Source: Paracholeplasma manati (GTDB taxonomy: Bacteria; Bacillota_I; Bacilli_A; Acholeplasmatales; UBA5453). Taken from it: a stretch of DNA of 64,000 nucleotides. The notes beneath the pieces were generated by a model, which was not told the DNA's origin, searched no databases, and was given only the letters and a program-made list of their open reading frames with translations. The position numbers and the translations under genes were made by a program. Positions within the stretch are counted from its first letter, which is position 1. Each line of letters starts with the position of its first letter. Shown here in pieces: positions 1-64,000 of the stretch. The DNA lies in contig NZ_JAOVQM010000008.1 in the NCBI RefSeq assembly GCF_025742995.1, positions 1 through 64,000 on the forward strand, given 5' to 3'.

Positions 1-220
1 CAGTAACATTTAAATCTCTTTCTAATCCATTCAACCTTTTTTAATCATGTCCTCTTATCACCTAAACAACCGTTTTCGTGATATTTTTTTTATTCTTTAC
101 TGCTTGACATATTTACCGGTTGCTTAATTCTATTATAGCGGAATGGTCGCTATTTAGATAGACCAATAAATCATCGGAAACCGTTTCACCATGTTATAAT
201 ATCCCTAAGGAAGTGATAGC

Positions 221-928
221 ATGTGTGGTCGATTTACGATTGCTGTATCCTTAGATGATTTAAAAGATTATTTACATGAAACCTATGACATCGAAGATAT
301 TTCTGATCAAATCACATCCCCTAGATACAACGTTGCACCAGGTCAAGACATCATTGTGGTGCTATCGGATCGTGTAAAGTATCGTGTGGGTTTAATCAAG
401 TGGGGTTTTGTCCCACCGTTTTCAACCGATGAAAAAGTGGGTTATATGATGATTAATGCGAAGTCTGAAACCCTGCATGAAAAAAAGGCCTTTAAGCCTT
501 CGTTTGAAACCAAACGCTGCGTCATCATCGCGGATGGCTTTTTTGAGTGGGCTCAAAATGAGCGACTCAAACAAGCGATGCGAATTACCGTTAAAAATCA
601 AAAAATATTCTCGATGGCAGGGCTATGGACTACCTGGACCAAACCCGATGGTTCAAAACTATATACATGCACGATTATTACCACCGCTGCGAATAAACAA
701 ATGTCTAAAATACACGAACGTATGCCTGTGATTTTGGATAAAAAAGCCGAAAAGGTTTGGTTAAATCCTGACAATGTCGATTTAAATCAATTGAAAAAGC
801 TACTAAACACCAATGAAGCCTTAGATTTATCGATTTACCCAGTTACCAACGCGATTGGATCACCCGCTTTTAACACCATGGAATGCATTTCACCCATCAA
901 AATAAATGAAGCCCCTAGTTTGTTCTAG
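221..928 (+). CDS. SRAP domain protein (YedK/HMCES type)
   Basis: A 235-residue protein of the SRAP (SOS response-associated peptidase) family, whose members form a covalent thiazolidine link to abasic sites in single-stranded DNA and so shield them. The hallmarks are present: Cys2 directly after the start methionine (the crosslinking residue), the NVAPGQ segment at 37-42, NAKSE near 79-83, GFFEW with Glu109, and the IHERMP segment with His165. Length is normal for the family. The start is fixed because Cys2 must follow the initiator, and an AAGGAAG ribosome-binding site lies just upstream. A TATAAT box at 195-200 may be the -10, but I find no good -35. It stands alone and is followed by a strong terminator. 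Confidence 0.93.
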   Translation: MCGRFTIAVSLDDLKDYLHETYDIEDISDQITSPRYNVAPGQDIIVVLSDRVKYRVGLIKWGFVPPFSTDEKVGYMMINAKSETLHEKKAFKPSFETKRCVIIADGFFEWAQNERLKQAMRITVKNQKIFSMAGLWTTWTKPDGSKLYTCTIITTAANKQMSKIHERMPVILDKKAEKVWLNPDNVDLNQLKKLLNTNEALDLSIYPVTNAIGSPAFNTMECISPIKINEAPSLF

Positions 929-940
929 GGGTTCGTTTTT
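912..940 (+). terminator. Rho-independent terminator after the SRAP gene
   Basis: The 7-bp stem CCCCTAG/CTAGGGG (912-918 with 925-931) has a six-base loop and is followed by a T-rich run. Its 5' arm lies within the last codons of the SRAP gene. Confidence 0.85.
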
Positions 941-946
941 TATTTA

Positions 947-997
947 CTAGCCAACTATTTAAGATTAGTCAAGATAAAAGAAATAAATAGTGGTTAG
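947..997. repeat. Imperfect inverted repeat between the SRAP gene and the IS110 remnant
   Basis: About 14 bp pair, with one bulged base: CTAGCC plus ACTATTTA on the left (947-961) with TAAATAGT plus GGTTAG on the right (984-997), around a 22-base loop. No T-run follows on the plus strand. It may be an element end or a weak minus-strand terminator for the transposase remnant. I cannot decide which. Confidence 0.4.
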
Positions 998-1060
998 GAT
1001 ACTATGGCATACTAAAAAGAATGCTCAATGGCACATCTAGGTCTTTGGAATTTAAATATG

Positions 1061-1540
1061 TTAATGAGTATTCAATGAATAAGTAATGTTATTCTTCAAG
1101 ATAGAACGAATAACTCTTAAAAGTTTTTTCGTAACGTGACCAATAATGACGCGATGGCGTTTACCCTCAGATTTCTTTTTGAGGTAGTAAGCTTTAAAAA
1201 CTGGATCAAATTTAACAACTGCCTGTGCAGCTTGATAAATCGCCCATCTTAAAATGGATGAACCTCGTTTGGATATTTTATAACTACCTTCAAAGTTTCC
1301 TGACTGATAAACCGACGGATCCAAACCAGCATATGCAAGAAGTTGATCATCGGTTTTGAAGCGATGAATATCGCCGATTTCAGCGAGAATAATCGCACCG
1401 GTTGTATAAGCAATGCCAGGAAAGTTCGTCTTTTATTGTTCTATCTTCTAACAATTGATTTGTGACTTTTATAAAATTTTCTAGAATACCCCGTTTAAAA
1501 CACCCTCTTTCACGACTTTCTATATAATTAAATATACGTA
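1061..1540 (-). pseudogene. IS110/IS116/IS902-family transposase remnant (C-terminal part, frameshifted)
   Basis: The last 87 codons encode the typical C-terminal transposase_20 region of IS110-type DEDD transposases, with the YQSGNFEGSYKISKRGSS segment (part of the Ser-containing catalytic domain). Reading upstream in the same frame continues family sequence through the PGIAYTTGAIILAEIGDIHR stretch to about 1425, where the frame closes. Similarity then continues in another frame (ILENFIKVTNQLLEDRTIKD) up to about 1540. The gene therefore carries a frameshift near 1430 and lacks its N-terminal RuvC-like half. The remnant ends close to the tnpB promoter, so insertion of the TnpB element may have contributed, but no N-terminal part is found on the far side of tnpB. 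It is not expected to be active. Confidence 0.85.
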
Positions 1541-1601
1541 TAAAATATATATTTATAGACTATTTATGGTATAATTTAAGTAGGAAAGGAGGACATCAAT
1601 A

Positions 1602-2873
1602 ATGCCTTATAAAGCCCTAAAAACAAGACTCTATCTTAATCCAAATCAACATCAGTTTCTATTATCATTGATGCGTGCTTCAAGAAGTCTCTATAATCAA
1701 GCACTTTATAATGTGAGACAACATTTTATCAAAACCAATGGGTATTTATCCTATAACGATAATTACCAATTACTGAAAGATAGTGAACATTATCGTTATT
1801 TAAGTACGACTCAAGGTCAAATGGTCATTCGTAAGGTCGATGAAGCGATGAAAGGATTCTTTGGATCTTTAAAGTCTAAGGTTAAACAAACCATTAGACT
1901 ACCTAGATATTTAAAGAAGGATACCTACTATCCACTTTATGACCGAATGGTCTATAAACCTGATGATAAAGTCTATACCTTACCTAGAAGTAACTTTATT
2001 AAGAAAGTATCGAAAGAACTAGAAAAGGATTCAAATCAGATTCATAAACATACATATGAGTTAAATGAAGTAGACGCTTTATCTCTAGACATCCAAACAC
2101 CAGAATGTATCCAAACCAAACCAATCAAAGAAATCACCATCAAGTCCTACTATGATGGCAAATACATTGAAGTGGTTTATGTCTATCTAGATGAAACTCC
2201 TAAAATAGAAACCAAAGATTATACAGAAATCATGGGGATTGATTTTGGGTATAACAACCTAGCTTTTTGTTCAGTCACGAATAATGAGCACTTATTGTTA
2301 GACGGGAAAAGATTAAAGAGTATGAATCAGTTTTATCATAAACGAATCGCGAAACTAGCGAGCATTAGACCCAATCAAAATGACTTAACAAAACAAATGA
2401 TTCGTCTAATGGATAAACGTAACCATCAAATGGATTATGGAATCTATAAAGCAGCTAAACTCATTATCCATCACGCAATAGAAAACAAAGTAAAACAGAT
2501 TATCATTGGTTATAACGATACCTTCAAAGATGAAAGACTATCAGATACCTATAATCAATGGACCAAAAGTATACCAATCGCGAGACTTAGAGATCGAATC
2601 ATCTATCTAGCAGAACAGCTAGGTATTGAAACCAAAGTAATCAATGAAGCGTACACGTCAAAAGCTTCATATCTAGACCAAGAAGAATTCGTGAATGGTG
2701 ATTTCTCTGGAGTAAGAATCAAAAGAGGTTTATATAAGAGTCAAAAAGGCACTTTGATTAACGCCGACCAAAATGCCTCATTAAATATGATTCGAAAAGG
2801 TAATCCCGATGCCATATGGATAGGGAATAAGGGTGTGAACACACCTAAGCGTACATACCTATTTGGTATATAG
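1602..2873 (+). CDS. tnpB: TnpB (IS605 OrfB-family RNA-guided nuclease), zinc-finger-less type
   Basis: A 423-residue TnpB-like protein with an N-terminal helix-turn-helix/WED-like region (MPYKALKTRLYLNPNQ start) and a C-terminal RuvC nuclease. The visible RuvC acids are Asp214 (GIDFG) and Asp389 (INADQNAS). The usual RuvC-II Glu of the xxIEDL strand is replaced by IIIGYND (298-306), and Glu349 in NEAYTSKAS is the likely substitute. The CxxC...CxxC zinc ribbon normally found between the YTSK motif and the last Asp is absent; a SGVRIKRGLYKSQKG segment stands in its place. A strong AAAGGAGGA site (1585-1593) and a TATAAT box (1570-1575) precede the ATG. No TnpA lies nearby, so this is a solo element or a domesticated copy. 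Confidence 0.9.
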   Translation: MPYKALKTRLYLNPNQHQFLLSLMRASRSLYNQALYNVRQHFIKTNGYLSYNDNYQLLKDSEHYRYLSTTQGQMVIRKVDEAMKGFFGSLKSKVKQTIRLPRYLKKDTYYPLYDRMVYKPDDKVYTLPRSNFIKKVSKELEKDSNQIHKHTYELNEVDALSLDIQTPECIQTKPIKEITIKSYYDGKYIEVVYVYLDETPKIETKDYTEIMGIDFGYNNLAFCSVTNNEHLLLDGKRLKSMNQFYHKRIAKLASIRPNQNDLTKQMIRLMDKRNHQMDYGIYKAAKLIIHHAIENKVKQIIIGYNDTFKDERLSDTYNQWTKSIPIARLRDRIIYLAEQLGIETKVINEAYTSKASYLDQEEFVNGDFSGVRIKRGLYKSQKGTLINADQNASLNMIRKGNPDAIWIGNKGVNTPKRTYLFGI

Positions 2874-2879
2874 TCGCTT
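2832..2879 (+). ncRNA. Candidate omega-RNA scaffold at the tnpB 3' end
   Basis: Two well-paired hairpins lie across the end of tnpB: GGTGT/ACACC at 2832-2845 (loop GAAC), then an outer AAGCG/CGCTT stem (2847-2851 with 2875-2879) enclosing ATACC/GGTAT (2855-2859 with 2865-2869). The stop codon TAG (2871-2873) lies inside the second structure. In characterised TnpB elements the guide RNA scaffold overlaps the 3' end of the gene and the right end. A smaller ACGA/TCGT hairpin follows at about 2889-2902. The exact element end and guide start cannot be set from one copy. Confidence 0.5.
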
Positions 2880-2940
2880 TAAATAAGACGAGTTAAATCG
2901 TTAAGAGGTATATATCATAAGTCATTCTGTAAAGGGTGAT

Positions 2941-3804
2941 TTATTCACCTCTTTGTTCTTTGACTCTTCTCGCTACATAAGCGAACATTTGTGGTCCAGT
3001 ATGAATACCTAAGACTGGGGTTAATGCTGAGATATTTAAGTTTCTGACATTTAAAGCCTTAGACATCATTGAACCGAGTTGAGATGCTTTTTCCAAATCA
3101 TCGCCATAATGAACGGTTAAATCGATGAGGCTATCGCCAAACTTCTTAATCATGAGGTCTTTCATGTTTAATAATGATCTTTGCATACCAATGGCTTTAC
3201 TTAAAGTGACATACACACCATCATTGTTGACAGTGATGACTGGTTTAATGTGTAAGATATCACCAATGGTACCTTCAACTTTACCGATTCTACCACCTTT
3301 TTTAAGATACTTAAGGGTATTGATGGTGTAAATCGCTAATGAATCTTCAAAACGACATTGGTCAAGGGCTTCAAAAATTTGATGTGGTTGTTTACCCGCT
3401 TCGATGAGTTCTAATGCGTATTCAACCAAGTAGCCTTGTCCTGCACCCAAGGTCTTCGTGTCATATTGGTGTACAATGACACCACTGACTTCATGTAAGG
3501 TTAGTCTAAAAGCATTGTAAGTGCCTGACAACCCAGACGAGATGTTGATGACCAATACATCGGTATAGCCATCTTTTTTGACATTTTCGATCGCCGCTTC
3601 AAGCGCACTCATTGGTGGCAATGAAGTCGAGAAATTTCTTTGATCGATTTCTTTGTAAATCTGTTCTGCTGTGATGTCGATTTGATCACGGAATTGTTCG
3701 CCATCTCTAACGATCATCAACGGAATCACTTGTAGGTTTTTGTGTTTTTCCACAAAAGCTGGGTTTAGATTTGAACCCGAATCGGTAATGACTGCAATTT
3801 TCAT
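2941..3804 (-). CDS. DegV family fatty-acid-binding protein
   Basis: A 287-residue DegV (FakB-like) protein. The family binds one free fatty acid and, with the FakA kinase, presents it for phosphorylation and entry into phospholipid synthesis. The lead motif TDSGSNL at 7-13, the STSLPPMSA segment near 58-66 and SSGLSGTYN at 88-96 are the expected fatty-acid and phosphate-binding loops, and the length matches the family. It is monocistronic, with a clear promoter and an overlapping palindrome upstream. Use of exogenous fatty acids would fit a small-genome or wall-less organism, but that link is inference. Confidence 0.92.
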   Translation of the reverse strand: MKIAVITDSGSNLNPAFVEKHKNLQVIPLMIVRDGEQFRDQIDITAEQIYKEIDQRNFSTSLPPMSALEAAIENVKKDGYTDVLVINISSGLSGTYNAFRLTLHEVSGVIVHQYDTKTLGAGQGYLVEYALELIEAGKQPHQIFEALDQCRFEDSLAIYTINTLKYLKKGGRIGKVEGTIGDILHIKPVITVNNDGVYVTLSKAIGMQRSLLNMKDLMIKKFGDSLIDLTVHYGDDLEKASQLGSMMSKALNVRNLNISALTPVLGIHTGPQMFAYVARRVKEQRGE

Positions 3805-3842
3805 ACATTTTCCCCCTATATAGTCATAAAGAATAATATTTT

Positions 3843-3888
3843 ATCTAGTTTTCATAACTAGATTATCATGTTAACGATATTTTGTCAA
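3843..3888 (-). promoter_or_regulatory. degV promoter with palindromic operator
   Basis: On the minus strand TTGACA (3883-3888) is followed after 17 bp by TAATCT (3860-3865). An 8-bp inverted repeat, ATCTAGTT/AACTAGAT (3843-3850 and 3856-3863) with a five-base spacer, overlaps the -10 and the expected start point, as a repressor site would. Confidence 0.65.
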
Positions 3889-3921
3889 TTTCTTTACACT
3901 TAAATAACATTTGAAAATGAA

Positions 3922-3948
3922 AAAAAGCCATTTTTAATGGCTTTTTTG
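3922..3948 (-). terminator. Terminator of the flavoprotein pair
   Basis: The hairpin AAAAGCCAT...ATGGCTTTT has T-runs on both sides. The stop codon of the minus-strand flavoprotein gene (3934-3936) lies in the loop. Confidence 0.8.
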
Positions 3949-5544
3949 GTATGTTTTTATGATCATTTCGGCTTGTCTGATGCCATCGATGGCGGAGGAC
4001 ATGATACCACCTGCGTAACCAGCACCTTCACCCATCGGGTATAACCCTTGAATATTCGATTGTCCCGTATCGTCTCGATTGATGCGAATTGGTGAAGAAC
4101 TTCGCGATTCAACCCCAGTCAAGACAGCGTCATCCATCGCGAAACCTTTAATCTTTCGATCGAAATCTAATAAGGCTTCATGGATGGTTTGATGGATATA
4201 TTCCGGGAAGAATTGTTTAAAGTTAACAAAGGTATAACCAGGTTCATAAGTTGGTTTAACAGAGCCGACTTTTTGAGTGGTTCTATTATTCAAAAAGTCA
4301 CTTACAAGTTGTAAAGGGGCTTTATATGACCCACCGGCCAGTTGGAATGCTTTTTGTTCAAATTCTCTTTGAAAATACATACCCGCGAGTGGATGATCCG
4401 AGTTGAAATCCTCCGGCATTACATTGACCAATAAAGCCGCGTTCGCATTTTGTCCGTCACGTCTCGATTCGCTCATCCCGTTGGTTACGACCCCATTGGG
4501 TTCAGAAGCTGAACACATCACATACCCACCAGGACACATACAAAACGTATACGCACCACGGCCATTGTTACTCTTATAACTGAGTTTATAATCCGCAGCC
4601 CCTAAGTTGGGCATGGTATGAAATTTACCATATTGTGATTCGTTGATGAGGACTTGAGGGTGTTCAATACGAACGCCTACAGAGAAAGCTTTTTGGGTAA
4701 TATGAATGCCTTGTTCATACAACAGTGTGAATGTATCACGAGCACTGTGTCCAATGCCCATCAAACATACATCTGTTTCGATACGATTGTTATTATTGAC
4801 GATGACTGCGGATAAAACACCTTCATTAAACTCTAGTTTTGTTACCTTTGAATGGAATCTAACTTCACCACCAAGTAGCGTGATTTCTTGTCTAATCGAG
4901 CGGATGATGCCTTTCAATATATCGGTACCCACATGTGGTTTGTTGATGTATAAAATCGCGGGGTCTGCCCCATGCTTAACCAAGGCTTCCAAAACATAGC
5001 GACTTCTTAAATCGTTCACGAGTGTGGTGAGTTTACCATCTGAAAATGTACCTGCACCACCTTCACCAAATAAGATGGTTGCGTCTTCATGGAATTCACC
5101 AGTGGTTTTAAAATGGTCCCAAAGTTTGGTACGTTCATCGACATCTAACCCACGCTCTAATACAATGGGTCTGTAGCCTCTTCTCGCGAGTAACAATGCA
5201 CTGAATATACCTGATGGTCCAAATCCAATGATGACTGGTCGATGTTTGAGTGTTTTATCACCCATTTCTACTTCATGATATGCACTGTCTGGAGAAATCA
5301 TGAGATTAGGGTATTTTTTATCGACCAAGTTTTTCTCGTATGGCAATTCGATATCGATAGAATACACAAAGATTACATGGTCTTTCTTTCTCGCATCAAT
5401 GGCTTTTTTAAAGATGGAAAAAGACTGAACATCGTTCTTTTTGATGCGATACTTATCATAGATATAATTCAGGATAGCTGCTTTTTCTAATTCTAATGTT
5501 ATTGCATCCTTCAATTCAATTTTAATTTCTGTAATTCGAATCAT
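3934..5544 (-). CDS. FAD-dependent dehydrogenase of the COG2509 type
   Basis: A 536-residue flavoprotein. An N-terminal domain of about 100 residues with a small alpha/beta fold precedes the Rossmann dinucleotide-binding motif IIGFGPSG (105-112) and the long FAD domain. This layout, with the GGYVMCSASEP segment and the C-terminal GEGAGYAGGIMSSA motif, is typical of COG2509 proteins, whose substrate is unknown. I choose the ATG at 5544: it has an AGAGGT ribosome-binding site and starts 8 bp after the previous stop, whereas a longer reading frame to 5622 would run into the upstream gene. It is the second gene of a two-gene flavoprotein operon. Confidence 0.88.
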   Translation of the reverse strand: MIRITEIKIELKDAITLELEKAAILNYIYDKYRIKKNDVQSFSIFKKAIDARKKDHVIFVYSIDIELPYEKNLVDKKYPNLMISPDSAYHEVEMGDKTLKHRPVIIGFGPSGIFSALLLARRGYRPIVLERGLDVDERTKLWDHFKTTGEFHEDATILFGEGGAGTFSDGKLTTLVNDLRSRYVLEALVKHGADPAILYINKPHVGTDILKGIIRSIRQEITLLGGEVRFHSKVTKLEFNEGVLSAVIVNNNNRIETDVCLMGIGHSARDTFTLLYEQGIHITQKAFSVGVRIEHPQVLINESQYGKFHTMPNLGAADYKLSYKSNNGRGAYTFCMCPGGYVMCSASEPNGVVTNGMSESRRDGQNANAALLVNVMPEDFNSDHPLAGMYFQREFEQKAFQLAGGSYKAPLQLVSDFLNNRTTQKVGSVKPTYEPGYTFVNFKQFFPEYIHQTIHEALLDFDRKIKGFAMDDAVLTGVESRSSSPIRINRDDTGQSNIQGLYPMGEGAGYAGGIMSSAIDGIRQAEMIIKTYQKSH

Positions 5545-5552
5545 GAGTACCT

Positions 5553-6758
5553 CTATTGGGTTGCATGAAGGCCTGCAACATAACCTGAGCTCCAAGCCCA
5601 TTGAAGATTGTATCCGCCGCATAGACCATCGATATCGATGATTTCGCCAGCAAAGTATAAGCCTTTTGATTTTTTAGATTCTAACGTTTTTGGTTGGATA
5701 TCGTTCACATTGACACCACCTGCGGTCACTTGGGCTTCTTCATAGCCTTTCGATCCGGTGACTTTAAACTTCATCGATGTGAGCAATTGTGCCAATCGTT
5801 TGATCTGCATTGGATTGAGTTGTTCGATGGTGACATCTGCCATTAAACGCGCTTCTTTTAAAACGACAGACACCAGTTTTCGATTGATTAATCCAAGTAA
5901 TGCCAATTCAACCGGCAGATTCTTTAAATCCATCAAACGCTCTTCGATATCGGTTGGATTAAGTTCAGAGACCAATTTCACATCCACATAGATGGTTTGA
6001 TGGTCTTGTAAAAGTGCATTCGCTTTTCTGGATAATTGTAATATGGTTGGTCCACTGATGCCGTATTTGGTAAATAGTATGTCGCCAAACTCGGTTTGAA
6101 TGATTTGATTTTGATGTATTAAGGATACAAAGCCTGGAAATTTAACCCCATCCAAAACTTTAAGATACGGTGAGTCTAGTTTTAGTTTCACCAAAGCTGG
6201 GAAGAGTGGTGTAATTTCATGACCCAAATCCTTCGCGATTTGATAACCTGTCCCATCACTGCCGGATTGCGGGAGTGCAAGTCCACCCGTAGCCACAATC
6301 AATCGGTCACAATGATAAGTCTCGCCTTGTTGGTCATATAAGACGAAGCCTTGGGTTTCTTTGTGGGCTGATAAAATGACTTTTTCATAAATCACTTCAA
6401 TACCCAAGCGTTTGATTTCATAGATCAGTACATCGGTGATGCTGGATGCTTGTTCAGATAATGGATAGGTTTTTCCTAAGTCTTCAATCTTTGGTGTAAT
6501 ACCTAAAGACTTGAAAAACAAGAGTGTTTCGCTGGGGCTAAACGAGTCGAAAACACTTTTAACAAAGGCTGGATTATTATAGTGAATTGGTAGCGCATCG
6601 ACATTGGTGAAATTACAACGACCATTGCCGGTTGCGAGAATTTTCTTACCTAGTCTTGCATTTCGTTCTATGATGGTGACATCTGCACCATGACGTTTCG
6701 CAATGATGGCAGCTACCAGTCCACTGGCACCACCACCGACGACGATGATTTTTTTCAT
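5553..6758 (-). CDS. HI0933-like (YhiN/BaiN family) flavoprotein
   Basis: A 401-residue NAD(P)/FAD-dependent oxidoreductase of the HI0933 family. The dinucleotide-binding motif VVGGGASG is at the N-terminus (about 6-13), followed by the family signature GKKILATGNGRCNFTN and the C-terminal GEIIDIDGLCGGYNLQWAW motif, which contacts FAD. The biochemical role is poorly defined; one relative (BaiN) reduces bile-acid intermediates. I start at the ATG at 6758, preceded by GAAGGGG, because the in-frame TTG at 6776 lies within that ribosome-binding site. It is the first gene of the operon with the COG2509 protein. Confidence 0.9.
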   Translation of the reverse strand: MKKIIVVGGGASGLVAAIIAKRHGADVTIIERNARLGKKILATGNGRCNFTNVDALPIHYNNPAFVKSVFDSFSPSETLLFFKSLGITPKIEDLGKTYPLSEQASSITDVLIYEIKRLGIEVIYEKVILSAHKETQGFVLYDQQGETYHCDRLIVATGGLALPQSGSDGTGYQIAKDLGHEITPLFPALVKLKLDSPYLKVLDGVKFPGFVSLIHQNQIIQTEFGDILFTKYGISGPTILQLSRKANALLQDHQTIYVDVKLVSELNPTDIEERLMDLKNLPVELALLGLINRKLVSVVLKEARLMADVTIEQLNPMQIKRLAQLLTSMKFKVTGSKGYEEAQVTAGGVNVNDIQPKTLESKKSKGLYFAGEIIDIDGLCGGYNLQWAWSSGYVAGLHATQ

Positions 6759-6914
6759 AAGAAACAACCCCTTCAATCGGATTAATTATAACATATTTTC
6801 ATATAAATAGGCGATGAACCCAATTTTTATATAATAGTGAAAATAATTTAAAATGTTATGTTTACATCTCTCGCTTTAATTGTTACAATTATGTTAAGAA
6901 AAGAGGTATTCGAT

Positions 6915-7298
6915 ATGGCACATTGCAAAAACTGCGGTAACTTAGGCAACATTGACTCGAACTTTTGTCCGAATTGTGGTGAACCCCTAAATCAAAAAGC
7001 AGCACAACAAAAGAAAGACAGTGGAAACAATGAAATCTATGGTGATTACAATCCAAACTTCAACAATGCGGGCAATCCAAAAACATCCACTTCTTACGAA
7101 AGTGATACAACCACAACACTGTTTTGTATCCTAGGCTTTTGTTTTCCAATCGTAGGGTTGATTTTGTATCTGGTCTTAATGAACGATAAACCAGCGAGTG
7201 CCAAAGCTGCTGGTATTGGTGCATTAATTGGATTCATCCTCGGTGTATTGGGTTCACTCGCAAGCTTTGGTTTACAGACATGGCTAACACTCATTTAA
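6915..7298 (+). CDS. Zinc-ribbon membrane protein
   Basis: A 127-residue protein with an N-terminal zinc ribbon of the CKNCG...CPNCG form (residues about 4-25), a low-complexity polar linker rich in Asn and Ser, and two hydrophobic segments near the C-terminus, the second rich in Gly and Ala. Zinc-ribbon/membrane-tail proteins of this kind are common in Firmicutes and have no general known function. I place the start at the ATG at 6915, which has an AGAGGT site about 8 bp upstream; an earlier ATG at 6858 lacks a ribosome-binding site. The gene overlaps the following DUF2085 gene by 19 bp, so the two are probably translated together. Confidence 0.8.
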   Translation: MAHCKNCGNLGNIDSNFCPNCGEPLNQKAAQQKKDSGNNEIYGDYNPNFNNAGNPKTSTSYESDTTTTLFCILGFCFPIVGLILYLVLMNDKPASAKAAGIGALIGFILGVLGSLASFGLQTWLTLI

Positions 7299-7810
7299 AG
7301 AAATCTAAAGCCATCTATTTCATATTCATCACTGTTCTATTCTTTCCAACATTTATATTATCATTCCAATCTGATGGGGATATTTTTGATGTCAATTTTT
7401 TCCAAACCACAGCGTATTTTCTATCGAGTTACGTCTTATTGTTAACTGTTCTGGGTTCTTTATTCAAGAAACCCTACGTGACCATCTTTTTCGGGTGTCA
7501 TGATCACTGTGAAAGACGATTCCATAAACTACACAACGTATTGCCCATCTGCGGCAGGTGTACTGGTATCTATTTTGGGTTTTTCATAGCCATCCCATTA
7601 TCTTATTTGAATATGCCATTCTATTGGTTTATACCATTGGGTATACCACTGGTCATTGATGGTTTCATTCAAATCAAAGGGATTCCAAGCACCATGAATA
7701 GACGTTTGATCACAGGTATTCTATTTGGTCCTGCCATGGTTTCATTGTTTGGATTATATAACGCCTTGATTGTGTATCTAGTAGAAAGAACATTCATCAT
7801 TTACGACTAA
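7280..7810 (+). CDS. DUF2085 family membrane protein
   Basis: A 176-residue membrane protein with about four hydrophobic segments. The DUF2085 signature is visible: FGCHDHCERRF followed by LPICGRCTGIYFGF, then a PLVIDGFIQ segment with STMNRRLITG. The conserved Cys and His residues sit at the membrane edge and could bind metal. The function of the family is not known. Its start lies inside the end of the zinc-ribbon gene, pointing to translational coupling and perhaps joint function. A strong bidirectional terminator follows. Confidence 0.85.
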   Translation: MANTHLKKSKAIYFIFITVLFFPTFILSFQSDGDIFDVNFFQTTAYFLSSYVLLLTVLGSLFKKPYVTIFFGCHDHCERRFHKLHNVLPICGRCTGIYFGFFIAIPLSYLNMPFYWFIPLGIPLVIDGFIQIKGIPSTMNRRLITGILFGPAMVSLFGLYNALIVYLVERTFIIYD

Positions 7811-7833
7811 AAAAGGGCAGGGCCCTTTTTTTA
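7811..7833. terminator. Bidirectional terminator
   Basis: The 8-bp stem AAAAGGGC/GCCCTTTT (7811-7818 with 7822-7829) and T-run lie between the convergent DUF2085 and DUF2161 genes and can serve both. Confidence 0.85.
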
Positions 7834-8487
7834 TTTTTGAATTTCCTCTATAGCTTTGATACCCATTAAACTCAATGTATAAATGCCTCGGTCTACTTTT
7901 TTAAACCAAAGATAATAGTTTTTTTGTAAGATATTTGGCGTATCTATAATGCCTGTATAGGCTTTGATTTCTTTTGGTGATTTTTCTTTAAACTCGTATA
8001 GATACTGGGCAATTTTTAAGACTTTCTCACGATAATGTGTCATTTTTTTACCCTTCATTCCGCCGATATTTTCATCGCTTTCGCGGAGTGAGAATTCCTT
8101 TAATAGCGCCTGTTTCTTGCGTGAACTTTGTGCACGACTCTTGGATAAATCAAAGCCTTCAGATTCCATGAACAAACTGGCTTGATCTTTAGTAACGCGA
8201 ATCAAACCGATGTCCAGTCTTTTCAATAAATAGACAAAGGAGCGGAGGTTTGCTTGATGGCTTTTGATGGCTTCCTTTGGTAAAGCTATATACACTTTAT
8301 CACACAGTTTTTGGCGATCAACGGCTTGATAGATTAATTTTAAAGATACTTTTGTTTTCAGTTCTACAGCAACCGTATAATGGTCTTTCACACCAAATAC
8401 ATCAATGTCCTTGATTTCACCTTTCACTTGATACCCTTTAGATTCGAGCAATTTTTTAACAGGTTCGTATAATTCTTTTTCTTCCAT
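7831..8487 (-). CDS. DUF2161 family putative PD-(D/E)XK phosphodiesterase
   Basis: A 218-residue protein matching the DUF2161 layout. The N-terminal half has an alpha/beta core with the segment DIDVFGVKDHYTVAVELKTK (about 25-45), which carries the Asp and Glu-x-Lys arrangement of PD-(D/E)XK nucleases. The middle is basic and likely flexible, and the C-terminal 80 residues look like a winged-helix domain. A DNA- or nucleic-acid-acting role is inferred from the fold only; the substrate is unknown. The ATG at 8487 is preferred because AGGTGATC precedes it at the proper distance; the in-frame GTG at 8496 overlaps that site. Confidence 0.75.
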   Translation of the reverse strand: MEEKELYEPVKKLLESKGYQVKGEIKDIDVFGVKDHYTVAVELKTKVSLKLIYQAVDRQKLCDKVYIALPKEAIKSHQANLRSFVYLLKRLDIGLIRVTKDQASLFMESEGFDLSKSRAQSSRKKQALLKEFSLRESDENIGGMKGKKMTHYREKVLKIAQYLYEFKEKSPKEIKAYTGIIDTPNILQKNYYLWFKKVDRGIYTLSLMGIKAIEEIQK

Positions 8488-8704
8488 AGTGATCACCTGA
8501 ATTTATTATAATCCATTCTACCGATAAAAAGCCTCCTTAATTAAACCTGTAATTTCTTTAGCATAATGTGTTTATCATCTGTTATTGAAATGTATCTCAT
8601 CAAAAATTCCTACTTTTATTAGAATGGAAAATGAGAATTTTCTAGCATGTTTTCATAAGAATCCCAATAAAAAGATTATGGTTTACTAGCTTTATTATGA
8701 AAAA

Positions 8705-8743
8705 AAGAGATTTTCAATATCTTCATAGACGGTGAAAATCTCT
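8705..8743 (-). terminator. Terminator of the aldehyde dehydrogenase gene
   Basis: On the minus strand an 11-bp stem, AAGAGATTTTC/GAAAATCTCTT with a 17-base loop, is followed by a run of T. The remaining 200 bases of this gap (8488-8704) show no further feature I can support. Confidence 0.8.
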
Positions 8744-8753
8744 TTATAATACG

Positions 8754-10118
8754 TTATTTTAATATGCGTCTTACGATTTTATCAGACATCTTTGAAATCG
8801 GATGGTATCGCATTGGTAGGTCCACACGTATCGATCGAATCAAGACTGATTTTTCATGTGTGAATGTATTGAAACTACGGATACCATGGTAGTTACCCAT
8901 ACCACTGTGACCGACCCCACCGAAGCCTAAATAGTGACTAGCAAAATGCATCAAGGTATCGTTCACTGTACCACCACCAAAGCTTAAGGCACCAATGACT
9001 TTGTCTTGGAATGCTTTGTTGTTGGTGAATAAGTAGAATGCTAAAGGCTTATCTTTGGTTCTTAGGGTATCAATGACATCATCGATGTTTTGATAATCAA
9101 TCAGAGGCAATATCGGTCCGAAAATTTCTTCTTGCATGACTTTGGAATCGAATGTGATGTTGTCTAAAATCGTTGGTGCTATTTTGATGCCATCGGTTTT
9201 GCCACCTAAGACAATCTGTTCATTTTGGGTGAGTCCCATCAAGCGCTCTACATGTCTTTGACTGATGATTTTTGGATAATGTGCAGCGGCTAAAGGGTCA
9301 TCTCCATAAAAGGATTTCACTGCTTTTTGGTAGTACTGGATGAAATCCGCTTTTAATTCCGGTCTAATCAAAACATAATCGGGTGCGATACAGGTTTGCC
9401 CCGCATTGATGAGTTTACCAAAGGCGATGCGTTTAGCTGTCATTTCGATATCGGTTTCTAAATCGATGATGCATGGGCTTTTGCCACCCAATTCTAATGT
9501 GATTGGTGTTAGATTTTCAGATGCTATTTGCATGACCTTCTTACCCACTGGAATGCTACCAGTGAAGAAAATATGGTCCACTTTTTCGTGTAATAATTGT
9601 TCTGCCAAGGTTGCACTACCTAAGACCGTTGTCACAAACTGAGGTTCAAATACGCTCTTAAGCATTTCATCGATAACTTTAGCGGTTTGTTCTGAAGATG
9701 ACGATGGTTTGACAATCGCCGTGTTCCCAGCAGCTAATGCACCCACCAATGGATTGATGGCTAGTTGAAATGGATAATTCCAAGGGGATAAAATCAAAAC
9801 CGTCCCGAGTGGATCTCGATATAGCATGCTTTTGGCTTTGAATAGTACCAAGGGGGTTTTCACCCTTTTTGGCTTCATCCAATGTTTGAGGTGTTTAATT
9901 GCCTCTGTAATCTCACTTAAAACCAAGCCAATCTCTGTTAAAAAAGCTTCTTCCTTGGATTTACCAAGGTCTGCATAGAGTGCTTCATAGATTTTCGGTT
10001 CGAAGTTGATAATCGCTTCTTTAAGCGATTTTAATGCCTTAATGCGATGCTCATATGTTTTTGTAACACCTGTATGATAATATGTTTTTTGTTGAGAAAC
10101 CAACATTGTAAAGTCCAT
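8754..10118 (-). CDS. Aldehyde dehydrogenase, class-3-like
   Basis: A 454-residue aldehyde dehydrogenase of the short class-3/AldH group, which oxidises fatty or aromatic aldehydes with NAD(P)+. The active-site parts are intact: the PWNYPF segment with Asn114, GKLINAGQTC with nucleophile Cys243, LELGGKSP with general base Glu209, and the EEIFGPILP motif. The C-terminus (KIVRRILK) is short and basic. It appears to be a single-gene unit with its own terminator. It could detoxify aldehydes from lipid or carbohydrate breakdown, but no neighbour indicates the substrate. Confidence 0.93.
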   Translation of the reverse strand: MDFTMLVSQQKTYYHTGVTKTYEHRIKALKSLKEAIINFEPKIYEALYADLGKSKEEAFLTEIGLVLSEITEAIKHLKHWMKPKRVKTPLVLFKAKSMLYRDPLGTVLILSPWNYPFQLAINPLVGALAAGNTAIVKPSSSSEQTAKVIDEMLKSVFEPQFVTTVLGSATLAEQLLHEKVDHIFFTGSIPVGKKVMQIASENLTPITLELGGKSPCIIDLETDIEMTAKRIAFGKLINAGQTCIAPDYVLIRPELKADFIQYYQKAVKSFYGDDPLAAAHYPKIISQRHVERLMGLTQNEQIVLGGKTDGIKIAPTILDNITFDSKVMQEEIFGPILPLIDYQNIDDVIDTLRTKDKPLAFYLFTNNKAFQDKVIGALSFGGGTVNDTLMHFASHYLGFGGVGHSGMGNYHGIRSFNTFTHEKSVLIRSIRVDLPMRYHPISKMSDKIVRRILK

Positions 10119-10189
10119 CTTGATCCCGTCCTTTGATGCTATTGTAACATGAAGTATTATGATTGTAATTGCAGATACATACTATTGTA

Positions 10190-10537
10190 CTAAAAATTTC
10201 CGCTTAACCACTCAAGAAACCAAAAAAACAATTGGACGATTAATCGTATACCGAAGACACTAAGAAAGATAGCGAAGAATGCGATTCGATAGGCTTTTAA
10301 TCCGTGTGGGCCTTCTGGCTTTACTTGATCTTCCTTCTCATGAGAAATGGGGTTAAAATAGTCGTCCTCTACAACTGTATTTTTTTCTTTTTTAACACGT
10401 TTAGGTTTTGGCTTTTCTTCAGGCATAGTATATGTACTTGAAGTTTGATTTTCAAATGGATCATTTTCAACATCAATAATGGATTCAAACGGGTCCTTTT
10501 CTTCACCCATTAAGCTCTTATTTTCATCATCAATCAT
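10190..10537 (-). CDS. Small acidic/basic protein with C-terminal membrane segment
   Basis: A 115-residue protein of unknown function. The N-terminal part is acidic and contains a short internal repeat (DPFES / DPFEN), then a Lys/Pro-rich stretch (EKPKPKRVKK), and the last 35 residues form one or two hydrophobic segments ending in FFWFLEWLSGNF. It looks like a tail-anchored cytoplasmic protein. The ATG at 10537 is chosen because GGAGGTG lies directly upstream; a GTG at 10552 overlaps that site. No family is recognised. Confidence 0.65.
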   Translation of the reverse strand: MIDDENKSLMGEEKDPFESIIDVENDPFENQTSSTYTMPEEKPKPKRVKKEKNTVVEDDYFNPISHEKEDQVKPEGPHGLKAYRIAFFAIFLSVFGIRLIVQLFFWFLEWLSGNF

Positions 10538-10629
10538 CCTTAACACCTCCACTTTTTAATAACTTTATTATACACCTTTTCTAGTTCATTTAAAGATTTT
10601 TTTTGAATTTTTTTGAATTAACAAATAAA

Positions 10630-10650
10630 AAAGCACAATCACTGTGCTTT
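10630..10650 (-). terminator. Terminator of the rhodanese gene
   Basis: The 8-bp stem AAAGCACA/TGTGCTTT around ATCAC covers the end of the rhodanese gene; T-runs follow on the minus strand. Confidence 0.75.
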
Positions 10651-10996
10651 ATAAGTCAGATTCTGTTTCATATGGCCAAGTTTGAATACCACCTAAATCA
10701 TACACCGAAGTATAATTTAATTTCGCCATATGTTCTAATGCTTGATACGACAAAATGCCTTCATTACAGTAGAGTACATAAGTTTGGTATTTATCCGGGT
10801 AATCATTCTCCACATTTTTAATCAATTCTTCGATTGGATAATGGACCGCGTTAGGGATTCTTTTTTGATGAAATTCATAAGCGCTTCGCACGTCGATTAA
10901 AACGATGTATTCCCCGTCTTCAACTTTTTGAGCGTAGGCTTTTGGCGATAAATCATTGGCGTATTTGCCTTTAAAATGAACTTGGAAAAAGGACAT
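10649..10996 (-). CDS. Single-domain rhodanese-like protein
   Basis: A 115-residue rhodanese-fold protein. The conserved LIDVRSAYEFHQKRIPNAVH region (33-52) and the active-site loop YCNEGILSY with Cys77 are present, so sulfur transfer through a persulfide is possible. The loop has the short CxxGxxS length of single-domain thiosulfate sulfurtransferases. The ATG at 10996 follows GAGGTGAG; a longer frame to 11026 has no site. There is no operon partner to name the sulfur acceptor. Confidence 0.87.
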   Translation of the reverse strand: MSFFQVHFKGKYANDLSPKAYAQKVEDGEYIVLIDVRSAYEFHQKRIPNAVHYPIEELIKNVENDYPDKYQTYVLYCNEGILSYQALEHMAKLNYTSVYDLGGIQTWPYETESDL

Positions 10997-11085
10997 GTTA
11001 CTCACCTCAACATGATTATAAAACATCCCGTTCTAGACTGGAAATATAATGCTTATTTGGATATTTCTATTTTGTTTAATTATAA

Positions 11086-11117
11086 GATGAAAACGGCTTA
11101 AAATAGCCGTTTTCATC
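11086..11117 (-). terminator. Strong hairpin after the GH2 gene
   Basis: A perfect 13-bp stem GATGAAAACGGCT/AGCCGTTTTCATC (11086-11098 with 11105-11117) with a six-base loop directly follows the GH2 stop codon. The run of T after it is interrupted (TTATAATT), so it may also act as an mRNA-end stabiliser. Confidence 0.7.
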
Positions 11118-13441
11118 TATATTACTTGGATATTTTTAGTGAGCGTGATGCCTTCAAAGTGTACCAATACTTTGGCTTCTCCCAATCCTTTAGAACGAAT
11201 GTATATCGCACGAGAGCCAGCATTTAAGTTTGAAATACTTGGACTAATTAATTCAATCGGACCTTCGGTTTGAACCACAAATCCATCCATGGCGAAATCA
11301 AGTGTTTGACCACTCGGGTTGGTCTTTCTTACAACTAACCTTAAAACATCATAGGTCTCTGCAATCACCATCGTATCATCGCCTTCAAGATGATATTCTG
11401 TTGACTTGAGTGATTCAATGGATTCCTTTAATACACTTATGCCATCGACATAACCTTCAAAGGTATATATCGTTTCTTTTGACCCCCAACCACTGGTGTA
11501 CTCAAAGAACATTCTGACACCGTCGTTCAAGGATAAATGGTACTTTTTAAGCAGCCATAACATCTGAAGTTGACTCCAAATCGGTAGGTGATTGCCATCC
11601 TTTTGAATCTTTCTCAAAATGCGTTTGGTTTTCTCAGCATCTTTTTCTTTCATGTGTTCTTTTTCCATCAACGTTTTTCCAATGAAATCGGAAATAATGA
11701 TGGGTGGGTGTGGCAGATATTTATAGTGTTCAACGTCAGGATAATACGTATCAATCAACGTATCGTTTCGATAAAGTTTAATGTAATCCACATTCGTAAA
11801 TACCACGACTTTTTCTAAAAAACCACCTGCATATTCACCATTTTGCATGGTCGATGTGATTTTCATGAATGGGGTATTCATGTGTTGAGATTGATACCCA
11901 TAGGCAGCGAGTTTTGGTAATCGGTCCATGTCTAAGACCCCATGATAACAAATTTTATCCCCTGAACCAAATTCTTTGTGGGTGTTGTAGTCACTCATAC
12001 ACCAACCGATGGCTCCCGCAACAGGTTCATTTGGATTTAAAGCCGCATTCAAGACATTCATGTGTCTAAGCGCGTGGTCAACGCGTTTAGATTCTGGATC
12101 GAACTTTTTGGTTGGAAACATATGGCCATTGTGTTCTGTGACCAAATATGGGACTGCTTTGGTGATTTTAGATTTTGGTAAGATACCTGCATTGTTGCCT
12201 GTATGTGAAAAATCGTTATAGGTATAAACATCTTCTAAGAACTCTGATTTCGCGAAATTTCTGACCCCACCGGTAGGTCTACTCGGATCCAGTCTTCTCG
12301 CTAGTTCATTGGAACGGGTATAGAAATCATGGTGGTCTGGTGATTCATTGATCCTGACACCCCAGAGGATAATCGATGGGTGATTACGATCCCTCAGAAT
12401 CATTTCCTCTAATGACTGTAGAGCGTTGTGAATGAATTTTTCTTGCCCGATGTGTTGCCACCCAGGGAGTTCTTCAAACAACAATAAACCAATCTCGTCA
12501 CAACGTTCGATGAAATGTTTAGATGGTGGGTAGTGTGAAGAACGTACGATGTTCAATCCCAGTTCATATTTTAATATGTCTGCGTCTTTTTGTTGAAGAC
12601 GTTTGGGCATCGCATACCCCACATATGGGTAACTTTGATGACGATTTAAACCCCTGAGTTTTAATAATCTGCCATTTAGATAGAACCCTTCCGGTTTGAA
12701 CTCAAAGCTTCTAAAACCAAATCGAGTAGCCACCTCATCCGTCTCTACCATTGTTTTTAATGTATACAGATTTGGGGTATCCAAATCCCACAATAGCACT
12801 CGTTCGGGTTGATGTTTGATGATGTGTTTGGTATTTTTGGGTAGTGTCACTTCATAAACCATTTGACCTTTCGGATCGATGAGTTGAACCTGTAGGCTTG
12901 CTTCGAGTGACAGCGTTACTTCCGCGGTAAAAATGGAACGTTCAGACTGAATGTAGACATCTTGAATATGGATGGGGTCTTTCAGGATAAGGGCGACTTC
13001 ACGGTATATTCCGACATAACCTAAATAATCCACTACCCCACCAAATGGGGGTGTGTCTGGGTCTTCAATCCCATCGACAACAACAAAAAGTTGATTCATT
13101 TCACCATAAACAACATAATCATTTAAAATGGCTTCAAATGGCGTATATCCGCCAATATGTTTTGTAACAAAGCGACCATTCAAATAGACACTGGCTTGAT
13201 GAGCAACCCCTTCAAAACGTATCGAGATGATTTTTCCTTCAAGGGTGGATTCAATGAAAAATTCTTTATGATAACTAAAGACTTGTTGGGTGATGGTTTC
13301 ATCAAAATAGTGATAAGGTAACTTTACCCCTTCGTGAGGAATGGATACCAAAATGGATTGTGTTGGATCAAAGGTTTCGATGTCTTTTAAATCAAATGGT
13401 TTAAAATACCAACCATCATTCATGTGTCTAATTTCTCTCAC
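11117..13441 (-). CDS. Glycoside hydrolase family 2 (beta-galactosidase/glucuronidase type)
   Basis: A GH2 enzyme of about 774 residues. A jelly-roll sugar-binding domain (1-150) is followed by an immunoglobulin-like domain, the TIM barrel (from about 250), and a C-terminal beta domain. The acid/base Glu lies in the RINES segment (about residue 366) and the probable nucleophile Glu in LVTEHNG (about 436). HYPPS near 305 is the usual barrel motif. Without a signal peptide it acts inside the cell on imported beta-galactosides or glucuronides. I favour the GTG at 13441 (N-terminus MREIRHMNDGWYF) with AGGTGA upstream, overlapping the GH36 gene by 14 bp; the ATG at 13423 is an alternative. Confidence 0.9.
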   Translation of the reverse strand: MREIRHMNDGWYFKPFDLKDIETFDPTQSILVSIPHEGVKLPYHYFDETITQQVFSYHKEFFIESTLEGKIISIRFEGVAHQASVYLNGRFVTKHIGGYTPFEAILNDYVVYGEMNQLFVVVDGIEDPDTPPFGGVVDYLGYVGIYREVALILKDPIHIQDVYIQSERSIFTAEVTLSLEASLQVQLIDPKGQMVYEVTLPKNTKHIIKHQPERVLLWDLDTPNLYTLKTMVETDEVATRFGFRSFEFKPEGFYLNGRLLKLRGLNRHQSYPYVGYAMPKRLQQKDADILKYELGLNIVRSSHYPPSKHFIERCDEIGLLLFEELPGWQHIGQEKFIHNALQSLEEMILRDRNHPSIILWGVRINESPDHHDFYTRSNELARRLDPSRPTGGVRNFAKSEFLEDVYTYNDFSHTGNNAGILPKSKITKAVPYLVTEHNGHMFPTKKFDPESKRVDHALRHMNVLNAALNPNEPVAGAIGWCMSDYNTHKEFGSGDKICYHGVLDMDRLPKLAAYGYQSQHMNTPFMKITSTMQNGEYAGGFLEKVVVFTNVDYIKLYRNDTLIDTYYPDVEHYKYLPHPPIIISDFIGKTLMEKEHMKEKDAEKTKRILRKIQKDGNHLPIWSQLQMLWLLKKYHLSLNDGVRMFFEYTSGWGSKETIYTFEGYVDGISVLKESIESLKSTEYHLEGDDTMVIAETYDVLRLVVRKTNPSGQTLDFAMDGFVVQTEGPIELISPSISNLNAGSRAIYIRSKGLGEAKVLVHFEGITLTKNIQVI

Positions 13442-15767
13442 TGACGTCACCTACTTTTCGGATGATGTATAGCTGTGAACCAAAGTCACCAAGGATTCTG
13501 GTTTGATCGTTATAGTACGTACCACTGAATTGTTGTTTGAGTGGCATACCTTGCATAAGTACTGATCCTGATGTGGTATAGGACTCTGTGGCGTTATTCA
13601 ACTGAATGTATTTTGAAATGGTATGCATGATGACTCCATTAGGATTGAGTTTGATAGGTAATGCATGCGCAATCAAATGACCAAAGCGACCAATCGGTAG
13701 TGTTTGTTGGATCGATGTAATCTCGTAAATGGCATTCGGATTTAAATCTTTGACGGATAGCACATCTGGATTTGGCGATGCGTGGTATAAGGTTTGGTAA
13801 AAACCTACAATGTGTGTATCGACTAAAGAGACTTGCCAAAGTTTTAAATTGTCTCTGATCGTGTTATATCGTTTGAATGTCCCTTGTTGAAACACATTTT
13901 GATAGGACTTATACAGCACGATTTGACGTTTAATTTCCTTGAGTTCTGCTCTAGTTAAATATTTTAAATTTAATTCATACCCAAGACAGCCCATGGCAGC
14001 GACATTGAACCGTGTGGATAACGGTGTATTTCTTAGGGTTTGTGCATGAGGTGCCAACGATACATGACAACTGATTGTGGATGGTGGATAAAAATAGGAT
14101 AACCCTTCTTGAATATCGAGTCTTTCAATCGGGTCAGTGTTGTCAGAGGCCCAAATATATGGGGTATAGGATAACATCCCTAAATCAAAACGATTTCCAC
14201 CACTTGAACAAGATTCAATCCAAAGGTCTGGATACTTTTGTCGTAGTGTATTTAATATATCATAAAGCCCAAGGATGTAGTCAGAATAGAATGTGCCTGG
14301 GTTTTTGATGGCGTAAGATGTCGCGTCTGTGATGTGTCGATTCATGTCCCATTTGATGTAATCCAATTTTGTGGATTCAATGATTTTGGACATTTCACTC
14401 ACAATATATGTTCTCACATCGGGGTTGCATAAATCTAAGACCCATTGGTTACGTCCTAAGGCAGGGGTTCTACCTTCTATATGAATGGCCCATTCTGGGT
14501 GTGTTCGATATAAATCACTGTTCGGTGAAATCATTTCTGGTTCAAACCACAAACCAAACTGTAATCCCAATTTATGAATCGCGTTGGCTAATTTTGTTAA
14601 ACCACCTGGAAGTTTTTTGAGGTTGACATGATAATCACCTAAAGATGAGGTGTCATCGTTCCGTTTGCCAAACCACCCATCATCGAGTACAAATAACTCG
14701 ACGCCAAGTTGTTTCGCTTTTTTGGCTAGCTTTAAAAGTTTGCTTGCTGTAAAGTCAAAAAAGAAGGCTTCCCAACTATTGATGACAACCGGTTTTAGTT
14801 TGTGTTTGAATTGCCTGGGTGTGATGTGTTTTTGAACAAAGTCATGAAAGTTTTTTGATAACCCATTGAAGCCTTGTTTTGAAAAAGATAGAATGGCTTC
14901 TGGTGTTTCAAATTGATGGTTTTTCTCTAATGGATAATGGAATGCTTGTGGGTGAATCCCGTTCATAATTCTCATGATGCCGTGATTTGAGACATGCACT
15001 GCTTGATAATGATTACCACTATAAATGAGGTTAAAACCATAACAAGCACCATAGTCTTCATGGGTACCTTTTTTGTATACCATGAATCCAGGGTTGACAC
15101 GATTGGAGGATGCGCCTGTGGTCGATTCATGGATATAGGTACCTACCAATAGAGGTCTAATCTCTTTATGGGTTTCTTTGATCCAACCCCCTTGTAAAGT
15201 CATCAATTCGTAGTCCATTTCTGGGATATCAATCATCATCGACATCACCTTGCGTAAATGAATGGTTTCATCTTTATTATCGATGATCATTCTACGACCA
15301 ATGATGTTCGTTGAAGCGTATATGGTATAAATCAGTTGGATTTCGACATTGAACTTGGTGTCTTTCAGTGTGATGATTAAGGATTCAATGTCATCTGCGG
15401 ATTTACCAACCGGTAAAACACCAGAAGGCACAATCCCTAAAACAACTTCGTGTTTTTGATAGATGAAATCCGTAACAAATGTTTGATCGGGCATTTGGAT
15501 TTCAAGCGGGGTTAATCTAAAATCGCCTTTGCCAAACTCCGACATTTCGAGCGGTAAGAAGTCCAAGTTGGTTTGTTGATTGTTTTGTTCATAGAGGATT
15601 GCACTGCCGAGGCCTGCGGTGGGCTTAAAATGCAAGGCAGAAAAATCACCATCAGGGATAGCTTCTCCAAAGTATAAATGCTCCAACTTACTGGTTGGTG
15701 TCACTGAAAAAACATAACTCAATGTGTCTGTTTTTAAGTGAAAGTAAGGGTAATTAATTAAAATCAT
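13428..15767 (-). CDS. Alpha-galactosidase, GH36
   Basis: A 779-residue GH36 alpha-galactosidase with no signal peptide. The N-terminal beta-supersandwich is followed by a TIM barrel with FVLDDGWFGKRNDD and the nucleophile Asp in YIKWDMNR (about residue 474); the acid/base Asp lies in WASDNTDPIER (about 542-545). CSSGGNRFD is also conserved. It would hydrolyse raffinose-type or galactomannan-type oligosaccharides taken up by the cell. The ATG at 15767 follows GGGAGATGG; a longer frame to 15872 begins inside the promoter region and is rejected. It forms a two-gene, overlapping operon with the GH2 gene, so mixed alpha/beta-linked galactosides are a reasonable substrate guess. Confidence 0.94.
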   Translation of the reverse strand: MILINYPYFHLKTDTLSYVFSVTPTSKLEHLYFGEAIPDGDFSALHFKPTAGLGSAILYEQNNQQTNLDFLPLEMSEFGKGDFRLTPLEIQMPDQTFVTDFIYQKHEVVLGIVPSGVLPVGKSADDIESLIITLKDTKFNVEIQLIYTIYASTNIIGRRMIIDNKDETIHLRKVMSMMIDIPEMDYELMTLQGGWIKETHKEIRPLLVGTYIHESTTGASSNRVNPGFMVYKKGTHEDYGACYGFNLIYSGNHYQAVHVSNHGIMRIMNGIHPQAFHYPLEKNHQFETPEAILSFSKQGFNGLSKNFHDFVQKHITPRQFKHKLKPVVINSWEAFFFDFTASKLLKLAKKAKQLGVELFVLDDGWFGKRNDDTSSLGDYHVNLKKLPGGLTKLANAIHKLGLQFGLWFEPEMISPNSDLYRTHPEWAIHIEGRTPALGRNQWVLDLCNPDVRTYIVSEMSKIIESTKLDYIKWDMNRHITDATSYAIKNPGTFYSDYILGLYDILNTLRQKYPDLWIESCSSGGNRFDLGMLSYTPYIWASDNTDPIERLDIQEGLSYFYPPSTISCHVSLAPHAQTLRNTPLSTRFNVAAMGCLGYELNLKYLTRAELKEIKRQIVLYKSYQNVFQQGTFKRYNTIRDNLKLWQVSLVDTHIVGFYQTLYHASPNPDVLSVKDLNPNAIYEITSIQQTLPIGRFGHLIAHALPIKLNPNGVIMHTISKYIQLNNATESYTTSGSVLMQGMPLKQQFSGTYYNDQTRILGDFGSQLYIIRKVGDVSERN

Positions 15768-15819
15768 TTGCCATCTCCCCATTTCTATATATCGATTGTC
15801 TAGTTTAATTATAACGCAA

Positions 15820-15834
15820 TTTGATTGAATCAAA
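15820..15834. promoter_or_regulatory. Perfect palindrome upstream of the GH36-GH2 operon
   Basis: TTTGATT-G-AATCAAA is a perfect 7+1+7 palindrome. On the minus strand it lies just upstream of a TATAAT box (15808-15813), in the -35 region of the GH36 gene. It is a likely operator. The sequence recalls MarR/FabT-type sites, but the regulator is unknown. Confidence 0.5.
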
Positions 15835-15842
15835 AAAAAGAA

Positions 15843-15864
15843 AAAGCAGATATTACTCTGCTTT
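15843..15864 (-). terminator. Terminator of the Fe-alcohol dehydrogenase gene
   Basis: The stem AAAGCAGA/TCTGCTTT overlaps the stop codon at 15853 and is followed on the minus strand by a long T-rich stretch. Confidence 0.8.
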
Positions 15865-17067
15865 AGGCTCAACTTTCATTATGGCGTTGAATAAAACTTT
15901 AAAATCCATTTTACTAAGAATTTTTGGTACAGGGTAAAGCGGATTAGATTCCTTATAAGCATTTCGAATCATCGCTTCCACATCTTGTTTATGGGGTACT
16001 TCGATTTGAGTTGGTATCCCAAAATAGGCATTCAGTTTTTCAATCCAGTCGATGAAAGCTTTCATCTTCATCCCATTCGATACATTGGTATCTGTGAGTT
16101 TAAGTAAATCGGATAGTTTCGCTAGTTTGGATTCTGCTGTTTTACCATAAAATTTTAATACATGTGGCATGATGATGGCATTCGCATACCCATGAGGTAC
16201 TTGATAAAATCCACCAAAGGTGTGCGCGATTGCATGGATGTTACCAACATAGGCTCTAGTAAATGCAGCCCCAGCCTGGAATGAAGCTTTAAGCATGCCT
16301 GCTCTCGCAACCAAATCGTGGGGTTCATCGACGCTATTCTTTAAGTGTTTTTGAATGCCTAGAATGGCTTCTTCCGCCATCTTATTGGTGTATTTTGTAC
16401 CCCCATGTCCAATATAAGCCTCTACAGCATGGGTTAATGCATCCATGCCTGTGGTTGCAGTAAAGAATTTCGGTAAGTTTTTAATCAGTTTAGGCTCTAA
16501 TACGGCCACTTTAGGCATAATGTTCAAATCACTAATTGCATATTTTTCATGTGTATCTGGATTAGAAATTACAGTTGCTATGGTGGTTTCACTCCCCGTA
16601 CCAGCGGTGGTTGGTATCGCAATCAGATACGGTAATTTTTTTCTCACTTTTAAAATCCCCTTCATCTTGTGAAGTGGTGTGTTTGGTTTTATAACTCGAA
16701 TACCGACGGCTTTTGCAGCGTCTATCGCTGAGCCACCACCTAACGCAATCAAAGCGTCACAACCCATACTTAAATACTGTTTATATGCTTTTTCAATGGC
16801 TTGAACAGTTGGATTGGCGGGTGTTTCATCAAATATAGTAAACTGAATAGAATCCATTTGTATCACTTTTAGTACTTCTTCTAATAGACCTGCTTTTTGA
16901 ATGCCTTTGTCGGTAACGATGAGGTAATGCTTATATGGTAAAGTGGTTAACTGTTTTTTGAGTAGGAGTAGACTGTCTGGTCCTTCTAAAACGATGGGTT
17001 GTTTCCATGGTAAGACTTTTGAAACCCATTTGAGGACAAATTGAACGATTCGAAACAATACTTTCAT
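15853..17067 (-). CDS. Iron-containing alcohol dehydrogenase
   Basis: A 404-residue group-III alcohol dehydrogenase. The NAD-binding GGGSAIDAAKA motif and the TAGTGSE motif are followed by the metal-binding HAIAHTFGGFYQVPHGYANA region, whose His residues bind Fe2+ or Zn2+ with an upstream Asp and His. These enzymes interconvert alcohols and aldehydes, often to recycle NADH in fermentation. The N-terminal 20 residues are amphipathic and hydrophobic (MKVLFRIVQFVLKWVSKVLP), which is unusual and might allow membrane contact. It is a single-gene unit facing away from the M48 gene. Confidence 0.92.
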   Translation of the reverse strand: MKVLFRIVQFVLKWVSKVLPWKQPIVLEGPDSLLLLKKQLTTLPYKHYLIVTDKGIQKAGLLEEVLKVIQMDSIQFTIFDETPANPTVQAIEKAYKQYLSMGCDALIALGGGSAIDAAKAVGIRVIKPNTPLHKMKGILKVRKKLPYLIAIPTTAGTGSETTIATVISNPDTHEKYAISDLNIMPKVAVLEPKLIKNLPKFFTATTGMDALTHAVEAYIGHGGTKYTNKMAEEAILGIQKHLKNSVDEPHDLVARAGMLKASFQAGAAFTRAYVGNIHAIAHTFGGFYQVPHGYANAIIMPHVLKFYGKTAESKLAKLSDLLKLTDTNVSNGMKMKAFIDWIEKLNAYFGIPTQIEVPHKQDVEAMIRNAYKESNPLYPVPKILSKMDFKVLFNAIMKVEPKAE

Positions 17068-17118
17068 GAATCTTTCACCTCTTTATATCGTTATTATATC
17101 ACATGGACATGTCTGTTT

Positions 17119-17147
17119 TTGTAAAAGTGTCTTTTAGGTGTTATAAT
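17119..17147 (+). promoter_or_regulatory. Sigma-A promoter of the M48 protease gene
   Basis: TTGTAA (17119-17124), a 17-bp spacer and TATAAT (17142-17147) lie 22 bp before the ATG. The ribosome-binding site AAGGATG is in the right half of a small palindrome, CATCCTAAGGATG (17149-17161). Confidence 0.75.
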
Positions 17148-17168
17148 CATCCTAAGGATGTGATATAG

Positions 17169-18398
17169 ATGAAACTTATAGTTTTATTGATTATTATGGT
17201 CGTATTTGTATTCGATACAACCATTTCTGTTTTAAACTATCGTAATCGTAAGGCTTTAATGCCCGAGTCAGTAGAAGATATTTATGATCCAGAGAAATAC
17301 CAAACATGGTTGAAGTATAACATGGCAAATTTCAAGTTTGGTATGATTACATCGGTGATTTCTACCCTACTTCTTTTACTATTTTTGTCATTCAATTTCT
17401 TTGGTTGGTTAGAAGGTGCTGTTAATGATTTAACCGCTTCATTAACGCTTCAAACTCTGCTCTTCATGTTCGTGTTTTATGTCATTACACTCTTGATTAA
17501 CCTTCCCCTTAAATACTATCAAATATTTAAAATTGAAGCCACATTTGGATTCAACAAAATGACCCCTAAGTTATTTTGGATTGATACCTTAAAAGGTTTT
17601 ATATTGACCATCGTATTGGGTGGCGGTTTGATTGCGTTACTGCATTTCATATTTAGACAATTTGAAGACAATATGCTTTGGTTCATGTTGTTTAGCTATA
17701 TCTCTTTGGCAATCATATTGGTTCTCATCTACTTCTTACAAAAATATTTCATGCGCTGGTTTAATAAGATTGAACCGATGGCAGATAGTCCATTAAAATC
17801 GGAAATCGATGCACTTGGTGCTAAATTAGGGTTTGAAGTGAAGAAAATATTCGTTCTCGACGCTTCGAAACGTTCGACTAAACTCAATGCCTACTTCAGT
17901 GGCTTAGGCAAACAAAAGGAAGTTGTTTTGTTCGATACGTTGATTGAAAAAATGTCTTCTGAAGAAATTTTGGCTGTGCTTGCCCATGAACTTGGTCACG
18001 CAACTCACAAAGATACGACCAAAGGGTTATTCAGAACTCTTTTGTTGTTATTAGTCTATGTAGGCTTATTGACATTCATATTATTAACACCAAGTTTATT
18101 TACTGCATTTGGATTAACCGGTGTTCATTTTGGATTCACAATCATTTTGATGATGGTTTTATTAGAACCGGTGGAAATTCCAATCAGCATTTATATGAAT
18201 TACGCTTCGAGAAAAGCTGAATTCCAAGCGGATGGTTTCGCAGCGAAAAATACGTCTAAAGACGCGATGGTTTCAGCATTAAAGAAATTGACCATTGAAA
18301 ACTTCGCCAACTTAACCCCTCATCCGCTTTATGTGTTCATCCATTATAGTCATCCACCAATCTCACAAAGAATTGAATCAATTCTAGCAGAAAACTAA
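17169..18398 (+). CDS. M48 family zinc metalloprotease, Ste24/CAAX-protease type
   Basis: A 409-residue integral membrane peptidase with the Ste24-like layout: about four N-terminal membrane segments, the zinc motif HELGH at 273-277, two further membrane segments, and the third ligand Glu in SRKAEFQADGFA (about 352). The long N-terminal membrane part sets it apart from HtpX. In bacteria such proteins are thought to clear membrane protein fragments. It has its own promoter and a terminator shared with the converging PAP2 gene. Confidence 0.92.
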   Translation: MKLIVLLIIMVVFVFDTTISVLNYRNRKALMPESVEDIYDPEKYQTWLKYNMANFKFGMITSVISTLLLLLFLSFNFFGWLEGAVNDLTASLTLQTLLFMFVFYVITLLINLPLKYYQIFKIEATFGFNKMTPKLFWIDTLKGFILTIVLGGGLIALLHFIFRQFEDNMLWFMLFSYISLAIILVLIYFLQKYFMRWFNKIEPMADSPLKSEIDALGAKLGFEVKKIFVLDASKRSTKLNAYFSGLGKQKEVVLFDTLIEKMSSEEILAVLAHELGHATHKDTTKGLFRTLLLLLVYVGLLTFILLTPSLFTAFGLTGVHFGFTIILMMVLLEPVEIPISIYMNYASRKAEFQADGFAAKNTSKDAMVSALKKLTIENFANLTPHPLYVFIHYSHPPISQRIESILAEN

Positions 18399-18400
18399 GA

Positions 18401-18430
18401 AAAAGGCACTCCATTGAGTGCCATTTTTTT
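18401..18430. terminator. Bidirectional terminator
   Basis: GGCACT/AGTGCC (18405-18410 with 18417-18422), flanked by A- and T-runs, lies between the convergent M48 and PAP2 genes. Confidence 0.85.
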
Positions 18431-19311
18431 TAGGATTGGTATTTTCCAAATAGTTTTTTGAAGACCCACATCGCACCTAACGATAACCAAACCGTTAAGA
18501 TAAAGTAGCGGAAACCATCTAAAACTAAATCCAATTGAGTTAAGTTCAAATCGTCATTGCCACTATATGGGAAGACCAATTTTAGACCTTCTTTGAGTAA
18601 TAACGCAACAATAATCCCAATCGCATATTTCGCAATTTGAATTTTCAATGGGGCTTTGACTTCATATTTGACATATCTGAGTTCTAAATCATAGCCTAAC
18701 GTTAAACCAATCATCGAAGCGATAGCCACATAATAGTTTTTATCAACGATGAAGAACGCGCCTAAAATCATCAAAGGTATTAAGTAATAAACCAATTTTA
18801 TTGGGTTAATTTTGACTTTAGGAGCTAGGTAAATAAATGCGTAATAAACCAATACCGATACTGCAAGACCAGCGATCACATCGGTTAGATAATGTTGACC
18901 TAGATATACTCTCGCAATCATGACCAACACTACGATGGTAATCAATAATGTTCTCACCCATTTTTTTAGTGAACCATAACGTTCATTGAGGACCAATGCC
19001 ATCGCACCAGCATTTTGTGCATGTCCGGATGGGAAAGAATAGCCATAAGTTGGTTCGGTCACCGAATCAACCGAAGGTAATGTATAAGGTCTTGGACGCT
19101 TAATTAGATTTTTAAGGGTATCATTCACAGCGACTGAGGTTAAGAAAATCATCATGAAGCGATAGCCATAATGCTTATTGACGATCCACCATAAAATTGA
19201 AGCCACAACAAGAAATACCAATTCATCGCCAAATTCATTGAAAATTAGGAAGAAAAAATCCAGAAAATCACTCCTAAAACTTTGGAAAAACTCTACAATA
19301 CTTAAGTCCAT
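18430..19311 (-). CDS. PAP2 superfamily membrane phosphatase
   Basis: A 293-residue membrane protein with the three PAP2 phosphatase motifs: K-x6-RP (Lys67 to Pro75, in KNLIKRPRP), PSGH at 94-97, and R-x5-H-x3-D (Arg134, His140, Asp144). It has about eight hydrophobic segments, so it is longer than the minimal family form, with an extra C-terminal membrane part. It probably removes phosphate from phosphatidate, phosphatidylglycerol phosphate or isoprenyl diphosphate. Which substrate applies cannot be told from sequence. Confidence 0.9.
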   Translation of the reverse strand: MDLSIVEFFQSFRSDFLDFFFLIFNEFGDELVFLVVASILWWIVNKHYGYRFMMIFLTSVAVNDTLKNLIKRPRPYTLPSVDSVTEPTYGYSFPSGHAQNAGAMALVLNERYGSLKKWVRTLLITIVVLVMIARVYLGQHYLTDVIAGLAVSVLVYYAFIYLAPKVKINPIKLVYYLIPLMILGAFFIVDKNYYVAIASMIGLTLGYDLELRYVKYEVKAPLKIQIAKYAIGIIVALLLKEGLKLVFPYSGNDDLNLTQLDLVLDGFRYFILTVWLSLGAMWVFKKLFGKYQS

Positions 19312-19393
19312 ATATGTTCTCCTTATTTATCTTATTTATAGCATAACATATTTACTTTTAAGTTCAAACCATTTGCTTTTAATTGAAAAAAAA

Positions 19394-19420
19394 GATATCC
19401 TGGCTTTACGCCAAAGGATA
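19394..19420 (-). terminator. Terminator of the WG-repeat lipoprotein gene
   Basis: TATCC/GGATA plus TGGC/GCCA pair with a two-base bulge, followed on the minus strand by eight T. The hairpin overlaps the stop codon. Confidence 0.75.
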
Positions 19421-20698
19421 CCCATTTTCATTTAAATTATAAGAAAAACATACATTTACATACATTGGTTGGACAAGTACGTCGTATTTTGGATTTAACA
19501 ACCCATAATAATCATATCGACGCATCAAGACATACCCATCTGATCCCTGATAGAGTGATTGATATACATAATCAATCACCACTTCATTTTTTGAATTGAT
19601 CATACCGCTAGCGTTGTACTCACGATTCCCGGTAATGAACAAATCATCAGAAACCACTTGAAAAACATTGCCAGAATCGAGGACTATTTCTTTTTCGTCG
19701 ATATAGATGTGTTGCATATTATTGGTACTGGTTTGAAGTATATAGTGATCTTCATAATCGATGGTGGTTCGATAAAGTTGACCTTCATTGACTTTACTGG
19801 TGATGACCTCACCATTGGATTTGTAATATAAAAATGTGTCAACACCATTCAGAATCGCATGCACATAATAACCATCAACATCATTGATATCATCGAAGAC
19901 TGTATCAACAAACAATGTGCCATCGGATTTGTACAAATAACTGCCTGATGTTGTAGTTACGCCATAAATCGGGCAACTACCTTTGATGCTAACGACATTA
20001 TCGATGATTTTGTTGTTCAGTTTATCAATTAAGTAGAATTGGTGTATTGTCCCCTCTAAAATCGTGACTATCGACTTATCATCACAATTGAAGTCACTCA
20101 CACCACGATATTGATAATCAATCATAAGCTCGTTTTTTCGATTGATGTATCCAAAGAGATTGGCATTGGATACTGCTGCGTAACCATTTGAAAATGGTTT
20201 GGCTTTTTCATAACTAGGTTCTATGACGATTTGACCTTCTGTATTGATATAACCGTATTGATCATCTTGTTTAACAACGGCCAATTCTTCGGAAAAAGGT
20301 TGGATTTCATCATAAATGAGATCGATGATCTTTTTCCCATCGATACCAAGAAGGCCATATTTTCCATTGTCTTCAACAATGAAGAGCATTGTTTGATCAT
20401 CTCGATAAATGCTGTTATAACCTTGTTCAAGGATGAATTCTCCTTGTTTATTGATGAGATTGGCTCGGTTTTGATCATCAAGAACAATGGCTAAACCTTG
20501 ATAAAAAGCGGTTGCGCCATAGAATTGATACGGAATAACGAGATTGCCTTTGGTGTCAATATACCCCCATGTTGTCCCACTGCCTGTGGTAACTGCCAAC
20601 AAATCTTCTTTAAAGATATCGTGACTTTCATCCACCGGATTTTGCTCACATCCGGTTAACAATAATAACAATAATACGAAGATAAGTATCTTTTTCAA
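19406..20698 (-). CDS. WG-repeat (KWG) lipoprotein
   Basis: A 430-residue lipoprotein. The signal peptide ends in a lipobox, LLTGC, at residues 13-17. The mature part is made of repeated WG/KWG units of the form ‘WGYIDTKGNLVIPYQF’, with degenerate copies at about 60-residue intervals, including YGYINTEGQIVIEPSY and FGYINRKNELMIDYQY. These repeats form a beta-propeller-like surface. It is probably displayed on the outer face of the membrane; the ligand is unknown. It is transcribed alone and diverges from the hydrolase gene. Confidence 0.85.
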   Translation of the reverse strand: MKKILIFVLLLLLLTGCEQNPVDESHDIFKEDLLAVTTGSGTTWGYIDTKGNLVIPYQFYGATAFYQGLAIVLDDQNRANLINKQGEFILEQGYNSIYRDDQTMLFIVEDNGKYGLLGIDGKKIIDLIYDEIQPFSEELAVVKQDDQYGYINTEGQIVIEPSYEKAKPFSNGYAAVSNANLFGYINRKNELMIDYQYRGVSDFNCDDKSIVTILEGTIHQFYLIDKLNNKIIDNVVSIKGSCPIYGVTTTSGSYLYKSDGTLFVDTVFDDINDVDGYYVHAILNGVDTFLYYKSNGEVITSKVNEGQLYRTTIDYEDHYILQTSTNNMQHIYIDEKEIVLDSGNVFQVVSDDLFITGNREYNASGMINSKNEVVIDYVYQSLYQGSDGYVLMRRYDYYGLLNPKYDVLVQPMYVNVCFSYNLNENGYPLA

Positions 20699-20844
20699 TG
20701 AATATCACTTCCTTATTAATTTTTATAATACCACTTAGAGTTTACAATTTCTATCATTAATTAACATTTTATTTTTAATCTATTGTTCTGTGAAACATTG
20801 ATTATTGAATCAAAATACTATATAGTAAAGTCAAGAGGTGGTAT

Positions 20845-21810
20845 ATGATGATAAAATGGCTTAAGATTATTGGTATCTCGTTTTTAGTGTTACTAGTCGT
20901 CTTTATTTTGGTGTTTTATCGACGTGACTTGAGTGAAACACATGTAAAAGCCGACTATTTAACGGAGTATTCTCACCTGATCAACCTTGAAATAGAATCT
21001 CTTGAGGGTACACCTTTAGAAATTGATATTCATTACATGGACATGGGTGAATCCACCGATCCAGTCATCTTGCTTTTCCATGGTGCATTTTCCTCCTCAC
21101 ACACTTTCATCCCTTGGGCAGAATCGTTAGTTGAGGTGGGTTATCGCGTCTTATTGATGGACTTGCCATATTTTGGACTATCGGGTGCATTCGAAGACGA
21201 TGTGACCTCATATCGTCGGAGCGCAGCGGTAGCGTTTGAACTGTTAGAAGCGTTATCGATTGATGCAGTTCATATCGGTGGTAACTCTTTAGGGGGTGCT
21301 GTCGCATGGTATTTTGCTGGTGAATACCCTTTAAAAACCAATTCTTTGATATTGATTGATGCCGTACCACCAAACCTCGATACGCGTAATGGCAATGGAT
21401 TCTTGAGAAACCCATGGGTTGCAGGTATTGTCAGTCAGTTCACCCCAAGATTCTTGTTAAAACAAATCCTTAGGAGTGCTTACGGGGATATTTCAAAATT
21501 GGATGATGAAACGATTGATCGCTACTACAATATACTAAGAAAAAAAGATACCAGAAAACACATCTTAACAACGACTCAAGAAGATATCGAATATGACGTC
21601 GAAAGACTTGAAATGATCACTGCACCTACTTATGTCATGTGGGGTGCAAAGGATACATGGATTTCGGAAATATACAGTGTCATTTTCGTACTTTCCATGG
21701 ATATCAGTAATGAAAATACCATCACTTTACAAGGTGTAGGGCATTTACCGATGGAGGAAGCACCAAATTCTGTCAGTTATTACATTGAATTTTTAGATCG
21801 AATCGATTAA
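20845..21810 (+). CDS. Membrane-anchored alpha/beta hydrolase
   Basis: A 321-residue alpha/beta-hydrolase. One N-terminal membrane segment (about 8-26) anchors it, with the catalytic domain likely outside. The oxyanion HG motif is at 79-80 (LLFHGAFSS), the nucleophile Ser148 is in GGNSLGGA, the acid is probably the Asp in WGAKDTW (about 266) and the base the His in GVGHLPMEE. The substrate cannot be assigned. AGAGGTGG precedes the start. No operon partner is evident, though the next gene is in the same direction. Confidence 0.88.
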   Translation: MMIKWLKIIGISFLVLLVVFILVFYRRDLSETHVKADYLTEYSHLINLEIESLEGTPLEIDIHYMDMGESTDPVILLFHGAFSSSHTFIPWAESLVEVGYRVLLMDLPYFGLSGAFEDDVTSYRRSAAVAFELLEALSIDAVHIGGNSLGGAVAWYFAGEYPLKTNSLILIDAVPPNLDTRNGNGFLRNPWVAGIVSQFTPRFLLKQILRSAYGDISKLDDETIDRYYNILRKKDTRKHILTTTQEDIEYDVERLEMITAPTYVMWGAKDTWISEIYSVIFVLSMDISNENTITLQGVGHLPMEEAPNSVSYYIEFLDRID

Positions 21811-21899
21811 TTTTTTATTACAATCATTTTTAATAAGCAATAAACAATACATTCATCCTGTATTTGTGCTACAATAACCACACTAAAGGAGGACTATCA

Positions 21900-22256
21900 A
21901 TGTCATTATTCATCACTATTTTAGGTATTTTAGCAGCCGTATTCTTCGTTTTAGCAGCAACCAATGGTTTAAAACCTTACATCAAACACCCATTGGTATT
22001 GAAGATTGCAAAACAACACCGTTTGTTTGGGATGGCAGCAGCGTTTACAGCACTTGTCCATATGGTGGTTGCATTAAGCAATGGTCAATTACGCATCACA
22101 GGTGGTTTGGCTTTATTAGGCATCATGACCACTGGTATGCTTGGGATGTTATTCTTTGAGAAGAAATCCAAAGCTTTATACATTGCTCACCGTATTGCAG
22201 GCCCAGTCACTTTCGTTTTAATCCTCATTCACATCATTTTAAATAGCAATTACTAA
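21900..22256 (+). CDS. Small four-TM protein with four membrane histidines
   Basis: A 118-residue protein with four hydrophobic segments. Four His residues are spaced like two ligand pairs: KQHRLFG and LVHMVV in the second segment, AHRIAG and LIHIIL in the last. This recalls the bis-heme core of cytochrome b561/ferric-reductase-like proteins, but I cannot assign it to a named family. The start at 21900 follows a strong AAAGGAGG; an earlier ATG at 21864 has no site. Heme binding is a hypothesis only. Confidence 0.7.
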   Translation: MSLFITILGILAAVFFVLAATNGLKPYIKHPLVLKIAKQHRLFGMAAAFTALVHMVVALSNGQLRITGGLALLGIMTTGMLGMLFFEKKSKALYIAHRIAGPVTFVLILIHIILNSNY

Positions 22257-22334
22257 AAAAAGACCCATTGTATGGGATCCCTTGATTTACCAATATCGTT
22301 TGGATGGGGATTTTCATACTTGAGGGTCTTTTTT
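22257..22334. terminator. Long compound stem-loop between convergent genes
   Basis: Four nested stems share one axis: AAAAGACCC/GGGTCTTTT (22257-22265 with 22324-22332), GTATG/CATAC (22270-22274 with 22315-22319), ATCCC/GGGAT (22277-22281 with 22307-22311) and CCAA/TTGG (22290-22293 with 22300-22303). A T-run follows on each strand, so it can end both the four-TM gene and ptsH. It is much longer than the other terminators here. Confidence 0.75.
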
Positions 22335-22347
22335 ATTTTATTTAAAT

Positions 22348-22620
22348 TTATTCGCCTAAGCCACTTTCAATCAACGCACATAAGGTTTCGACGGCATTTA
22401 CTTCATCTTCACCTTCTGCTTGAAGTTCTACCAAAGTATCTCTCTTTATCCCTAACGATAATAGAAAAATAATGGATTTCGCATTGACAAGTTTTGCTGG
22501 ATTATCAGTTTTCATGATTTTGATGGTGGACTTGAAGGTATTCGCTACTTTAACGAATTCAGCCCCTGGTCTAGCATGTAAACCCGATGGGTTGGTTACT
22601 AAGACTTGTTTTTTAGTCAT
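22348..22620 (-). CDS. ptsH: Phosphocarrier protein HPr
   Basis: A 90-residue HPr. The phosphorylation site His15 is in SGLHARPGA, and the regulatory serine (Ser49, in NAKSIIFLLSLG) targeted by HPr kinase in Firmicutes is present. HPr passes phosphate from Enzyme I to sugar-specific IIA domains and, when serine-phosphorylated, is the corepressor of CcpA. The ATG at 22620 overlaps the end of ptsI by 8 bp, so an upstream extension is rejected. The order ptsI-ptsH is the reverse of the common one, and the pair closes the ascorbate operon. Confidence 0.95.
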   Translation of the reverse strand: MTKKQVLVTNPSGLHARPGAEFVKVANTFKSTIKIMKTDNPAKLVNAKSIIFLLSLGIKRDTLVELQAEGEDEVNAVETLCALIESGLGE

Positions 22621-24337
22621 GTGATGCCTCCTGTAATGTTTTTTGTACGAGTTCAATGACTTCTTTTTCTGTTTCTAAAGTCACTGCTTTTTGAGCCAAC
22701 GATTTGAATGTATCCATGGTATGGTGCACAATTAAATGTTTAATCGGTGCGAGTGAACTCTTGCTCATGGATAGTTTCTTCATGCCTAATCCCATTAATA
22801 TCGGTGCAGCAATCAGGTCACCACCGAGTTCTCCACATACCGAGATGGGTTTACCTGCGGCGTTAAAACCATCAATGGCCATTTTCAGTATACGAATCAT
22901 ACTAGGTGAGTAACTTTGATAATAGCTAGATACCAGTGGATTCATACGATCGACTGCCGATAAGTATTGGCATAAATCGTTAGTACCGATGCTTGCGAAA
23001 TCAACGGCTTTCGCAACATGATCAATCACCAATATGATTGATGGAATCTCAATCATGACACCAATCTTCACGTCTTTAGAATAAGGTATCTGTTGTGAAT
23101 CCAGGTCTGATTTGACTTCTTCGATGACTGATTTGATCTTATGAATATCATCCATCGAACCCACCATGGGAAACATTAACCATAAATTACCATGCACGCT
23201 CGCACGATAAGCCGCTTTTAATTGGGTCTTAAAGATATCCAAATGTGCGAAACATAGTCTGACTGCTCTTAAGCCTAAAAATGGATTCTCTTCTTTTGGC
23301 AATGCCATATAGGATAGTGTTTTGTCACCACCAATATCCAAGGTTCTTAAGATAACAGGTTTACCTTTGAAACCTTCTAGTGCACGTTTGTAAACTTCAT
23401 ATTGTTCATCTTCTGTAGGTAAATGCGTGTTTTCCATGTAGAGAAATTCGCTTCTAAATAAGCCTATCCCATCGACATAAGGTTCTAAAGCAATCTCTTC
23501 TTTGGATGCGGAACCAATATTCAAAGTGACATCCACTTTAATGCCATCTTTGGTAATAGGGGTTTTGTCCAAATACGTTTTCAAAATGTTTTGTTGCTCA
23601 AGATGTCGTTTTTTGCGTTCGATATAGTTTTGAATAACCGCATCCGTTGGATTTAAAATGAGTTCATTGCTCAATGCGTCCACAATGAGGGTATCCCCAT
23701 CATTGTAGGTTTTCATCGCGTCTTTAACCCCTAAAATAGCTGGGATTTGATAACTCTTCGCGATGATGGCTGTATGTGAGGTTGGACCACCGACTTCCGT
23801 CACAATGGCTTCCACCATGTTACGGTCTAAGGTTGCCGTGTCAGATGGGTATAAATCGAGTGCAACCACAATGGTTTTTTCAAACAATCTGGATAAGTTT
23901 TTTTCAGGTACATGATAAGCAATTCTTAACAATCTATTTTTAACATCTTTTAAATCGGCGATACGTTCTCTGATGAGATCATCATCTACCGTCTCAAGCA
24001 TTTCAATGAACATTTTATACGCTTCATCGATGGCGTAAATGTGTCCGTAGTGTTCGGTTTTGATAAAGTTTTCAATCGTTTCGGCCATCGCGACATCGTT
24101 GATGATTTCTAAATGGGCTTCAAAGATTTTATGTTTTTCATCCTGTTTCGATATTAATAGCTGGACGATTTGTTCAATTTCTTGATTCGCTTTGGCTTGA
24201 ATATCAAGATAGTCTTGATAGGTTTGTTCCACCATTGTATCTTCAATGATGGTTGGTTCAACTTGAGGTATGAATTGTTGGTAAATCAATACTTTTCCAA
24301 TACCAATGCCTTTTGATACCGCATGTCCTTTTTCCAT
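22613..24337 (-). CDS. ptsI: PTS Enzyme I (phosphoenolpyruvate-protein phosphotransferase)
   Basis: A 574-residue Enzyme I. The N-terminal domain carries the phosphorylated His188 in GGPTSHTAII; the C-terminal PEP-binding barrel has the LRTLDIGGDK and GIGLFRSEFLY motifs and the active-site Cys in ISVCGELGGD. Length is standard. It follows ulaE with a 1-base overlap (24337) and continues directly into ptsH. Placement of the general PTS proteins at the end of a sugar-specific operon suggests that PTS flux here may be tied to this sugar, although a second pts locus elsewhere cannot be excluded. Confidence 0.96.
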   Translation of the reverse strand: MEKGHAVSKGIGIGKVLIYQQFIPQVEPTIIEDTMVEQTYQDYLDIQAKANQEIEQIVQLLISKQDEKHKIFEAHLEIINDVAMAETIENFIKTEHYGHIYAIDEAYKMFIEMLETVDDDLIRERIADLKDVKNRLLRIAYHVPEKNLSRLFEKTIVVALDLYPSDTATLDRNMVEAIVTEVGGPTSHTAIIAKSYQIPAILGVKDAMKTYNDGDTLIVDALSNELILNPTDAVIQNYIERKKRHLEQQNILKTYLDKTPITKDGIKVDVTLNIGSASKEEIALEPYVDGIGLFRSEFLYMENTHLPTEDEQYEVYKRALEGFKGKPVILRTLDIGGDKTLSYMALPKEENPFLGLRAVRLCFAHLDIFKTQLKAAYRASVHGNLWLMFPMVGSMDDIHKIKSVIEEVKSDLDSQQIPYSKDVKIGVMIEIPSIILVIDHVAKAVDFASIGTNDLCQYLSAVDRMNPLVSSYYQSYSPSMIRILKMAIDGFNAAGKPISVCGELGGDLIAAPILMGLGMKKLSMSKSSLAPIKHLIVHHTMDTFKSLAQKAVTLETEKEVIELVQKTLQEASHD

Positions 24338-25182
24338 TATTCAAGCACCCCTTCGATGTGTTTTCTTAAAAATTGACTGGCTTGTGATAATCGTGTTTCC
24401 CAATCTTCATTTCCAGTATACCAAAATTCGCCGACAAATAGTCTCACACCACAATCAGCCAATGCTTGAATGCACACAGGATAATTGGTGTGTCCTTCAC
24501 CAAAATTGAGGTTTCTAAAGATGTTTGGTTTGGTTTCTTTTAAGTGACCGGCAACGATGTGTCCTTTACCAAAAATGATGTCTTTTGTTACCAAATCGGC
24601 TTGTCCTTGTTGGGCATTGGTTAAATTACCCACATCAGGATAAATTTTTAAATAAGGGCTGTCTATTAATTGGACGTAATACATCGCTTTCTCAACGGTG
24701 TTCATGAATGGGGTCTCCATCGTTTCGAAAGCGAGTATTACACCGTAAGTTGACGCCATAATAATCGATTGTTTTAAACCTTCGATGAAATAAGCTTTGG
24801 TTTGTTCATTCGAAGGCAAATAATACTCATCATAACCTGCAATTTGGATGTATCTTACACCCAACTTATGAGCTAAAATGATGGCTTTTTCCATGATTTT
24901 CAAACTGGCTTCACGGATTGCTTTGGATTCTGAACCTAGTGGATATTTTCTGTGACCCGATAAGCAAATGGATTGAATGAAGCAATCTTCACTCCTTAGG
25001 GTTTCTTTGATGATATCAATAGAGGTGTCATCCCAATCCAAACGGGCCAATTTTTCATTGGTTTCGTCGATCGATAACTCAATGAAATCAAACCCATGTT
25101 TTTTGGTTAATTGGATTTTTTGATGAAAACTCAATGTGTTCGGCATCGCCTTTTCATAGAGACCTAACTGATACGTTTTCAT
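24337..25182 (-). CDS. ulaE: L-ribulose-5-phosphate 3-epimerase, UlaE type
   Basis: A 281-residue TIM-barrel epimerase of the UlaE/SgaU family. It converts L-xylulose 5-phosphate to L-ribulose 5-phosphate in ascorbate breakdown. Family features seen are the FIELSIDE segment near 34-41, SICLSGHRKYPLGS, YIQIAGYDEYY, ETMETPFMN and the metal-site region PDVGNLTNA with the later GHLKETKPNIFRNLNFGEG. It overlaps ulaF by 4 bp and ptsI by 1 base, so it is firmly within the operon. Confidence 0.93.
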   Translation of the reverse strand: MKTYQLGLYEKAMPNTLSFHQKIQLTKKHGFDFIELSIDETNEKLARLDWDDTSIDIIKETLRSEDCFIQSICLSGHRKYPLGSESKAIREASLKIMEKAIILAHKLGVRYIQIAGYDEYYLPSNEQTKAYFIEGLKQSIIMASTYGVILAFETMETPFMNTVEKAMYYVQLIDSPYLKIYPDVGNLTNAQQGQADLVTKDIIFGKGHIVAGHLKETKPNIFRNLNFGEGHTNYPVCIQALADCGVRLFVGEFWYTGNEDWETRLSQASQFLRKHIEGVLE

Positions 25183-25871
25183 TTCTTTTGACCATAGTAA
25201 GCATTTTTACCATGCTTACGATTGTAGTGTTTATCAAGTAGATATTGTGGGATTGGATTTGCGGTTGGATTCAAAGTTAACGTGAGATAGTTCATTTTCG
25301 CTACCTCTTCTAAGACCACAGCGTTATGAACGGCTTGGTCTGCACTCTTACCAAATGTGAAGACGCCATGACCTTTGAGTAGGATACCAGGGGTGGCGAG
25401 AATGTCTTTATCCTCAAATATTTGGACAATCAATTTGCCTGTATATTGTTCATAATCCACATCAATTTCAGATTGGTGCAAAATTCTCGCACAAGGGACA
25501 GTGCCATAAAAATAGTCTGCATGTGTGGTACCAAAGGCTTCAATGGTTTTGCCTGCTTGTGCAAACGCAGTAGCGTAAGTGCTGTGAACATGGCAAATGC
25601 CTTTCACTTGTGGGTAGGCTTTATACACTTCTAAATGGGTCTTGGTATCCGATGAAGGATTATAAGTACCTTCGATGATATGTCCATCGAGGTCTAATAC
25701 CACCATATTGTTTTCGGTCAAATCGTCATAATTCACACCGGACGGTTTGATGACGATGTAGCCCGTTTCTGGATCTCTTTCGGAAACATTGCCCCAGGTG
25801 AACTTCACCAGTTCATGCTTAGGCAGTGCTTGGTTCGCTTTTAATACATTCGCTTTTGTGTTTTGAAGCAT
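25179..25871 (-). CDS. ulaF: L-ribulose-5-phosphate 4-epimerase
   Basis: A 230-residue class-II aldolase-fold epimerase (UlaF/AraD/SgaE). It produces D-xylulose 5-phosphate, which enters the pentose phosphate pathway. Zinc ligands are in CHVHSTYATAF (His94, His96) and the later GHGVFTFGKS; the substrate loops TWGNVSERD, KPSGVNYDD and SSDTKTHLEVY are intact. Context (ulaE, ascorbate PTS) supports ulaF rather than araD. Confidence 0.93.
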   Translation of the reverse strand: MLQNTKANVLKANQALPKHELVKFTWGNVSERDPETGYIVIKPSGVNYDDLTENNMVVLDLDGHIIEGTYNPSSDTKTHLEVYKAYPQVKGICHVHSTYATAFAQAGKTIEAFGTTHADYFYGTVPCARILHQSEIDVDYEQYTGKLIVQIFEDKDILATPGILLKGHGVFTFGKSADQAVHNAVVLEEVAKMNYLTLTLNPTANPIPQYLLDKHYNRKHGKNAYYGQKK

Positions 25872-25882
25872 TGAGATCCCTC

Positions 25883-27757
25883 CTATTTCTTAACGTAATA
25901 AATCGCGGCTTGATGAATCGTATTGTTCGCTGACAAAATGATGTCATGGTCTTTCAAATTAATGACAGTGAGGTTAGCTGGTCCAATTTCACGATCGATT
26001 TCATGTAACTCATAAGCTTGTTTTTCAAGGTTATAATCGATATAAAACATTTCTTTATTTAAACGTCTAATTCCACAAACAAAGGCTGGTTTGTCACGAA
26101 GGGTTGTCCCACACAATGCATGGGCAAATTCGAGGGGTCTTTCCACTTGATAGACTTGTTCATATTGTCCATTGATTATCTTGTACATGACCATGATGTT
26201 ACCGTGAAATGGCTCAATGGAGATAATTTCAGGTATACCATCAAAATCGATATCGAGTACTGCTACATCGGAAATGGGTTTTTGAATCAAGTGATGATGG
26301 GTCCAAGATTCACCTTCTTTTTGAGGTGGTATAAATACGAAAAGCCCTTCATCGGATGCAATCCAAGCCGCATCTTTACCTTCATATGGGGCGGCATAAT
26401 ACCCATGGTTATGGGTTAAGTTTTCTAAAATAGGGGTAACAGTCATGCCTTTAGATAAGTCTTTTGGTAAGACACCGACAAACACTTTTCCTGGGTCTGA
26501 CCAGTCTTCACGTTCTTTCTTTGAAGAACATAGGGTCGCACCAATAAAATAGTGTGTATCACCAACCGTAATCAAATCAAAACGGTGAAGATAAGGTAAT
26601 TGAATGAAATCTCTAACGACAAATTCACCCGCTTCTTTCTTCACATGGACTACTTTCGCTGTAGCCGCGTTAAAGCCTGGAAAGAAGTTCCTAACGGCTA
26701 AAAATTCGCCGTTGGTATTTGGAATTGGAACAATCGACATTGTACCGCCTTGGTCAGCCCAAAGGGTGGTTCTCTTTTCAAAGTGTTCACCGCTGTACAT
26801 GATACATTTGCCATCGATGGCTTCGCTCGCCACAATCAAATGTAATTCATTGTCAACAGTGACATGGCCTACGGCATAGGCACGGTAAAATTCATCGAGT
26901 ACTACTTTTTCAAAACGCATGGTTTGATCCTCCATTAGTAAATTTTTTAAGGCGAATGAGACACCTTGTTGTTGATTGGTTTTGGTAATAAATGTGGCTT
27001 TGTTTTTCAATGATTCGATGGCGTTTCCCATCGCGACTTTGATTCTCGCATGTTCAAAAAGAGATAAATCATTGTCATAATCACCAAAGGTTAACACTTC
27101 TTGAGGTCGAACATTTAAGTGAAACATCAAGCGTTGTAAGGCATGACCTTTGGAAATATCTTGATTAGAGATATCCAAAAGGTTCTTATCCGATACGGTA
27201 CAAGCCAGTGTCGTTTCTGATTCAATGAAAGCTTGAACCATCTCGCGTTTGGATGGGTCAGTCTCATGAATAAGAATTTTTTCAATCTGATTGTCGATGG
27301 GCTTTAATGCTTCATACCCGCGGATTTGAATCCGGTTCAAATGTTGTTGTGACGCTAGATGATTGTAGATAACGAATCGTTCACGTCGGATGCTTTCCTT
27401 TGGAAAGTAACAGGCTTCTCTTGAAAGCAAATTGCATTCAATTTTGTGCTTTAAACAAAAGTCTAATACTTGATATACTGCTTCATCATCCATGATGCTT
27501 TTGAATAGGGTTTTGTGTTCGATGATGTCATCAATGGCTGCACCATTGGATGAAATCACATAGCGAACCCCTTTGAGTTGGTTATAATAAGTCTCTAGCA
27601 TTGTAAAAATACGACCAGAGGCGATGACAATGGTTTTCCCTTGATTGGCTAATTTTGTGATGATATCGATGTCTTGTTCATGGATGGTTTGATCGGGTGA
27701 TAACAAGGTGCCATCCATATCTGTAACGATGAGTTTGATGTTCTTGATTGCATTCAT
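25883..27757 (-). CDS. Cof-type HAD phosphatase fused to a beta-propeller-like domain
   Basis: A 624-residue two-part protein. Residues 1 to about 272 form a complete Cof-family HAD phosphatase: VTDMDGTLL with Asp13 and Asp15, the SGR and KGHAL segments, and GDYDNDLSLF. After a seven-residue junction (LLMEDQT), residues 280-624 form a domain rich in beta strands with a DxDxDG motif (DIDFDGIPEI), like FG-GAP/VCBS propellers. The start at 27757 follows GGAGAACACC. At the junction GGAGG (26929-26933) lies 8 bp before the ATG at 26920, so the second domain may also be made separately. No signal peptide is seen, so a cytoplasmic sugar-phosphate role is likely. Confidence 0.85.
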   Translation of the reverse strand: MNAIKNIKLIVTDMDGTLLSPDQTIHEQDIDIITKLANQGKTIVIASGRIFTMLETYYNQLKGVRYVISSNGAAIDDIIEHKTLFKSIMDDEAVYQVLDFCLKHKIECNLLSREACYFPKESIRRERFVIYNHLASQQHLNRIQIRGYEALKPIDNQIEKILIHETDPSKREMVQAFIESETTLACTVSDKNLLDISNQDISKGHALQRLMFHLNVRPQEVLTFGDYDNDLSLFEHARIKVAMGNAIESLKNKATFITKTNQQQGVSFALKNLLMEDQTMRFEKVVLDEFYRAYAVGHVTVDNELHLIVASEAIDGKCIMYSGEHFEKRTTLWADQGGTMSIVPIPNTNGEFLAVRNFFPGFNAATAKVVHVKKEAGEFVVRDFIQLPYLHRFDLITVGDTHYFIGATLCSSKKEREDWSDPGKVFVGVLPKDLSKGMTVTPILENLTHNHGYYAAPYEGKDAAWIASDEGLFVFIPPQKEGESWTHHHLIQKPISDVAVLDIDFDGIPEIISIEPFHGNIMVMYKIINGQYEQVYQVERPLEFAHALCGTTLRDKPAFVCGIRRLNKEMFYIDYNLEKQAYELHEIDREIGPANLTVINLKDHDIILSANNTIHQAAIYYVKK

Positions 27758-27786
27758 GGTGTTCTCCAAAGGGTATTTAAAGTAAA

Positions 27787-27818
27787 CCTGTGGATGCCAG
27801 TACTCTGACACCCACAGG
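27787..27818 (-). other. Intercistronic hairpin in the ula operon
   Basis: CCTGTGG/CCACAGG (27787-27793 with 27812-27818) forms a 7-bp hairpin between ulaB and the HAD-fusion gene, without a T-run on the minus strand. It may protect or process the mRNA so that transporter and enzyme genes are expressed to different degrees. Confidence 0.5.
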
Positions 27819-27832
27819 CATGCTTTTAATGT

Positions 27833-28141
27833 TTATTTTTTAGCGTACTTTTCAACGAGTCCAGCTTGAATGACTTTTTCTTTGCATTCAGCTTCAGACA
27901 TGACATTGCGTAATCCGATGACCACTTTCCCCGCTTTCGTCGCATGATCAAACATGCTTAGAAAGTTCAGTGGACAGAAAACCAAGTCATATGAAGTTGC
28001 AGCGCTTTTCCCTTCAGAAATTGAACAGTGATGAATGTTGTAGACAGGGATACCAAGTTGCTTCAACACTTTTTCTACCGTTAATTTCATCAACAGGGAC
28101 GTTCCTGCACCATTGGCACACGAGACTAAAACTTTTAACAT
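27833..28141 (-). CDS. ulaB: Ascorbate-type PTS IIB component
   Basis: A 102-residue IIB of the lactose/ascorbate fold. The phosphocysteine Cys8 lies in the P-loop-like VSCANGAGTSL. It receives phosphate from the IIA protein encoded two genes upstream and passes it to the sugar carried by the IIC protein. It lies 30 bp after ulaA. Length and motif match SgaB/UlaB. Confidence 0.93.
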   Translation of the reverse strand: MLKVLVSCANGAGTSLLMKLTVEKVLKQLGIPVYNIHHCSISEGKSAATSYDLVFCPLNFLSMFDHATKAGKVVIGLRNVMSEAECKEKVIQAGLVEKYAKK

Positions 28142-28171
28142 AACAATTCTCCTTCTTTCGTTTTGGGTTTA

Positions 28172-29650
28172 TTAAGCTTGTGCTTTATTTTGTTTGTATT
28201 GTTCGTAATCGTCAGTAACTAAGAAGTAGTTCTTCTTGTCTGCACGATATTGAAGTTGTGGAATGAGTACGAGGATTGCGATGATGATTGCAACACCAGC
28301 GTAGCTTAAGAACTTCATAAGTGCTGTGAATACTGGCCATACAACTGCCCAGTCCCACATACCTAGGTATCCACCGTATGCAGCCATGCCGACCCAACCA
28401 GCGATTAAAGCAGATCCGAAGACTTGCATCAAACCAGCTAAGAATGGGAACAACATTGCAGCGCGTACGCCACCTTTATTGTTGGCGAATACAGCGATGG
28501 TTGCGTTATCGAAGAATACTGGAACGAACCCTGCGATAACCAATACTGGGCTCTTAAGTAAGATCAATGAACCGATAGCCAAGAATTGACCAAGGGCACC
28601 GAATAAGAAACCTAGTGTTACAGCATTTGGAGAACCGAAACCATAAGAAACGGCGCAGTCTACACCTGGAACAGCCCCTGGTAATAGTCTTTGTGAAATA
28701 CCTCTGAAGGATGCAGAAAGTTCAGTAACGAAGGTTCTAACACCTAATTGAAGGATCGCTAGATATACTGCGAAGTTTAATGATGTGGTTAAGATGTAGA
28801 AGAAGAATGATTTACTTGCTGTTAAGAATCCAGCTTCAACCAAATAATCTTTACCTAAAATTAATAGGATTGTACCGAAGAATAATGTCATCAAGATTGA
28901 AGTTGCAACGATGTTTTCGTTGAAAATGGATAAGAATCCAGGGAACTTCATATCTTCTAACTTCTTAGATGGTCCACGTTTGCCACTATTCATCTTTTCA
29001 GCTAACCAAGAGAATAATGCTAAACCGAACATTTGTTGATGGGCGATAGAGAAACCAGCGCCATCGGTTAAATCTTGAGTAATACGAACGGTTAAGTTAG
29101 TACCAACTGCCCAATATAAACCTAAGATTAGACCCATGATTAAAAGAATCCATGTATCGTTTAATGCTGGGAATGCGAATAAGATTAACCAGAAGGCTGT
29201 AGAAGCTTGTTGAACTTGTACGTGACCTGTGGTGAAAATAGCTCTCATCTTAGTCCATCTCTTTAATGCCACCAATAAGATGTTAAAAATGAAGGCGATG
29301 AGCAATAACAACATGACTGATGCAAATGCCCTACCGAATACTTCTTCTACCCCTGCGGTTACCGCATTTTGTCCGAAGTAAGGGTCAATAACCATCGCGT
29401 CTAGATTGAAGCGACCTTTTAAACCTACTAAAATCGGTCTAAAGTTACCAACGAGTCCGCCTGAACCAACGATTAAAATTAAATAACCGACGGTTGCTTT
29501 TACGAAACCTGAAAGAACTTCATACCATGGTCTTCTGAGCAAGACGTAACCGACCACAACGATCAACCCGATAAAGTACGCAGGTTGTGTTAAGATGTTC
29601 GCTGCAAAGAATTCCCAAATCTTTTGCAAAAACTCTAAAACTTGATCCAT
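28172..29650 (-). CDS. ulaA: Ascorbate-type PTS IIC permease
   Basis: A 492-residue membrane protein of the UlaA/SgaT superfamily with about 11-12 hydrophobic segments. Family segments such as LIVGSGGLVGNFRP, PYFGQNAVTAGVEEVFGRAF, GAVPGVDCAVSYGFGSPNA and GFVPVFFDNATIAVFAN are intact. It carries the sugar, probably L-ascorbate, across the membrane during phosphorylation. It is flanked by ulaC and ulaB in the same operon. Confidence 0.95.
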   Translation of the reverse strand: MDQVLEFLQKIWEFFAANILTQPAYFIGLIVVVGYVLLRRPWYEVLSGFVKATVGYLILIVGSGGLVGNFRPILVGLKGRFNLDAMVIDPYFGQNAVTAGVEEVFGRAFASVMLLLLIAFIFNILLVALKRWTKMRAIFTTGHVQVQQASTAFWLILFAFPALNDTWILLIMGLILGLYWAVGTNLTVRITQDLTDGAGFSIAHQQMFGLALFSWLAEKMNSGKRGPSKKLEDMKFPGFLSIFNENIVATSILMTLFFGTILLILGKDYLVEAGFLTASKSFFFYILTTSLNFAVYLAILQLGVRTFVTELSASFRGISQRLLPGAVPGVDCAVSYGFGSPNAVTLGFLFGALGQFLAIGSLILLKSPVLVIAGFVPVFFDNATIAVFANNKGGVRAAMLFPFLAGLMQVFGSALIAGWVGMAAYGGYLGMWDWAVVWPVFTALMKFLSYAGVAIIIAILVLIPQLQYRADKKNYFLVTDDYEQYKQNKAQA

Positions 29651-29666
29651 ATCTTTTCTCCTTTTT

Positions 29667-30119
29667 CTATTTCATCACAGTGAGGGCTTGTAAATCCTCG
29701 ACTGATTTGACCTGTAGTAATGCTTCTAGCAACGCTTCATCCGTAAGCATTTCAAACAAGGCTTGCATGTTTTCCACATGCTCATCTTTGTTCGCAGCTG
29801 CTAGGGTGAAAAATACCTTTGCGTCTTTGGATGGGTCATTCGGATCGAATGAAACTGGCTTTTCTAGTTTCATAAATCCGATGGCTGTTCCATTTACACC
29901 TTCTGCATTCTCGGTGGAATGCGGCATCGCATAGTTTTCGAACAATACGATGTAAGGACCATATTTATTGACACACTCGATGATGAGTTCTGCATAACGT
30001 TTATCTACTGTACCATCCGCTTCTAACGGTTTGCAGCTCATTCGGATGGCTTCCTGCCAGGAATCTACCGAATCGAGGAATAAATAGTGGTTTTTTTCGA
30101 TGATTTTCTTTAATAACAT
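29667..30119 (-). CDS. ulaC: Ascorbate-type PTS IIA component
   Basis: A 150-residue IIA of the mannitol/fructose fold. The phosphorylated His67 is in NYAMPHSTE. It links HPr to UlaB. The gene lies 8 bp after ulaG and 16 bp before ulaA, so expression is shared. Confidence 0.93.
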   Translation of the reverse strand: MLLKKIIEKNHYLFLDSVDSWQEAIRMSCKPLEADGTVDKRYAELIIECVNKYGPYIVLFENYAMPHSTENAEGVNGTAIGFMKLEKPVSFDPNDPSKDAKVFFTLAAANKDEHVENMQALFEMLTDEALLEALLQVKSVEDLQALTVMK

Positions 30120-30127
30120 GCGCGTTT

Positions 30128-31192
30128 CTATAATAAGGACTTGAATGGGATGTTTTGTTCGTTTTCGAACGCATCCTCAAATCCACGTCTGTGATGGTAC
30201 TCACGGTCATTTTGATCGGTTGGGAAGGTGAACTTACCACCAACTTGCCAAATGAATGGTTTGAACTTGTATTTCAAGACATCTTTTTTCATGTCATATA
30301 CTGCTAAGATTTCTTTTGGATCTGCCATGAAGTTTGACCAAATATCATAATGGAGTGGAATCAATACTTTGGATTGTAATGCTTCTGCCATTCTGAGTAA
30401 GTCCACTGAAGTTTGTTTATCGGCGATACCCACTGGGTTTTCACCAAACGCACCGAAGCATACGTCGATTTTATGTTTTTTACCATGGTCTGCAAAACTA
30501 ATCGAGTAGTGTGAGTCAGCCGCGTCGTAGATGTTACCACCTGTGGTTTTAAACAAATAGTTAACAGCTTTTTCATCCATATTTGGAATGGTACCGGCTA
30601 GTGGTACATAACCACCATCTGTTGTTACTAAACATGTTCTATCAAATGAATCTAACGCTACGATTTCTACGTCTTTAACCTTGATGACATCCCCTGGTTT
30701 AACTGTGATACAACGTTCAGCTGGTACACCCCATTTAATCCATAAATCCACGGATGATTTAGGCCCGATGAACGGGATTGGTTCTTTCACATTTTGAAGC
30801 ACTGCTGCTGCAAAATGGATATCCATATGATCTGCGTGGTAGTGAGTTGCAACCACAGCGTCTAATTGTCTTACTTCAAATGGATCTAATACGTGTGGTT
30901 GTACACGTAGGTTAGGTTGTTGTAAGCGTCCGCCTGACATGTTTGCCATTTGATGTCCTGGTAACATGTTAGCTGTACGAGTTGTGCGCTTACCATTACC
31001 AAACCATAAATCCACTGCGATGTTCGTATTGTGTTCAGTTTTTATCCAGAAGCCCATACAACCTATCCACCAGAGTGCGACTGTATTTGGTTTGACCACT
31101 TCATCCTCTATTTGTTCGTTCAAATAAGTACCCCATTCAGGGAAAGTTGCCCTTAGCCAAGTGTCTTTGGTGATTTCATTTACTTTAGCCAT
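30128..31192 (-). CDS. ulaG: L-ascorbate-6-phosphate lactonase
   Basis: A 354-residue metallo-beta-lactamase-fold lactonase. The metal motif HYHADH (about 117-122) is followed by family-specific segments (FGNGKRTTR near 64-72, [12 protein letters not shown] at the start of the fold, [10 protein letters not shown] near the C-terminus). It opens the lactone ring of ascorbate 6-phosphate produced by the PTS. The ATG at 31192 follows AGGAGG; the frame open to 31240 reaches back into the promoter and is rejected. It is the first gene of the ula operon. Confidence 0.95.
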
Positions 31193-31238
31193 TTTGTATT
31201 TCCTCCTGTTATTTTGATAGTCGAATGATTTCGCTTTC

Positions 31239-31267
31239 ATTATATGCGTGACCCTATTTCATTGCAA
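31239..31267 (-). promoter_or_regulatory. Promoter of the ula operon
   Basis: On the minus strand TTGCAA (31262-31267) is followed after exactly 17 bp by TATAAT (31239-31244), about 47 bp ahead of the ulaG ATG. Confidence 0.75.
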
Positions 31268-31290
31268 CCTTTTTTGACAATTAGAATCAC

Positions 31291-31311
31291 AAATAATCAT
31301 CAAATAATCAT
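31291..31311. repeat. Tandem AAATAATCAT repeats (candidate operator) between ulaG and the DeoR operon
   Basis: AAATAATCAT occurs at 31291-31300 and 31302-31311, one helical turn apart, upstream of the ula -35. The overlapping form ATCAAATAAT (31299-31308) recurs at 31381-31390, just before the divergent gene. DeoR-family repressors often bind such short direct repeats, so the product of the gene at 32196 is the obvious candidate. Confidence 0.5.
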
Positions 31312-31340
31312 ATATATGCATTTTTATGTGCTAAAAACTA

Positions 31341-31377
31341 TCTAAACGTTTACATTTATGATTTTAGGTGATAGAAT
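31341..31377 (+). promoter_or_regulatory. Promoter of the membrane protein-DeoR pair with overlapping cre-like site
   Basis: TTTACA (31349-31354), 17 bp, TAGAAT (31372-31377). A cre-like sequence (minus strand ATGTAAACGTTTAGA, 31341-31355) covers the -35; it matches the consensus WTGNAARCGNWWWCA at all but one position. CcpA binding would block this promoter. Confidence 0.6.
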
Positions 31378-31413
31378 GTAATCAAATAATAAATGGGCGG
31401 TGAATTTCATATT

Positions 31414-32193
31414 ATGTTTACGTTTCGTTCCTTGATTTTGTCTGAAAGAATGCGTTCTTTCATGATGATTGTGATTTTGGTTGTGTTTGTGGCCTTTGGT
31501 GTTCAGATCATTTTAAATGAATCCAATCTAACCACACAAATCTTTTATGTGGTATTCTTATCCTTCTTCACCTTCTTCTTTGTATTATCAGAAGTGCTAA
31601 GGTTTATGCACCGAAAAATGGTTTATGCACTCAATATTAAGGTCGATCATCCTAAAGCGCTTTATTGGTTAAGTAAGGTTCAGAAGTTTGATTTGATCAA
31701 AGAGTATCAACAAACTTATGTGGTATTTAAGACTTTATATCATCGTGACTTGGGAGAGTTTGATGAGCTAAAGAAGACGCTAGAACACCTAATATTCCAA
31801 CGCAGTTCCAGTTTAAAATTGATCGATAAAGTGAACCGCTTCTACATCGCCATCGAAGAGAAAAACGATGAACAAGTCCAATCCCTATATAAAGACATCT
31901 ATGATGCCTACTTCATCAAAACAAAAAAGAGTCACACACCACGTTATGTGTATGACATCCATCAAATCAGTGCAGACTATTATATCTATAAGAAAAATGC
32001 TTCTAAAGCACACGATGAGTTACAACAAGTATTGCTCGATCGTTTAAACCCACGTGAACAAACCTATTACTATGTTTCTTTCGCAAAATACAGTCAACTC
32101 AAACAAAAGGGTACCGACTTGGTTTACTGGAATAAAGCCAAAGAGATTGCGCCAAACGTACATCATGTCGTCAATTACGTGAAGGAGTCCTAA
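31414..32193 (+). CDS. Membrane protein with two TM segments and a helical (TPR-like) tail
   Basis: A 259-residue protein of unknown family. Two hydrophobic segments (about 15-60 in the mature numbering, rich in Val, Phe and Ile) are followed by a cytoplasmic helical region of about 180 residues whose spacing of Tyr, Leu and Ala looks TPR-like. The start at 31414 is preferred over one at 31393, which has no ribosome-binding site. It ends 2 bp before the DeoR gene, so the two form an operon diverging from ula. A link with ascorbate use is inferred from place alone. Confidence 0.65.
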   Translation: MFTFRSLILSERMRSFMMIVILVVFVAFGVQIILNESNLTTQIFYVVFLSFFTFFFVLSEVLRFMHRKMVYALNIKVDHPKALYWLSKVQKFDLIKEYQQTYVVFKTLYHRDLGEFDELKKTLEHLIFQRSSSLKLIDKVNRFYIAIEEKNDEQVQSLYKDIYDAYFIKTKKSHTPRYVYDIHQISADYYIYKKNASKAHDELQQVLLDRLNPREQTYYYVSFAKYSQLKQKGTDLVYWNKAKEIAPNVHHVVNYVKES

Positions 32194-32195
32194 TC

Positions 32196-32972
32196 ATGAA
32201 AAGTTCAAAACAGGAAATTGAAAAAAGACGCACACACCTGCTAAGATTACTTGAGTATCGTGAAAGTATGTCGGTTGAAGAACTCGCAGAAGCGTTAAAA
32301 ACCTCTGAAATCACGATTCGTCGTGATCTTCAATATTTTCAACAACAAAATGTCATTGACCGTCATCACGGGGGTGCGTCTTTAAATAAGATGAACTTCA
32401 CTACCAATATTTTCAGTTCAAATCTCGCACTACATAAACACGCGATTGCGAAAGAAGCTGCTCGATTTGTTGAAGATGGCGATACCATCTTTATCAACAC
32501 CTCTTCTACAGCTTTATTGGTATTAGAATACATTACAGCCAAGCAGGTTACTGTCATCACCAACAATGGCCGTGCCATCTTCTGTGAATCTAAAGACAAT
32601 TTGTATGTCATCTTAACGGGTGGCGAACTCAGAATGCCTAAGGAATCCTTAGTAGGGGATTTCGCATTGAATAATTTAAGTAAAGTCAAAGCGGCCAAGT
32701 GCTTCTTAGGGTGTAGTGGTATTTCCTTAAAAGGTGGATTCACCACCGCTGTTTTACAAGAAGTCGCCATCAATGAAATGATGTTAAAAAATACCATTGG
32801 TCCAAGAATCGTTTTGGCAGATAAAAATAAAGTTGGTAGAGAACACAGTTTCAGTTCTGGTTCCATCAAAGAGCTAACTTATCTCATTACCGATACTCAA
32901 GCCAGCGATGTTGAAGTAAAAGCATTGAGACAAGCTGGTCTAAAAGTTTTACAAGTCCCTGTAACTGAATAA
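32196..32972 (+). CDS. DeoR/GlpR-family transcriptional repressor (UlaR-like)
   Basis: A 258-residue DeoR-family regulator. The N-terminal helix-turn-helix has the family signature (SVEELAEALKTSEITIRRDL, about 25-44, then RHHGGA), and the C-terminal DeoRC sensor domain has NTSSTA, ITNNG and VLADKNKVG, which bind sugar phosphates. It diverges from the ula operon, and UlaR of E. coli belongs to the same family, so control of ula by L-ascorbate 6-phosphate is likely. It follows the membrane protein gene by 2 bp. Confidence 0.9.
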   Translation: MKSSKQEIEKRRTHLLRLLEYRESMSVEELAEALKTSEITIRRDLQYFQQQNVIDRHHGGASLNKMNFTTNIFSSNLALHKHAIAKEAARFVEDGDTIFINTSSTALLVLEYITAKQVTVITNNGRAIFCESKDNLYVILTGGELRMPKESLVGDFALNNLSKVKAAKCFLGCSGISLKGGFTTAVLQEVAINEMMLKNTIGPRIVLADKNKVGREHSFSSGSIKELTYLITDTQASDVEVKALRQAGLKVLQVPVTE

Positions 32973-32977
32973 CCTTA

Positions 32978-33003
32978 AAAAGTGTGAATCCATCACACTT
33001 TTT
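32978..33003. terminator. Bidirectional terminator
   Basis: The 10-bp stem AAAAGTGTGA/TCACACTTTT (32978-32987 with 32993-33002) lies between the convergent DeoR gene and the 99-residue orphan. Confidence 0.88.
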
Positions 33004-33292
33004 CTTTTATATAGTCATCAACGCTATTATATGACTTCGCCCCATGATACACCTGTTCAGCACGACTATGAATACCCAAATAACCAAAGGTGTTGTCTTG
33101 GTCAGAAACTGGTATCGCAATCCAACCCAGTTTTCCATCGGTAATGATCGATGGATTCATTGGGTATTTGCCTTTGGATTTCAAATAATCAAAAAGGACT
33201 TCCTTGTCTTTTAATGTGTGTAATTCTACGAATGTGAAATAAACCTTCTTTACATCTTTTTCTGGTGCATGTTCACCAAATGGAAACGGCAT
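32993..33292 (-). CDS. Orphan 99-residue protein under a SAM-type riboswitch
   Basis: A short soluble protein I cannot assign. It starts MPFPFGEHAPEKD, has an alternating alpha/beta pattern, and contains GKYPMNPSIITDGKLGW and DQDNTFGYLGIHSRAE. It has no membrane segment, signal or Cys. A strong AAGGAGGAG site precedes the ATG. The leader holds an apparent SAM-I/IV-like aptamer and an intrinsic terminator, so expression should fall when S-adenosylmethionine is abundant. A role in methionine or SAM supply, or in handling a SAM-derived compound, follows from regulation only. Confidence 0.8.
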   Translation of the reverse strand: MPFPFGEHAPEKDVKKVYFTFVELHTLKDKEVLFDYLKSKGKYPMNPSIITDGKLGWIAIPVSDQDNTFGYLGIHSRAEQVYHGAKSYNSVDDYIKEKV

Positions 33293-33323
33293 AAATTCTC
33301 CTCCTTAAGCCATAAAGAGGTAA

Positions 33324-33349
33324 AGAAAAACCCATCGAAATGATGGGTT
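33324..33349 (-). terminator. Riboswitch-controlled terminator
   Basis: On the minus strand AACCCATC/GATGGGTT (33342-33349 with 33329-33336) with loop ATTTC is followed by a T-run. Its 5' arm, extended to CCCATCAT (33340-33347), can pair instead with ATGATGGG (33365-33372), the 3' strand of the aptamer's P1, so forming the two structures is mutually exclusive. Confidence 0.85.
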
Positions 33350-33361
33350 TAAGTGCGTTTT

Positions 33362-33449
33362 AACCCCATCATCCAAGCGTTAGCACCTTGCCAAATGGTA
33401 GGTTGCTGAAGGGTCAATGAGCTTGTCTCTCGCCTTCTCTTTATGGTAG
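33362..33449 (-). ncRNA. SAM-I/IV-like riboswitch aptamer (no P4)
   Basis: Read on the minus strand the leader matches the SAM-I core: AAGAGAAGG, a P2 arm with GAG/CTC, the TTGA of the kink-turn, CCCTTCAGCAACC, a P3 hairpin (ACCTACC...GGCAAGGT) and the invariant AAGGTGCTAA. P1 is formed by ACCAT and ATGATGG. The P2 loop CAAGC can pair with GCTTG just after GCTAAC, giving the expected pseudoknot. There is no P4 helix, as in SAM-IV and SAM-I/IV variants. I name the class from sequence pattern only. Confidence 0.8.
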
Positions 33450-33453
33450 TTAT

Positions 33454-33482
33454 ATTATAATTGAATATCTTTTGTTTTACAA
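33454..33482 (-). promoter_or_regulatory. Promoter of the riboswitch-orphan unit
   Basis: On the minus strand TTGTAA (33477-33482), 17 bp, TATAAT (33454-33459), placing the start point just ahead of the aptamer. It lies directly after the glpK stop codon. Confidence 0.75.
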
Positions 33483-33485
33483 TCC

Positions 33486-35331
<1,846 letters not shown>

Positions 35332-35335
<4 letters not shown>

Positions 35336-36591
35336 ACTATTTCCTCCAAATGAATTTCAATCGGGTCTTTGGATTTCAAATCTTCAGGTTTGATGATGAG
35401 ATTTTCCATTTCAGCCGGGGCGATATGTTTCGCTTTTTTAAGTAAAATGACTTCCCCGTTTTGGACGACCTTAAACTGACCTTGAGCCATTTTTTTAGTG
35501 ACTCTAAATGCACATTGAATGGGTTCAGTCAGATGATTATAATCGATTAAGTGCGGAACAACATATCGGATATTTGACCCAGGTGCGATGGATTTTAAAT
35601 CCTTTTCTTCGTGTTTTTGTTCGAGTAAATAGGCTTTAGCGGTTTTACCTGCTTTTTCGCCTTCTTTAGACACCCAGTCAACCAAATCATGAACATGGAG
35701 TGCATTCCCACAAACGAATAATCCCTCCACGTTGGTCATCAAGGTTTGATCGACAATCGCACTCTTGGTGATGGGGCTTTTCTTCATTTGTAAGGAATCG
35801 AATAACCCCACATCGGGGATAAGACCGATGGATAATAATAAGGTGTCTACTTCAAATACTTTTTCAGTCCCGGGGATGGGTTCAAATTTGTCATCGACCT
35901 GTTGAATCGTGATTTGTTCTAAAATGTCTTTACCTTTAATGTCTGTGACGGTATGAGATAGATAAAGTGGGATATCAAAATCATTTAAGCACTGAACGAT
36001 ATTTCTCGTCAGTCCATTGGAGTATGGCATCAATTCTGCTACGCCCAATACTTGTGCGCCTTCTAAAGTCATGCGTCTGGCCATGATGAGCCCTATGTCA
36101 CCACTACCTAAAATGAAGACACGTTTTCCCACGAGGTAGCCTTCCATATTCAAATAGCGTTGGGCACTGCCTGCAGGCATGATGCCTTTGGGTCTTTCCC
36201 CTGGAATTTGAACGGCACCACGGGTGCGTTCATAACAGCCTGAAGCGATGATCACCGCTTTTGAAGTAAGGTGTTGATACCCATTGGCTTCACTGGTCAA
36301 AGTGATTTCAAAGTCTGTTTTCTTTTGAATATCGATGACTGTTGTCCCTAATAATATGTCGATATGTTTGTCTTTCAATGCTTCGATAAATCGGTTCGCG
36401 TATTCTGGACCGGTGAGTTCTTCTTGAAACATATGTAACCCAAAACCATTGTGGATACACTGATTGAGGATGCCACCCAAACGGGGTTCTCTTTCAATGA
36501 TTAAAATATTCAATTGAGGATCGATGGCGGATAGTGCAGCGGCTAACCCTGCTGCCCCACCGCCAACGATGGTGAGGTCTGTTTTCATCAT
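35332..36591 (-). CDS. FAD/NAD-dependent oxidoreductase of the glycerol operon
   Basis: A 419-residue pyridine-nucleotide-disulfide-type oxidoreductase. The FAD motif VGGGAAGLAAAL is at 8-19, the NAD motif ILGSGDIGLIMARR lies mid-protein, and CGNALHVHDLVD is in the second FAD region. It has the GlpB/NAD(P)-oxidoreductase position between the dehydrogenase and DUF1667, and probably passes electrons from the dehydrogenase to NAD or another carrier. The start overlaps the upstream TGA stop (ATGATGA). It lacks the paired redox Cys of true disulfide reductases. Confidence 0.9.
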
Positions 36592-38024
36592 TTTGTCTTC
36601 GTCTCCTTTACAAGGATGGGGGTGTTTTTCGCGTAATAGTTCACTTCGTTGGGTTTAACCTTGGTTTCTCTCGCAATGATTTTTAACACTTCAGATTCAC
36701 AATAGCCACCCTGACATAAACCCGCACCAGCACGTGCACGCTTTTTAATCCCTTTGATGGTATCATTACCGGTTGGACTGTGAATCGCGTTGATGATGTC
36801 TTGTTCAGTCACCTTTTCACACTTACAAACCAAGTGACCATGTTTTGGGTGTTTTTGAATCTCGATTTGTTTCTGAACATCACATAAAGTATGGAATAAA
36901 GGGATTGGTTGATGGATTGGATCAAAATCAGGTTTCATCGGAAGGTCGATGCGAATGACTTCTTCGACCAAGTATTTCGCAATCGCTGGGGCAGCTGTCA
37001 ACCCAGGTGAATCGATGCCAGCGACGTGGTAAAAGCCTTTATATGTTTTAGATTCTTGAATGTAAAAATCTTCATACGTGGAGGTTGCGCGAACCCCAGC
37101 GAAGTTTCGGATAATCATATCAAATGGGATTTGATTGGATAATGCCTTCAAGTGTTCTTTAATGTATTTCATACCCTCTCTTGAAGTGGATTCATCTTCG
37201 CGATCACTGATTTCATAAGAGGTTGGCCCCAATAAAATGTTGCCATGGGTTTGGGGAACGATTAAGACCCCTTTTCCGGCTTTGGTAGGTAGCGGATAAA
37301 TCACATGGTTAAATAATCCAACAGCCTTACGATCTAAAACAAAATATTCCCCTTTTCGCGGTTTGATTTCGAATTCAGGGTTTTCTTCAATCATGCGAGC
37401 GATGAGATCACTCATGACCCCAGCTGCGTTAATGACGTGTTTTGATTCTAATGTTGTCCCATCTTTTAAATGGAGAACGAAATGATCTTCAACTTTTTTA
37501 ATGGAAATGACATGGGCATTACGCTTGAATTCAGCCCCATTTTTGATGGCGTTTGAAATCGCGTGAATCGATACTTCCCATGGAAAGGTGACTTTCGTGG
37601 ATGGTAATGATAAGACTTTAGTGATGGTTTCAGATAGCCTTGGTTCAACTTTTCGTGCTTCATCACCACTTAAAAAGTACGTACCTAGTACGCCGTTTTG
37701 TTTCGCTCTTTGATGAAGTTCTTGAAGCATTTGTTCTTCGAAATTGTTATGAGCAACCACATAAGCCCCTGTTCTTAATAGTGGGATAGCAAGCTCATGT
37801 TCAAGCGTGTCATACATGGCATTTCCTTCAACACAAAGGCGTGCTTTTAAAGACCCTGGTTTGGGGTCGTGCCCAGAGTGAATGATCGCGCTGTTCGCGA
37901 TGGTTTGATGAGAAGAGATGTCATTTTCTTTGTCAATGACTAAAACTGAAACTTGGTATTTTGATAATGTTCGGGTAATGAGGGCACCGATGATGCCTGA
38001 CCCAATGACGATATAGTCTTTCAT
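36588..38024 (-). CDS. FAD-dependent glycerol-3-phosphate dehydrogenase-like protein with BFD-type [2Fe-2S] domain
   Basis: A 478-residue protein. The DAO-type FAD domain starts with VIGSGIIGALITR (5-17) and contains the KPGSLKARLC and PRKGEYFVLD segments of the GlpA-like group. The C-terminal 70 residues form a BFD-type domain with CKCEK and CQGGYC supplying four Cys for a [2Fe-2S] cluster. By context it oxidises glycerol 3-phosphate to dihydroxyacetone phosphate without oxygen. It is not the classic oxygen-using GlpO, which lacks the Fe-S domain. An attenuator hairpin lies just upstream. Confidence 0.88.
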   Translation of the reverse strand: MKDYIVIGSGIIGALITRTLSKYQVSVLVIDKENDISSHQTIANSAIIHSGHDPKPGSLKARLCVEGNAMYDTLEHELAIPLLRTGAYVVAHNNFEEQMLQELHQRAKQNGVLGTYFLSGDEARKVEPRLSETITKVLSLPSTKVTFPWEVSIHAISNAIKNGAEFKRNAHVISIKKVEDHFVLHLKDGTTLESKHVINAAGVMSDLIARMIEENPEFEIKPRKGEYFVLDRKAVGLFNHVIYPLPTKAGKGVLIVPQTHGNILLGPTSYEISDREDESTSREGMKYIKEHLKALSNQIPFDMIIRNFAGVRATSTYEDFYIQESKTYKGFYHVAGIDSPGLTAAPAIAKYLVEEVIRIDLPMKPDFDPIHQPIPLFHTLCDVQKQIEIQKHPKHGHLVCKCEKVTEQDIINAIHSPTGNDTIKGIKKRARAGAGLCQGGYCESEVLKIIARETKVKPNEVNYYAKNTPILVKETKTK

Positions 38025-38044
38025 GAAGGCCTCCTATAATATAA

Positions 38045-38086
38045 AAAGAGAAAAAAGATGTAAGGATACATGCGTTTTTTCTCTTT
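38045..38086 (-). promoter_or_regulatory. GlpP-type attenuator hairpin between glpP and the glycerol genes
   Basis: On the minus strand a 12-bp stem AAAGAGAAAAAA/TTTTTTCTCTTT (38075-38086 with 38045-38056) carries an inner CATGTA/TACAT hairpin and is followed by a T-rich run and then the dehydrogenase's ribosome-binding site. In Bacillus, GlpP with glycerol 3-phosphate allows reading through an inverted repeat in the same relative place (between glpP and glpFK). Confidence 0.75.
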
Positions 38087-38112
38087 ATTCTCTGATTGAA
38101 AGATTAACTTGT

Positions 38113-38655
38113 TTAGATCCAGAACTGAGGGTTGCTGGTGGTGACACCGACCGCACCTGCCAGTAAACAGGTGGCGATTTGGTCTTTGGTTCGAATGAGT
38201 CCACCCATCATGATGTCACAATGGATGCGTTGTTTGATTTCAGGGATGATGTCTGTACATAGCGCTGGCAAGACTTCTAAGTAATCCGGGTTGGTTTTAC
38301 TCGCGACTTCTAGGCTTTGTTCAAGGGATATCGAATCTTTAAGGAAGAACCTTAAGATGCCAATCACTTTTCGCTTTTTACAGACTTCGATGACTTTAGG
38401 TTTAGAAGATATAATCCCATCGACTTTTAAGGTTTGAATGAGGTATATCGCCCCGTATTCATCGGAGGTCAATCCTTTGATCAATTCCGAGTGAATTAAG
38501 ACTTTCTTGTCTTTGTTTTTCATCTCTAAAACCAAATCGGGTAACTGTGCCAACTGGAAATTCATCAAGATGCCATAGGTTAAGTTGGTTTGTAAGAACA
38601 GCCTCAGTTCTTGGTGGTTACTGATGGCCGGGATGATTCGTTGATTGCCTAACAT
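38113..38655 (-). CDS. glpP: Glycerol-3-phosphate-responsive antiterminator
   Basis: A 180-residue GlpP, an RNA-binding TIM-barrel-like antiterminator. Conserved segments are MNFQLAQLPDL, VLIHSELIKGL, DGIISSKPKVI, PDYLEVLPAL and the C-terminal MMGGLIRTKDQI with AVGVTTSNPQFW. With glycerol 3-phosphate it binds leader RNA and lets transcription pass a terminator. It is the first gene of the glycerol operon and has a hairpin on either side, suggesting it controls both its own mRNA and the downstream genes. Confidence 0.95.
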   Translation of the reverse strand: MLGNQRIIPAISNHQELRLFLQTNLTYGILMNFQLAQLPDLVLEMKNKDKKVLIHSELIKGLTSDEYGAIYLIQTLKVDGIISSKPKVIEVCKKRKVIGILRFFLKDSISLEQSLEVASKTNPDYLEVLPALCTDIIPEIKQRIHCDIMMGGLIRTKDQIATCLLAGAVGVTTSNPQFWI

Positions 38656-38687
38656 ACGATATAATCACACCCTTATAGAAAATAAAT

Positions 38688-38732
38688 AGCAAAATCAAAA
38701 CGCTCATGAATATGCATTTTATGGATTTTGCT
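38688..38732 (-). promoter_or_regulatory. Leader hairpin upstream of glpP
   Basis: On the minus strand AGCAAAATC/GATTTTGCT (9 bp, 38724-38732 with 38688-38696) is followed by ATTTATTTTCT, like an intrinsic terminator in the 5' leader. A duplicated CGAGAG element lies immediately before it. It may be a second GlpP target (autoregulation). Confidence 0.55.
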
Positions 38733-38763
38733 CTCGACTCTCGCTATCTTAAATTCTACTTTA

Positions 38764-38792
38764 ATTATAATATCGGATGTGTCATATGTCAA
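38764..38792 (-). promoter_or_regulatory. Promoter of the glpP operon
   Basis: TTGACA (38787-38792 on the minus strand), 17 bp, TATAAT (38764-38769): a near-consensus sigma-A promoter about 110 bp ahead of glpP. Confidence 0.85.
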
Positions 38793-38898
38793 GGTATAAT
38801 CCTTTGTTTTATCCGTTTGACATAATAAACACTTTTTCCCCTTATAAGGGGATTTTCAAGTATCCTTTTATATTCAAACATATTCTATCAACGAGATA

Positions 38899-38958
38899 TT
38901 GACAGTGTTTATAAAGCAGTGTTATAATGTCGTTGACAACGTAATGTAAGCGCTTAGA
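38899..38958 (+). promoter_or_regulatory. Promoter of the hydrolase/10-TM gene with operator-like and cre-like sites
   Basis: TTGACA (38899-38904), 18 bp, TATAAT (38923-38928). A perfect CGTTG-A-CAACG palindrome (38931-38941) covers the expected start point, followed by the cre-like ATGTAAGCGCTTAGA (38944-38958). Both sites lie where a bound repressor would stop polymerase. Confidence 0.7.
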
Positions 38959-39027
38959 GAACAAGAGCGGAGGCCAAGGATCACGAAAGTGATTTTATAG
39001 GTGTCGTTCTTTTTATATTTTTATAGG
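38951..39027 (+). other. Structured 5' leader of the hydrolase/10-TM gene
   Basis: The leader of about 130 nt holds a CGCT/AGCG hairpin (38951-38969), a GAAA-capped ATCAC/GTGAT hairpin (38980-38993) and two TTTTATAGG repeats (38993-39001 and 39019-39027). No known riboswitch class was recognised. Confidence 0.4.
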
Positions 39028-39067
39028 GGCTAAAATTACAAAAATCAACAGAAAAGGGAGAGAAAAG

Positions 39068-41122
39068 ATGTTACAAAAAATGTCTAAACCAACCAAATGG
39101 TTGGTGATACTATTACTCGTCGTATTAGTATCAAGCTTTTTCGCTTCAACGGTTCAAAACTCATTCTTCTCAGTCAAAGTTGACAAGATTAGTTTTGAAA
39201 CCGAACGTGGTACGCTATCGGGTTACTTATATACACCAAGAGGTGTAGATGATAACAATCCAGCGCCTGCGGTTGTGCTTACCCACGGGTATCTCAATAA
39301 CGCTGAGATGCAAATGATCGGTGCGATTGAATTATCTAGAAGAGGCTTTGTGGTCCTCGCATTTGACATGTATGACCATGGTGATTCGACTTGGGAAACA
39401 CCGGCTGCATTCAGCTTCTTCCCACGTGCAGTCTATGACGCTGTTCAATACATGTATGATCAAGATTTCGTCTTAAAAGCTGCGAATGGCGATGGTATGA
39501 TTGGTGTATCCGGTCACTCCATGGGTGGTTTCTCATCCACTTACGCCGTCGTATTTGACGAAATGGATTTCGCTACCAACGGTTATCGTAAGATTGCAGC
39601 CGCATTACCTGTCGGTGCAGACTTTAGATACATTGGTGTCGCTGACCCTGAAACTTATTTTGGCCCACGTTCTGCCGGTGTCATCGCTGCGCATTGGGAC
39701 CAATTCTTCTTTGATAACGTAACCTCATCCGCTAACGGATCCGTTCGTTACAAAGATTTCGTGAAAGACCCAGTCGGTTTGAAGTTCTTAGGTAGAGACG
39801 ATGAAGGTACTGCAGAAGCGTCTGTTTGGTACGATCGTGATGGTGGTCAAAGAATCATTTATACACCAGATGAAACACACCCACAAAACCACTGGTCACT
39901 AGAAACTGGTAAAGCCATGGTTGATTTCTTCAATGATGCATTCGCATTCCAACTTGGAGAACATGCGGATTTAGGTTCATTAACCTCTTATGGTATTGAA
40001 ATCAAATCTGGACAAGTATGGTGGTTAAAAGAAGTCTTCACAACCATTTCTTTAGTTGCATTATTCTTAATGATTGTCCCTGCATTCTTAGTCCTTACTC
40101 AAGTGAAAGTATTCAATAAAGTCTATGCAGAAATCAAAGCTCAACCTCAAGTTGAATTGAATCATAATTTGAAAGCCTTGAAGTTCATCGTTGTCTTGTT
40201 GGCAGCATTACTCGGTGCCTTCTACCTCAATATTTTCATGGATCGTCAAGTCGCTGGTCTAGGCTTATTGGCTAAAGCCATGCATTACATCATTGGTGGT
40301 ACATTTGTTGTGATCATTGGTGCTTGGTTGATGTCAATGGCTAAACCTGAATCGGTTAAAGTTGCACAAAAGGTTACTTTAGGTGCAGCCTTAGTTATTT
40401 TGGTTGCTTTAGCATTCCGTTGGTTCTTATTGAACCCAACCATCATTACCAAAGCAACCTATTGGAGTGCACCTTCGATCAATACCATCGCGTATTGGGC
40501 AGTGGCAGCTGCTGGTTTAACCTTCCTTGTTGTATTTGGTACAACCCCAGTATTCAATGCAGGTCTTAATGTGGAAAACCCTTATGGCTTGAAAGCTTCA
40601 TGGATTCAAGTTGGTGCTTCCTTATTAACAGCCATCGTATTGACATTTGGTTTATTCTTAGTCGTTGGATTGATGGAATGGATTTTCTTAACAGACTTCA
40701 GACTATACGCTTACGCGATTAAGATTTTCAATAGCCAACAATTTGTTGCAGCACTCAGATACATGCCTTTATTCTTCATTTATTACTTGGCATCTGCCAT
40801 CGCAATCTTCGTCAATACCAAGGGTATGAAAGCTTGGAAAGCCGATGTACTCGCTGCATTCTCATTGGTTGGTCCGGTATTATTCTTCTTAGTTTATCAA
40901 TACTTCGTGTTATACAACACTGGCGTAGCCGCATTCCCAACCTTCTCATTGTCTTCTATCCTATTGGTTGGTATCGTGCCTACATTAACCGTGGCTGGTA
41001 TTGTCATCCGTCGTTTCTCTGAAAAGACTGGTAACATTTGGACTTCTGTCTTCTTCACTACCGCATTCTTCACCTTAGTTGCGTTGGCGAATACCGCTGT
41101 ATACCTCATCCAATTTAGATAA
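39068..41122 (+). CDS. Extracellular alpha/beta-hydrolase domain fused to a ten-TM membrane domain
   Basis: A 684-residue two-part membrane protein. After one N-terminal membrane segment (11-29) comes an alpha/beta-hydrolase domain (about 40-300) with the oxyanion HG at 73-74, nucleophile Ser151 in SGHSMGG and a likely His in HPQNHWSLE. The remaining 360 residues have about ten membrane segments. The hydrolase part would face outside. Related two-part proteins occur in Firmicutes without known function; an esterase or deacylase linked to transport is a guess. The gene has its own promoter with repressor-like sites and a long leader. Confidence 0.83.
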   Translation: MLQKMSKPTKWLVILLLVVLVSSFFASTVQNSFFSVKVDKISFETERGTLSGYLYTPRGVDDNNPAPAVVLTHGYLNNAEMQMIGAIELSRRGFVVLAFDMYDHGDSTWETPAAFSFFPRAVYDAVQYMYDQDFVLKAANGDGMIGVSGHSMGGFSSTYAVVFDEMDFATNGYRKIAAALPVGADFRYIGVADPETYFGPRSAGVIAAHWDQFFFDNVTSSANGSVRYKDFVKDPVGLKFLGRDDEGTAEASVWYDRDGGQRIIYTPDETHPQNHWSLETGKAMVDFFNDAFAFQLGEHADLGSLTSYGIEIKSGQVWWLKEVFTTISLVALFLMIVPAFLVLTQVKVFNKVYAEIKAQPQVELNHNLKALKFIVVLLAALLGAFYLNIFMDRQVAGLGLLAKAMHYIIGGTFVVIIGAWLMSMAKPESVKVAQKVTLGAALVILVALAFRWFLLNPTIITKATYWSAPSINTIAYWAVAAAGLTFLVVFGTTPVFNAGLNVENPYGLKASWIQVGASLLTAIVLTFGLFLVVGLMEWIFLTDFRLYAYAIKIFNSQQFVAALRYMPLFFIYYLASAIAIFVNTKGMKAWKADVLAAFSLVGPVLFFLVYQYFVLYNTGVAAFPTFSLSSILLVGIVPTLTVAGIVIRRFSEKTGNIWTSVFFTTAFFTLVALANTAVYLIQFR

Positions 41123-41140
41123 TATCATCCCAAAAAAGAG

Positions 41141-41166
41141 AAAATCCCTATCGATGTAGGGATTTT
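41141..41166. terminator. Bidirectional terminator
   Basis: AAAATCCCTA/TAGGGATTTT (41141-41150 with 41157-41166) with a six-base loop separates the convergent hydrolase gene and the small membrane cassette. Confidence 0.88.
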
Positions 41167-41537
41167 TTCTTTGGATTGGTTTGTGGTAATACTGCTGCAA
41201 TCATATAGATTAAGATCGTAAAGACCATCACAAACGTATAGGTGTAATAAAATAACGTACCTACGTAATTAAGCCAATACCATATAAATATGAGGACGCC
41301 AATCGGTGGGATGTAAATTAGTGCAATTTTAACGGCGACAGCTGTCTCATAACTGTTTTCTTTAATCTCATAATGACCCATCAAGGCGTTGATTCCAGTA
41401 ACGACAAGTAATAAAATACTACCGATGAAATGGTTGTGTCGTTCTGTGATGAAATAAATGATCCAATGGTGTACGAATATGGCCATGGATAATGATAATG
41501 ATAGTAAAAAACCTAACTTGAATAATTTTTTTCTCAT
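41148..41537 (-). CDS. Four-TM membrane protein, paralogue 3 of a tandem set
   Basis: A 129-residue protein with four predicted membrane segments and a basic C-terminus (NPKKKSLHR). It is the most diverged of three tandem paralogues: an MRKKLFKLG start, a His-Trp pair near 25 in place of the Phe-Trp or Tyr-Trp of the others, and a shared middle with a charged loop before an IPPIG-type turn. The start at 41537 has only a weak ribosome-binding site and lies 12 bp after the previous gene. Function unknown. Confidence 0.7.
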   Translation of the reverse strand: MRKKLFKLGFLLSLSLSMAIFVHHWIIYFITERHNHFIGSILLLVVTGINALMGHYEIKENSYETAVAVKIALIYIPPIGVLIFIWYWLNYVGTLFYYTYTFVMVFTILIYMIAAVLPQTNPKKKSLHR

Positions 41538-41548
41538 TTTATACCATT

Positions 41549-41902
41549 TTATTTTATCAATCCCGCAACCAAATAATTGATATTCAGGATGCCCAACCCT
41601 ATGATATAGAGGAATGTATAACCAACCAGTAATGTGCCGGTTTGTAGCCAAATGAACACGAAGAATACCATGGGAATCCCATACAATAAAGATATATTCG
41701 TGGCGGTTTGTTTATCGAACTTCTTTTCAAGATAATTTTTTCGTGTAAGTAGTAAACAAACCAACATATAAGCGATGAGAAACAAAGAAGCATCAAACAA
41801 CCATTGACCATATTTGCCAACATTGAACCAATATTGCGTATACAAAACCATCGTCATGATCAGTGATACATAATAGCCGGTTTGAAACAGTATTTTTTTC
41901 AT
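41549..41902 (-). CDS. Four-TM membrane protein, paralogue 2 of a tandem set
   Basis: A 117-residue protein with four membrane segments. It aligns over its whole length with the next upstream product: MKKI start, YWFNVGKYGQW (about 24-34) against FWYTIGKIGHW, a basic loop with TRKNYLEKKFDKQ against TRSQYKEGYFERK, a GIP turn, and the ending NYLVAGLIK against NYMMAGILK. It does not match a family I know. Confidence 0.75.
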   Translation of the reverse strand: MKKILFQTGYYVSLIMTMVLYTQYWFNVGKYGQWLFDASLFLIAYMLVCLLLTRKNYLEKKFDKQTATNISLLYGIPMVFFVFIWLQTGTLLVGYTFLYIIGLGILNINYLVAGLIK

Positions 41903-41912
41903 AGATGCACCT

Positions 41913-42266
41913 CTACTTAAGTATTCCAGCCATCATATAATTGATGGCGAGTAAAAACAAAGCTCCCATAAAATATAACCCAAACGAAACAATTTCAAAA
42001 CCATTGATGATGGTCAAAATCAATAATGTTATGGCAGGTATACCAAACCATAAAGATGTTTTAAAGGCATTTTTTCGTTCAAAATAGCCCTCTTTATATT
42101 GTGATCTGGTAATCCAAATTGAAATCAAAAGGTAGATGAATAGTAAGGATACCCCATTATCCATCCAATGACCTATTTTACCAATCGTGTACCAAAAGTT
42201 ATTGTTTAAAGCGACAAGTAGCACAATGGTACCGACATACCCGATAATATATGTGTATTTTTTCAC
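41913..42266 (-). CDS. Four-TM membrane protein, paralogue 1 of a tandem set
   Basis: A 117-residue four-TM protein, the same length as paralogue 2. I choose the GTG at 42266 as start: GAGGTAGG lies just upstream, and it gives an N-terminus (MKKYTYIIGYVG) that aligns with that of paralogue 2. The ATG at 42284 would overlap the lipoprotein gene and has no site. A Gly-Ile-Pro turn and a charged loop between the second and third segments are conserved among the set. Confidence 0.72.
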   Translation of the reverse strand: MKKYTYIIGYVGTIVLLVALNNNFWYTIGKIGHWMDNGVSLLFIYLLISIWITRSQYKEGYFERKNAFKTSLWFGIPAITLLILTIINGFEIVSFGLYFMGALFLLAINYMMAGILK

Positions 42267-42276
42267 TAGACCTACC

Positions 42277-42957
42277 TCATTCATAAAATTGATGATACTC
42301 TACTAATAAAGCTTCTAACGATGCTTCTTGGAATCCATGTTTAAGCTGATTTAAATTATCATGATGTGCACAAACATACAATGGTCTAGTTGAGTTTTGG
42401 ATGGACATACTCACACAAAATCTAGGATTAGTATAGAAATCGATCATCCATGTATATAAATCTTTCGAATCCATATAAGCGTTGATCAATGTCTCTTCAT
42501 CTACAATAACCTGTTGATAATCGAAATAAGATATGTTGTATCGATGCAAGTATGGATTATTTTCCTCACGAAGATTGAAATTTAGAAAATCCATATTGTC
42601 TGTTAAAAGTGCTTTGATTTTATTGTAGTTATAATTGTTGTAAAGATTATAACGCGTTTTACAAAACTCACCAATGTTGATGTCATAGTGACAGCTTTCT
42701 TGACTTGAAATAATGAACTCAATAGAATCAACAGTCGCGTAATAGTTTGTAAAATGATAATCATACTCAGTTATACCCGATACAGTATTTGGATCTACAT
42801 TTACATCGGTTCGATCTAAATACGTTTGGATATAATTGATGACCTCATCATAGTTATGAGGTGTTTTTTTGGAATCGTCTGGAAAATCATATTGACAGCC
42901 CGTCAATATTGCAAGTGTGAATCCGACTATAAGTAAATTAAGTATCTTTTTTTTCAT
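42277..42957 (-). CDS. Lipoprotein of unknown family, first gene of the four-TM cassette
   Basis: A 226-residue lipoprotein with signal peptide and lipobox ILTGC (Cys21). The mature part is acidic and rich in Tyr, Asn and Asp, with four further Cys (SCHYD, FCKTR, RFCVSM, YVCAHH) that could form two disulfides outside the cell. No family is recognised. The ATG at 42957 follows GGAAGTGA. It begins the unit and is followed by three small membrane proteins in very close order, suggesting one envelope complex. Confidence 0.75.
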   Translation of the reverse strand: MKKKILNLLIVGFTLAILTGCQYDFPDDSKKTPHNYDEVINYIQTYLDRTDVNVDPNTVSGITEYDYHFTNYYATVDSIEFIISSQESCHYDINIGEFCKTRYNLYNNYNYNKIKALLTDNMDFLNFNLREENNPYLHRYNISYFDYQQVIVDEETLINAYMDSKDLYTWMIDFYTNPRFCVSMSIQNSTRPLYVCAHHDNLNQLKHGFQEASLEALLVEYHQFYE

Positions 42958-43022
42958 CACTTTCACTTCCACTCTATGTATTTATTATACAACTTTCAAA
43001 ATCCGATGAAAACACCTAAAAA

Positions 43023-43056
43023 AATCCCTCGATTTGGCAGACCAAATCAAGGGATT
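43023..43056 (-). terminator. Terminator of the pectin-type leftward operon
   Basis: Two stacked stems, AATCCCT/AGGGATT and GATTTGG/CCAAATC (43023-43037 with 43042-43056), follow the 1452-residue gene and are followed by T-rich sequence on the minus strand. Confidence 0.82.
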
Positions 43057-43070
43057 CTGTTTTTATATCA

Positions 43071-46000
43071 TTAATCTACCAATAACGCTAATACAACAGA
43101 TCCATCTGGATTAACTACCCATAAGGATGAGGTCGCGATATTGTTCAAATTAGTGGTCCACCAAGCACTATCGGCTGGTACAGCACTGTTGGTTAATGCG
43201 AGTGCGTTTGAGTGTGGGGTATCGTTGGTGAAACTACCAAAGATACTGGATTGATCGAGTGGTGTCACTTGGTCACGGTTGTATCCAATCAAACCAGAAC
43301 GTTCATTATTAACGAATGTTACTTCGAAATAAGCGTCCATGAGATTGGCGGTACCTGGATAACGGTTATAACCGACGAATGCGGCTGCGACATTACCGTC
43401 CACAGTGGTGTCTAAAACCACGATACGTACACCTGAGAATACAGAGTCAGCGACGTTGGCGATATAGCCAACAAGAGCGGACGCTGCGACATCGGAGGTG
43501 TTCGCGCTGTTGGATTTAACGGTCACGTTTGAAATGAAGATATCATCGGCGATGACGTTTGCGCCACCATCGATTCTACCCACCAAACCACCCACGTTCA
43601 CTACATTATTGGTAACGTTGGTATTGATTACAGCGACATTGAAGATGTTGGATGATTTGGAGATTTGACCTACCAAGCCACCGACACCATTGGAGTCTGC
43701 GCCGGAAACACTGGAATTTTTAACCACGACGTTTTCAATCGTGGATCCATTGTTTTCAATTCTACCCACCAAGACACCTGCACGTGCAGTGGTCGCGATG
43801 GTGATATTGTCTAAAACAAGGTTCGTGATGGTTGCGCCATTGGCTCTAGGGAATACACCCGCATAACCCGTTAGTCCGGTCATGGAAAGGTTCGAAATGG
43901 TATAACCTTGACCATCGAATGAGCCTTTAAAGGAGGTATTCACATAAGTCCAAGTGAATGTAGCGAAATCCAAGTTGGTTGATAATACATAGGTATATGT
44001 GGATTCAACGGTTGCCATATAATGGAATTCTTCCACGGTATCGATTGAAATCGATGCTGGTGTGTTGAATGCACCGACCAAGTTGATATTTGCAGTAATT
44101 GGGGTATTAAAGTCAAAGGCGACCCCAGACAATTGCCATTCTTTGAAGGTGACTTCAGAGAAATAATGGGTTGGATTTTCAACTGGTGCGGAGACAAGTT
44201 CACCGTACAATACAGTGACTGCGTTACCGCCATTGAAGGTGACGGTTAATTCAACCGTTGACCATACTGCGACCAACTCAGTGTTGCCTAAAATTGGGGT
44301 TGAGAAATCAAATGGTTGTCCATTTATTGTCCAGCCTACCACTTCTTTTAACACGCCACCCATCATTTGATTTTCAACGATTGGTAGGGTTGCGAGTTGT
44401 CCATAATTCACTTCTTGCATCGGTACGGTTAAACCTTCTACGTTGGTGACGAATGTGACCTGTGATGCAGGGACAGTTTCGTATTTACCATAAAGCGTGA
44501 CCGCTTCCGATACGAGATAACCTTCTGGTAAAGCTTGAGATAATGCGATATCTAAGAACCAGCCAACAAATTGATAGCCACCGACTTCAGGAGCCATATG
44601 CATGAAGGCTGCGCCTTGACGGATTTGAATTTGTTGATTATCTAAGGTGATGTTATAGACCAATTCAACGGCCAACATCGGTGCACTATTTTCAATATAA
44701 TTGTCTAGTGCGAAAATGTTGTTTGCATCTAAAGTCCATAAATCACTATTGGTGAATACTGGTAAATTGGTGGTCCACCAAGCCAAGTCGGCTGGTACGG
44801 TTGTATTCACGAAAGCTTGGGCTTGAACGTTTTCAACTGAACCTGTTAAGACACCAAAAATAGTGGCTGTGTTTATTTTATCGGTTTCGTTATTGACTCT
44901 ACCAATCAAACCGGCTGATACTGCGGTTGGATGGGTAAAGTTGACTTCGACATAAGCGTTTTGAACGGTTGCGGAACCTGGTGCACGATTGTAACCAATG
45001 AGTGCGCCTGCCACTTGTGCGTCTACGGCTGTATCGATGATGATAATTCTATTGGCGGTAACGACGGATGCGACAGAGTCGCGGACATAACCAACGAGTG
45101 CTCCGGCAGCGATATCTAATGCGTCGATGACATTGGTTTTAACCAAGACACCACGGACATAAATATCGGATGCGATGAGGGCTGCACCGTCGACTCTACC
45201 GACCACACCACCGACGTTTTTAACACCAGTTGCGTTGACTTCGGAGTCTAATATAGTGACGTTGCTCATGGTGGTTTCTCTCGATACCAAGCCAATCACA
45301 CCACCCACACCATTGGAACTTGCACCGGTGACGGATGAGTTCATGATGACGATATTGGTGATGCTAGAGTTACCATTTTCAACACGACCTGCCAAGATAC
45401 CTGCGCGGTCAGCGGCGGTAACATGGATGTTATCTAAGACCAAATCTCTGACCATACCACCATTGATTCTAGCGAATAAACCACCATAATTGGTACCAGT
45501 CTTGGTCATGGTTAAGTTTGAAATGATGTGTCCATTGCCATAAAATTTGGCTTTAAATGACGTATTTCCATCGGCCCAAACAATACCGGTTAAATCGATA
45601 TCGGTCATGAGGGCGTAACTGGTGGTAATATCGGCTGCTGTGGTTGAGAAAATGGTAACGAATTGTGATACCGAGGTAATCTCTGTGACAGCTTCTCTTA
45701 GGATGAGATGGCTCACCATGTTTGAATCACCATTGAGGTCTACAAACACATGGATGTAGAGGAATGTACTGACATTTAAATCATCCAATACAACTGATTG
45801 TGCCGTAATGGTTTGTGAAACACCTGCCATGATAGCCGCTTTGGTTTCGGTTTCGTTATTGGATAACAAGTAATAAAGCGTACCCGATGGTTGAACCACT
45901 GTGATGGTAATATCGGATTGTTGTTCTAAATACCCTGCTGGTGTAGATACCACACTGCTGATTTCATTTGGTTCAGCGGCGGAGTAAATGTTGACATTTT

Positions 46001-47429
46001 GTGTCACGACTTTAACATCGGATGCGTTTGCACTGTTGGTGAATGTATAGGTAACCACATAATCACCAGGGACTGCTGTGTTCACTGGGTTATCAATCGA
46101 TAGTGTATAGTCGGTATCTTTAACCAATAATTGTTGTGCCCCAAAGTAGTTATATACTTCTGCGACAGCCACAGTAAAGGTTGAACCTTCTTCTAATGAT
46201 ACAGAAGCTTGAATGCCTGTGACTTCACCCAATTTGATGACTTCTTCAGGTCTTGGTAAAGCTTCAATTCGATTGACTATGAAGTTTGTGATATAGGCAG
46301 GTTCTCTCAAAGTGGTGGTGGTTGAACTACCACTACGAATGAACACGCTTTGGAATGGTGTAGTGCCTGTATAAGTGACTTTACCAGGGGTCAATGATAC
46401 GAGTTGTCCATCTTCATAATAGAAAGCTTCGATGGTTTTATTGATTAGATCAACTTCGACCCTGAGGGTGTACCATTGGTTGATGTTGATTTCAGTCTTC
46501 ATCAATGTACCATTATCGGTACGATAGAATAATGACGCACCATCTAGACCAAACGCGACGACTGGGCTAGATGATGAGGATTGAATGTTGATGGCTGAAG
46601 CGTTTGATGTTGAGGATTGAAGTAAATCCACTTCGAACACAAGTACATCATAGCTGTGAGCGATAGATCCTTCAATTTGAAGTTCGGTTAACGCTTCAAT
46701 CTTCAAGGCGTTAGACCCATTTGGAATGGCTGGGGTTAACGATGAGATGACGGTAAATAAGGAATTGCCTGCTTTACCCGATACTGGCGCCCATAAACCG
46801 GATTGTCCAATGATGTTACCCGCTGTATACGTCTTGAAATCTTCATTCAAGAGTGGTGGGGTATCTTCAATACTCGCAAGTTTTAGAACGGTCGCTGTAA
46901 AGACTTTTTCACGTGTAGCGCTACCTTTAGATAAGGTTGCGGTCAATGTGACGGTTTGATCCCCTTCTTCGAAGGTTGGCTGATTGATGACACCATTGTA
47001 TTGAATGAATAGTGGTTTATCAATGGACCAACTGATGGTAACACCATCTCGATTGGTAGGGAAAATCAATCTTGGGGATGCGGTGGTAAGACCGGTAAGG
47101 TTACCCAATGATAACCAGTCATAGACTTGGTCTACATAGGCTTGATCGGTCATTGACCATTTTGCATATAAGGTGATGTCGCTTTTCACGGTATCGGTTG
47201 CGAATACCCATGGGTTGGTCAAGGCTGCCTCCTTGAACCATCCCTCAAAAGCGTAACCACTTCTAACTGGTGCTGTTGGTGCTGTGATGGTTTTGCCACT
47301 TTCAACTGAAATGGCTTCTACAGCACTGCCTTGATTGGATTCGAATGTGACGGTGTACTTGGTAGTTGCACACGCCATTAAAATCAAACCAAGGGTCAAA
47401 ATCGCGATTAAACTGACGAATTTTTTCAT
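43071..47429 (-). CDS. 1452-residue surface lipoprotein with InlB-type and duplicated GLUG repeat regions
   Basis: A giant lipoprotein (LILMAC lipobox, Cys20). In order: an InlB/Listeria-Bacteroides repeat (25-92), an Ig-like domain (to about 190), a LamG-like jelly roll (about 200-385), further Ig-like sequence, a GLUG-repeat beta-helix region (about 595-870), three more InlB-type repeats (about 930-1115) and a second GLUG region (about 1130-1440). The two GLUG regions align closely along their length (for example GYNRAPGSA against GYNRYPGTA, and both end with PAD-AWWTTNL). It probably binds polysaccharide at the cell surface. GLUG beta-helices also occur in some lyases, so enzymatic action is possible. 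Confidence 0.82.
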   Translation of the reverse strand: MKKFVSLIAILTLGLILMACATTKYTVTFESNQGSAVEAISVESGKTITAPTAPVRSGYAFEGWFKEAALTNPWVFATDTVKSDITLYAKWSMTDQAYVDQVYDWLSLGNLTGLTTASPRLIFPTNRDGVTISWSIDKPLFIQYNGVINQPTFEEGDQTVTLTATLSKGSATREKVFTATVLKLASIEDTPPLLNEDFKTYTAGNIIGQSGLWAPVSGKAGNSLFTVISSLTPAIPNGSNALKIEALTELQIEGSIAHSYDVLVFEVDLLQSSTSNASAINIQSSSSSPVVAFGLDGASLFYRTDNGTLMKTEININQWYTLRVEVDLINKTIEAFYYEDGQLVSLTPGKVTYTGTTPFQSVFIRSGSSTTTTLREPAYITNFIVNRIEALPRPEEVIKLGEVTGIQASVSLEEGSTFTVAVAEVYNYFGAQQLLVKDTDYTLSIDNPVNTAVPGDYVVTYTFTNSANASDVKVVTQNVNIYSAAEPNEISSVVSTPAGYLEQQSDITITVVQPSGTLYYLLSNNETETKAAIMAGVSQTITAQSVVLDDLNVSTFLYIHVFVDLNGDSNMVSHLILREAVTEITSVSQFVTIFSTTAADITTSYALMTDIDLTGIVWADGNTSFKAKFYGNGHIISNLTMTKTGTNYGGLFARINGGMVRDLVLDNIHVTAADRAGILAGRVENGNSSITNIVIMNSSVTGASSNGVGGVIGLVSRETTMSNVTILDSEVNATGVKNVGGVVGRVDGAALIASDIYVRGVLVKTNVIDALDIAAGALVGYVRDSVASVVTANRIIIIDTAVDAQVAGALIGYNRAPGSATVQNAYVEVNFTHPTAVSAGLIGRVNNETDKINTATIFGVLTGSVENVQAQAFVNTTVPADLAWWTTNLPVFTNSDLWTLDANNIFALDNYIENSAPMLAVELVYNITLDNQQIQIRQGAAFMHMAPEVGGYQFVGWFLDIALSQALPEGYLVSEAVTLYGKYETVPASQVTFVTNVEGLTVPMQEVNYGQLATLPIVENQMMGGVLKEVVGWTINGQPFDFSTPILGNTELVAVWSTVELTVTFNGGNAVTVLYGELVSAPVENPTHYFSEVTFKEWQLSGVAFDFNTPITANINLVGAFNTPASISIDTVEEFHYMATVESTYTYVLSTNLDFATFTWTYVNTSFKGSFDGQGYTISNLSMTGLTGYAGVFPRANGATITNLVLDNITIATTARAGVLVGRIENNGSTIENVVVKNSSVSGADSNGVGGLVGQISKSSNIFNVAVINTNVTNNVVNVGGLVGRIDGGANVIADDIFISNVTVKSNSANTSDVAASALVGYIANVADSVFSGVRIVVLDTTVDGNVAAAFVGYNRYPGTANLMDAYFEVTFVNNERSGLIGYNRDQVTPLDQSSIFGSFTNDTPHSNALALTNSAVPADSAWWTTNLNNIATSSLWVVNPDGSVVLALLVD

Positions 47430-47443
47430 ATTTCCTCCCTTAA

Positions 47444-47908
47444 TTATCCTTTATAGTTATTGCAGGTGAAACCTTCTCTTGGGGCCACAACAAACAGTAA
47501 CTTCGCGGTTCTGGTTTGGCCATTCAATGTGAGTGTGACATCCAAAACCACCGGCCAGTTATCGTTTAAACCGACCAAATCTTGTCTTGAAATGCCTTGT
47601 TGATCTCTGGATTCAATCCAGCAGGTGCTCGGTCTGGTGACTTCACCTGTGTTGCTAATGATTTCTGGTAAACGGGATGTATAAGTGATGTTTACACCTT
47701 TATATGTGGTTGGTAAATTCAAACTACCATCTTCGGTAATCACCACTTTGGTTTTCGAAGCCATCCCTGATAAGTCTTCCGCTTCCATCAATAAGATATA
47801 GGTATCATCCACGACGACAGGGTCATCAATAGGGTTGTTATCATCTTGACAACCGACCAAAGCTAACCCAAATACCATAAGCATCAACATTAAAAATAAC
47901 TTTTTCAT
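47444..47908 (-). CDS. Small Ig-like lipoprotein
   Basis: A 154-residue lipoprotein (ALVGC lipobox, Cys20) with one immunoglobulin-like domain of the ‘atrophied bacterial Ig’ type, seen in the pattern LPTTYKGVNITYTSRLPEII and SNTGEVTRPS. A pair of Cys (STCWIE and FTCNNY) may form a disulfide. It sits between the 1452-residue protein and the alpha/alpha protein, 14 bp from the former. A carbohydrate-surface role is inferred from context. Confidence 0.75.
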   Translation of the reverse strand: MKKLFLMLMLMVFGLALVGCQDDNNPIDDPVVVDDTYILLMEAEDLSGMASKTKVVITEDGSLNLPTTYKGVNITYTSRLPEIISNTGEVTRPSTCWIESRDQQGISRQDLVGLNDNWPVVLDVTLTLNGQTRTAKLLFVVAPREGFTCNNYKG

Positions 47909-47921
47909 GTGGGTTAACCTC

Positions 47922-49688
47922 CTAATCGTAAATGGTCTTGGTGTAGACCATGTTTTGTGTATAACTTCTGTCTTCTACGACACCATCATTGGATAATAGA
48001 TAACCATGGATATAGCCACTATCGGCCAAATAGAATGGCATATCGTCTAACGAAATACCTCTAATGACTGCGTCTAAGGTGAGTAAAGCGAGGGTATCTG
48101 GTTGGTCGAGTCTTGAATACAACATGACTTCAGATTCTACGAAGAACCCTCGGTGGAATTTTTCGGTCACGATGTTGTTACCAATGGTTCTCGCAACCTC
48201 TAGGTAAGCTTTATTCTTGGTGTGGTCATAGAGTTCCACCATCGCCATCAATGCGAAAGGATCGTCAATCGATGTATCCACATCTAGGTTTGGATTGGCA
48301 CCACCAAGGCTACCGATATCACCTAAACCAAAGGTATACACAATGTCACGGAAGTAAGACCATAACAACGCTTGATTTTCTGCTTTCTCGGTTTGTAAAA
48401 TGGTTCTCAATATTGGTAATAGGTAACTGGTTGGCATATCGACATAATCGAGTCTCATGCGAGATGGTCCAAAGTACCCGACTTCAGGTACAATGTACCC
48501 ATAAGTCACAGTACCATCAATAAACATTGGAATGATTTTGTTTCTTCCATCGACACGGATATACGCGTATTTCAAATACCCTTCGATGTATTGTCTTGCC
48601 CAATCGACAAATTCAGATTGTCCGTATTTATCCGCGGCTTCTAATAACATCAAAATATTATCTACATAGACCGCTTGGGTGTTTTTCCAAGCGACATTCG
48701 CTTCTCTCGCAATTGGACCAAAATCTCTAAATTGACGAGCGACTCTATCGCCACAACCTGAGTTGGTGTACGCTGGGTCAGCGCATTCAATCGCGGATTT
48801 GGTGACTAAAGTTGATTTATATTGATATACCGTCATCCCCGTGGTCGGGTTGCTGGCGAGGTTATATTGACGCATCAAATACTTCGCCCAATCGGCTGGG
48901 ATTGGGTCACCCGTATGGTTGGATAAGGTAAATGCAGCGTACGCTAAATCCGTTGCGGAGTTGACAAATGGTAACAAACCTGGTGAATCGGCTGGAATGA
49001 TGGGGTTACCGTTGGTATCCATTTTGATGACATCTTCCGGAATGGTTTGACCAAAGACATTGACGTCATAAGCGGTCGAATAACTACCATGACGGTTCAT
49101 GTCTGTGGAATTCCAGTAAAAATGCGCTGTCCACATTTGTCTCATGAACTTGAGGGCGGCTTCTTCATTGACTTCCAACATGAGTTCATAATATGGCATC
49201 ATGTTTTTAAGTTCATGGGGTCCATTTGGACCTTCAAAACTCTGGACTTCTAGTGTATCTAGATTGATCGCACGGTGTCCACCCCATTGGAATAAGCCAT
49301 TTGGAGATTGGTAGTTGTCCATGAATTCATCTAAGATACTGACGGCTTCATTTTTATATTTGTCACTACCGGTCACGTTCGATAACGCAACCAAGGTTCT
49401 GAAAAAGTTTTGTTGATTGGCCAAATTGGCATACGGCACTTCGGCACGGTTTGGGAATGTCCAACGGGCAGGTTCACCAGTCAAGGTATTGATGGCGTCT
49501 GGCAATAAGTTGGTTTCTTCGTTGTATTCATGACCATACTTTAAGACATTTTCAACGTATTGAATCACAGCGTTTAAACGGGCATAATCGGCTTCGGTAT
49601 AAGGGATGGTTGGACCATTAGCGAATACTTTGCTGGAAACCATCAAACTTGAAATCATGATCAATAAAACCATCATTAATTTCTTCAT
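47922..49688 (-). CDS. Secreted alpha/alpha-barrel protein, candidate pectate lyase
   Basis: A 588-residue protein with a signal peptide (to about residue 23) and no lipobox. The rest is nearly all helical, as in (alpha/alpha) barrels. Segments such as GLFQWGGHRAINLDT (about 134-148), GPHELKNMMPYYELM (about 158-172) and WTAHFYWNSTDMNRHG recall secreted pectate-lyase-type proteins of this fold (PL2/PL10-like groups). I see no metal or Arg site that would settle the family. Its place beside a PL1 lyase and the ABC importer supports attack on polygalacturonate. A Cys pair (ECADPAYTNSGCG) may be a disulfide. Confidence 0.55.
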   Translation of the reverse strand: MKKLMMVLLIMISSLMVSSKVFANGPTIPYTEADYARLNAVIQYVENVLKYGHEYNEETNLLPDAINTLTGEPARWTFPNRAEVPYANLANQQNFFRTLVALSNVTGSDKYKNEAVSILDEFMDNYQSPNGLFQWGGHRAINLDTLEVQSFEGPNGPHELKNMMPYYELMLEVNEEAALKFMRQMWTAHFYWNSTDMNRHGSYSTAYDVNVFGQTIPEDVIKMDTNGNPIIPADSPGLLPFVNSATDLAYAAFTLSNHTGDPIPADWAKYLMRQYNLASNPTTGMTVYQYKSTLVTKSAIECADPAYTNSGCGDRVARQFRDFGPIAREANVAWKNTQAVYVDNILMLLEAADKYGQSEFVDWARQYIEGYLKYAYIRVDGRNKIIPMFIDGTVTYGYIVPEVGYFGPSRMRLDYVDMPTSYLLPILRTILQTEKAENQALLWSYFRDIVYTFGLGDIGSLGGANPNLDVDTSIDDPFALMAMVELYDHTKNKAYLEVARTIGNNIVTEKFHRGFFVESEVMLYSRLDQPDTLALLTLDAVIRGISLDDMPFYLADSGYIHGYLLSNDGVVEDRSYTQNMVYTKTIYD

Positions 49689-49691
49689 CGC

Positions 49692-50555
49692 TTACGCCCC
49701 CTTTCTTTCTACGATCACATCGTCAATGTATGCATAGGTGTTCGTATAATTTCTCGGCATGGTGACTCTAAAGACATTCGGTACGAGAATCGCACCGTCT
49801 GCTAATGCATTTACACGGTTTGAAATGTGGAAAGCCCCACTGTATAAAGCCGTGAATTGATCCCCTTGTTGTATGGACGCAGATACGACATTCGTTGAAG
49901 CGTCCCATTCAAATTTGAATGTATACCAGGTGTCTTTTTGGATTGTAATGTTGGTCGAATGGATGTCACCACCATCGGCTGTACCAGAGTAGTAAAAGAA
50001 CGGTCCGCCCACCTTGATTTGAACTTTTAAGTCTGAACCAATGATGGCTTGGATGGTATTCACCGCACCGGTAGATACTCCGAAGGATATCGAATCGGTT
50101 GGTTTATCCGAAGGTAACAGGATGGATGCGTAAGCTACCCCTTTACGATCTTGATCCAGGTTAAACTTGGTTGAGAAAATAAAGGTAGGGTTTGGTGCAG
50201 ACTGCGGATACATCGGTGCTTTTAAACCATCCGAAAATAGCTCAACATAGCGATTATCACCATTTTCGACAATGGTCGCTTTTACACCATCGGTTTTATA
50301 TTCTTCATTGCGATATAACAACCAGTTGCGTGGCATTTGATTGACACGATCGGTTTCAAATGTTTCTGAAATGGTGTATTCATCCGCAACCGGCGATATG
50401 AAATCCAAATCGTCTGATGGCACATAACACCCTTCGGCGAGTGGGGTATCCTTACAAATATAATCTTTTTCCGCTTCTGGTTCAGGTGTCTTTTGGACAC
50501 AACCAGATAGCACAATTAAAAGTGTGATCATGACCCCTAAAATGCTTTTTTTCAT
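49692..50555 (-). CDS. LamG-like domain lipoprotein
   Basis: A 287-residue lipoprotein (LSGC lipobox, Cys19). After a short linker with a CKDTPLAEGC Cys pair comes one jelly-roll (concanavalin/LamG-like) domain of about 200 residues, with the strand patterns FSTKFNLDQDRKG, WYTFKFEWDASTN and AYIDDVIVE. The same jelly-roll type is found inside the 1452-residue protein. It probably binds carbohydrate at the membrane surface. It lies between the ABC permease and alpha/alpha protein genes, within the operon. Confidence 0.75.
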   Translation of the reverse strand: MKKSILGVMITLLIVLSGCVQKTPEPEAEKDYICKDTPLAEGCYVPSDDLDFISPVADEYTISETFETDRVNQMPRNWLLYRNEEYKTDGVKATIVENGDNRYVELFSDGLKAPMYPQSAPNPTFIFSTKFNLDQDRKGVAYASILLPSDKPTDSISFGVSTGAVNTIQAIIGSDLKVQIKVGGPFFYYSGTADGGDIHSTNITIQKDTWYTFKFEWDASTNVVSASIQQGDQFTALYSGAFHISNRVNALADGAILVPNVFRVTMPRNYTNTYAYIDDVIVERKGA

Positions 50556-50564
50556 GTGAACCTC

Positions 50565-51449
50565 CTAACCCTTAATGGCTGAGTCTGCGTTGTTACCCAC
50601 AAAATATTTTTGTGCAACAAAGAAGACGATGATGAGGATCGATACCGACACAATCGAACGCGCATAGACATGGGCGTAGGTATTGGTGGAGTCTAACCCC
50701 AATAGTGGTAAGACTTTCGCTAGCGGGAACAACTCCGCGTTTGTAATGTAGATGAGTGGTCCTTGATAGTCGTTGAACTCAGCGATGAATAACAACAACG
50801 CGACAGTGATGACAATCGGTTTTAACACCGGCATCAACACGTACCATAGGACTTGCATTTTATTCGCACCATCCATATACGCGGCTTCATCTAAATCGCG
50901 AGGGATGGTTCTAAAAAATTGAATGAACATGAAAATTGAAAATGAATTCACCGCGAATACCGATCCAGCCCATAACGGTAAGAATGGCATGAATGGCAAT
51001 GGGCTATTTTCCCAAATGGTTGCGACAGAAGGGCTGGTCCAAAAGGCATACATCGGAATTCTAAAGATGGTATTTGGCATCAGTAGGGTTCCGATGACCA
51101 AAGCGAATACCAATTTTTTCCCTTTAAAATGCATACGGGTGAGTACATAAGCGGTTAAGAGTGTTGAAACAGTCCCGAATATCACATGCGGTAACACATA
51201 TTGCATCGTATTCCATACCGCTCTTAACAATGAATACCCTCTAGCACTACCCCAACCAGGGGCAGTTAAGGCTTCTTGCCAACCAATCCAGGTGAAATGG
51301 GTAGGCCAGAAAAAGAACGATTCGTTGGCACCTTCATTGAATGACGCGCCAATGATCCATAATAGCGGATACAACATCACAAACGCGAAAGCGAGGATGA
51401 TGGTGTATTTAATGATCGTAAAGATTCTCTTTTGAATGGTTTTGTTCAT
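50565..51449 (-). CDS. Carbohydrate ABC transporter permease (MalG type)
   Basis: A 294-residue permease with six membrane segments and the EAA loop EAAYMDGANKMQVLWYVLMP, which contacts the ATPase. It belongs to the carbohydrate-uptake-1 group. It pairs with the permease gene directly upstream. No ATP-binding gene lies in this operon, so a shared MsmX-like ATPase encoded elsewhere is expected, as for many Firmicute sugar importers. Confidence 0.93.
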   Translation of the reverse strand: MNKTIQKRIFTIIKYTIILAFAFVMLYPLLWIIGASFNEGANESFFFWPTHFTWIGWQEALTAPGWGSARGYSLLRAVWNTMQYVLPHVIFGTVSTLLTAYVLTRMHFKGKKLVFALVIGTLLMPNTIFRIPMYAFWTSPSVATIWENSPLPFMPFLPLWAGSVFAVNSFSIFMFIQFFRTIPRDLDEAAYMDGANKMQVLWYVLMPVLKPIVITVALLLFIAEFNDYQGPLIYITNAELFPLAKVLPLLGLDSTNTYAHVYARSIVSVSILIIVFFVAQKYFVGNNADSAIKG

Positions 51450-51461
51450 CTGTGTTCACCC

Positions 51462-52343
51462 CTAATCCTGATAGTGAACCCAGTACTTACTGGATCTAAA
51501 TATCATCACGGTGAATACCATGATGATGACGAACAATATCCAAGACATCGCACTACCGATGTTGAGGTCGCCACCTTTGAAGGCGATGTCATAAATGAGT
51601 TTATTCAATACGTTGGTTGAGTTTTCTGGTCCCCCATTGGTAATGAGCATTGGTCCATTGAACACTTGGAAGGTTTCTACCAGACGCATCACAGCGTTGA
51701 ATAGGATGATGGGGGTAATCATCGGTACAGTCACACTGAAGAACTGTCTGATCTTCCCAGCCCCATCGATGGTCGCTGCTTCATACAACGTTTCTGGCAC
51801 ATTCTTTAACGCATTTAAGAATATGAGCATTGTAGACCCGAATTGCCAGACACGGAGTAAGACAATCGAGGTCATCGCCCCAGCAGCGGTGCCTAAGAAA
51901 CTGATGGGTTGGAGTCCAATCAATTTTAGACCCGCATTGATTAAACCATTGTATTCAAAGATATAGCGCCATAGGATGATGATGGCAACATTCGCACCTA
52001 ACACGGTAGGCATATAAAAGGCGGTTCTAAAGAAGCCAATGCCTTTCATTTTTAATGCTAAAATGTACGCGACCAATAAGGATACGATCAAAATCAGTGG
52101 TACAGTCACGAACACATATATAAAGGTTACCTTCAATGCGTTCATGAATTCTGAACCCAAATAACTCGAAGAATCAAAGATGAGTTCAAAGTTTTTCAAC
52201 CCAACAAAGGTCGATACTCTACCTCTTTTTTCATACAAACTGAGTAAGAATGCGCTGATGAATGGGTAGAGTTTAAATAAGATAAATCCAATGAACCACG
52301 GCAACAACAGCACGTAGGGTACCCATTTCTTTTCGCCTACCAT
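51462..52343 (-). CDS. Carbohydrate ABC transporter permease (MalF type)
   Basis: A 293-residue six-TM permease. The EAA loop is EAATIDGAGKIRQFFSVTVP. The N-terminus PYVLLLPWFIGFILFKLYPF is typical of CUT1 permeases. It starts 2 bp after the binding-protein gene and ends 12 bp before the partner permease gene. Oligo-uronate transport is inferred from the PL1 lyase and other operon members. Confidence 0.93.
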   Translation of the reverse strand: MVGEKKWVPYVLLLPWFIGFILFKLYPFISAFLLSLYEKRGRVSTFVGLKNFELIFDSSSYLGSEFMNALKVTFIYVFVTVPLILIVSLLVAYILALKMKGIGFFRTAFYMPTVLGANVAIIILWRYIFEYNGLINAGLKLIGLQPISFLGTAAGAMTSIVLLRVWQFGSTMLIFLNALKNVPETLYEAATIDGAGKIRQFFSVTVPMITPIILFNAVMRLVETFQVFNGPMLITNGGPENSTNVLNKLIYDIAFKGGDLNIGSAMSWILFVIIMVFTVMIFRSSKYWVHYQD

Positions 52344-52345
52344 AA

Positions 52346-53680
52346 CTAATCCGCCATGATTCTTGCTAATTCGGTATTGAATCGTTGAATGATTCGAGAG
52401 GACGCTTCATTCGCGTTGATGTTATTGAGTAAGAAGGATTCAATCGGACCTTCATAGATGGCTCTAAAGGTATTGTGTTCATAGTAAGGGTGAATGTAGA
52501 GTTCAATACTGTTAGATAATTGTTGGTTATACATCGCTTGAACCACTGTGTGTCCTTGCCACTCAAGGGATTGTTCAAAGTTTTTCCCTTCAACGGCTTT
52601 TAATAACGTTTGTGTGGTGCTGTTAGAAGATACCCCTCTGTCAACACCAAGGATCGCTACCGCTTCAGGGTCGGTGGTCATGAATTCGATGAATGTCTTC
52701 ACCGCTGTTTGTTTTGCATCACTGGATTCCACACGTTTAGATACGGCATAAGCCATAGAAACTTTTTTATACATCCCTGAGTTTTGTCCACTTTGTTGTT
52801 GGAACATCCCGGCCATCACCAAGTTTGCGGATTCAGGGAGTGTGTTTTGATATTCTGAAATGGCGGTGTTCCATTGTAAGACACCACCGTATTTTTGTGC
52901 GGTCCAGTTTGGATTCGTAGGTCCATCCAAATGGGTATCGATGGCGTTAGAAGGAATCAAGACACCTGTGCTTCTCAAATCGGTAATGAAGTTAAACCCT
53001 TGAACCAATTCAGCTTGGGTAAAGTTGAGTTGGTTTTGGTCATTGATCACATTTTTACCAGTGATTTGAGCCAAATAAGAAAACATCAAGATGGCCACTT
53101 GTTGGGCATCTAAACGACCAATCGCGTATTTAGTCGCGTCTTTGCCATTGATGAGTTCACCAGCAGTCATCAATTCTTCCCACGTGTTTGGAATCACTCG
53201 GGTACCACCATCAAAGGATACATTCGCATCCTCATAGAGTTTTTGATTTAAATAGAAAATATAGCCGGTTTCGGATACCGATAGCCCCAACACTTTACCA
53301 TCCACTGTGAGTGGGGTATGTTCATCGGCTGGGTATTTAGAGAAATCCAAACCAAGTTCGGTTAAGTCCATGAAATAGTCTTTGCCATACATCGAATAAA
53401 TCCAGTTGTAATTGACTTGAAAGACATCCGCTTCTGTGCCACGGTTGAGTTTATTGTTTAAAGCTTGTTGATACCCATTCCAGGTGGATTGTTCTCCTTT
53501 GACTTTGTATTGTGGGTATTTTGCTTCAAACAATTCGATGGCTTGATAGGTTGCGATATTTCGGTCAGACGTCCCCCACCAAGCGAATGAGATGGTATTG
53601 TCATCGCTTGAACCACCATTACAAGCAGCCAAAACAACCATTGATACCAAGAGTAAAGCGATTGTAAGTAATTTTTTCAT
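52346..53680 (-). CDS. Extracellular carbohydrate-binding lipoprotein (ABC transporter)
   Basis: A 444-residue family-1 solute-binding protein, anchored by the lipobox VLAAC (Cys19). The start of the mature part, NTISFAWWGTSDRN, and the periodic Trp and Tyr residues (WNGYQQALNNKL) are normal for oligosaccharide-binding proteins. It delivers ligand to the two adjacent permeases. It follows the PL1 lyase gene closely, suggesting that its ligand is the lyase product. Confidence 0.92.
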   Translation of the reverse strand: MKKLLTIALLLVSMVVLAACNGGSSDDNTISFAWWGTSDRNIATYQAIELFEAKYPQYKVKGEQSTWNGYQQALNNKLNRGTEADVFQVNYNWIYSMYGKDYFMDLTELGLDFSKYPADEHTPLTVDGKVLGLSVSETGYIFYLNQKLYEDANVSFDGGTRVIPNTWEELMTAGELINGKDATKYAIGRLDAQQVAILMFSYLAQITGKNVINDQNQLNFTQAELVQGFNFITDLRSTGVLIPSNAIDTHLDGPTNPNWTAQKYGGVLQWNTAISEYQNTLPESANLVMAGMFQQQSGQNSGMYKKVSMAYAVSKRVESSDAKQTAVKTFIEFMTTDPEAVAILGVDRGVSSNSTTQTLLKAVEGKNFEQSLEWQGHTVVQAMYNQQLSNSIELYIHPYYEHNTFRAIYEGPIESFLLNNINANEASSRIIQRFNTELARIMAD

Positions 53681-53684
53681 GTGT

Positions 53685-55130
53685 TTATTCTCCTATCGTT
53701 GAAAGTGTGACATCGACATACAACCAATCAAAATCTTCGATGGTTTGTGCGCCGGTCGGATAATCTTCAAATGTCTCTGTTAAATAAAAGACATCTTCTA
53801 AGGCATAAGCATAAGGTATGCTGTCATAATTTCTCATGTGATACGGTAAAGCAGCGTTCGCACCTGCATGAATCCATAAAGAATTGCGATCGGTGGATGA
53901 ACCAAAATAGGTTCGATTGGCTTGAACTAGCTCACTGTTGATGACTTGATAAGACCCTGCGTACTTCACATCTGGGTCATCATCTTGATGATTCTTTATC
54001 GGTGTAGTAACGAATTTGTAAATCGAATTTTCCAATAGAATAGACCCACCTTCGGTTGAAACCAAGCCTTGATTGACAAAAGACAGGTTAGAACTATTAA
54101 GTAATAATCTCGTTTGATAGAGTAAGGTGTTGTCTAAAATCATGTGATACAAATGCACATCACCTTTACGTAATCTCGGCATGCGATCCATCAGGTTATA
54201 GACTTCTAAATGATGAAACGTCATGGTGATGTCTTCAAATCCAGTACCATCAGTAGTGTTGCCTAAGTTAAAGCCTTTCTTTTGAAAACTCGCGAACACT
54301 TTGAGGTCTTCAACTGAAATCCCTTCGGTTCTTAAACCGTCATAATACGGGTGTGTGCTTCGGTTATTTTCTAAGTAATCGATTTGTGTACCCACAAAAT
54401 CATTGGGTGTGAAGTTGAGTTTAGACCACGAGAGTGTGACGTTTTGAGCATGTTCCCTGAGGTCAATGACACCATCATAGACTTGGTCAAAAGTGATGTG
54501 GTCAAACCATACCCCATTGACATCTTTCAAACTGAAGTAATCCCAGTCGTTTCGTTTGTACTGTCCTTCTGAATATTCATCCCACTCCCAGAGTTCTGAG
54601 ACATGGAGGTTGCGGATGACGATATTGGATGAACGTTCGATTTGAATGTTTGCATGTTTGATCTTAATGCCTGTTTCCGAATAAATCATCAAATCACTTC
54701 GATCGATGATTTTAATCTGACCCACACCCGTTTCCATTAAGGTTGGATGGGTAAGCGGTTGACGGCCATGGGCACGATAAACGTTACTGTAAGTGGATAA
54801 CGATTTACCGACTTGAGCTAAAGCTTCAGAAACGGTTTTAGAACCTAAAGATAAATCTTGTTCAATGCGAATCACTTTAACGGTTGAATCCATTAAAGCA
54901 TCTAAGAATTCTACTTCGTTTTGAACCCCTGTAATTGTATTTTGATACGTACTGCGGTCAGTGATGATAAGCGAAGAAAAGCCAAATGGGTTATGTAACC
55001 TAGAGTTATCAACTGGCAACTCTTCATTTGGCAATGGTGTGATTGGATCGGTTGTAGGTATGGGTTTATCTGTGCACGCTGCCAACGTGAATAATAAACT
55101 AAATACGAGCATCATCCAAAACTTTTTCAT
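53685..55130 (-). CDS. Pectate lyase, PL1 family (lipoprotein)
   Basis: A 481-residue lipoprotein (LAAC lipobox) with the right-handed beta-helix of PL1. The most telling segment is GVWFDHITFDQVYDGVIDLR (about 209-228), matching the vWiDH region whose acids bind Ca2+; RMPRLRKGDVHLYHM carries the conserved Arg and the start of the closing strand. It cleaves polygalacturonate by beta-elimination, leaving 4,5-unsaturated ends. The ATG at 55130 follows AGGAGA. It is the first gene of the leftward operon, directly behind a promoter with a cre/LacI-like operator. Confidence 0.88.
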   Translation of the reverse strand: MKKFWMMLVFSLLFTLAACTDKPIPTTDPITPLPNEELPVDNSRLHNPFGFSSLIITDRSTYQNTITGVQNEVEFLDALMDSTVKVIRIEQDLSLGSKTVSEALAQVGKSLSTYSNVYRAHGRQPLTHPTLMETGVGQIKIIDRSDLMIYSETGIKIKHANIQIERSSNIVIRNLHVSELWEWDEYSEGQYKRNDWDYFSLKDVNGVWFDHITFDQVYDGVIDLREHAQNVTLSWSKLNFTPNDFVGTQIDYLENNRSTHPYYDGLRTEGISVEDLKVFASFQKKGFNLGNTTDGTGFEDITMTFHHLEVYNLMDRMPRLRKGDVHLYHMILDNTLLYQTRLLLNSSNLSFVNQGLVSTEGGSILLENSIYKFVTTPIKNHQDDDPDVKYAGSYQVINSELVQANRTYFGSSTDRNSLWIHAGANAALPYHMRNYDSIPYAYALEDVFYLTETFEDYPTGAQTIEDFDWLYVDVTLSTIGE

Positions 55131-55176
55131 GTTGTCTCCTGCGTCTATTATGTTAGACACTGTTTATTTCAATTTA

Positions 55177-55238
55177 ATTATAACATACTTTTTTCTTACA
55201 TGTCAACGCTTACATAGGTGCGTACGCAAGCGTTTTAA
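55177..55238 (-). promoter_or_regulatory. Promoter of the pectate-lyase operon with two operator-like sites
   Basis: On the minus strand TTGACA (55201-55206), 18 bp, TATAAT (55177-55182). The -35 forms the end of ATGTAAGCGTTGACA (55201-55215), one mismatch from the cre consensus. A second, weaker match (ACGCAAGCGTTTTAA, plus strand 55224-55238) lies 23 bp away, two helical turns. CcpA or the nearby LacI-family protein could bind. The rest of the gap to 55374 holds the rightward promoter region, where I find only a weak TATGAT box (55343-55348). Confidence 0.7.
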
Positions 55239-55374
55239 ACAATAAATCGATATTTTCCTGTAAAACGAACTGTTTTCTCAAAAATGGTCGACATTTACTT
55301 TTAAGTTCAAAATAAGCCGATATAAACCATAAATACTTATGTTATGATAAGGGTAATGGTGTAGGGGGACTTCT

Positions 55375-56796
55375 ATGCATACCAAGGAAATTACAGTCAA
55401 AGAACGATTCATTTTCGCTTTAGGGGATTTGTATGGCGGTGGTGGACAAACCATCATCGGCGTCTTGTATTTGGTCTTTATTACTAACGTGATTGGTATC
55501 GGTCCAGGCATTGCTGGTACGATGATCATGATTTCAAAAGGGTGGGACGCCATCAATGACCCATTGATGGGGATGATTACCGACAGAACCCATTCAAAGA
55601 TGGGCAGACGTCGTCCATTCATATTCATTGGTGGGATACTTTTAATCCCAGCACTCGCGTTGTTATGGCTACCACACGGTATCGATAACACCGCACTAAA
55701 AGTCGTTTATATGCTTGTAACGTACTTGTTTTATTACACCATCAATACCATCATCGCGGTACCTTATAGCGCGATGTCGACAGAGATTACCAATGACTTT
55801 TCGGAACGCAACAAAGTCAACCTGACCCGTTTAATCTTTAGCATGACCGCGACGGCGATTTGTACCCTCGTACCGACGATGTTATTTGAATCCTATACCG
55901 TAGGTAACCTTTCGATTCTATCGGTTTATTTCATTCTGGTATTCGTCTTTGGTGGTGTATTCACAGTACCACTGATTCTAATTGGGTTATTCACCAAAGA
56001 ACGTACCCCGTATGAAGCCGTTGAAAAGTTCAAACTGGAATCCTTTTTAAAACCATTATCGGTTAAAGGTTTTAGAAAGTTGATCGTTTTATATATCTGT
56101 CAAGCTTTAGCATTAGACATGGCTTCTGCTGTCGTAATTTATTATGGGTTATATGTCGTGAATATTTCTTCCACCATTTTCTTAGGCACTTTCTTGGGGA
56201 TGCAACTACTGATGTTCCCATTATTATACAAATTGGTATCTTCGGTATCTAAAACAAAAATCTATTATTTCGGTTTACCTTTAACGATTTTAATGAGTTT
56301 AGGCATCGCATTCTTCCCTACCGGTGGGGCACCCATTTTACTCTATGTCTTGGTTGGTTTAGCGGCACTCGGGTTTAGTGGCGCACAGTTGATGAGTTGG
56401 ATTTTATTCCCTGACGTGGTGGATTTGGTTGAACTTAAACTCAAAGAAAGAAATACTGGGGTGTGTAGCGGTGTGATGACCTTTATCCGTACCGCCAGTG
56501 CAGCGATCGCGATATTCATCATTGGTTGGGTTTTAGAACTCACTGGGTTCATTACCCCAACCGAATTATTACCACAACCCATTCAACCAGATTCTGCAAT
56601 CTTAGGCATTCGCTTTATCTTTGTCTTGGGTTTAGGGATATTGATGTTATTCGCCTTTTTGGTTTCGAGAACCTTTAAACTCACACCTGACATTTCCAAG
56701 GACATCAAAGCATTGAATGAAAAGCTCGCAACCAATATCCCTTGGACATCTGAAGAACAACAAAGAGCGGAAAGCTATCAAAAGGAGTTTTGTTAA
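55375..56796 (+). CDS. GPH-family sugar:cation symporter
   Basis: A 473-residue transporter of the glycoside-pentoside-hexuronide family with twelve membrane segments. The N-terminal GDLYGGGGQTIIG and the loop DRTHSKMGRRRPFI, with the family's conserved GR-R-P, are present. It probably imports oligo-uronides or glycosides freed by the secreted lyases, in parallel with the ABC importer. It heads a three-gene operon with the 612-residue protein and the GH105 enzyme. Confidence 0.92.
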   Translation: MHTKEITVKERFIFALGDLYGGGGQTIIGVLYLVFITNVIGIGPGIAGTMIMISKGWDAINDPLMGMITDRTHSKMGRRRPFIFIGGILLIPALALLWLPHGIDNTALKVVYMLVTYLFYYTINTIIAVPYSAMSTEITNDFSERNKVNLTRLIFSMTATAICTLVPTMLFESYTVGNLSILSVYFILVFVFGGVFTVPLILIGLFTKERTPYEAVEKFKLESFLKPLSVKGFRKLIVLYICQALALDMASAVVIYYGLYVVNISSTIFLGTFLGMQLLMFPLLYKLVSSVSKTKIYYFGLPLTILMSLGIAFFPTGGAPILLYVLVGLAALGFSGAQLMSWILFPDVVDLVELKLKERNTGVCSGVMTFIRTASAAIAIFIIGWVLELTGFITPTELLPQPIQPDSAILGIRFIFVLGLGILMLFAFLVSRTFKLTPDISKDIKALNEKLATNIPWTSEEQQRAESYQKEFC

Positions 56797-56797
56797 T

Positions 56798-58636
56798 ATG
56801 TTTGAAGACATCCCGATGTCGATAAAAATGACCCACAAAACCTTCCCTGAAATCAAGGACTTACACGCAGGTAACCGGATCGATGAATCGGGTATTTTGG
56901 ATATCTTAAGTTATATTGATCATCGTTATGACTGTGCCGATTTTAGACTGATTTGTATCCTAAGAAGTCTCTACCAATACCAAACCTTGATTTCGAAAGA
57001 AACCTTAAATCAAATGAAAAAGACCGTCTTAGGGTTTAAGTACCACATGGCTGACCCAGGGTTTGACGGGATGTGTTTTTGGAGTGAAAACCACCAATTG
57101 ATTTTTTCTGCTTGTGAATACTTAGCTGGGTCTTTATACCCGAATGAGGTGTTTACCAATACAAAAGCCTTAGGCTCTTTTCACAAAGACCGTGGGTATC
57201 AACACCTCATGTATTGGTTTAAAACCCGCTTTGAATTGGGTTTTGTAGAGTTCCATTCCAACACCTATTATGAAGAGGATGTCGCGCCGTTATCGTTGTT
57301 GATTGAGTTTGGAAGAGATGTAGAGATTCAAAAACAGGCGACCATTTTGATGGATTTGTTGATGCTCGATTTCGCACTCCTCCACCACAAGGGTTATTTC
57401 AGTGCGGCTTCTGGTCGTTGTTATGACAAACAAAAGATGGATCCCAACCAACAAGACGTGTTAGATATCATCCAAAAAGCCTTTGATTTGGGTCCTGTTC
57501 AAACTTATGATTATACGAGACTATCCGCGGATTTCATTTTAAATTCTGTTTATCAAGTCCCTCAAGTGATTAAAGGGATTGTGAGAGATCATTCGACCAA
57601 AATCATCCAAGATTCCAATGGTTTATATTTATCTGAAGTAACTAACTATTTCAAACAGAAAAAAGACTATTACACGACTGGTTTATACTTATGGTCGATG
57701 GAAGCTTTTACCAACCATGAATCGATTGAACTGACCATCGATATGTTTCATGATTGGCAATTGAAACACAATACCTTCTTAAAGGATTTAAAGACATTTG
57801 ATAACGTCATCTTTAAGAAACTTCATCTATTAAAACCGCTCATAGGCTTGTTAAATCCGACAACCCAAGGGGTCGCGATTGAGCGAGCCAATGTGTATAC
57901 TTACAAACACAAAGACTTCATGTTATCCACCGCTCAAATGTATGTCCCTAAAACATTTGGGGATCAACATCATGTCGGTGGCGCAATTCTGGATCAAAAC
58001 ACTTCTGTTTTCATCACACACCCAGCGAAAGCTTTCTTTAAAGACAATTCTAGGAACTTTAGTCCATCTTACTGGGTCGGTAACGGGATCATGCCTTTTG
58101 CATACCAACATGAAAACACAGCGCTTTATGTATTTGATTTGACCCCTAGATCCGGTTTATTTGAAAAGAAAAGAGCTCTATTCACACACGCCTACTTTCC
58201 TGAAGCACAGTTTGATGAGGTTATCACCCAATCAAACTATATCATTGGTGTCAAAGGAAAAGCGATGATTGGTGTTCAAGGGTTAAATCCCATTGAACGA
58301 TACGACGCTTTTGAACTTAGGCAAATGGGAAAATACACCGCTTGGGCAATGACCGTGGTGTATTTAGATGATGTTTCATTGGAGGATTTTAATCTCAGAT
58401 TATCGCGTTCTGCCCTCATTAAAGATAAACACAGATATGCTTATCAAAACATCGAAATCGATACGAAGTCTTGTACAGCCTTCTATCAAAAGCAAATGGT
58501 CAATACCGAATATCCACGTTTGGTTTCACCTTACGGAACGATAGAGCGAAACCCTTCTACCATCCAAGTCCATTATGAAAACCAAACCCTCACTTTGAAT
58601 ATAAAGGAGTTGATTCGTGATGAATCCATATCTTAA
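56798..58636 (+). CDS. Uncharacterised 612-residue alpha/alpha protein, candidate uronate-acting enzyme
   Basis: No named family is recognised. The N-terminal half is helical, with the segments FWSENHQLIFSACEYLAGSL (about 80-99), RFELGFVEFHSNTYYEEDVA and AASGRCYDKQK, arranged like the barrel of an (alpha/alpha) polysaccharide lyase. The second half is beta-rich (from about 370), as in lyases of the heparinase or PL8 shape. It lacks a signal peptide, so it works inside the cell. The Asn-His pair and Tyr residues are candidates for catalysis. The start at 56798 follows AAGGAGT and the previous stop; it overlaps GH105 at its end. I infer a role on imported oligo-uronides. Confidence 0.65.
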   Translation: MFEDIPMSIKMTHKTFPEIKDLHAGNRIDESGILDILSYIDHRYDCADFRLICILRSLYQYQTLISKETLNQMKKTVLGFKYHMADPGFDGMCFWSENHQLIFSACEYLAGSLYPNEVFTNTKALGSFHKDRGYQHLMYWFKTRFELGFVEFHSNTYYEEDVAPLSLLIEFGRDVEIQKQATILMDLLMLDFALLHHKGYFSAASGRCYDKQKMDPNQQDVLDIIQKAFDLGPVQTYDYTRLSADFILNSVYQVPQVIKGIVRDHSTKIIQDSNGLYLSEVTNYFKQKKDYYTTGLYLWSMEAFTNHESIELTIDMFHDWQLKHNTFLKDLKTFDNVIFKKLHLLKPLIGLLNPTTQGVAIERANVYTYKHKDFMLSTAQMYVPKTFGDQHHVGGAILDQNTSVFITHPAKAFFKDNSRNFSPSYWVGNGIMPFAYQHENTALYVFDLTPRSGLFEKKRALFTHAYFPEAQFDEVITQSNYIIGVKGKAMIGVQGLNPIERYDAFELRQMGKYTAWAMTVVYLDDVSLEDFNLRLSRSALIKDKHRYAYQNIEIDTKSCTAFYQKQMVNTEYPRLVSPYGTIERNPSTIQVHYENQTLTLNIKELIRDESIS

Positions 58637-59648
58637 ACAGTGTATCGAGGTTATTGATCACCACATCTCACAAATAGAACCCAAAATGAAGTGGATGTGG
58701 GGTGAAGCTTTGTTTGGGTATGCTTTACTACTAATGGATGAATACTTGGGTGAAACCAAATATAAGGCCTTCATCGAAGGGTATTTGGATTATTATATGG
58801 CGAATCCACCAGTGGTCGATCAATCGGATACATTCGCACCGATTCTCATCAGTTTTACATATGGTCGAATTTATCAATCGAATGCCTATGATTCACTCAC
58901 ACAACTGGGTTTAGATTATATTGATCACACCACACCGGTGATTGATTTTCTACCCAACCACTTAGGAAATAGTTTGGTTGGGAAGTTCTATCCTAAATCC
59001 ATATGGGTAGACTCCATCATGATGTATGGGGTATTTTTGAGTGTATATGGCCATTATAAGAACAATCAAAAATACCAAATGATGGCTTATAATACAGCCA
59101 TTAAATTCAAGGAATACCTTTGTAAAGATGGCTTATGGCGACATGCGTATTGGGTCAAGTTCAAACGGGCTTATCCAAAAGACATCTACTGGGGTAGAGG
59201 GAACGGTTGGGTCGTGATGGCTCTACCAATGATGTTAGAACACCTAGAACCGGTGTATCATCAATCCATCAAAACCATGGCCATCGAAACCGTTCAAGCC
59301 ATCACACCACTTCAAAAAGAACACCTCTTTTCAACCATTCTAAACCACAAATCGAAACCTGAATCTTCGGCTAATTTCTTAATTCATGGGGGTATCCTTA
59401 AAACCGCACGTTTGGGTTTCTTAGATGAAGCCTATAAAACCACTGCCATCCAAGGGTATGAAACTGCCATGAAGACGTTCATTCAAATCAAAGCAGGAAA
59501 GCCTTATTTAACCCAAGTATCCAACCCGACCATCCCGCTACCGATATTCCCAAGGTTAGGCTACTTATGGGTTGGCTCTAGAGACAATTGGAGTTATGGA
59601 TTAGCCAGTCTCATCTTCGCTTCAATGGCTTACGATCAACACATTTAA
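58620..59648 (+). CDS. GH105 unsaturated uronyl hydrolase (YteR type)
   Basis: A 342-residue (alpha/alpha)6-barrel enzyme of GH105, which removes the 4,5-unsaturated uronic acid left by pectate or rhamnogalacturonan lyases. The IWVDSIMMYGVFLS segment carries the catalytic Asp and WGRGNGWVVMALP forms the substrate-facing edge. It is cytoplasmic (no signal peptide). A GTG at 58617 or the adjacent ATG at 58620 may start it; GGAG lies 7 or 10 bp upstream. It overlaps the preceding gene by 17-20 bp and ends the operon. Confidence 0.92.
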   Translation: MNPYLKQCIEVIDHHISQIEPKMKWMWGEALFGYALLLMDEYLGETKYKAFIEGYLDYYMANPPVVDQSDTFAPILISFTYGRIYQSNAYDSLTQLGLDYIDHTTPVIDFLPNHLGNSLVGKFYPKSIWVDSIMMYGVFLSVYGHYKNNQKYQMMAYNTAIKFKEYLCKDGLWRHAYWVKFKRAYPKDIYWGRGNGWVVMALPMMLEHLEPVYHQSIKTMAIETVQAITPLQKEHLFSTILNHKSKPESSANFLIHGGILKTARLGFLDEAYKTTAIQGYETAMKTFIQIKAGKPYLTQVSNPTIPLPIFPRLGYLWVGSRDNWSYGLASLIFASMAYDQHI

Positions 59649-59660
59649 ATGTAAAAAGAA

Positions 59661-59706
59661 AAGATGTCTGAAATCGCTTATGTTGCGAAATAGACATCTT
59701 GTTTTT
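59661..59706. terminator. Bidirectional terminator
   Basis: AAGATGTCT/AGACATCTT (59661-59669 with 59692-59700), with an inner TCGC/GCGA, followed by a T-run. It ends the GH105 operon and the converging ABC exporter. Confidence 0.85.
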
Positions 59707-60575
59707 TATTTGACCATCTTTTTATTCATGTTTCGATAAGCCAGCGCTAATAAGATCAGGGCTATGCCAAAACAACCAACCATCAACCAAAACATCGGTA
59801 CTTCTAAGCCGAATACACCAATTTCTTGTGTACCATACGACTCAGCGAGTCCTTCCGCGAAGGGTGCAGGCAGTTCTGCGTAGGCTTGTTTTAGAATCAC
59901 TTGTTTGAGTAAAATCGTCATGTGCGTGAATGGTACGACAGAGGCGACATTTGACATCCCTTTACCCAACACAAATAGCGGCATATAAATCCCACTCATG
60001 AACCCGATGACCGTCCCTAAGACACCTGCCAAGGCACCAAAAGCATTTTGGCTTTTAATCAACGTGACTAAGAATAACATCAGTGCGGATGAGATAAATG
60101 TGTAGAATAATATGAGTAATGAGGATATGACAATCGTTTCTAAGTTATACCAATAACCTGAAGAAATCCCCACGTATAGAATGGTTAATCCCCACATCAT
60201 TAAAGATAACACCACAGTGACTAGGGTTGAAGAAATAAAATAAGATAGGATGACTTTGTAGCGTTCGATTGGGGTGACCATAAAGCCTTCTAAACGTCTG
60301 GTTTCAATGTCAGAAACAATCGTTCCCATCACCCCTAATGATAATGAAACGGTATTGACAACCAATACCCCACCCATGATGACACCCACACCTAAGAAGG
60401 TTTTGAGGTTGTCTTCAACGGTATCGAATGATCCACCGGTGGTATATTGTCTACCTAAGAATAAGAAATATAAACCGAGTAGGATGATGACCGATAAGAA
60501 AGAAAAGAAGACAGCTGCCTTATCTCTTAAAAAGACTTTGACATTTCTTTTAATCAATGAGGTGATATTAAACAT
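59706..60575 (-). CDS. ABC-2 type exporter permease
   Basis: A 289-residue membrane protein of the ABC-2 group with six hydrophobic segments. The sequence VSDIETRRLEGFMVTPIERYK is the usual cytoplasmic coupling region. The ATG at 60575 follows GGAAGTGA and lies inside the last codons of the ATPase gene. With that ATPase it forms a simple exporter, of the kind used for drugs, lipids or bacteriocins; no substrate is indicated. Confidence 0.88.
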   Translation of the reverse strand: MFNITSLIKRNVKVFLRDKAAVFFSFLSVIILLGLYFLFLGRQYTTGGSFDTVEDNLKTFLGVGVIMGGVLVVNTVSLSLGVMGTIVSDIETRRLEGFMVTPIERYKVILSYFISSTLVTVVLSLMMWGLTILYVGISSGYWYNLETIVISSLLILFYTFISSALMLFLVTLIKSQNAFGALAGVLGTVIGFMSGIYMPLFVLGKGMSNVASVVPFTHMTILLKQVILKQAYAELPAPFAEGLAESYGTQEIGVFGLEVPMFWLMVGCFGIALILLALAYRNMNKKMVK

Positions 60576-61473
60576 GGTGTTCACTTCCAATCACTTGAAT
60601 GAAGACATCATCCATCGAGCCTTTGATGACTTCGAATTGTTTGATGTTTTCTTTCAATACTTCTAGTAGTTGAATGGCGTCTTTCGCATCCTCCACTTGA
60701 ATGACATATTCATCTGATACTTTCTTATAAGGTCTTTGGATGGATTCTAGGTAATCTACCAAAGCTTTTTTATTGAATGGTACCAATTTTAATCGGTCAT
60801 AAGAGTATTGGTCTTTCAGTGCTGCAGGGGTCCCTTCAGCACATATTTTCCCTTTATTGATGATCACCACATGGTCCGCCACAGCCGCTTCTTCCATGTA
60901 ATGTGTGGTTAGGAAAATGGTCATCCCGGAAGAGGTTTTTAAATCATCAATGACCTTCCAAACCACTTGTCTGGTTTCTGGGTCTAAGCCTGTGGTTGGT
61001 TCATCTAGCAATAAGATTTCTGGGTTTGAGAACAAAGCTCTCGCAATCTCTGTTCTTCTTTTTTGACCCCCAGATAGGGTTCTAAAACGTTGGTTCTCAA
61101 ACTCATCTAGGTGTAAGTAACTTCTCAATTCTTCATAGCGTTTGAGTACGCCTGCTTTATCGTTGATGTATAAAGACCCACGATAGAGTAAGTTTTCTTT
61201 AACCGTTAATAAATCGTCTAAGATGTTCTCTTGGAACACCACACCTATTTTATTTCTGAAGTAGGTATCTTCCGATTGTCCATTTAACAATACTGCTCCT
61301 GAATCCAAATCGAGTAGGGTGGATATCACTTTGATGGTGGTCGATTTACCTGCCCCGTTCGGTCCTAAAAAAGCGAATAATGAGCCTCTTCTGACATTAA
61401 AGGAAATGTCATCGACGGCTTTGATTTCACCATAGTACTTCTTTAAGTGCTTAATTTCTAAAATAGCGTCCAT
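60568..61473 (-). CDS. ABC transporter ATP-binding protein (DrrA/CcmA-like)
   Basis: A 301-residue ATPase. Walker A GPNGAGKST (37-45), the signature TLSGGQKRR, and Walker B ILLLDEPTTGLDP are complete. The C-terminal 80 residues follow the drug-exporter (DrrA-like) pattern. It overlaps the permease gene by 8 bp. A palindrome overlapping the promoter suggests a dedicated repressor, but no regulator gene is adjacent. Confidence 0.92.
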   Translation of the reverse strand: MDAILEIKHLKKYYGEIKAVDDISFNVRRGSLFAFLGPNGAGKSTTIKVISTLLDLDSGAVLLNGQSEDTYFRNKIGVVFQENILDDLLTVKENLLYRGSLYINDKAGVLKRYEELRSYLHLDEFENQRFRTLSGGQKRRTEIARALFSNPEILLLDEPTTGLDPETRQVVWKVIDDLKTSSGMTIFLTTHYMEEAAVADHVVIINKGKICAEGTPAALKDQYSYDRLKLVPFNKKALVDYLESIQRPYKKVSDEYVIQVEDAKDAIQLLEVLKENIKQFEVIKGSMDDVFIQVIGSEHHV

Positions 61474-61501
61474 ATTAACCTCCGAATCGTCATTTGACCT
61501 C

Positions 61502-61532
61502 AGTATAGCACAGACATATACAGATGTATATG
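61502..61532 (-). promoter_or_regulatory. Palindromic operator in the ABC exporter promoter
   Basis: CATATACA-GA-TGTATATG (61515-61532) is a perfect 8+2+8 palindrome. On the minus strand the candidate -10, TATACT, is at 61502-61507, and the palindrome covers the -35/spacer region. Sites of this type are bound by PadR-, GntR/YtrA- or TetR-like regulators of exporters. Confidence 0.6.
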
Positions 61533-61550
61533 CTTGAATCGATTATTTTA

Positions 61551-62459
61551 TCAACGCTTTACAGTGACGGTATAAATGACATCATATGGCAGTTCATCGA
61601 TGACGATGTGGGCGAGTAAATCCACCGCCACTGCGGTATCGCTTGGCCATACATTGGCTTGTAAATTATCGGTACTGATTCGAATCACCGAGGTATTGAG
61701 TGAGGTCCACTCAATGGTTGAGCCTTCATATTCAGCTAAGGTTTGAGGTAAATAAAATAATTTAGACACACGGTCTTTGGAATCCCCTTCAAAGAAATTC
61801 ATCACGATCAAACTATCGAGGTTATGCATCGGGTTATTGACATCAAAAATATAATCGTTCACCAGTATTTCATAAGCTGCGTATACGGATTTGTCTTCAT
61901 GGTAAATCACCAATCCAACTTTATCGATACAACGGGTATTCACAATCTTTGGCATCAACCATTTAGAGCCATCTTGTTTGATGACACCATAGTGACACGT
62001 TCTTTCACTCATTTCAAAACTGAGATTCAATCCTTCAAAAGTTTCGGGTAATTCCACTGGTCCAGTGAGATGTAGGTAATCGGCTAAAAATTCATCTAAG
62101 CCCATCAGTTTTTCTTTTATTGTTGGCTCAGCGTGGATTGATAATACGGTCACTTTGAAATATTTGTAGTGTTTTTTGGTGGATAACTGAAATCTTACTG
62201 AGATGCGTAAAGTGACTTCAACGTCGGTCTCTTGACGGTGTACCACCGCTTGACTATTATCGATGATTTCAATCACATCTGGATTGTTCGATGTCCATGT
62301 CCCATAATCGTGTTCTGGTTGTGGCAACTCAAAATTCATGGTTGTTTCCTCAGGGATATTTTGTAGATCCGTGTAATCAAATGTAATCACATTCGAGCCA
62401 CATCCCGATAGGGTAAGGACAAATAGTAAGTATAAAACAATTGATATCATTTTTTTCAT
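61551..62459 (-). CDS. Lipoprotein with three Ig-like domains
   Basis: A 302-residue lipoprotein (LSGC lipobox, Cys20). Three successive domains of about 90 residues follow the atrophied bacterial Ig pattern: ‘TWTSNNPDVIEII’ in the first, ‘LPETFEGLNLSFEMS’ in the second and ‘STIEWTSLNTSVIRIS’ in the third. The middle one contains a Cys pair (RTCHYG and NTRCID). It resembles the 154-residue lipoprotein of the leftward operon. It probably acts at the surface; it is a single-gene unit. Confidence 0.75.
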   Translation of the reverse strand: MKKMISIVLYLLFVLTLSGCGSNVITFDYTDLQNIPEETTMNFELPQPEHDYGTWTSNNPDVIEIIDNSQAVVHRQETDVEVTLRISVRFQLSTKKHYKYFKVTVLSIHAEPTIKEKLMGLDEFLADYLHLTGPVELPETFEGLNLSFEMSERTCHYGVIKQDGSKWLMPKIVNTRCIDKVGLVIYHEDKSVYAAYEILVNDYIFDVNNPMHNLDSLIVMNFFEGDSKDRVSKLFYLPQTLAEYEGSTIEWTSLNTSVIRISTDNLQANVWPSDTAVAVDLLAHIVIDELPYDVIYTVTVKR

Positions 62460-62539
62460 GTAAAATGGCCCTCCAATGTAATGTAAAATCTATGCATATT
62501 ATAACAATTATCACGGGTTTTGAACACCCCAAAAATAAA

Positions 62540-62557
62540 ACACAGCCGAAGCTGTGT
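62540..62557. terminator. Terminator of the LacI-family gene
   Basis: The 7-bp stem ACACAGC/GCTGTGT with a CGAA loop has T-runs on both sides. Confidence 0.85.
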
Positions 62558-62573
62558 CTTTTGGTTTGTTGAA

Positions 62574-63530
62574 TCAGCACGATTCACGGTAAATGATTTT
62601 ACCAATCGGTTCTTGAATATCTTTAGGTATATGGTCGTTGATGATATCCATCAACGCGTTCGCGACCCGTTTTCCCCATTCCATATGGTCGATTCCAATG
62701 GTGGTGAGTTTCGGTGTAATGTATTCATCCAATACAATGTTGTCAAATCCCGCGACCGCGACGTCCTCAGGAATTTTGACCCCACCTTGTTTCAACGCTT
62801 CAATCAGTCCAATCGCGGACTCATCGTTCGCACAGAAGACAAAACGGGGGCGTTTGTCTTGTTTTAACAACAATAACCCTGCTTGGTATCCGCTTTGGAT
62901 GGTGAAATCTCCTTGAATATACGTATGTGATAACCGATGTTCTTGGAGGGCTTGTTTGAACCCATCATAGCGGTGGTTGTTGTTAAAGGCGATGGTTGGT
63001 CCCGATAGGAAAGCGAAATCGTCATACCCTTTTTGAATCATTTCTTTGATGAATCGATAAACCAAGCCTTCATTGTCGATGACCGATGAATAAATGTTGT
63101 TTCCAACGAGATTACGATCGAGGACAAATAGTGGATGGCCCTGTGAAGCATAATGAATTAAAACCTCATCGGTCAACTGGCCATCAAATACGATTGCACC
63201 ATCGACTTGACGTTCTTTCAGTAAATTGGAAGAGGCTTTACCCGAGCTGACAATGATGTTTAAGTTGTTCGCTTGTAAGGTTTGTCTGATGCCTTCTAGG
63301 ACATCCGAGAAGATTGGACCAGCGAACCCATAGACAAAGACACCGATGTTCCCGGTACGTTTGGTTTTTAGGTTTCTCGCACTCCCATTCGGGTAGTAAT
63401 TGAGTTCTTTCGCGATGGCTAAAATCTTCTGTTTGGTGTCTGGATGGACATTGGTTTGGTTATTCAGTGCGTAAGAAGCGGTGGAGATGGATACCCCCGC
63501 TTTTTTCGCAACATCTCTAATTGTAGGCAT
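62574..63530 (-). CDS. LacI-family transcriptional regulator
   Basis: A 318-residue LacI-type repressor. The N-terminal helix-turn-helix MPTIRDVAKKAGVSISTAS is followed by the hinge helix region (LKTKRTGNIGV) and the periplasmic-binding-type sensor (AIVFDG, VDGAIVFDG, PEDVAVAGFDN). The ATG at 63530 follows GGAGG; a longer frame to 63590 reads through the terminator of the preceding gene. It lies within the polysaccharide locus, so the paired AARCG sites near 55.2 kb are candidate operators. Confidence 0.93.
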   Translation of the reverse strand: MPTIRDVAKKAGVSISTASYALNNQTNVHPDTKQKILAIAKELNYYPNGSARNLKTKRTGNIGVFVYGFAGPIFSDVLEGIRQTLQANNLNIIVSSGKASSNLLKERQVDGAIVFDGQLTDEVLIHYASQGHPLFVLDRNLVGNNIYSSVIDNEGLVYRFIKEMIQKGYDDFAFLSGPTIAFNNNHRYDGFKQALQEHRLSHTYIQGDFTIQSGYQAGLLLLKQDKRPRFVFCANDESAIGLIEALKQGGVKIPEDVAVAGFDNIVLDEYITPKLTTIGIDHMEWGKRVANALMDIINDHIPKDIQEPIGKIIYRESC

Positions 63531-63552
63531 AAAAACCTCCGAATCCCGCATG

Positions 63553-63595
63553 GAAAAAATGCTTCTAAAGGTGTAAACCTCTAAAAGCATTTCCC
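63553..63595 (-). terminator. Terminator upstream of the LacI gene
   Basis: AAATGCTT plus TAAAGG pair with CCTCTA plus AAGCATTT (63557-63592) with one mismatch. A T-run follows on the minus strand. It ends the partial gene at the window edge. Confidence 0.85.
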
Positions 63596-63645
63596 CACAT
63601 TGGGAGGACGAACTATGTGTGTAGTTTCGCCAATGAATTTATGAA

Positions 63646-64000
63646 TTATTCAACGATTGGTTTGAAAAATACTTTCGCAGAAACGATGTCAAATGAACCG
63701 GTTGCAGGGGCTGTACCACCTTCGGCGAATAGAATCACGCCAGTGATGCCTGCAGGGATGGTAATTTCAACGGTGATTGGTTGATCATCGGCGAAAGTAA
63801 CCCATTGTTCAACGGAGTCATTGACTTTAACCAATACTTGTTTGCCAGCAGTACCTTTTAAGGTAACGGAAACGGTATTGAGGCCTTCGATGTCTTTAGC
63901 TGCGACTGTAGTCTTCATGAATACCCATTCTTGACCAGCCACTTTGGTATAGTTGACTTTGGTTAATGAACCTAAAACAACCACATCATATGTATCGGCG
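63646..64000 (-). CDS. C-terminal part of a secreted carbohydrate-binding protein (cut by the window edge)
   Basis: The reading frame stays open through position 64000, so the gene begins outside the window. The visible 118 residues form one beta-sandwich domain with the pattern of a carbohydrate-binding module (AGQEWVFMKTTV, VSVTLKGTAGKQVLVKVN, DQPITVEITIPAG, IVSAKVFFKP). It is probably the C-terminal module of a large secreted enzyme or surface protein of the same polysaccharide locus. A GTG at 63984 could be taken for a start but is simply an internal codon. Confidence 0.7.
   Translation of the reverse strand, partial: ADTYDVVVLGSLTKVNYTKVAGQEWVFMKTTVAAKDIEGLNTVSVTLKGTAGKQVLVKVNDSVEQWVTFADDQPITVEITIPAGITGVILFAEGGTAPATGSFDIVSAKVFFKPIVE

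Follow-up and report, generated by a model that had tools for sequence, protein, structure and literature searches.

The closest described relatives of the leader analysed here are the riboswitches of the SAM clan. In structural descriptions, a kink-turn and the pseudoknot PK-1 are features of SAM-I and a missing P4 helix is a feature of SAM-IV, which has no kink-turn; SAM-I/IV has an undivided P2 and no PK-1 (PMC6890682). Riboswitches have been called a rare feature in phages, one example being the glutamine riboswitch of phage Melnitz (PMC9004378). The leader described here lies in a Paracholeplasma contig, within the window (the whole stretch of DNA that was analysed, 64 kb), ahead of a gene for a 99-aa protein. 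Judged by its sequence, the aptamer is a P4-less SAM-I-type variant and not canonical SAM-I; it is filed as such because there is no room for P4 between PK-1 and P1.

The aptamer behind glpK and its switch

The sole Rfam match in the window is to SAM (RF00162), at 33366-33449 on the minus strand (E 8.6e-9 over 64 kb). Among the SAM-clan covariance models that a sequence-only reading of the locus had proposed to run, this one scored above its cut-off (51.0 versus 44.4 bits); SAM-I/IV (RF01725) reached 40.7 bits, under its cut-off of 41.1, and SAM-IV (RF00634) gave no match up to E 10. The features of the locus are the following.

33486..35039 (-): glpK, the upstream neighbour, an ORF outside the switch
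33477..33482 (-): -35 box TTGTAA, with a 17-nt spacer to the -10 box
33454..33459 (-): -10 box TATAAT
33364..33450 (-): P4-less SAM-I-type aptamer (RF00162 51.0 bits; covariance model R1 96.3 bits)
33443..33446 (-): P1 5' strand CCAU, containing A6 and U7 in SAM-I numbering (leader alignment, covariation)
33408..33437 (-): P2a, kink-turn and P2b
33422..33425 (-): PK-1 5' strand CAAG
33382..33407 (-): P3 with SAM-pocket bases (RF00162 match, alignment, conserved positions of PMC3764141)
33374..33377 (-): PK-1 3' strand CUUG (leader alignment)
33366..33369 (-): P1 3' strand AUGG (leader alignment)
33365..33373 (-): antiterminator 5' strand GATGATGGG, which pairs with CCCATCATT at 33347-33339
33326..33350 (-): intrinsic terminator and U tract, whose 5' arm is the antiterminator partner
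33310..33319 (-): putative lock strand CUCUUUAUGG, complementary to the aptamer at 33446-33437 (CCAUAAAGAG) and alternatively pairing with the Shine-Dalgarno sequence
33300..33306 (-): Shine-Dalgarno sequence AAGGAGG
32993..33292 (-): 99-aa protein of unknown function

The pairing of P1, P2a, PK-1 and P3 is upheld by covariation across 13 leaders, in which 97.7% of cells are paired against 30-44% when slid. P2a pairs covary between the small-gene and metN leaders, and PK-1, CAAG/CUUG in the window, becomes UAUAG/CUAUA in metN leaders, with a C-G to U-A change. Only 4 nt separate the PK-1 3' strand from the P1 3' strand, and the distance from GGUGNUA to the end of P1 is 14-16 nt in 95 leaders of the P4-less type, leaving no room for P4. 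The SAM-I-type core, kink-turn, pseudoknot and absent P4 of the sequence-only reading are thus borne out, by the RF00162 match and by PK-1. Its label of SAM-I/IV-like is not supported, given the RF01725 and RF00634 results and the SAM-I character of the kink-turn and PK-1: P2 is divided into P2a and P2b by a kink-turn, with its GA/GA bases present, and PK-1 is there as well. A non-systematic look for the P5/PK-2 of SAM-IV found the P3 loop to be short and variable and saw no conserved partner for it.

The terminator stem is formed by AAACCCATC and GATGGGTTT, and CCCATCATT is part of it unless it is paired with GATGATGGG. This arrangement recurs: a terminator is present in all 99 classified P4-less leaders, and 90 of them have an antiterminator of 6 bp or more, against 28 expected from shuffled P1. 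The near-consensus promoter and the exact terminator/antiterminator switch were found as that reading had claimed, and an OFF switch of the SAM clan acting by transcription attenuation is supported by the computed aptamer, terminator and antiterminator. The promoter (33482-33454) starts 3 nt past the glpK stop codon; across 23 leaders of the small-gene class, 4 nt separate the end of the top-scoring -10 box from the aptamer.

The adjacency of glpK is incidental, because the leader has its own promoter and lies past the glpK stop, and because two congeners (G002 and G005) carry glpK with no leader behind it; these leader-free sites and the promoter rule out glpK as the controlled gene. In G005 the leader sits elsewhere, ahead of a 96-aa gene. 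The 99-aa gene occurs in three more Paracholeplasma genomes and, as a close relative, at L008; in all of these it lies downstream of glpK with the same leader immediately before it, a point that the sequence-only reading had proposed to check, and RF00162 scores above its cut-off ahead of the three homologues first found. The window's own genome holds two further SAM matches, a metK leader with P4 and a metN leader without it, the latter with a P3 G-C pair flipped to C-G; the same flip of a conserved P3-core pair is seen in six aligned metN leaders (L003, L025, L026, L032-L034 and others). Elsewhere in the window, at 27833-31240, the translations read as genes resembling an ascorbate PTS and a UlaG-type enzyme.

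Leader classes and the strand after the terminator

A covariance model, R1, was built from 13 P4-less leaders, and leaders were classified with a covariance model. The 99 classified leaders from Acholeplasmatales comprise 40 before priA, 20 before metN or metK, 38 before other, mostly small genes of unknown function (the small-gene class) and one other. The priA leaders stand before priA alone or before a YcxB-like gene and priA. These roughly 40 P4-less leaders belong to one family of the order (L101, L104, L110 and others), some with fmt-like genes further down; our search found no paper on P4-less SAM leaders before priA.

In the small-gene class, the U tract is followed directly by CUUU(A)UGG(UA), the complement of the first bases of the aptamer (UACCAUAAAGAG). 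This element, which the earlier reading missed, lies in the window between the terminator and the Shine-Dalgarno sequence, and its helix with the aptamer 5' strand has a computed energy of -14.7 kcal/mol (p=0.005 versus shuffles). The helix covers A6, U7, G11 and A12 of the SAM pocket and should therefore exclude SAM binding. Tested against dinucleotide shuffles, the pairing is significant in 26 of 38 Acholeplasmatales leaders of the small-gene class, in 0 of 39 before priA and in 0 of 20 of the met group, and in 27 of 29 leaders from other orders and phages. The two strands also change together. CCAU/AUGG alternates with CCUAU/AUAGG, UAGG being found in the element in 14 of 16 leaders whose aptamer 5' strand is CCUAU and in 3 of 37 with CCAU (Fisher 3e-8, a value that overstates the support because the leaders are related and not independent), and L076 shows a paired exchange, A to G in the aptamer and U to C in the element.

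Pairing of the aptamer 5' strand also bears on translation. Blocking this strand lowers the predicted accessibility of the Shine-Dalgarno sequence in 22 of 23 element-bearing leaders (mean 0.44 to 0.13), and in the window from an unpaired probability of 0.38 to 0.02, in energy folding (ViennaRNA) that leaves out the kink-turn, PK-1 and ligand; this shift is confined to the small-gene class. On thermodynamics and covariation, the second element looks like a read-through lock, confined to the small-gene group and predicted to free the Shine-Dalgarno sequence. We found no description of such an extra locking helix in the papers searched.

It could be argued that the leader is an ordinary SAM-I attenuator, a common arrangement, and that the complement after the terminator is a polypyrimidine tract or conserved Shine-Dalgarno spacer that takes no part in switching. 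The U tract by itself does pair somewhat with AAAGAG, and a significant lock helix is missing in 12 of the 38 small-gene leaders of the order, that of a homologue of the 99-aa protein (L007) among them. However, a spacer of this kind would not explain why equivalent leaders before priA and the met genes do not have the complement, why it follows the aptamer through the insertion that yields CCUAU/AUAGG and through the pair exchange in L076, or why, of the 67 leaders tested that belong to neither of those two groups, 53 show significantly stronger pairing than dinucleotide shuffles. We regard the ordinary attenuator as unlikely and retain the read-through lock.

Spread of the P4-less leaders

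P4-less leaders of the type described here occur widely, both in Acholeplasmatales and in other orders of the class. R1 has matches in 96 of 160 Acholeplasmatales genomes, some of which are weaker, P4-containing metK leaders, and in 78 of 192 genera sampled across the class. A plasmid search returned one match in a 987-kb Mycoplasmopsis record and, on a Psychrobacter plasmid, an aptamer that looks broken. No single protein family goes with the leader, because the small-gene class includes many genes unrelated to the 99-aa protein: helical proteins, MoxR-type ATPases and an N-formylglutamate amidohydrolase. A family of about 105 aa (L072, L099, L162, L163, L168, L170) retains the same leader across two orders.

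Several loci are of interest in their own right. One 1.1-Mb genome (G014; L069, L133, L134, L135) has five P4-less leaders, two with CUGGC/GCCAG as PK-1. At both L169 and L171 the leader precedes a gltX-like frame that runs into apparent TldD-like sequence. A gene of about 200 aa, in one case weakly PD-(D/E)XK-like, lies upstream of the leader at L071, L078, L079 and L082, and at L078 a transposase-like ORF (4572-5738) stands between the leader and a 92-aa gene that directly trails the leader in relatives. A link to defence islands was considered and dropped: AbiE pairs (L068, L099) and a DNA methylase pair (L148) occur near some leaders, not consistently.

The pocket bases of the window aptamer are conserved in sequence, and SAM is its putative ligand. 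The missing P4, together with a top P1 pair that is A.G in place of C-G, might point to a changed ligand such as SAH or another SAM relative. This is very unlikely: by hand comparison with PMC3764141, all highly conserved SAM-I positions except U4 are kept, and metN and metK have leaders of this P4-less type. Slimmer still are the chances that the terminated RNA is a functional trans-acting sRNA and the downstream genes passengers, which would account for a near-constant RNA ahead of changing genes, the aptamer being far more conserved than what follows it, but conservation of the aptamer is strong ahead of priA and metN too, pairs of leader and gene are kept across orders and from phages to bacteria, and the lock and Shine-Dalgarno accessibility have a meaning only if the product is translated.

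The small proteins, their phage relatives and a proposed module

The reading preferred here is of a translated protein under the control of a putative SAM switch. As the sequence-only reading had it, the 99-aa protein belongs to no known family: it has no match in Pfam, NCBIfam or PHROGs, and fold and sequence searches of the PDB found nothing similar. Its AlphaFold model is a confident small alpha/beta fold (pLDDT 84.9), and among viral folds it comes closest to small, uncharacterised proteins of phages (best E 1.1e-3, probability 1.00). In another genus this leader precedes a 93-aa protein that is modelled with less confidence (68.7); its elements follow the same order, and many of its phage matches are also those of the 99-aa protein. 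Profile comparison ties together the 99-, 93-, 96- and 104-aa proteins (E 1e-3 to 8e-6, with unrelated controls at 0.07 or above), links that are weak in places (1e-3 to 1e-4). A profile search of 395 genomes (E 3.7e-5 per genome) adds a 106-aa relative from G222, encoded 3 nt downstream of metK with a P4-less SAM leader ahead of both.

A tblastn search of phages with the 99-aa protein gave no match, and the phage link therefore rests on folds and on profiles of relatives. The leader search found an 88-bit R1 match and a terminator ahead of a 98-aa gene in Ruminococcus phage NatCom_28274, and a pattern search found such leaders on 20 IMG/VR viral contigs, making 21 viral records that include near-duplicates (L200/L207, L209/L216, L205/L211). 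Judged by eye, the leader precedes a family of about 100 aa (MRTIRELIG...DDIMAL...FLGWAGHMCYH...RIDYEKYI) in 14 of the 21 and a relative of a bacterial 80-85-aa protein in one. By profile, the main phage family matches a bacterial 105-aa protein (5e-6); for the other phage protein the matches are to the 85-aa family (2e-17) and the 99-aa family (1.2e-4). Compared directly with the bacterial set, the main family gives a weaker link (1.5e-3), scoring 23.3 where 60 column shuffles reached at most 16.1. In the literature searched, with most subscription journals outside its reach, we came across no account of a SAM riboswitch in a phage.

The phage leaders have terminase, portal, holin, baseplate, DNA methyltransferase and S-adenosylmethionine synthetase genes as neighbours. 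A C5 methyltransferase gene adjoins the leader in L197, L201 and L202, and metK and two methyltransferase-like genes lie within 5 kb of the leader in L209. Both L209 (2757-8885) and L217 are viral contigs with an S-adenosylmethionine synthetase gene near a SAM riboswitch.

The aptamer, the terminator and antiterminator, the lock complementarity with its covariation, and the conservation of leader-gene pairs are computed observations; the order of events is our reconstruction. We think it probable that the leader is a SAM-I variant lacking P4 that works as an OFF switch with a read-through lock, and that its product is a protein of about 100 aa with a phage-type predicted fold. With SAM bound, P1 would form and the terminator would halt transcription. 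With no SAM, the P1 3' strand would pair with the 5' arm of the terminator and RNA polymerase would read on, exposing CUCUUUAUGG for pairing with the freed 5' strand of the aptamer. The resulting helix would bury the SAM-pocket bases, so that the aptamer could not re-form, and would draw the 5' strand away from the Shine-Dalgarno sequence, turning translation on as well. The product would be an alpha/beta protein whose predicted fold is otherwise found in small phage proteins, and this leader apparently also precedes diverged relatives of it in phages and other bacteria.

As to what the protein does, our tentative best guess is that, made when SAM is scarce, it adjusts SAM-dependent DNA modification or restriction, or SAM synthesis. 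The locus had been proposed as a new member of the SAM regulon, which was right in direction and too small in scale, given a widespread riboswitch-gene module in bacteria and phages. It is conceivable, if doubtful, that gut phages and bacteria share a SAM-sensing module, with a minimal P4-less aptamer, a three-way switch (terminator, antiterminator and a lock that opens the Shine-Dalgarno sequence) and a fast-evolving phage-type small protein made only at low SAM, in a phage-host contest over DNA methylation. The findings suggest that SAM riboswitches may serve beyond methionine metabolism, in a module carried by phages and bacteria. They would tie to SAM levels a widespread class of small phage proteins that have no known function, and so give a way of approaching it; the lock would be a simple expression-platform trick, with the aptamer 5' strand complemented a second time after the terminator.

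In the literature searched, most subscription journals again lying beyond its reach, we found no report of a P4-less SAM-I. Phage Melnitz offers a likeness in that its riboswitch is a phage-borne metabolite sensor, although both the ligand class and the gene are different. With SAM-I/IV (RF01725) the window aptamer shares the SAM-clan core and a score just below the cut-off, but it has PK-1 and a P2 split by a kink-turn. SAM-IV (RF00634) likewise has PK-1 and no P4, whereas the window aptamer has a kink-turn and no match to that model. The nearest described system is SAM-I (the S box, RF00162), with which the window switch shares P1, P2a/kink-turn/P2b, PK-1, P3, the pocket bases and the terminator/antiterminator OFF logic; in contrast to SAM-I, it lacks P4, has a predicted post-terminator helix to the aptamer 5' strand, and controls small proteins of unknown function in place of methionine genes.

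Follow-up and report, generated by a model that had tools for sequence, protein, structure and literature searches.

What does the 612-residue protein encoded between a transporter gene and a GH105-type hydrolase gene of Paracholeplasma manati do? We examined this question in a stretch of 64,000 nucleotides (contig NZ_JAOVQM010000008.1, positions 1 to 64,000), referred to here as the window, together with related genomes and plasmids. The most probable answer, at roughly 0.8, is that the protein, P0001, is a cytosolic oligo-uronide lyase that would act by beta-elimination and feed the GH105 enzyme. This reading is preferred because the predicted fold, the conserved residues and the gene neighbourhood agree. 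An earlier note had proposed a cytoplasmic oligo-uronide lyase or hydrolase; the same three lines of evidence argue for the lyase, whereas nothing points to a hydrolase.

Table 1. Coordinates of P0001, its motifs and neighbouring features in the window.
Feature	Coordinates	Strand	Remarks
P0001 gene	56798..58636	+	proposed oligo-uronide lyase, 612 residues
SENHQ motif, residues 96-100	57083..57097	+	N98-H99 proposed uronate carboxylate neutraliser
SNTYY motif, residues 154-158	57257..57271	+	Y157 proposed catalytic tyrosine
H392, beta-sandwich	57971..57973	+	proposed general base
GPH-type MFS symporter	55375..56796	+	Pfam MFS_2 4.8e-59; proposed oligosaccharide importer
GH105-type unsaturated-uronyl hydrolase, divergent subfamily	58617..59648	+	Pfam Glyco_hydro_88 4.2e-32
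Pectate-lyase-like lipoprotein, possible extracellular depolymerase	53685..55160	-	Pfam Pectate_lyase_4 1.6e-9; lipoprotein-like N-terminus from translation
Sugar ABC importer	50565..53680	-	context, opposite strand upstream of P0001 gene
ABC permeases	50565-51449, 51462-52343	-	named from translation
ABC binding protein	52346-53680	-	SBP_bac_1 1.8e-15
PL2-type pectate lyase	47922..49688	-	Pfam Pectate_lyase_2 2.1e-163

The P0001 frame consists of 612 codons and a stop. An in-frame ATG at 56717 would lengthen the protein by 27 residues and overlap the transporter gene; this extension is absent from a relative that is 72% identical (L003). The frame is a genuine gene rather than a chance one, since relatives at 35-97% identity over most of its length occur in several phyla. 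It begins one base past the stop of the symporter gene, and the start of the GH105 gene overlaps its end. Because the three genes share one direction, they likely form one operon. The frame and both neighbours are confirmed as the earlier note had placed them. The "uronate transporter" of that note is a GPH-type MFS symporter by Pfam and NCBIfam (NCBIfam gph 2.8e-60, yet 204 bits against a cut-off of 231), whereas uronate as its cargo is a guess. In the GH105 protein, a W-x-D motif is kept in 9/9 aligned GH88/105 sequences, and its aspartate, D132, is presumably the catalytic one, as judged from GH105 work. A hydropathy scan revealed no hydrophobic N-terminal segment in P0001, which is therefore predicted to be cytosolic. 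Farther off on the minus strand (43071-47429), the window encodes a surface-type protein of 1452 residues that has Ig-like domains and Listeria-Bacteroides repeats and partly matches the N-terminal region of the M26 IgA1-peptidase.

P0001 matched no family in Pfam or NCBIfam, and a phmmer search of the PDB sequences returned only three unrelated chains (E 0.2-0.8). Relatives of P0001 are encoded on 217 stretches of bacterial and archaeal genome contigs, titled as Acholeplasmataceae, Haloplasma, Clostridia, Spirochaetes, Chloroflexi, Propionibacteriaceae, Pirellulales and others; 79 of these stretches were examined, 37 as closer loci (L002-L038) and 42 as farther ones. On plasmids, 199 records matched the family at E 1e-3, 123 of them from Rhizobium, and the archaeon Haladaptatus was among the best. 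Among the host's kin the gene is rare (4/61 genomes, host counted). A 67-member alignment was assembled from selected frames, taking in L034 and L075. Fragments were omitted, as were the near-identical L002 and L005 and numerous Caldilineaceae rows that resembled one another. Some actinobacterial frames begin with 460 extra residues, which were set aside because they look like the transporter gene upstream, read out of phase where the DNA is GC-rich; tblastn places the symporter there.

Searches with the wider family gave the same answer. The 67-member profile had no match among the PDB sequences up to E 10, and the 67 members produced nothing meaningful against Pfam and NCBIfam, only weak and scattered matches, the most frequent of which (CPV_Polyhedrin, 5/67 members, best 9.6e-5) was taken as chance. 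The Hepar_II_III models (PF07940, PF16889) were not detected in P0001 at E up to 10 or in the 67 members at E up to 1, and hhalign of the alignment against the PF07940 set returned a probability of 0.1, a weak test given the thinness of that set (8 sequences). The Pfam Lyase_8 models of PL8 matched neither P0001 nor the 67 members, and no sequence relation of P0001 or the 67-member profile to solved members of PL12, PL15, PL17, PL21, PL23, PL35 or PL39 was detected. Three plasmid-borne family proteins hit no family in Pfam, and in the four of seven plasmid records that carry annotation the member is labelled "hypothetical protein." Among viral contigs, 45 pattern matches included no relative of P0001. 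We recognised no published account of the family in a literature search with little reach into subscription journals. Its placement outside known families thus holds for Pfam, NCBIfam and the PDB sequences. It is a new sequence family in these terms, whose fold and, most likely, chemistry are already known. Elsewhere in genomes of the phylum, PF07940 (heparinase II/III-like) matches were present in 8/195 and Lyase_8 matches in 14/295; the PF07940 frames of L088 and L091 adjoin a gene that, from translation only, reads like a nucleotide-sugar dehydrogenase.

AlphaFold2, supplied with the 67-member alignment, predicted an (alpha/alpha) toroid at residues ~1-360 of P0001 and a beta-sandwich at ~364-612 (pLDDT 94.2, pTM 0.94), bearing out the helical barrel and following beta-sandwich of the earlier description. 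A toroid with a C-terminal antiparallel beta-sandwich defines the lyase superfamily, and the predicted fold shows both. All 50 matches listed by VIA-align, at 6-10% identity, were toroid lyases or human dermatan sulfate epimerase 1, the families being HepIII, PL8-type, PL17, PL39, Atu3025, exoHep, ODV-E66, GAGases and dermatan sulfate epimerase. In this structural comparison with PL families, which the earlier note had recommended, heparinase III (PL12) ranked best (Z 13.4, 384 residues, 7.3 A), and PL8-type enzymes (Z 8-11), PL17 (8-10), PL39 (8.4), dermatan sulfate epimerase 1 (8.3) and Atu3025 of PL15 (8.2) were also matched; Z values of 8-13 can by themselves reflect a shared helical arrangement, and a PL family missing from the VIA lists is not thereby excluded. 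Foldseek ranked Atu3025 (1.1e-4) and heparinase III (2.4e-4) first, at low TM-score. Two Foldseek matches to viral proteins (E < 1e-3, low TM-score) were set aside.

A second model was made for L072, an 809-residue far member from [Clostridium] aerotolerans that is ~26% identical to P0001 (27 sequences, pLDDT 84.7). Residues 285-806 matched toroid lyases, with PL17 Alg17c first in VIA (Z 10.8) and dermatan sulfate epimerase (7.9e-6) and exoHep (1.0e-5) leading in Foldseek. Two sequences of such low identity thus yield models that give the same toroid-lyase answer. The modelled link to the toroid lyases is a distant one (Foldseek TM-scores 0.2-0.3, VIA rmsd 5-8 A), and the structural matches share 6-11% identity with the modelled members. 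Far members carry ~300 extra N-terminal residues; in L072 (7083-9509), residues ~7-177 of the model resemble the jelly rolls of GH2 beta-glucuronidases (Z 9-10).

Helical barrels also occur in glycoside hydrolases, and GH116 and beta-1,2-glucanase chains stand lower in the VIA list of L072, while some loci hold GH116, GH43 or GH4 genes. That P0001 is a helical-barrel hydrolase or a non-catalytic sugar-binding protein is nonetheless very unlikely: the whole-length matches are lyases, with no hydrolase among the 50 VIA matches listed for P0001, and the partner GH105 acts on unsaturated ends, whereas hydrolysis generates none. A mere binding role is at odds with the strict conservation of N98, H99 and Y157.

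The lyase reading is also favoured by the conserved residues. S96, E97, N98, H99 and Y157 are invariant in 67/67 members. Of the two motifs that had been described as conserved-looking, SENHQ is kept nearly whole (Q100 in 56/67), whereas SNTYY is kept chiefly at S154 (66/67) and Y157, less so at N155 (51/67) and least at T156 (37/67) and Y158 (44/67). The spacing from N98 to Y157 is 59 residues in 62/67 rows and 64 in 5. The column of H392 holds His in 61/67 rows; in the remaining 6, each of them an anchored copy, Ala stands there and His lies one column earlier. From Tyr to His the distance is 157-178 in 21 rows without an insertion and, because of that insertion, 228-265 in 46/67, including P0001.

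In the toroid lyases described in PMC12088678 and PMC4765187, an Asn (or His) neutralises the carboxylate, a Tyr follows 53-57 residues on, and a beta-domain His lies 130-166 past the Tyr, these spacings being subtractions from the residue numbers printed there. The candidate Asn-His, Tyr and beta-domain His of the P0001 family are similar to these in order and spacing, although the 59 residues from Asn to Tyr slightly exceed the published range and the 46 rows with the insertion, P0001 among them, are longer from Tyr to His. The same sources give a tandem Asn-His for PL17 (N201-H202) and PL39 (N186-H187), and in the PL17 enzyme Smlt2602 the pair works together with Tyr as acid and His as base. 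By analogy, we propose N98-H99 as the carboxylate-neutralising pair.

The arrangement of neighbouring genes was compared across loci by tblastn at E 1e-10, where several closer loci without a partner stop at a contig edge. A relative of the symporter was found in 30/37 closer loci and one of the GH105 in 23/37. Three loci (L027, L031 and L035) encode the lyase-like part and GH105 in a single open frame; among the labelled tree rows, these fusions fall together on a branch with full support. The 42 farther loci held neither partner at this threshold, and two of them held GH28. Neighbours were also read in four annotated plasmid records (two Rhizobium, one Catenovulum, one Haladaptatus). An annotated GH88 gene directly follows the far-type member in the Rhizobium and Catenovulum records, and in both Rhizobium records GH28 and ABC-transporter genes come next; the Haladaptatus record has no GH88 gene after the member. 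Two of the plasmid GH88 proteins aligned with the window GH105 at 19-22% identity. That distinct GH88/105 subfamilies accompany one lyase-like family suggests a pathway in common.

Two loci also carry genes for the use of unsaturated uronate. L033 has, in order, an anchored lyase, GH105, IclR, KduI, a TIM-barrel protein, an SDR, a cytosolic lyase and the symporter; L008 has the symporter, IclR, a KDPG-type aldolase, a PfkB (KDG-type) kinase, an SDR, the lyase, GH105 and a KduI match. In neither locus did the neighbours examined include a further recognisable lyase gene. These neighbours bear on the idea that P0001 is a uronyl C5-epimerase, preparing oligosaccharides for other enzymes in the manner of dermatan sulfate epimerase. 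Toroid lyases and that epimerase share chemistry, and human dermatan sulfate epimerase 1 was matched by both models. GH105 and KduI, however, require a 4,5-unsaturated product, of which the P0001 family is the likely source in L008 and L033, so that we give the epimerase very little chance.

Other genes recur beside the family. A xylose-isomerase-like TIM-barrel protein (AP_endonuc_2) occurs in 17/37 closer loci and sits between the anchored lyase and the symporter in L007, L009, L010, L011, L013 and others (e.g. L085:2712-3470). In L004, L005, L006 and L029, which have no GH105, a ThuA-like and a Gfo/Idh/MocA-like gene stand beside the lyase and symporter and perhaps provide another route to release the end sugar.

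On another contig of the host genome, one cluster encodes KduD (397 bits, curated cut-off 339), KduI (429 bits, cut-off 250), KDPG aldolase (283 bits, cut-off 238), a KDG-type kinase, an IclR-like regulator and GH28. KduI and GH88/105 are present in 4/4 carriers of the P0001 gene among the 61 genomes, compared with 33/61 and 34/61 overall, which is consistent with a common pathway and, with only four carriers, not decisive. The window GH105 scores 111 bits, whereas the second GH105 of the host reaches 318; of the 34 relatives with a GH88/105, most have a best match of ~280-330 bits.

A narrower form of the lyase reading, whose probability overlaps with that of the main claim, casts P0001 as a cytosolic oligogalacturonate lyase in the role of PL22, splitting (unsaturated) galacturonate oligomers that the neighbouring pectate lyases release and the cell imports, before GH105 clears the unsaturated end. 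It draws on the PL2-type and pectate-lyase-like genes and the sugar ABC importer of the window, the GH28 gene and DKI/KDG route elsewhere in the host, the adjacency of GH28 to far-type members, and the absence of PL22 from the host and 60 relatives (0/61 genomes). We regard it as unlikely, though not far-fetched. The P0001 gene is patchy while KduI and another GH105 are widespread, which implies that ordinary pectin use has no need of P0001, and the coupled GH105 belongs to a divergent subfamily. Moreover, alginate or GAGs, not polygalacturonate, are the substrates of the solved toroid lyases in the table of PMC12088678.

For the lyase reading in general, our best lead to the substrate is a pectic oligosaccharide that contains galacturonate, perhaps of rhamnogalacturonan type, because of the window pectate lyases, the host GH28 and the GH28 near some far members. 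Plain homogalacturonan is disfavoured by the patchiness of the gene and by the difference between the two GH105 proteins. A glucuronate-containing plant or algal glycan ranks second, given the alginate or GAG substrates of the solved relatives. In L015 and L018 the lyase region is followed by a gene of the GH4 family (Glyco_hydro_4); GH4 includes alpha-galacturonidases, which makes this gene a possible substrate hint.

Hydropathy scans divided the family into members with and without an N-terminal membrane segment. Ten loci (L007, L009, L010, L011, L013, L017, L018, L022, L033 and L038) encode one anchored and one cytosolic copy. In the tree, a branch supported at 100/100 has the 13 rows labelled as anchored on one side, and among these sits L037, an unlabelled row truncated at a contig edge. 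We infer that one family supplies both an outer depolymerase (the anchored copy) and an inner oligosaccharide lyase (the cytosolic copy). The host genome holds only the cytosolic type, and its pectate lyases may perform the outer step.

Alongside the observed gene order, conservation, predicted fold and presence of the pathway, the course we infer for transport cargo, substrate, catalysis and residue roles would run as follows. An extracellular enzyme, probably the pectate lyases in the window and the anchored copy in other genomes, would free acidic oligosaccharides, which the GPH symporter would import. By beta-elimination, P0001 would cleave a bond at the O4 side of a uronate: N98-H99 would neutralise the carboxylate, H392 or Y157 would take the C5 proton, and Y157 would protonate the leaving group. 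The product would bear a 4,5-unsaturated uronate at its non-reducing end, to be removed by the co-encoded GH105, and the freed sugar would pass through KduI, KduD, KDG kinase and KDPG aldolase, encoded elsewhere in the genome.

More tentatively, and with the odds somewhat against it as a whole, this may be a new and widespread lyase family that attacks a uronide linkage for which no lyase is known and makes both cuts of one pathway, anchored outside and cytosolic inside, joined by the GPH symporter and a dedicated GH105 subfamily. Such a module would be separable from the host's ordinary pectin use, because the GH105 coupled to it differs from the second one of the host, and it would signal a polysaccharide niche occupied by free-living mollicutes, anaerobes, actinobacteria and rhizobia. 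Should the P0001 family prove to be a lyase, CAZy would probably gain a family, and the intracellular opening of acidic oligosaccharides in several anaerobes and rhizobia would be explained. The family would also offer a ready test system, with symporter, lyase, GH105 and KduI side by side.

Compared with known systems, P0001 would take the same place in the pathway as the PL22 oligogalacturonate lyase, the cytosolic step before the unsaturated-uronate route, but PL22 is a beta-propeller and P0001 has no match to the Pectate_lyase22 profile. GH105/GH88 enzymes, the neighbours or fusion partners of the family, likewise contain a helical barrel; P0001 differs in its added beta-sandwich and lacks a Glyco_hydro_88 match, which belongs to the next gene. 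PL15 (Atu3025, exoHep), PL39, PL35 and dermatan sulfate epimerase have the same architecture and were matched by both models, yet identity is 6-11% and none was found by sequence search. Heparinase III, the best structural match, has its catalytic Asn, Tyr and beta-domain His at N240, Y294 and H424 as listed in PMC12088678, but P0001 has no sequence or Hepar_II_III profile match to it and is predicted to be cytosolic, and the window bears no sign of sulfated GAG use. The PL17 oligo-alginate lyase family (Alg17c, Smlt2602) resembles P0001 in its toroid and beta-sandwich, tandem Asn-His, later Tyr (57 residues on in PL17) and beta-domain His, and is exolytic on oligo-uronides. It differs in sequence (6-9% identity, no sequence match), in its shorter Tyr-His stretch and in its setting, which is not that of GH105, GPH symporter and KduI seen with P0001. 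The tandem Asn-His, together with the double set of anchored and cytosolic copies, would allow changes of substrate among toroid lyases to be traced.
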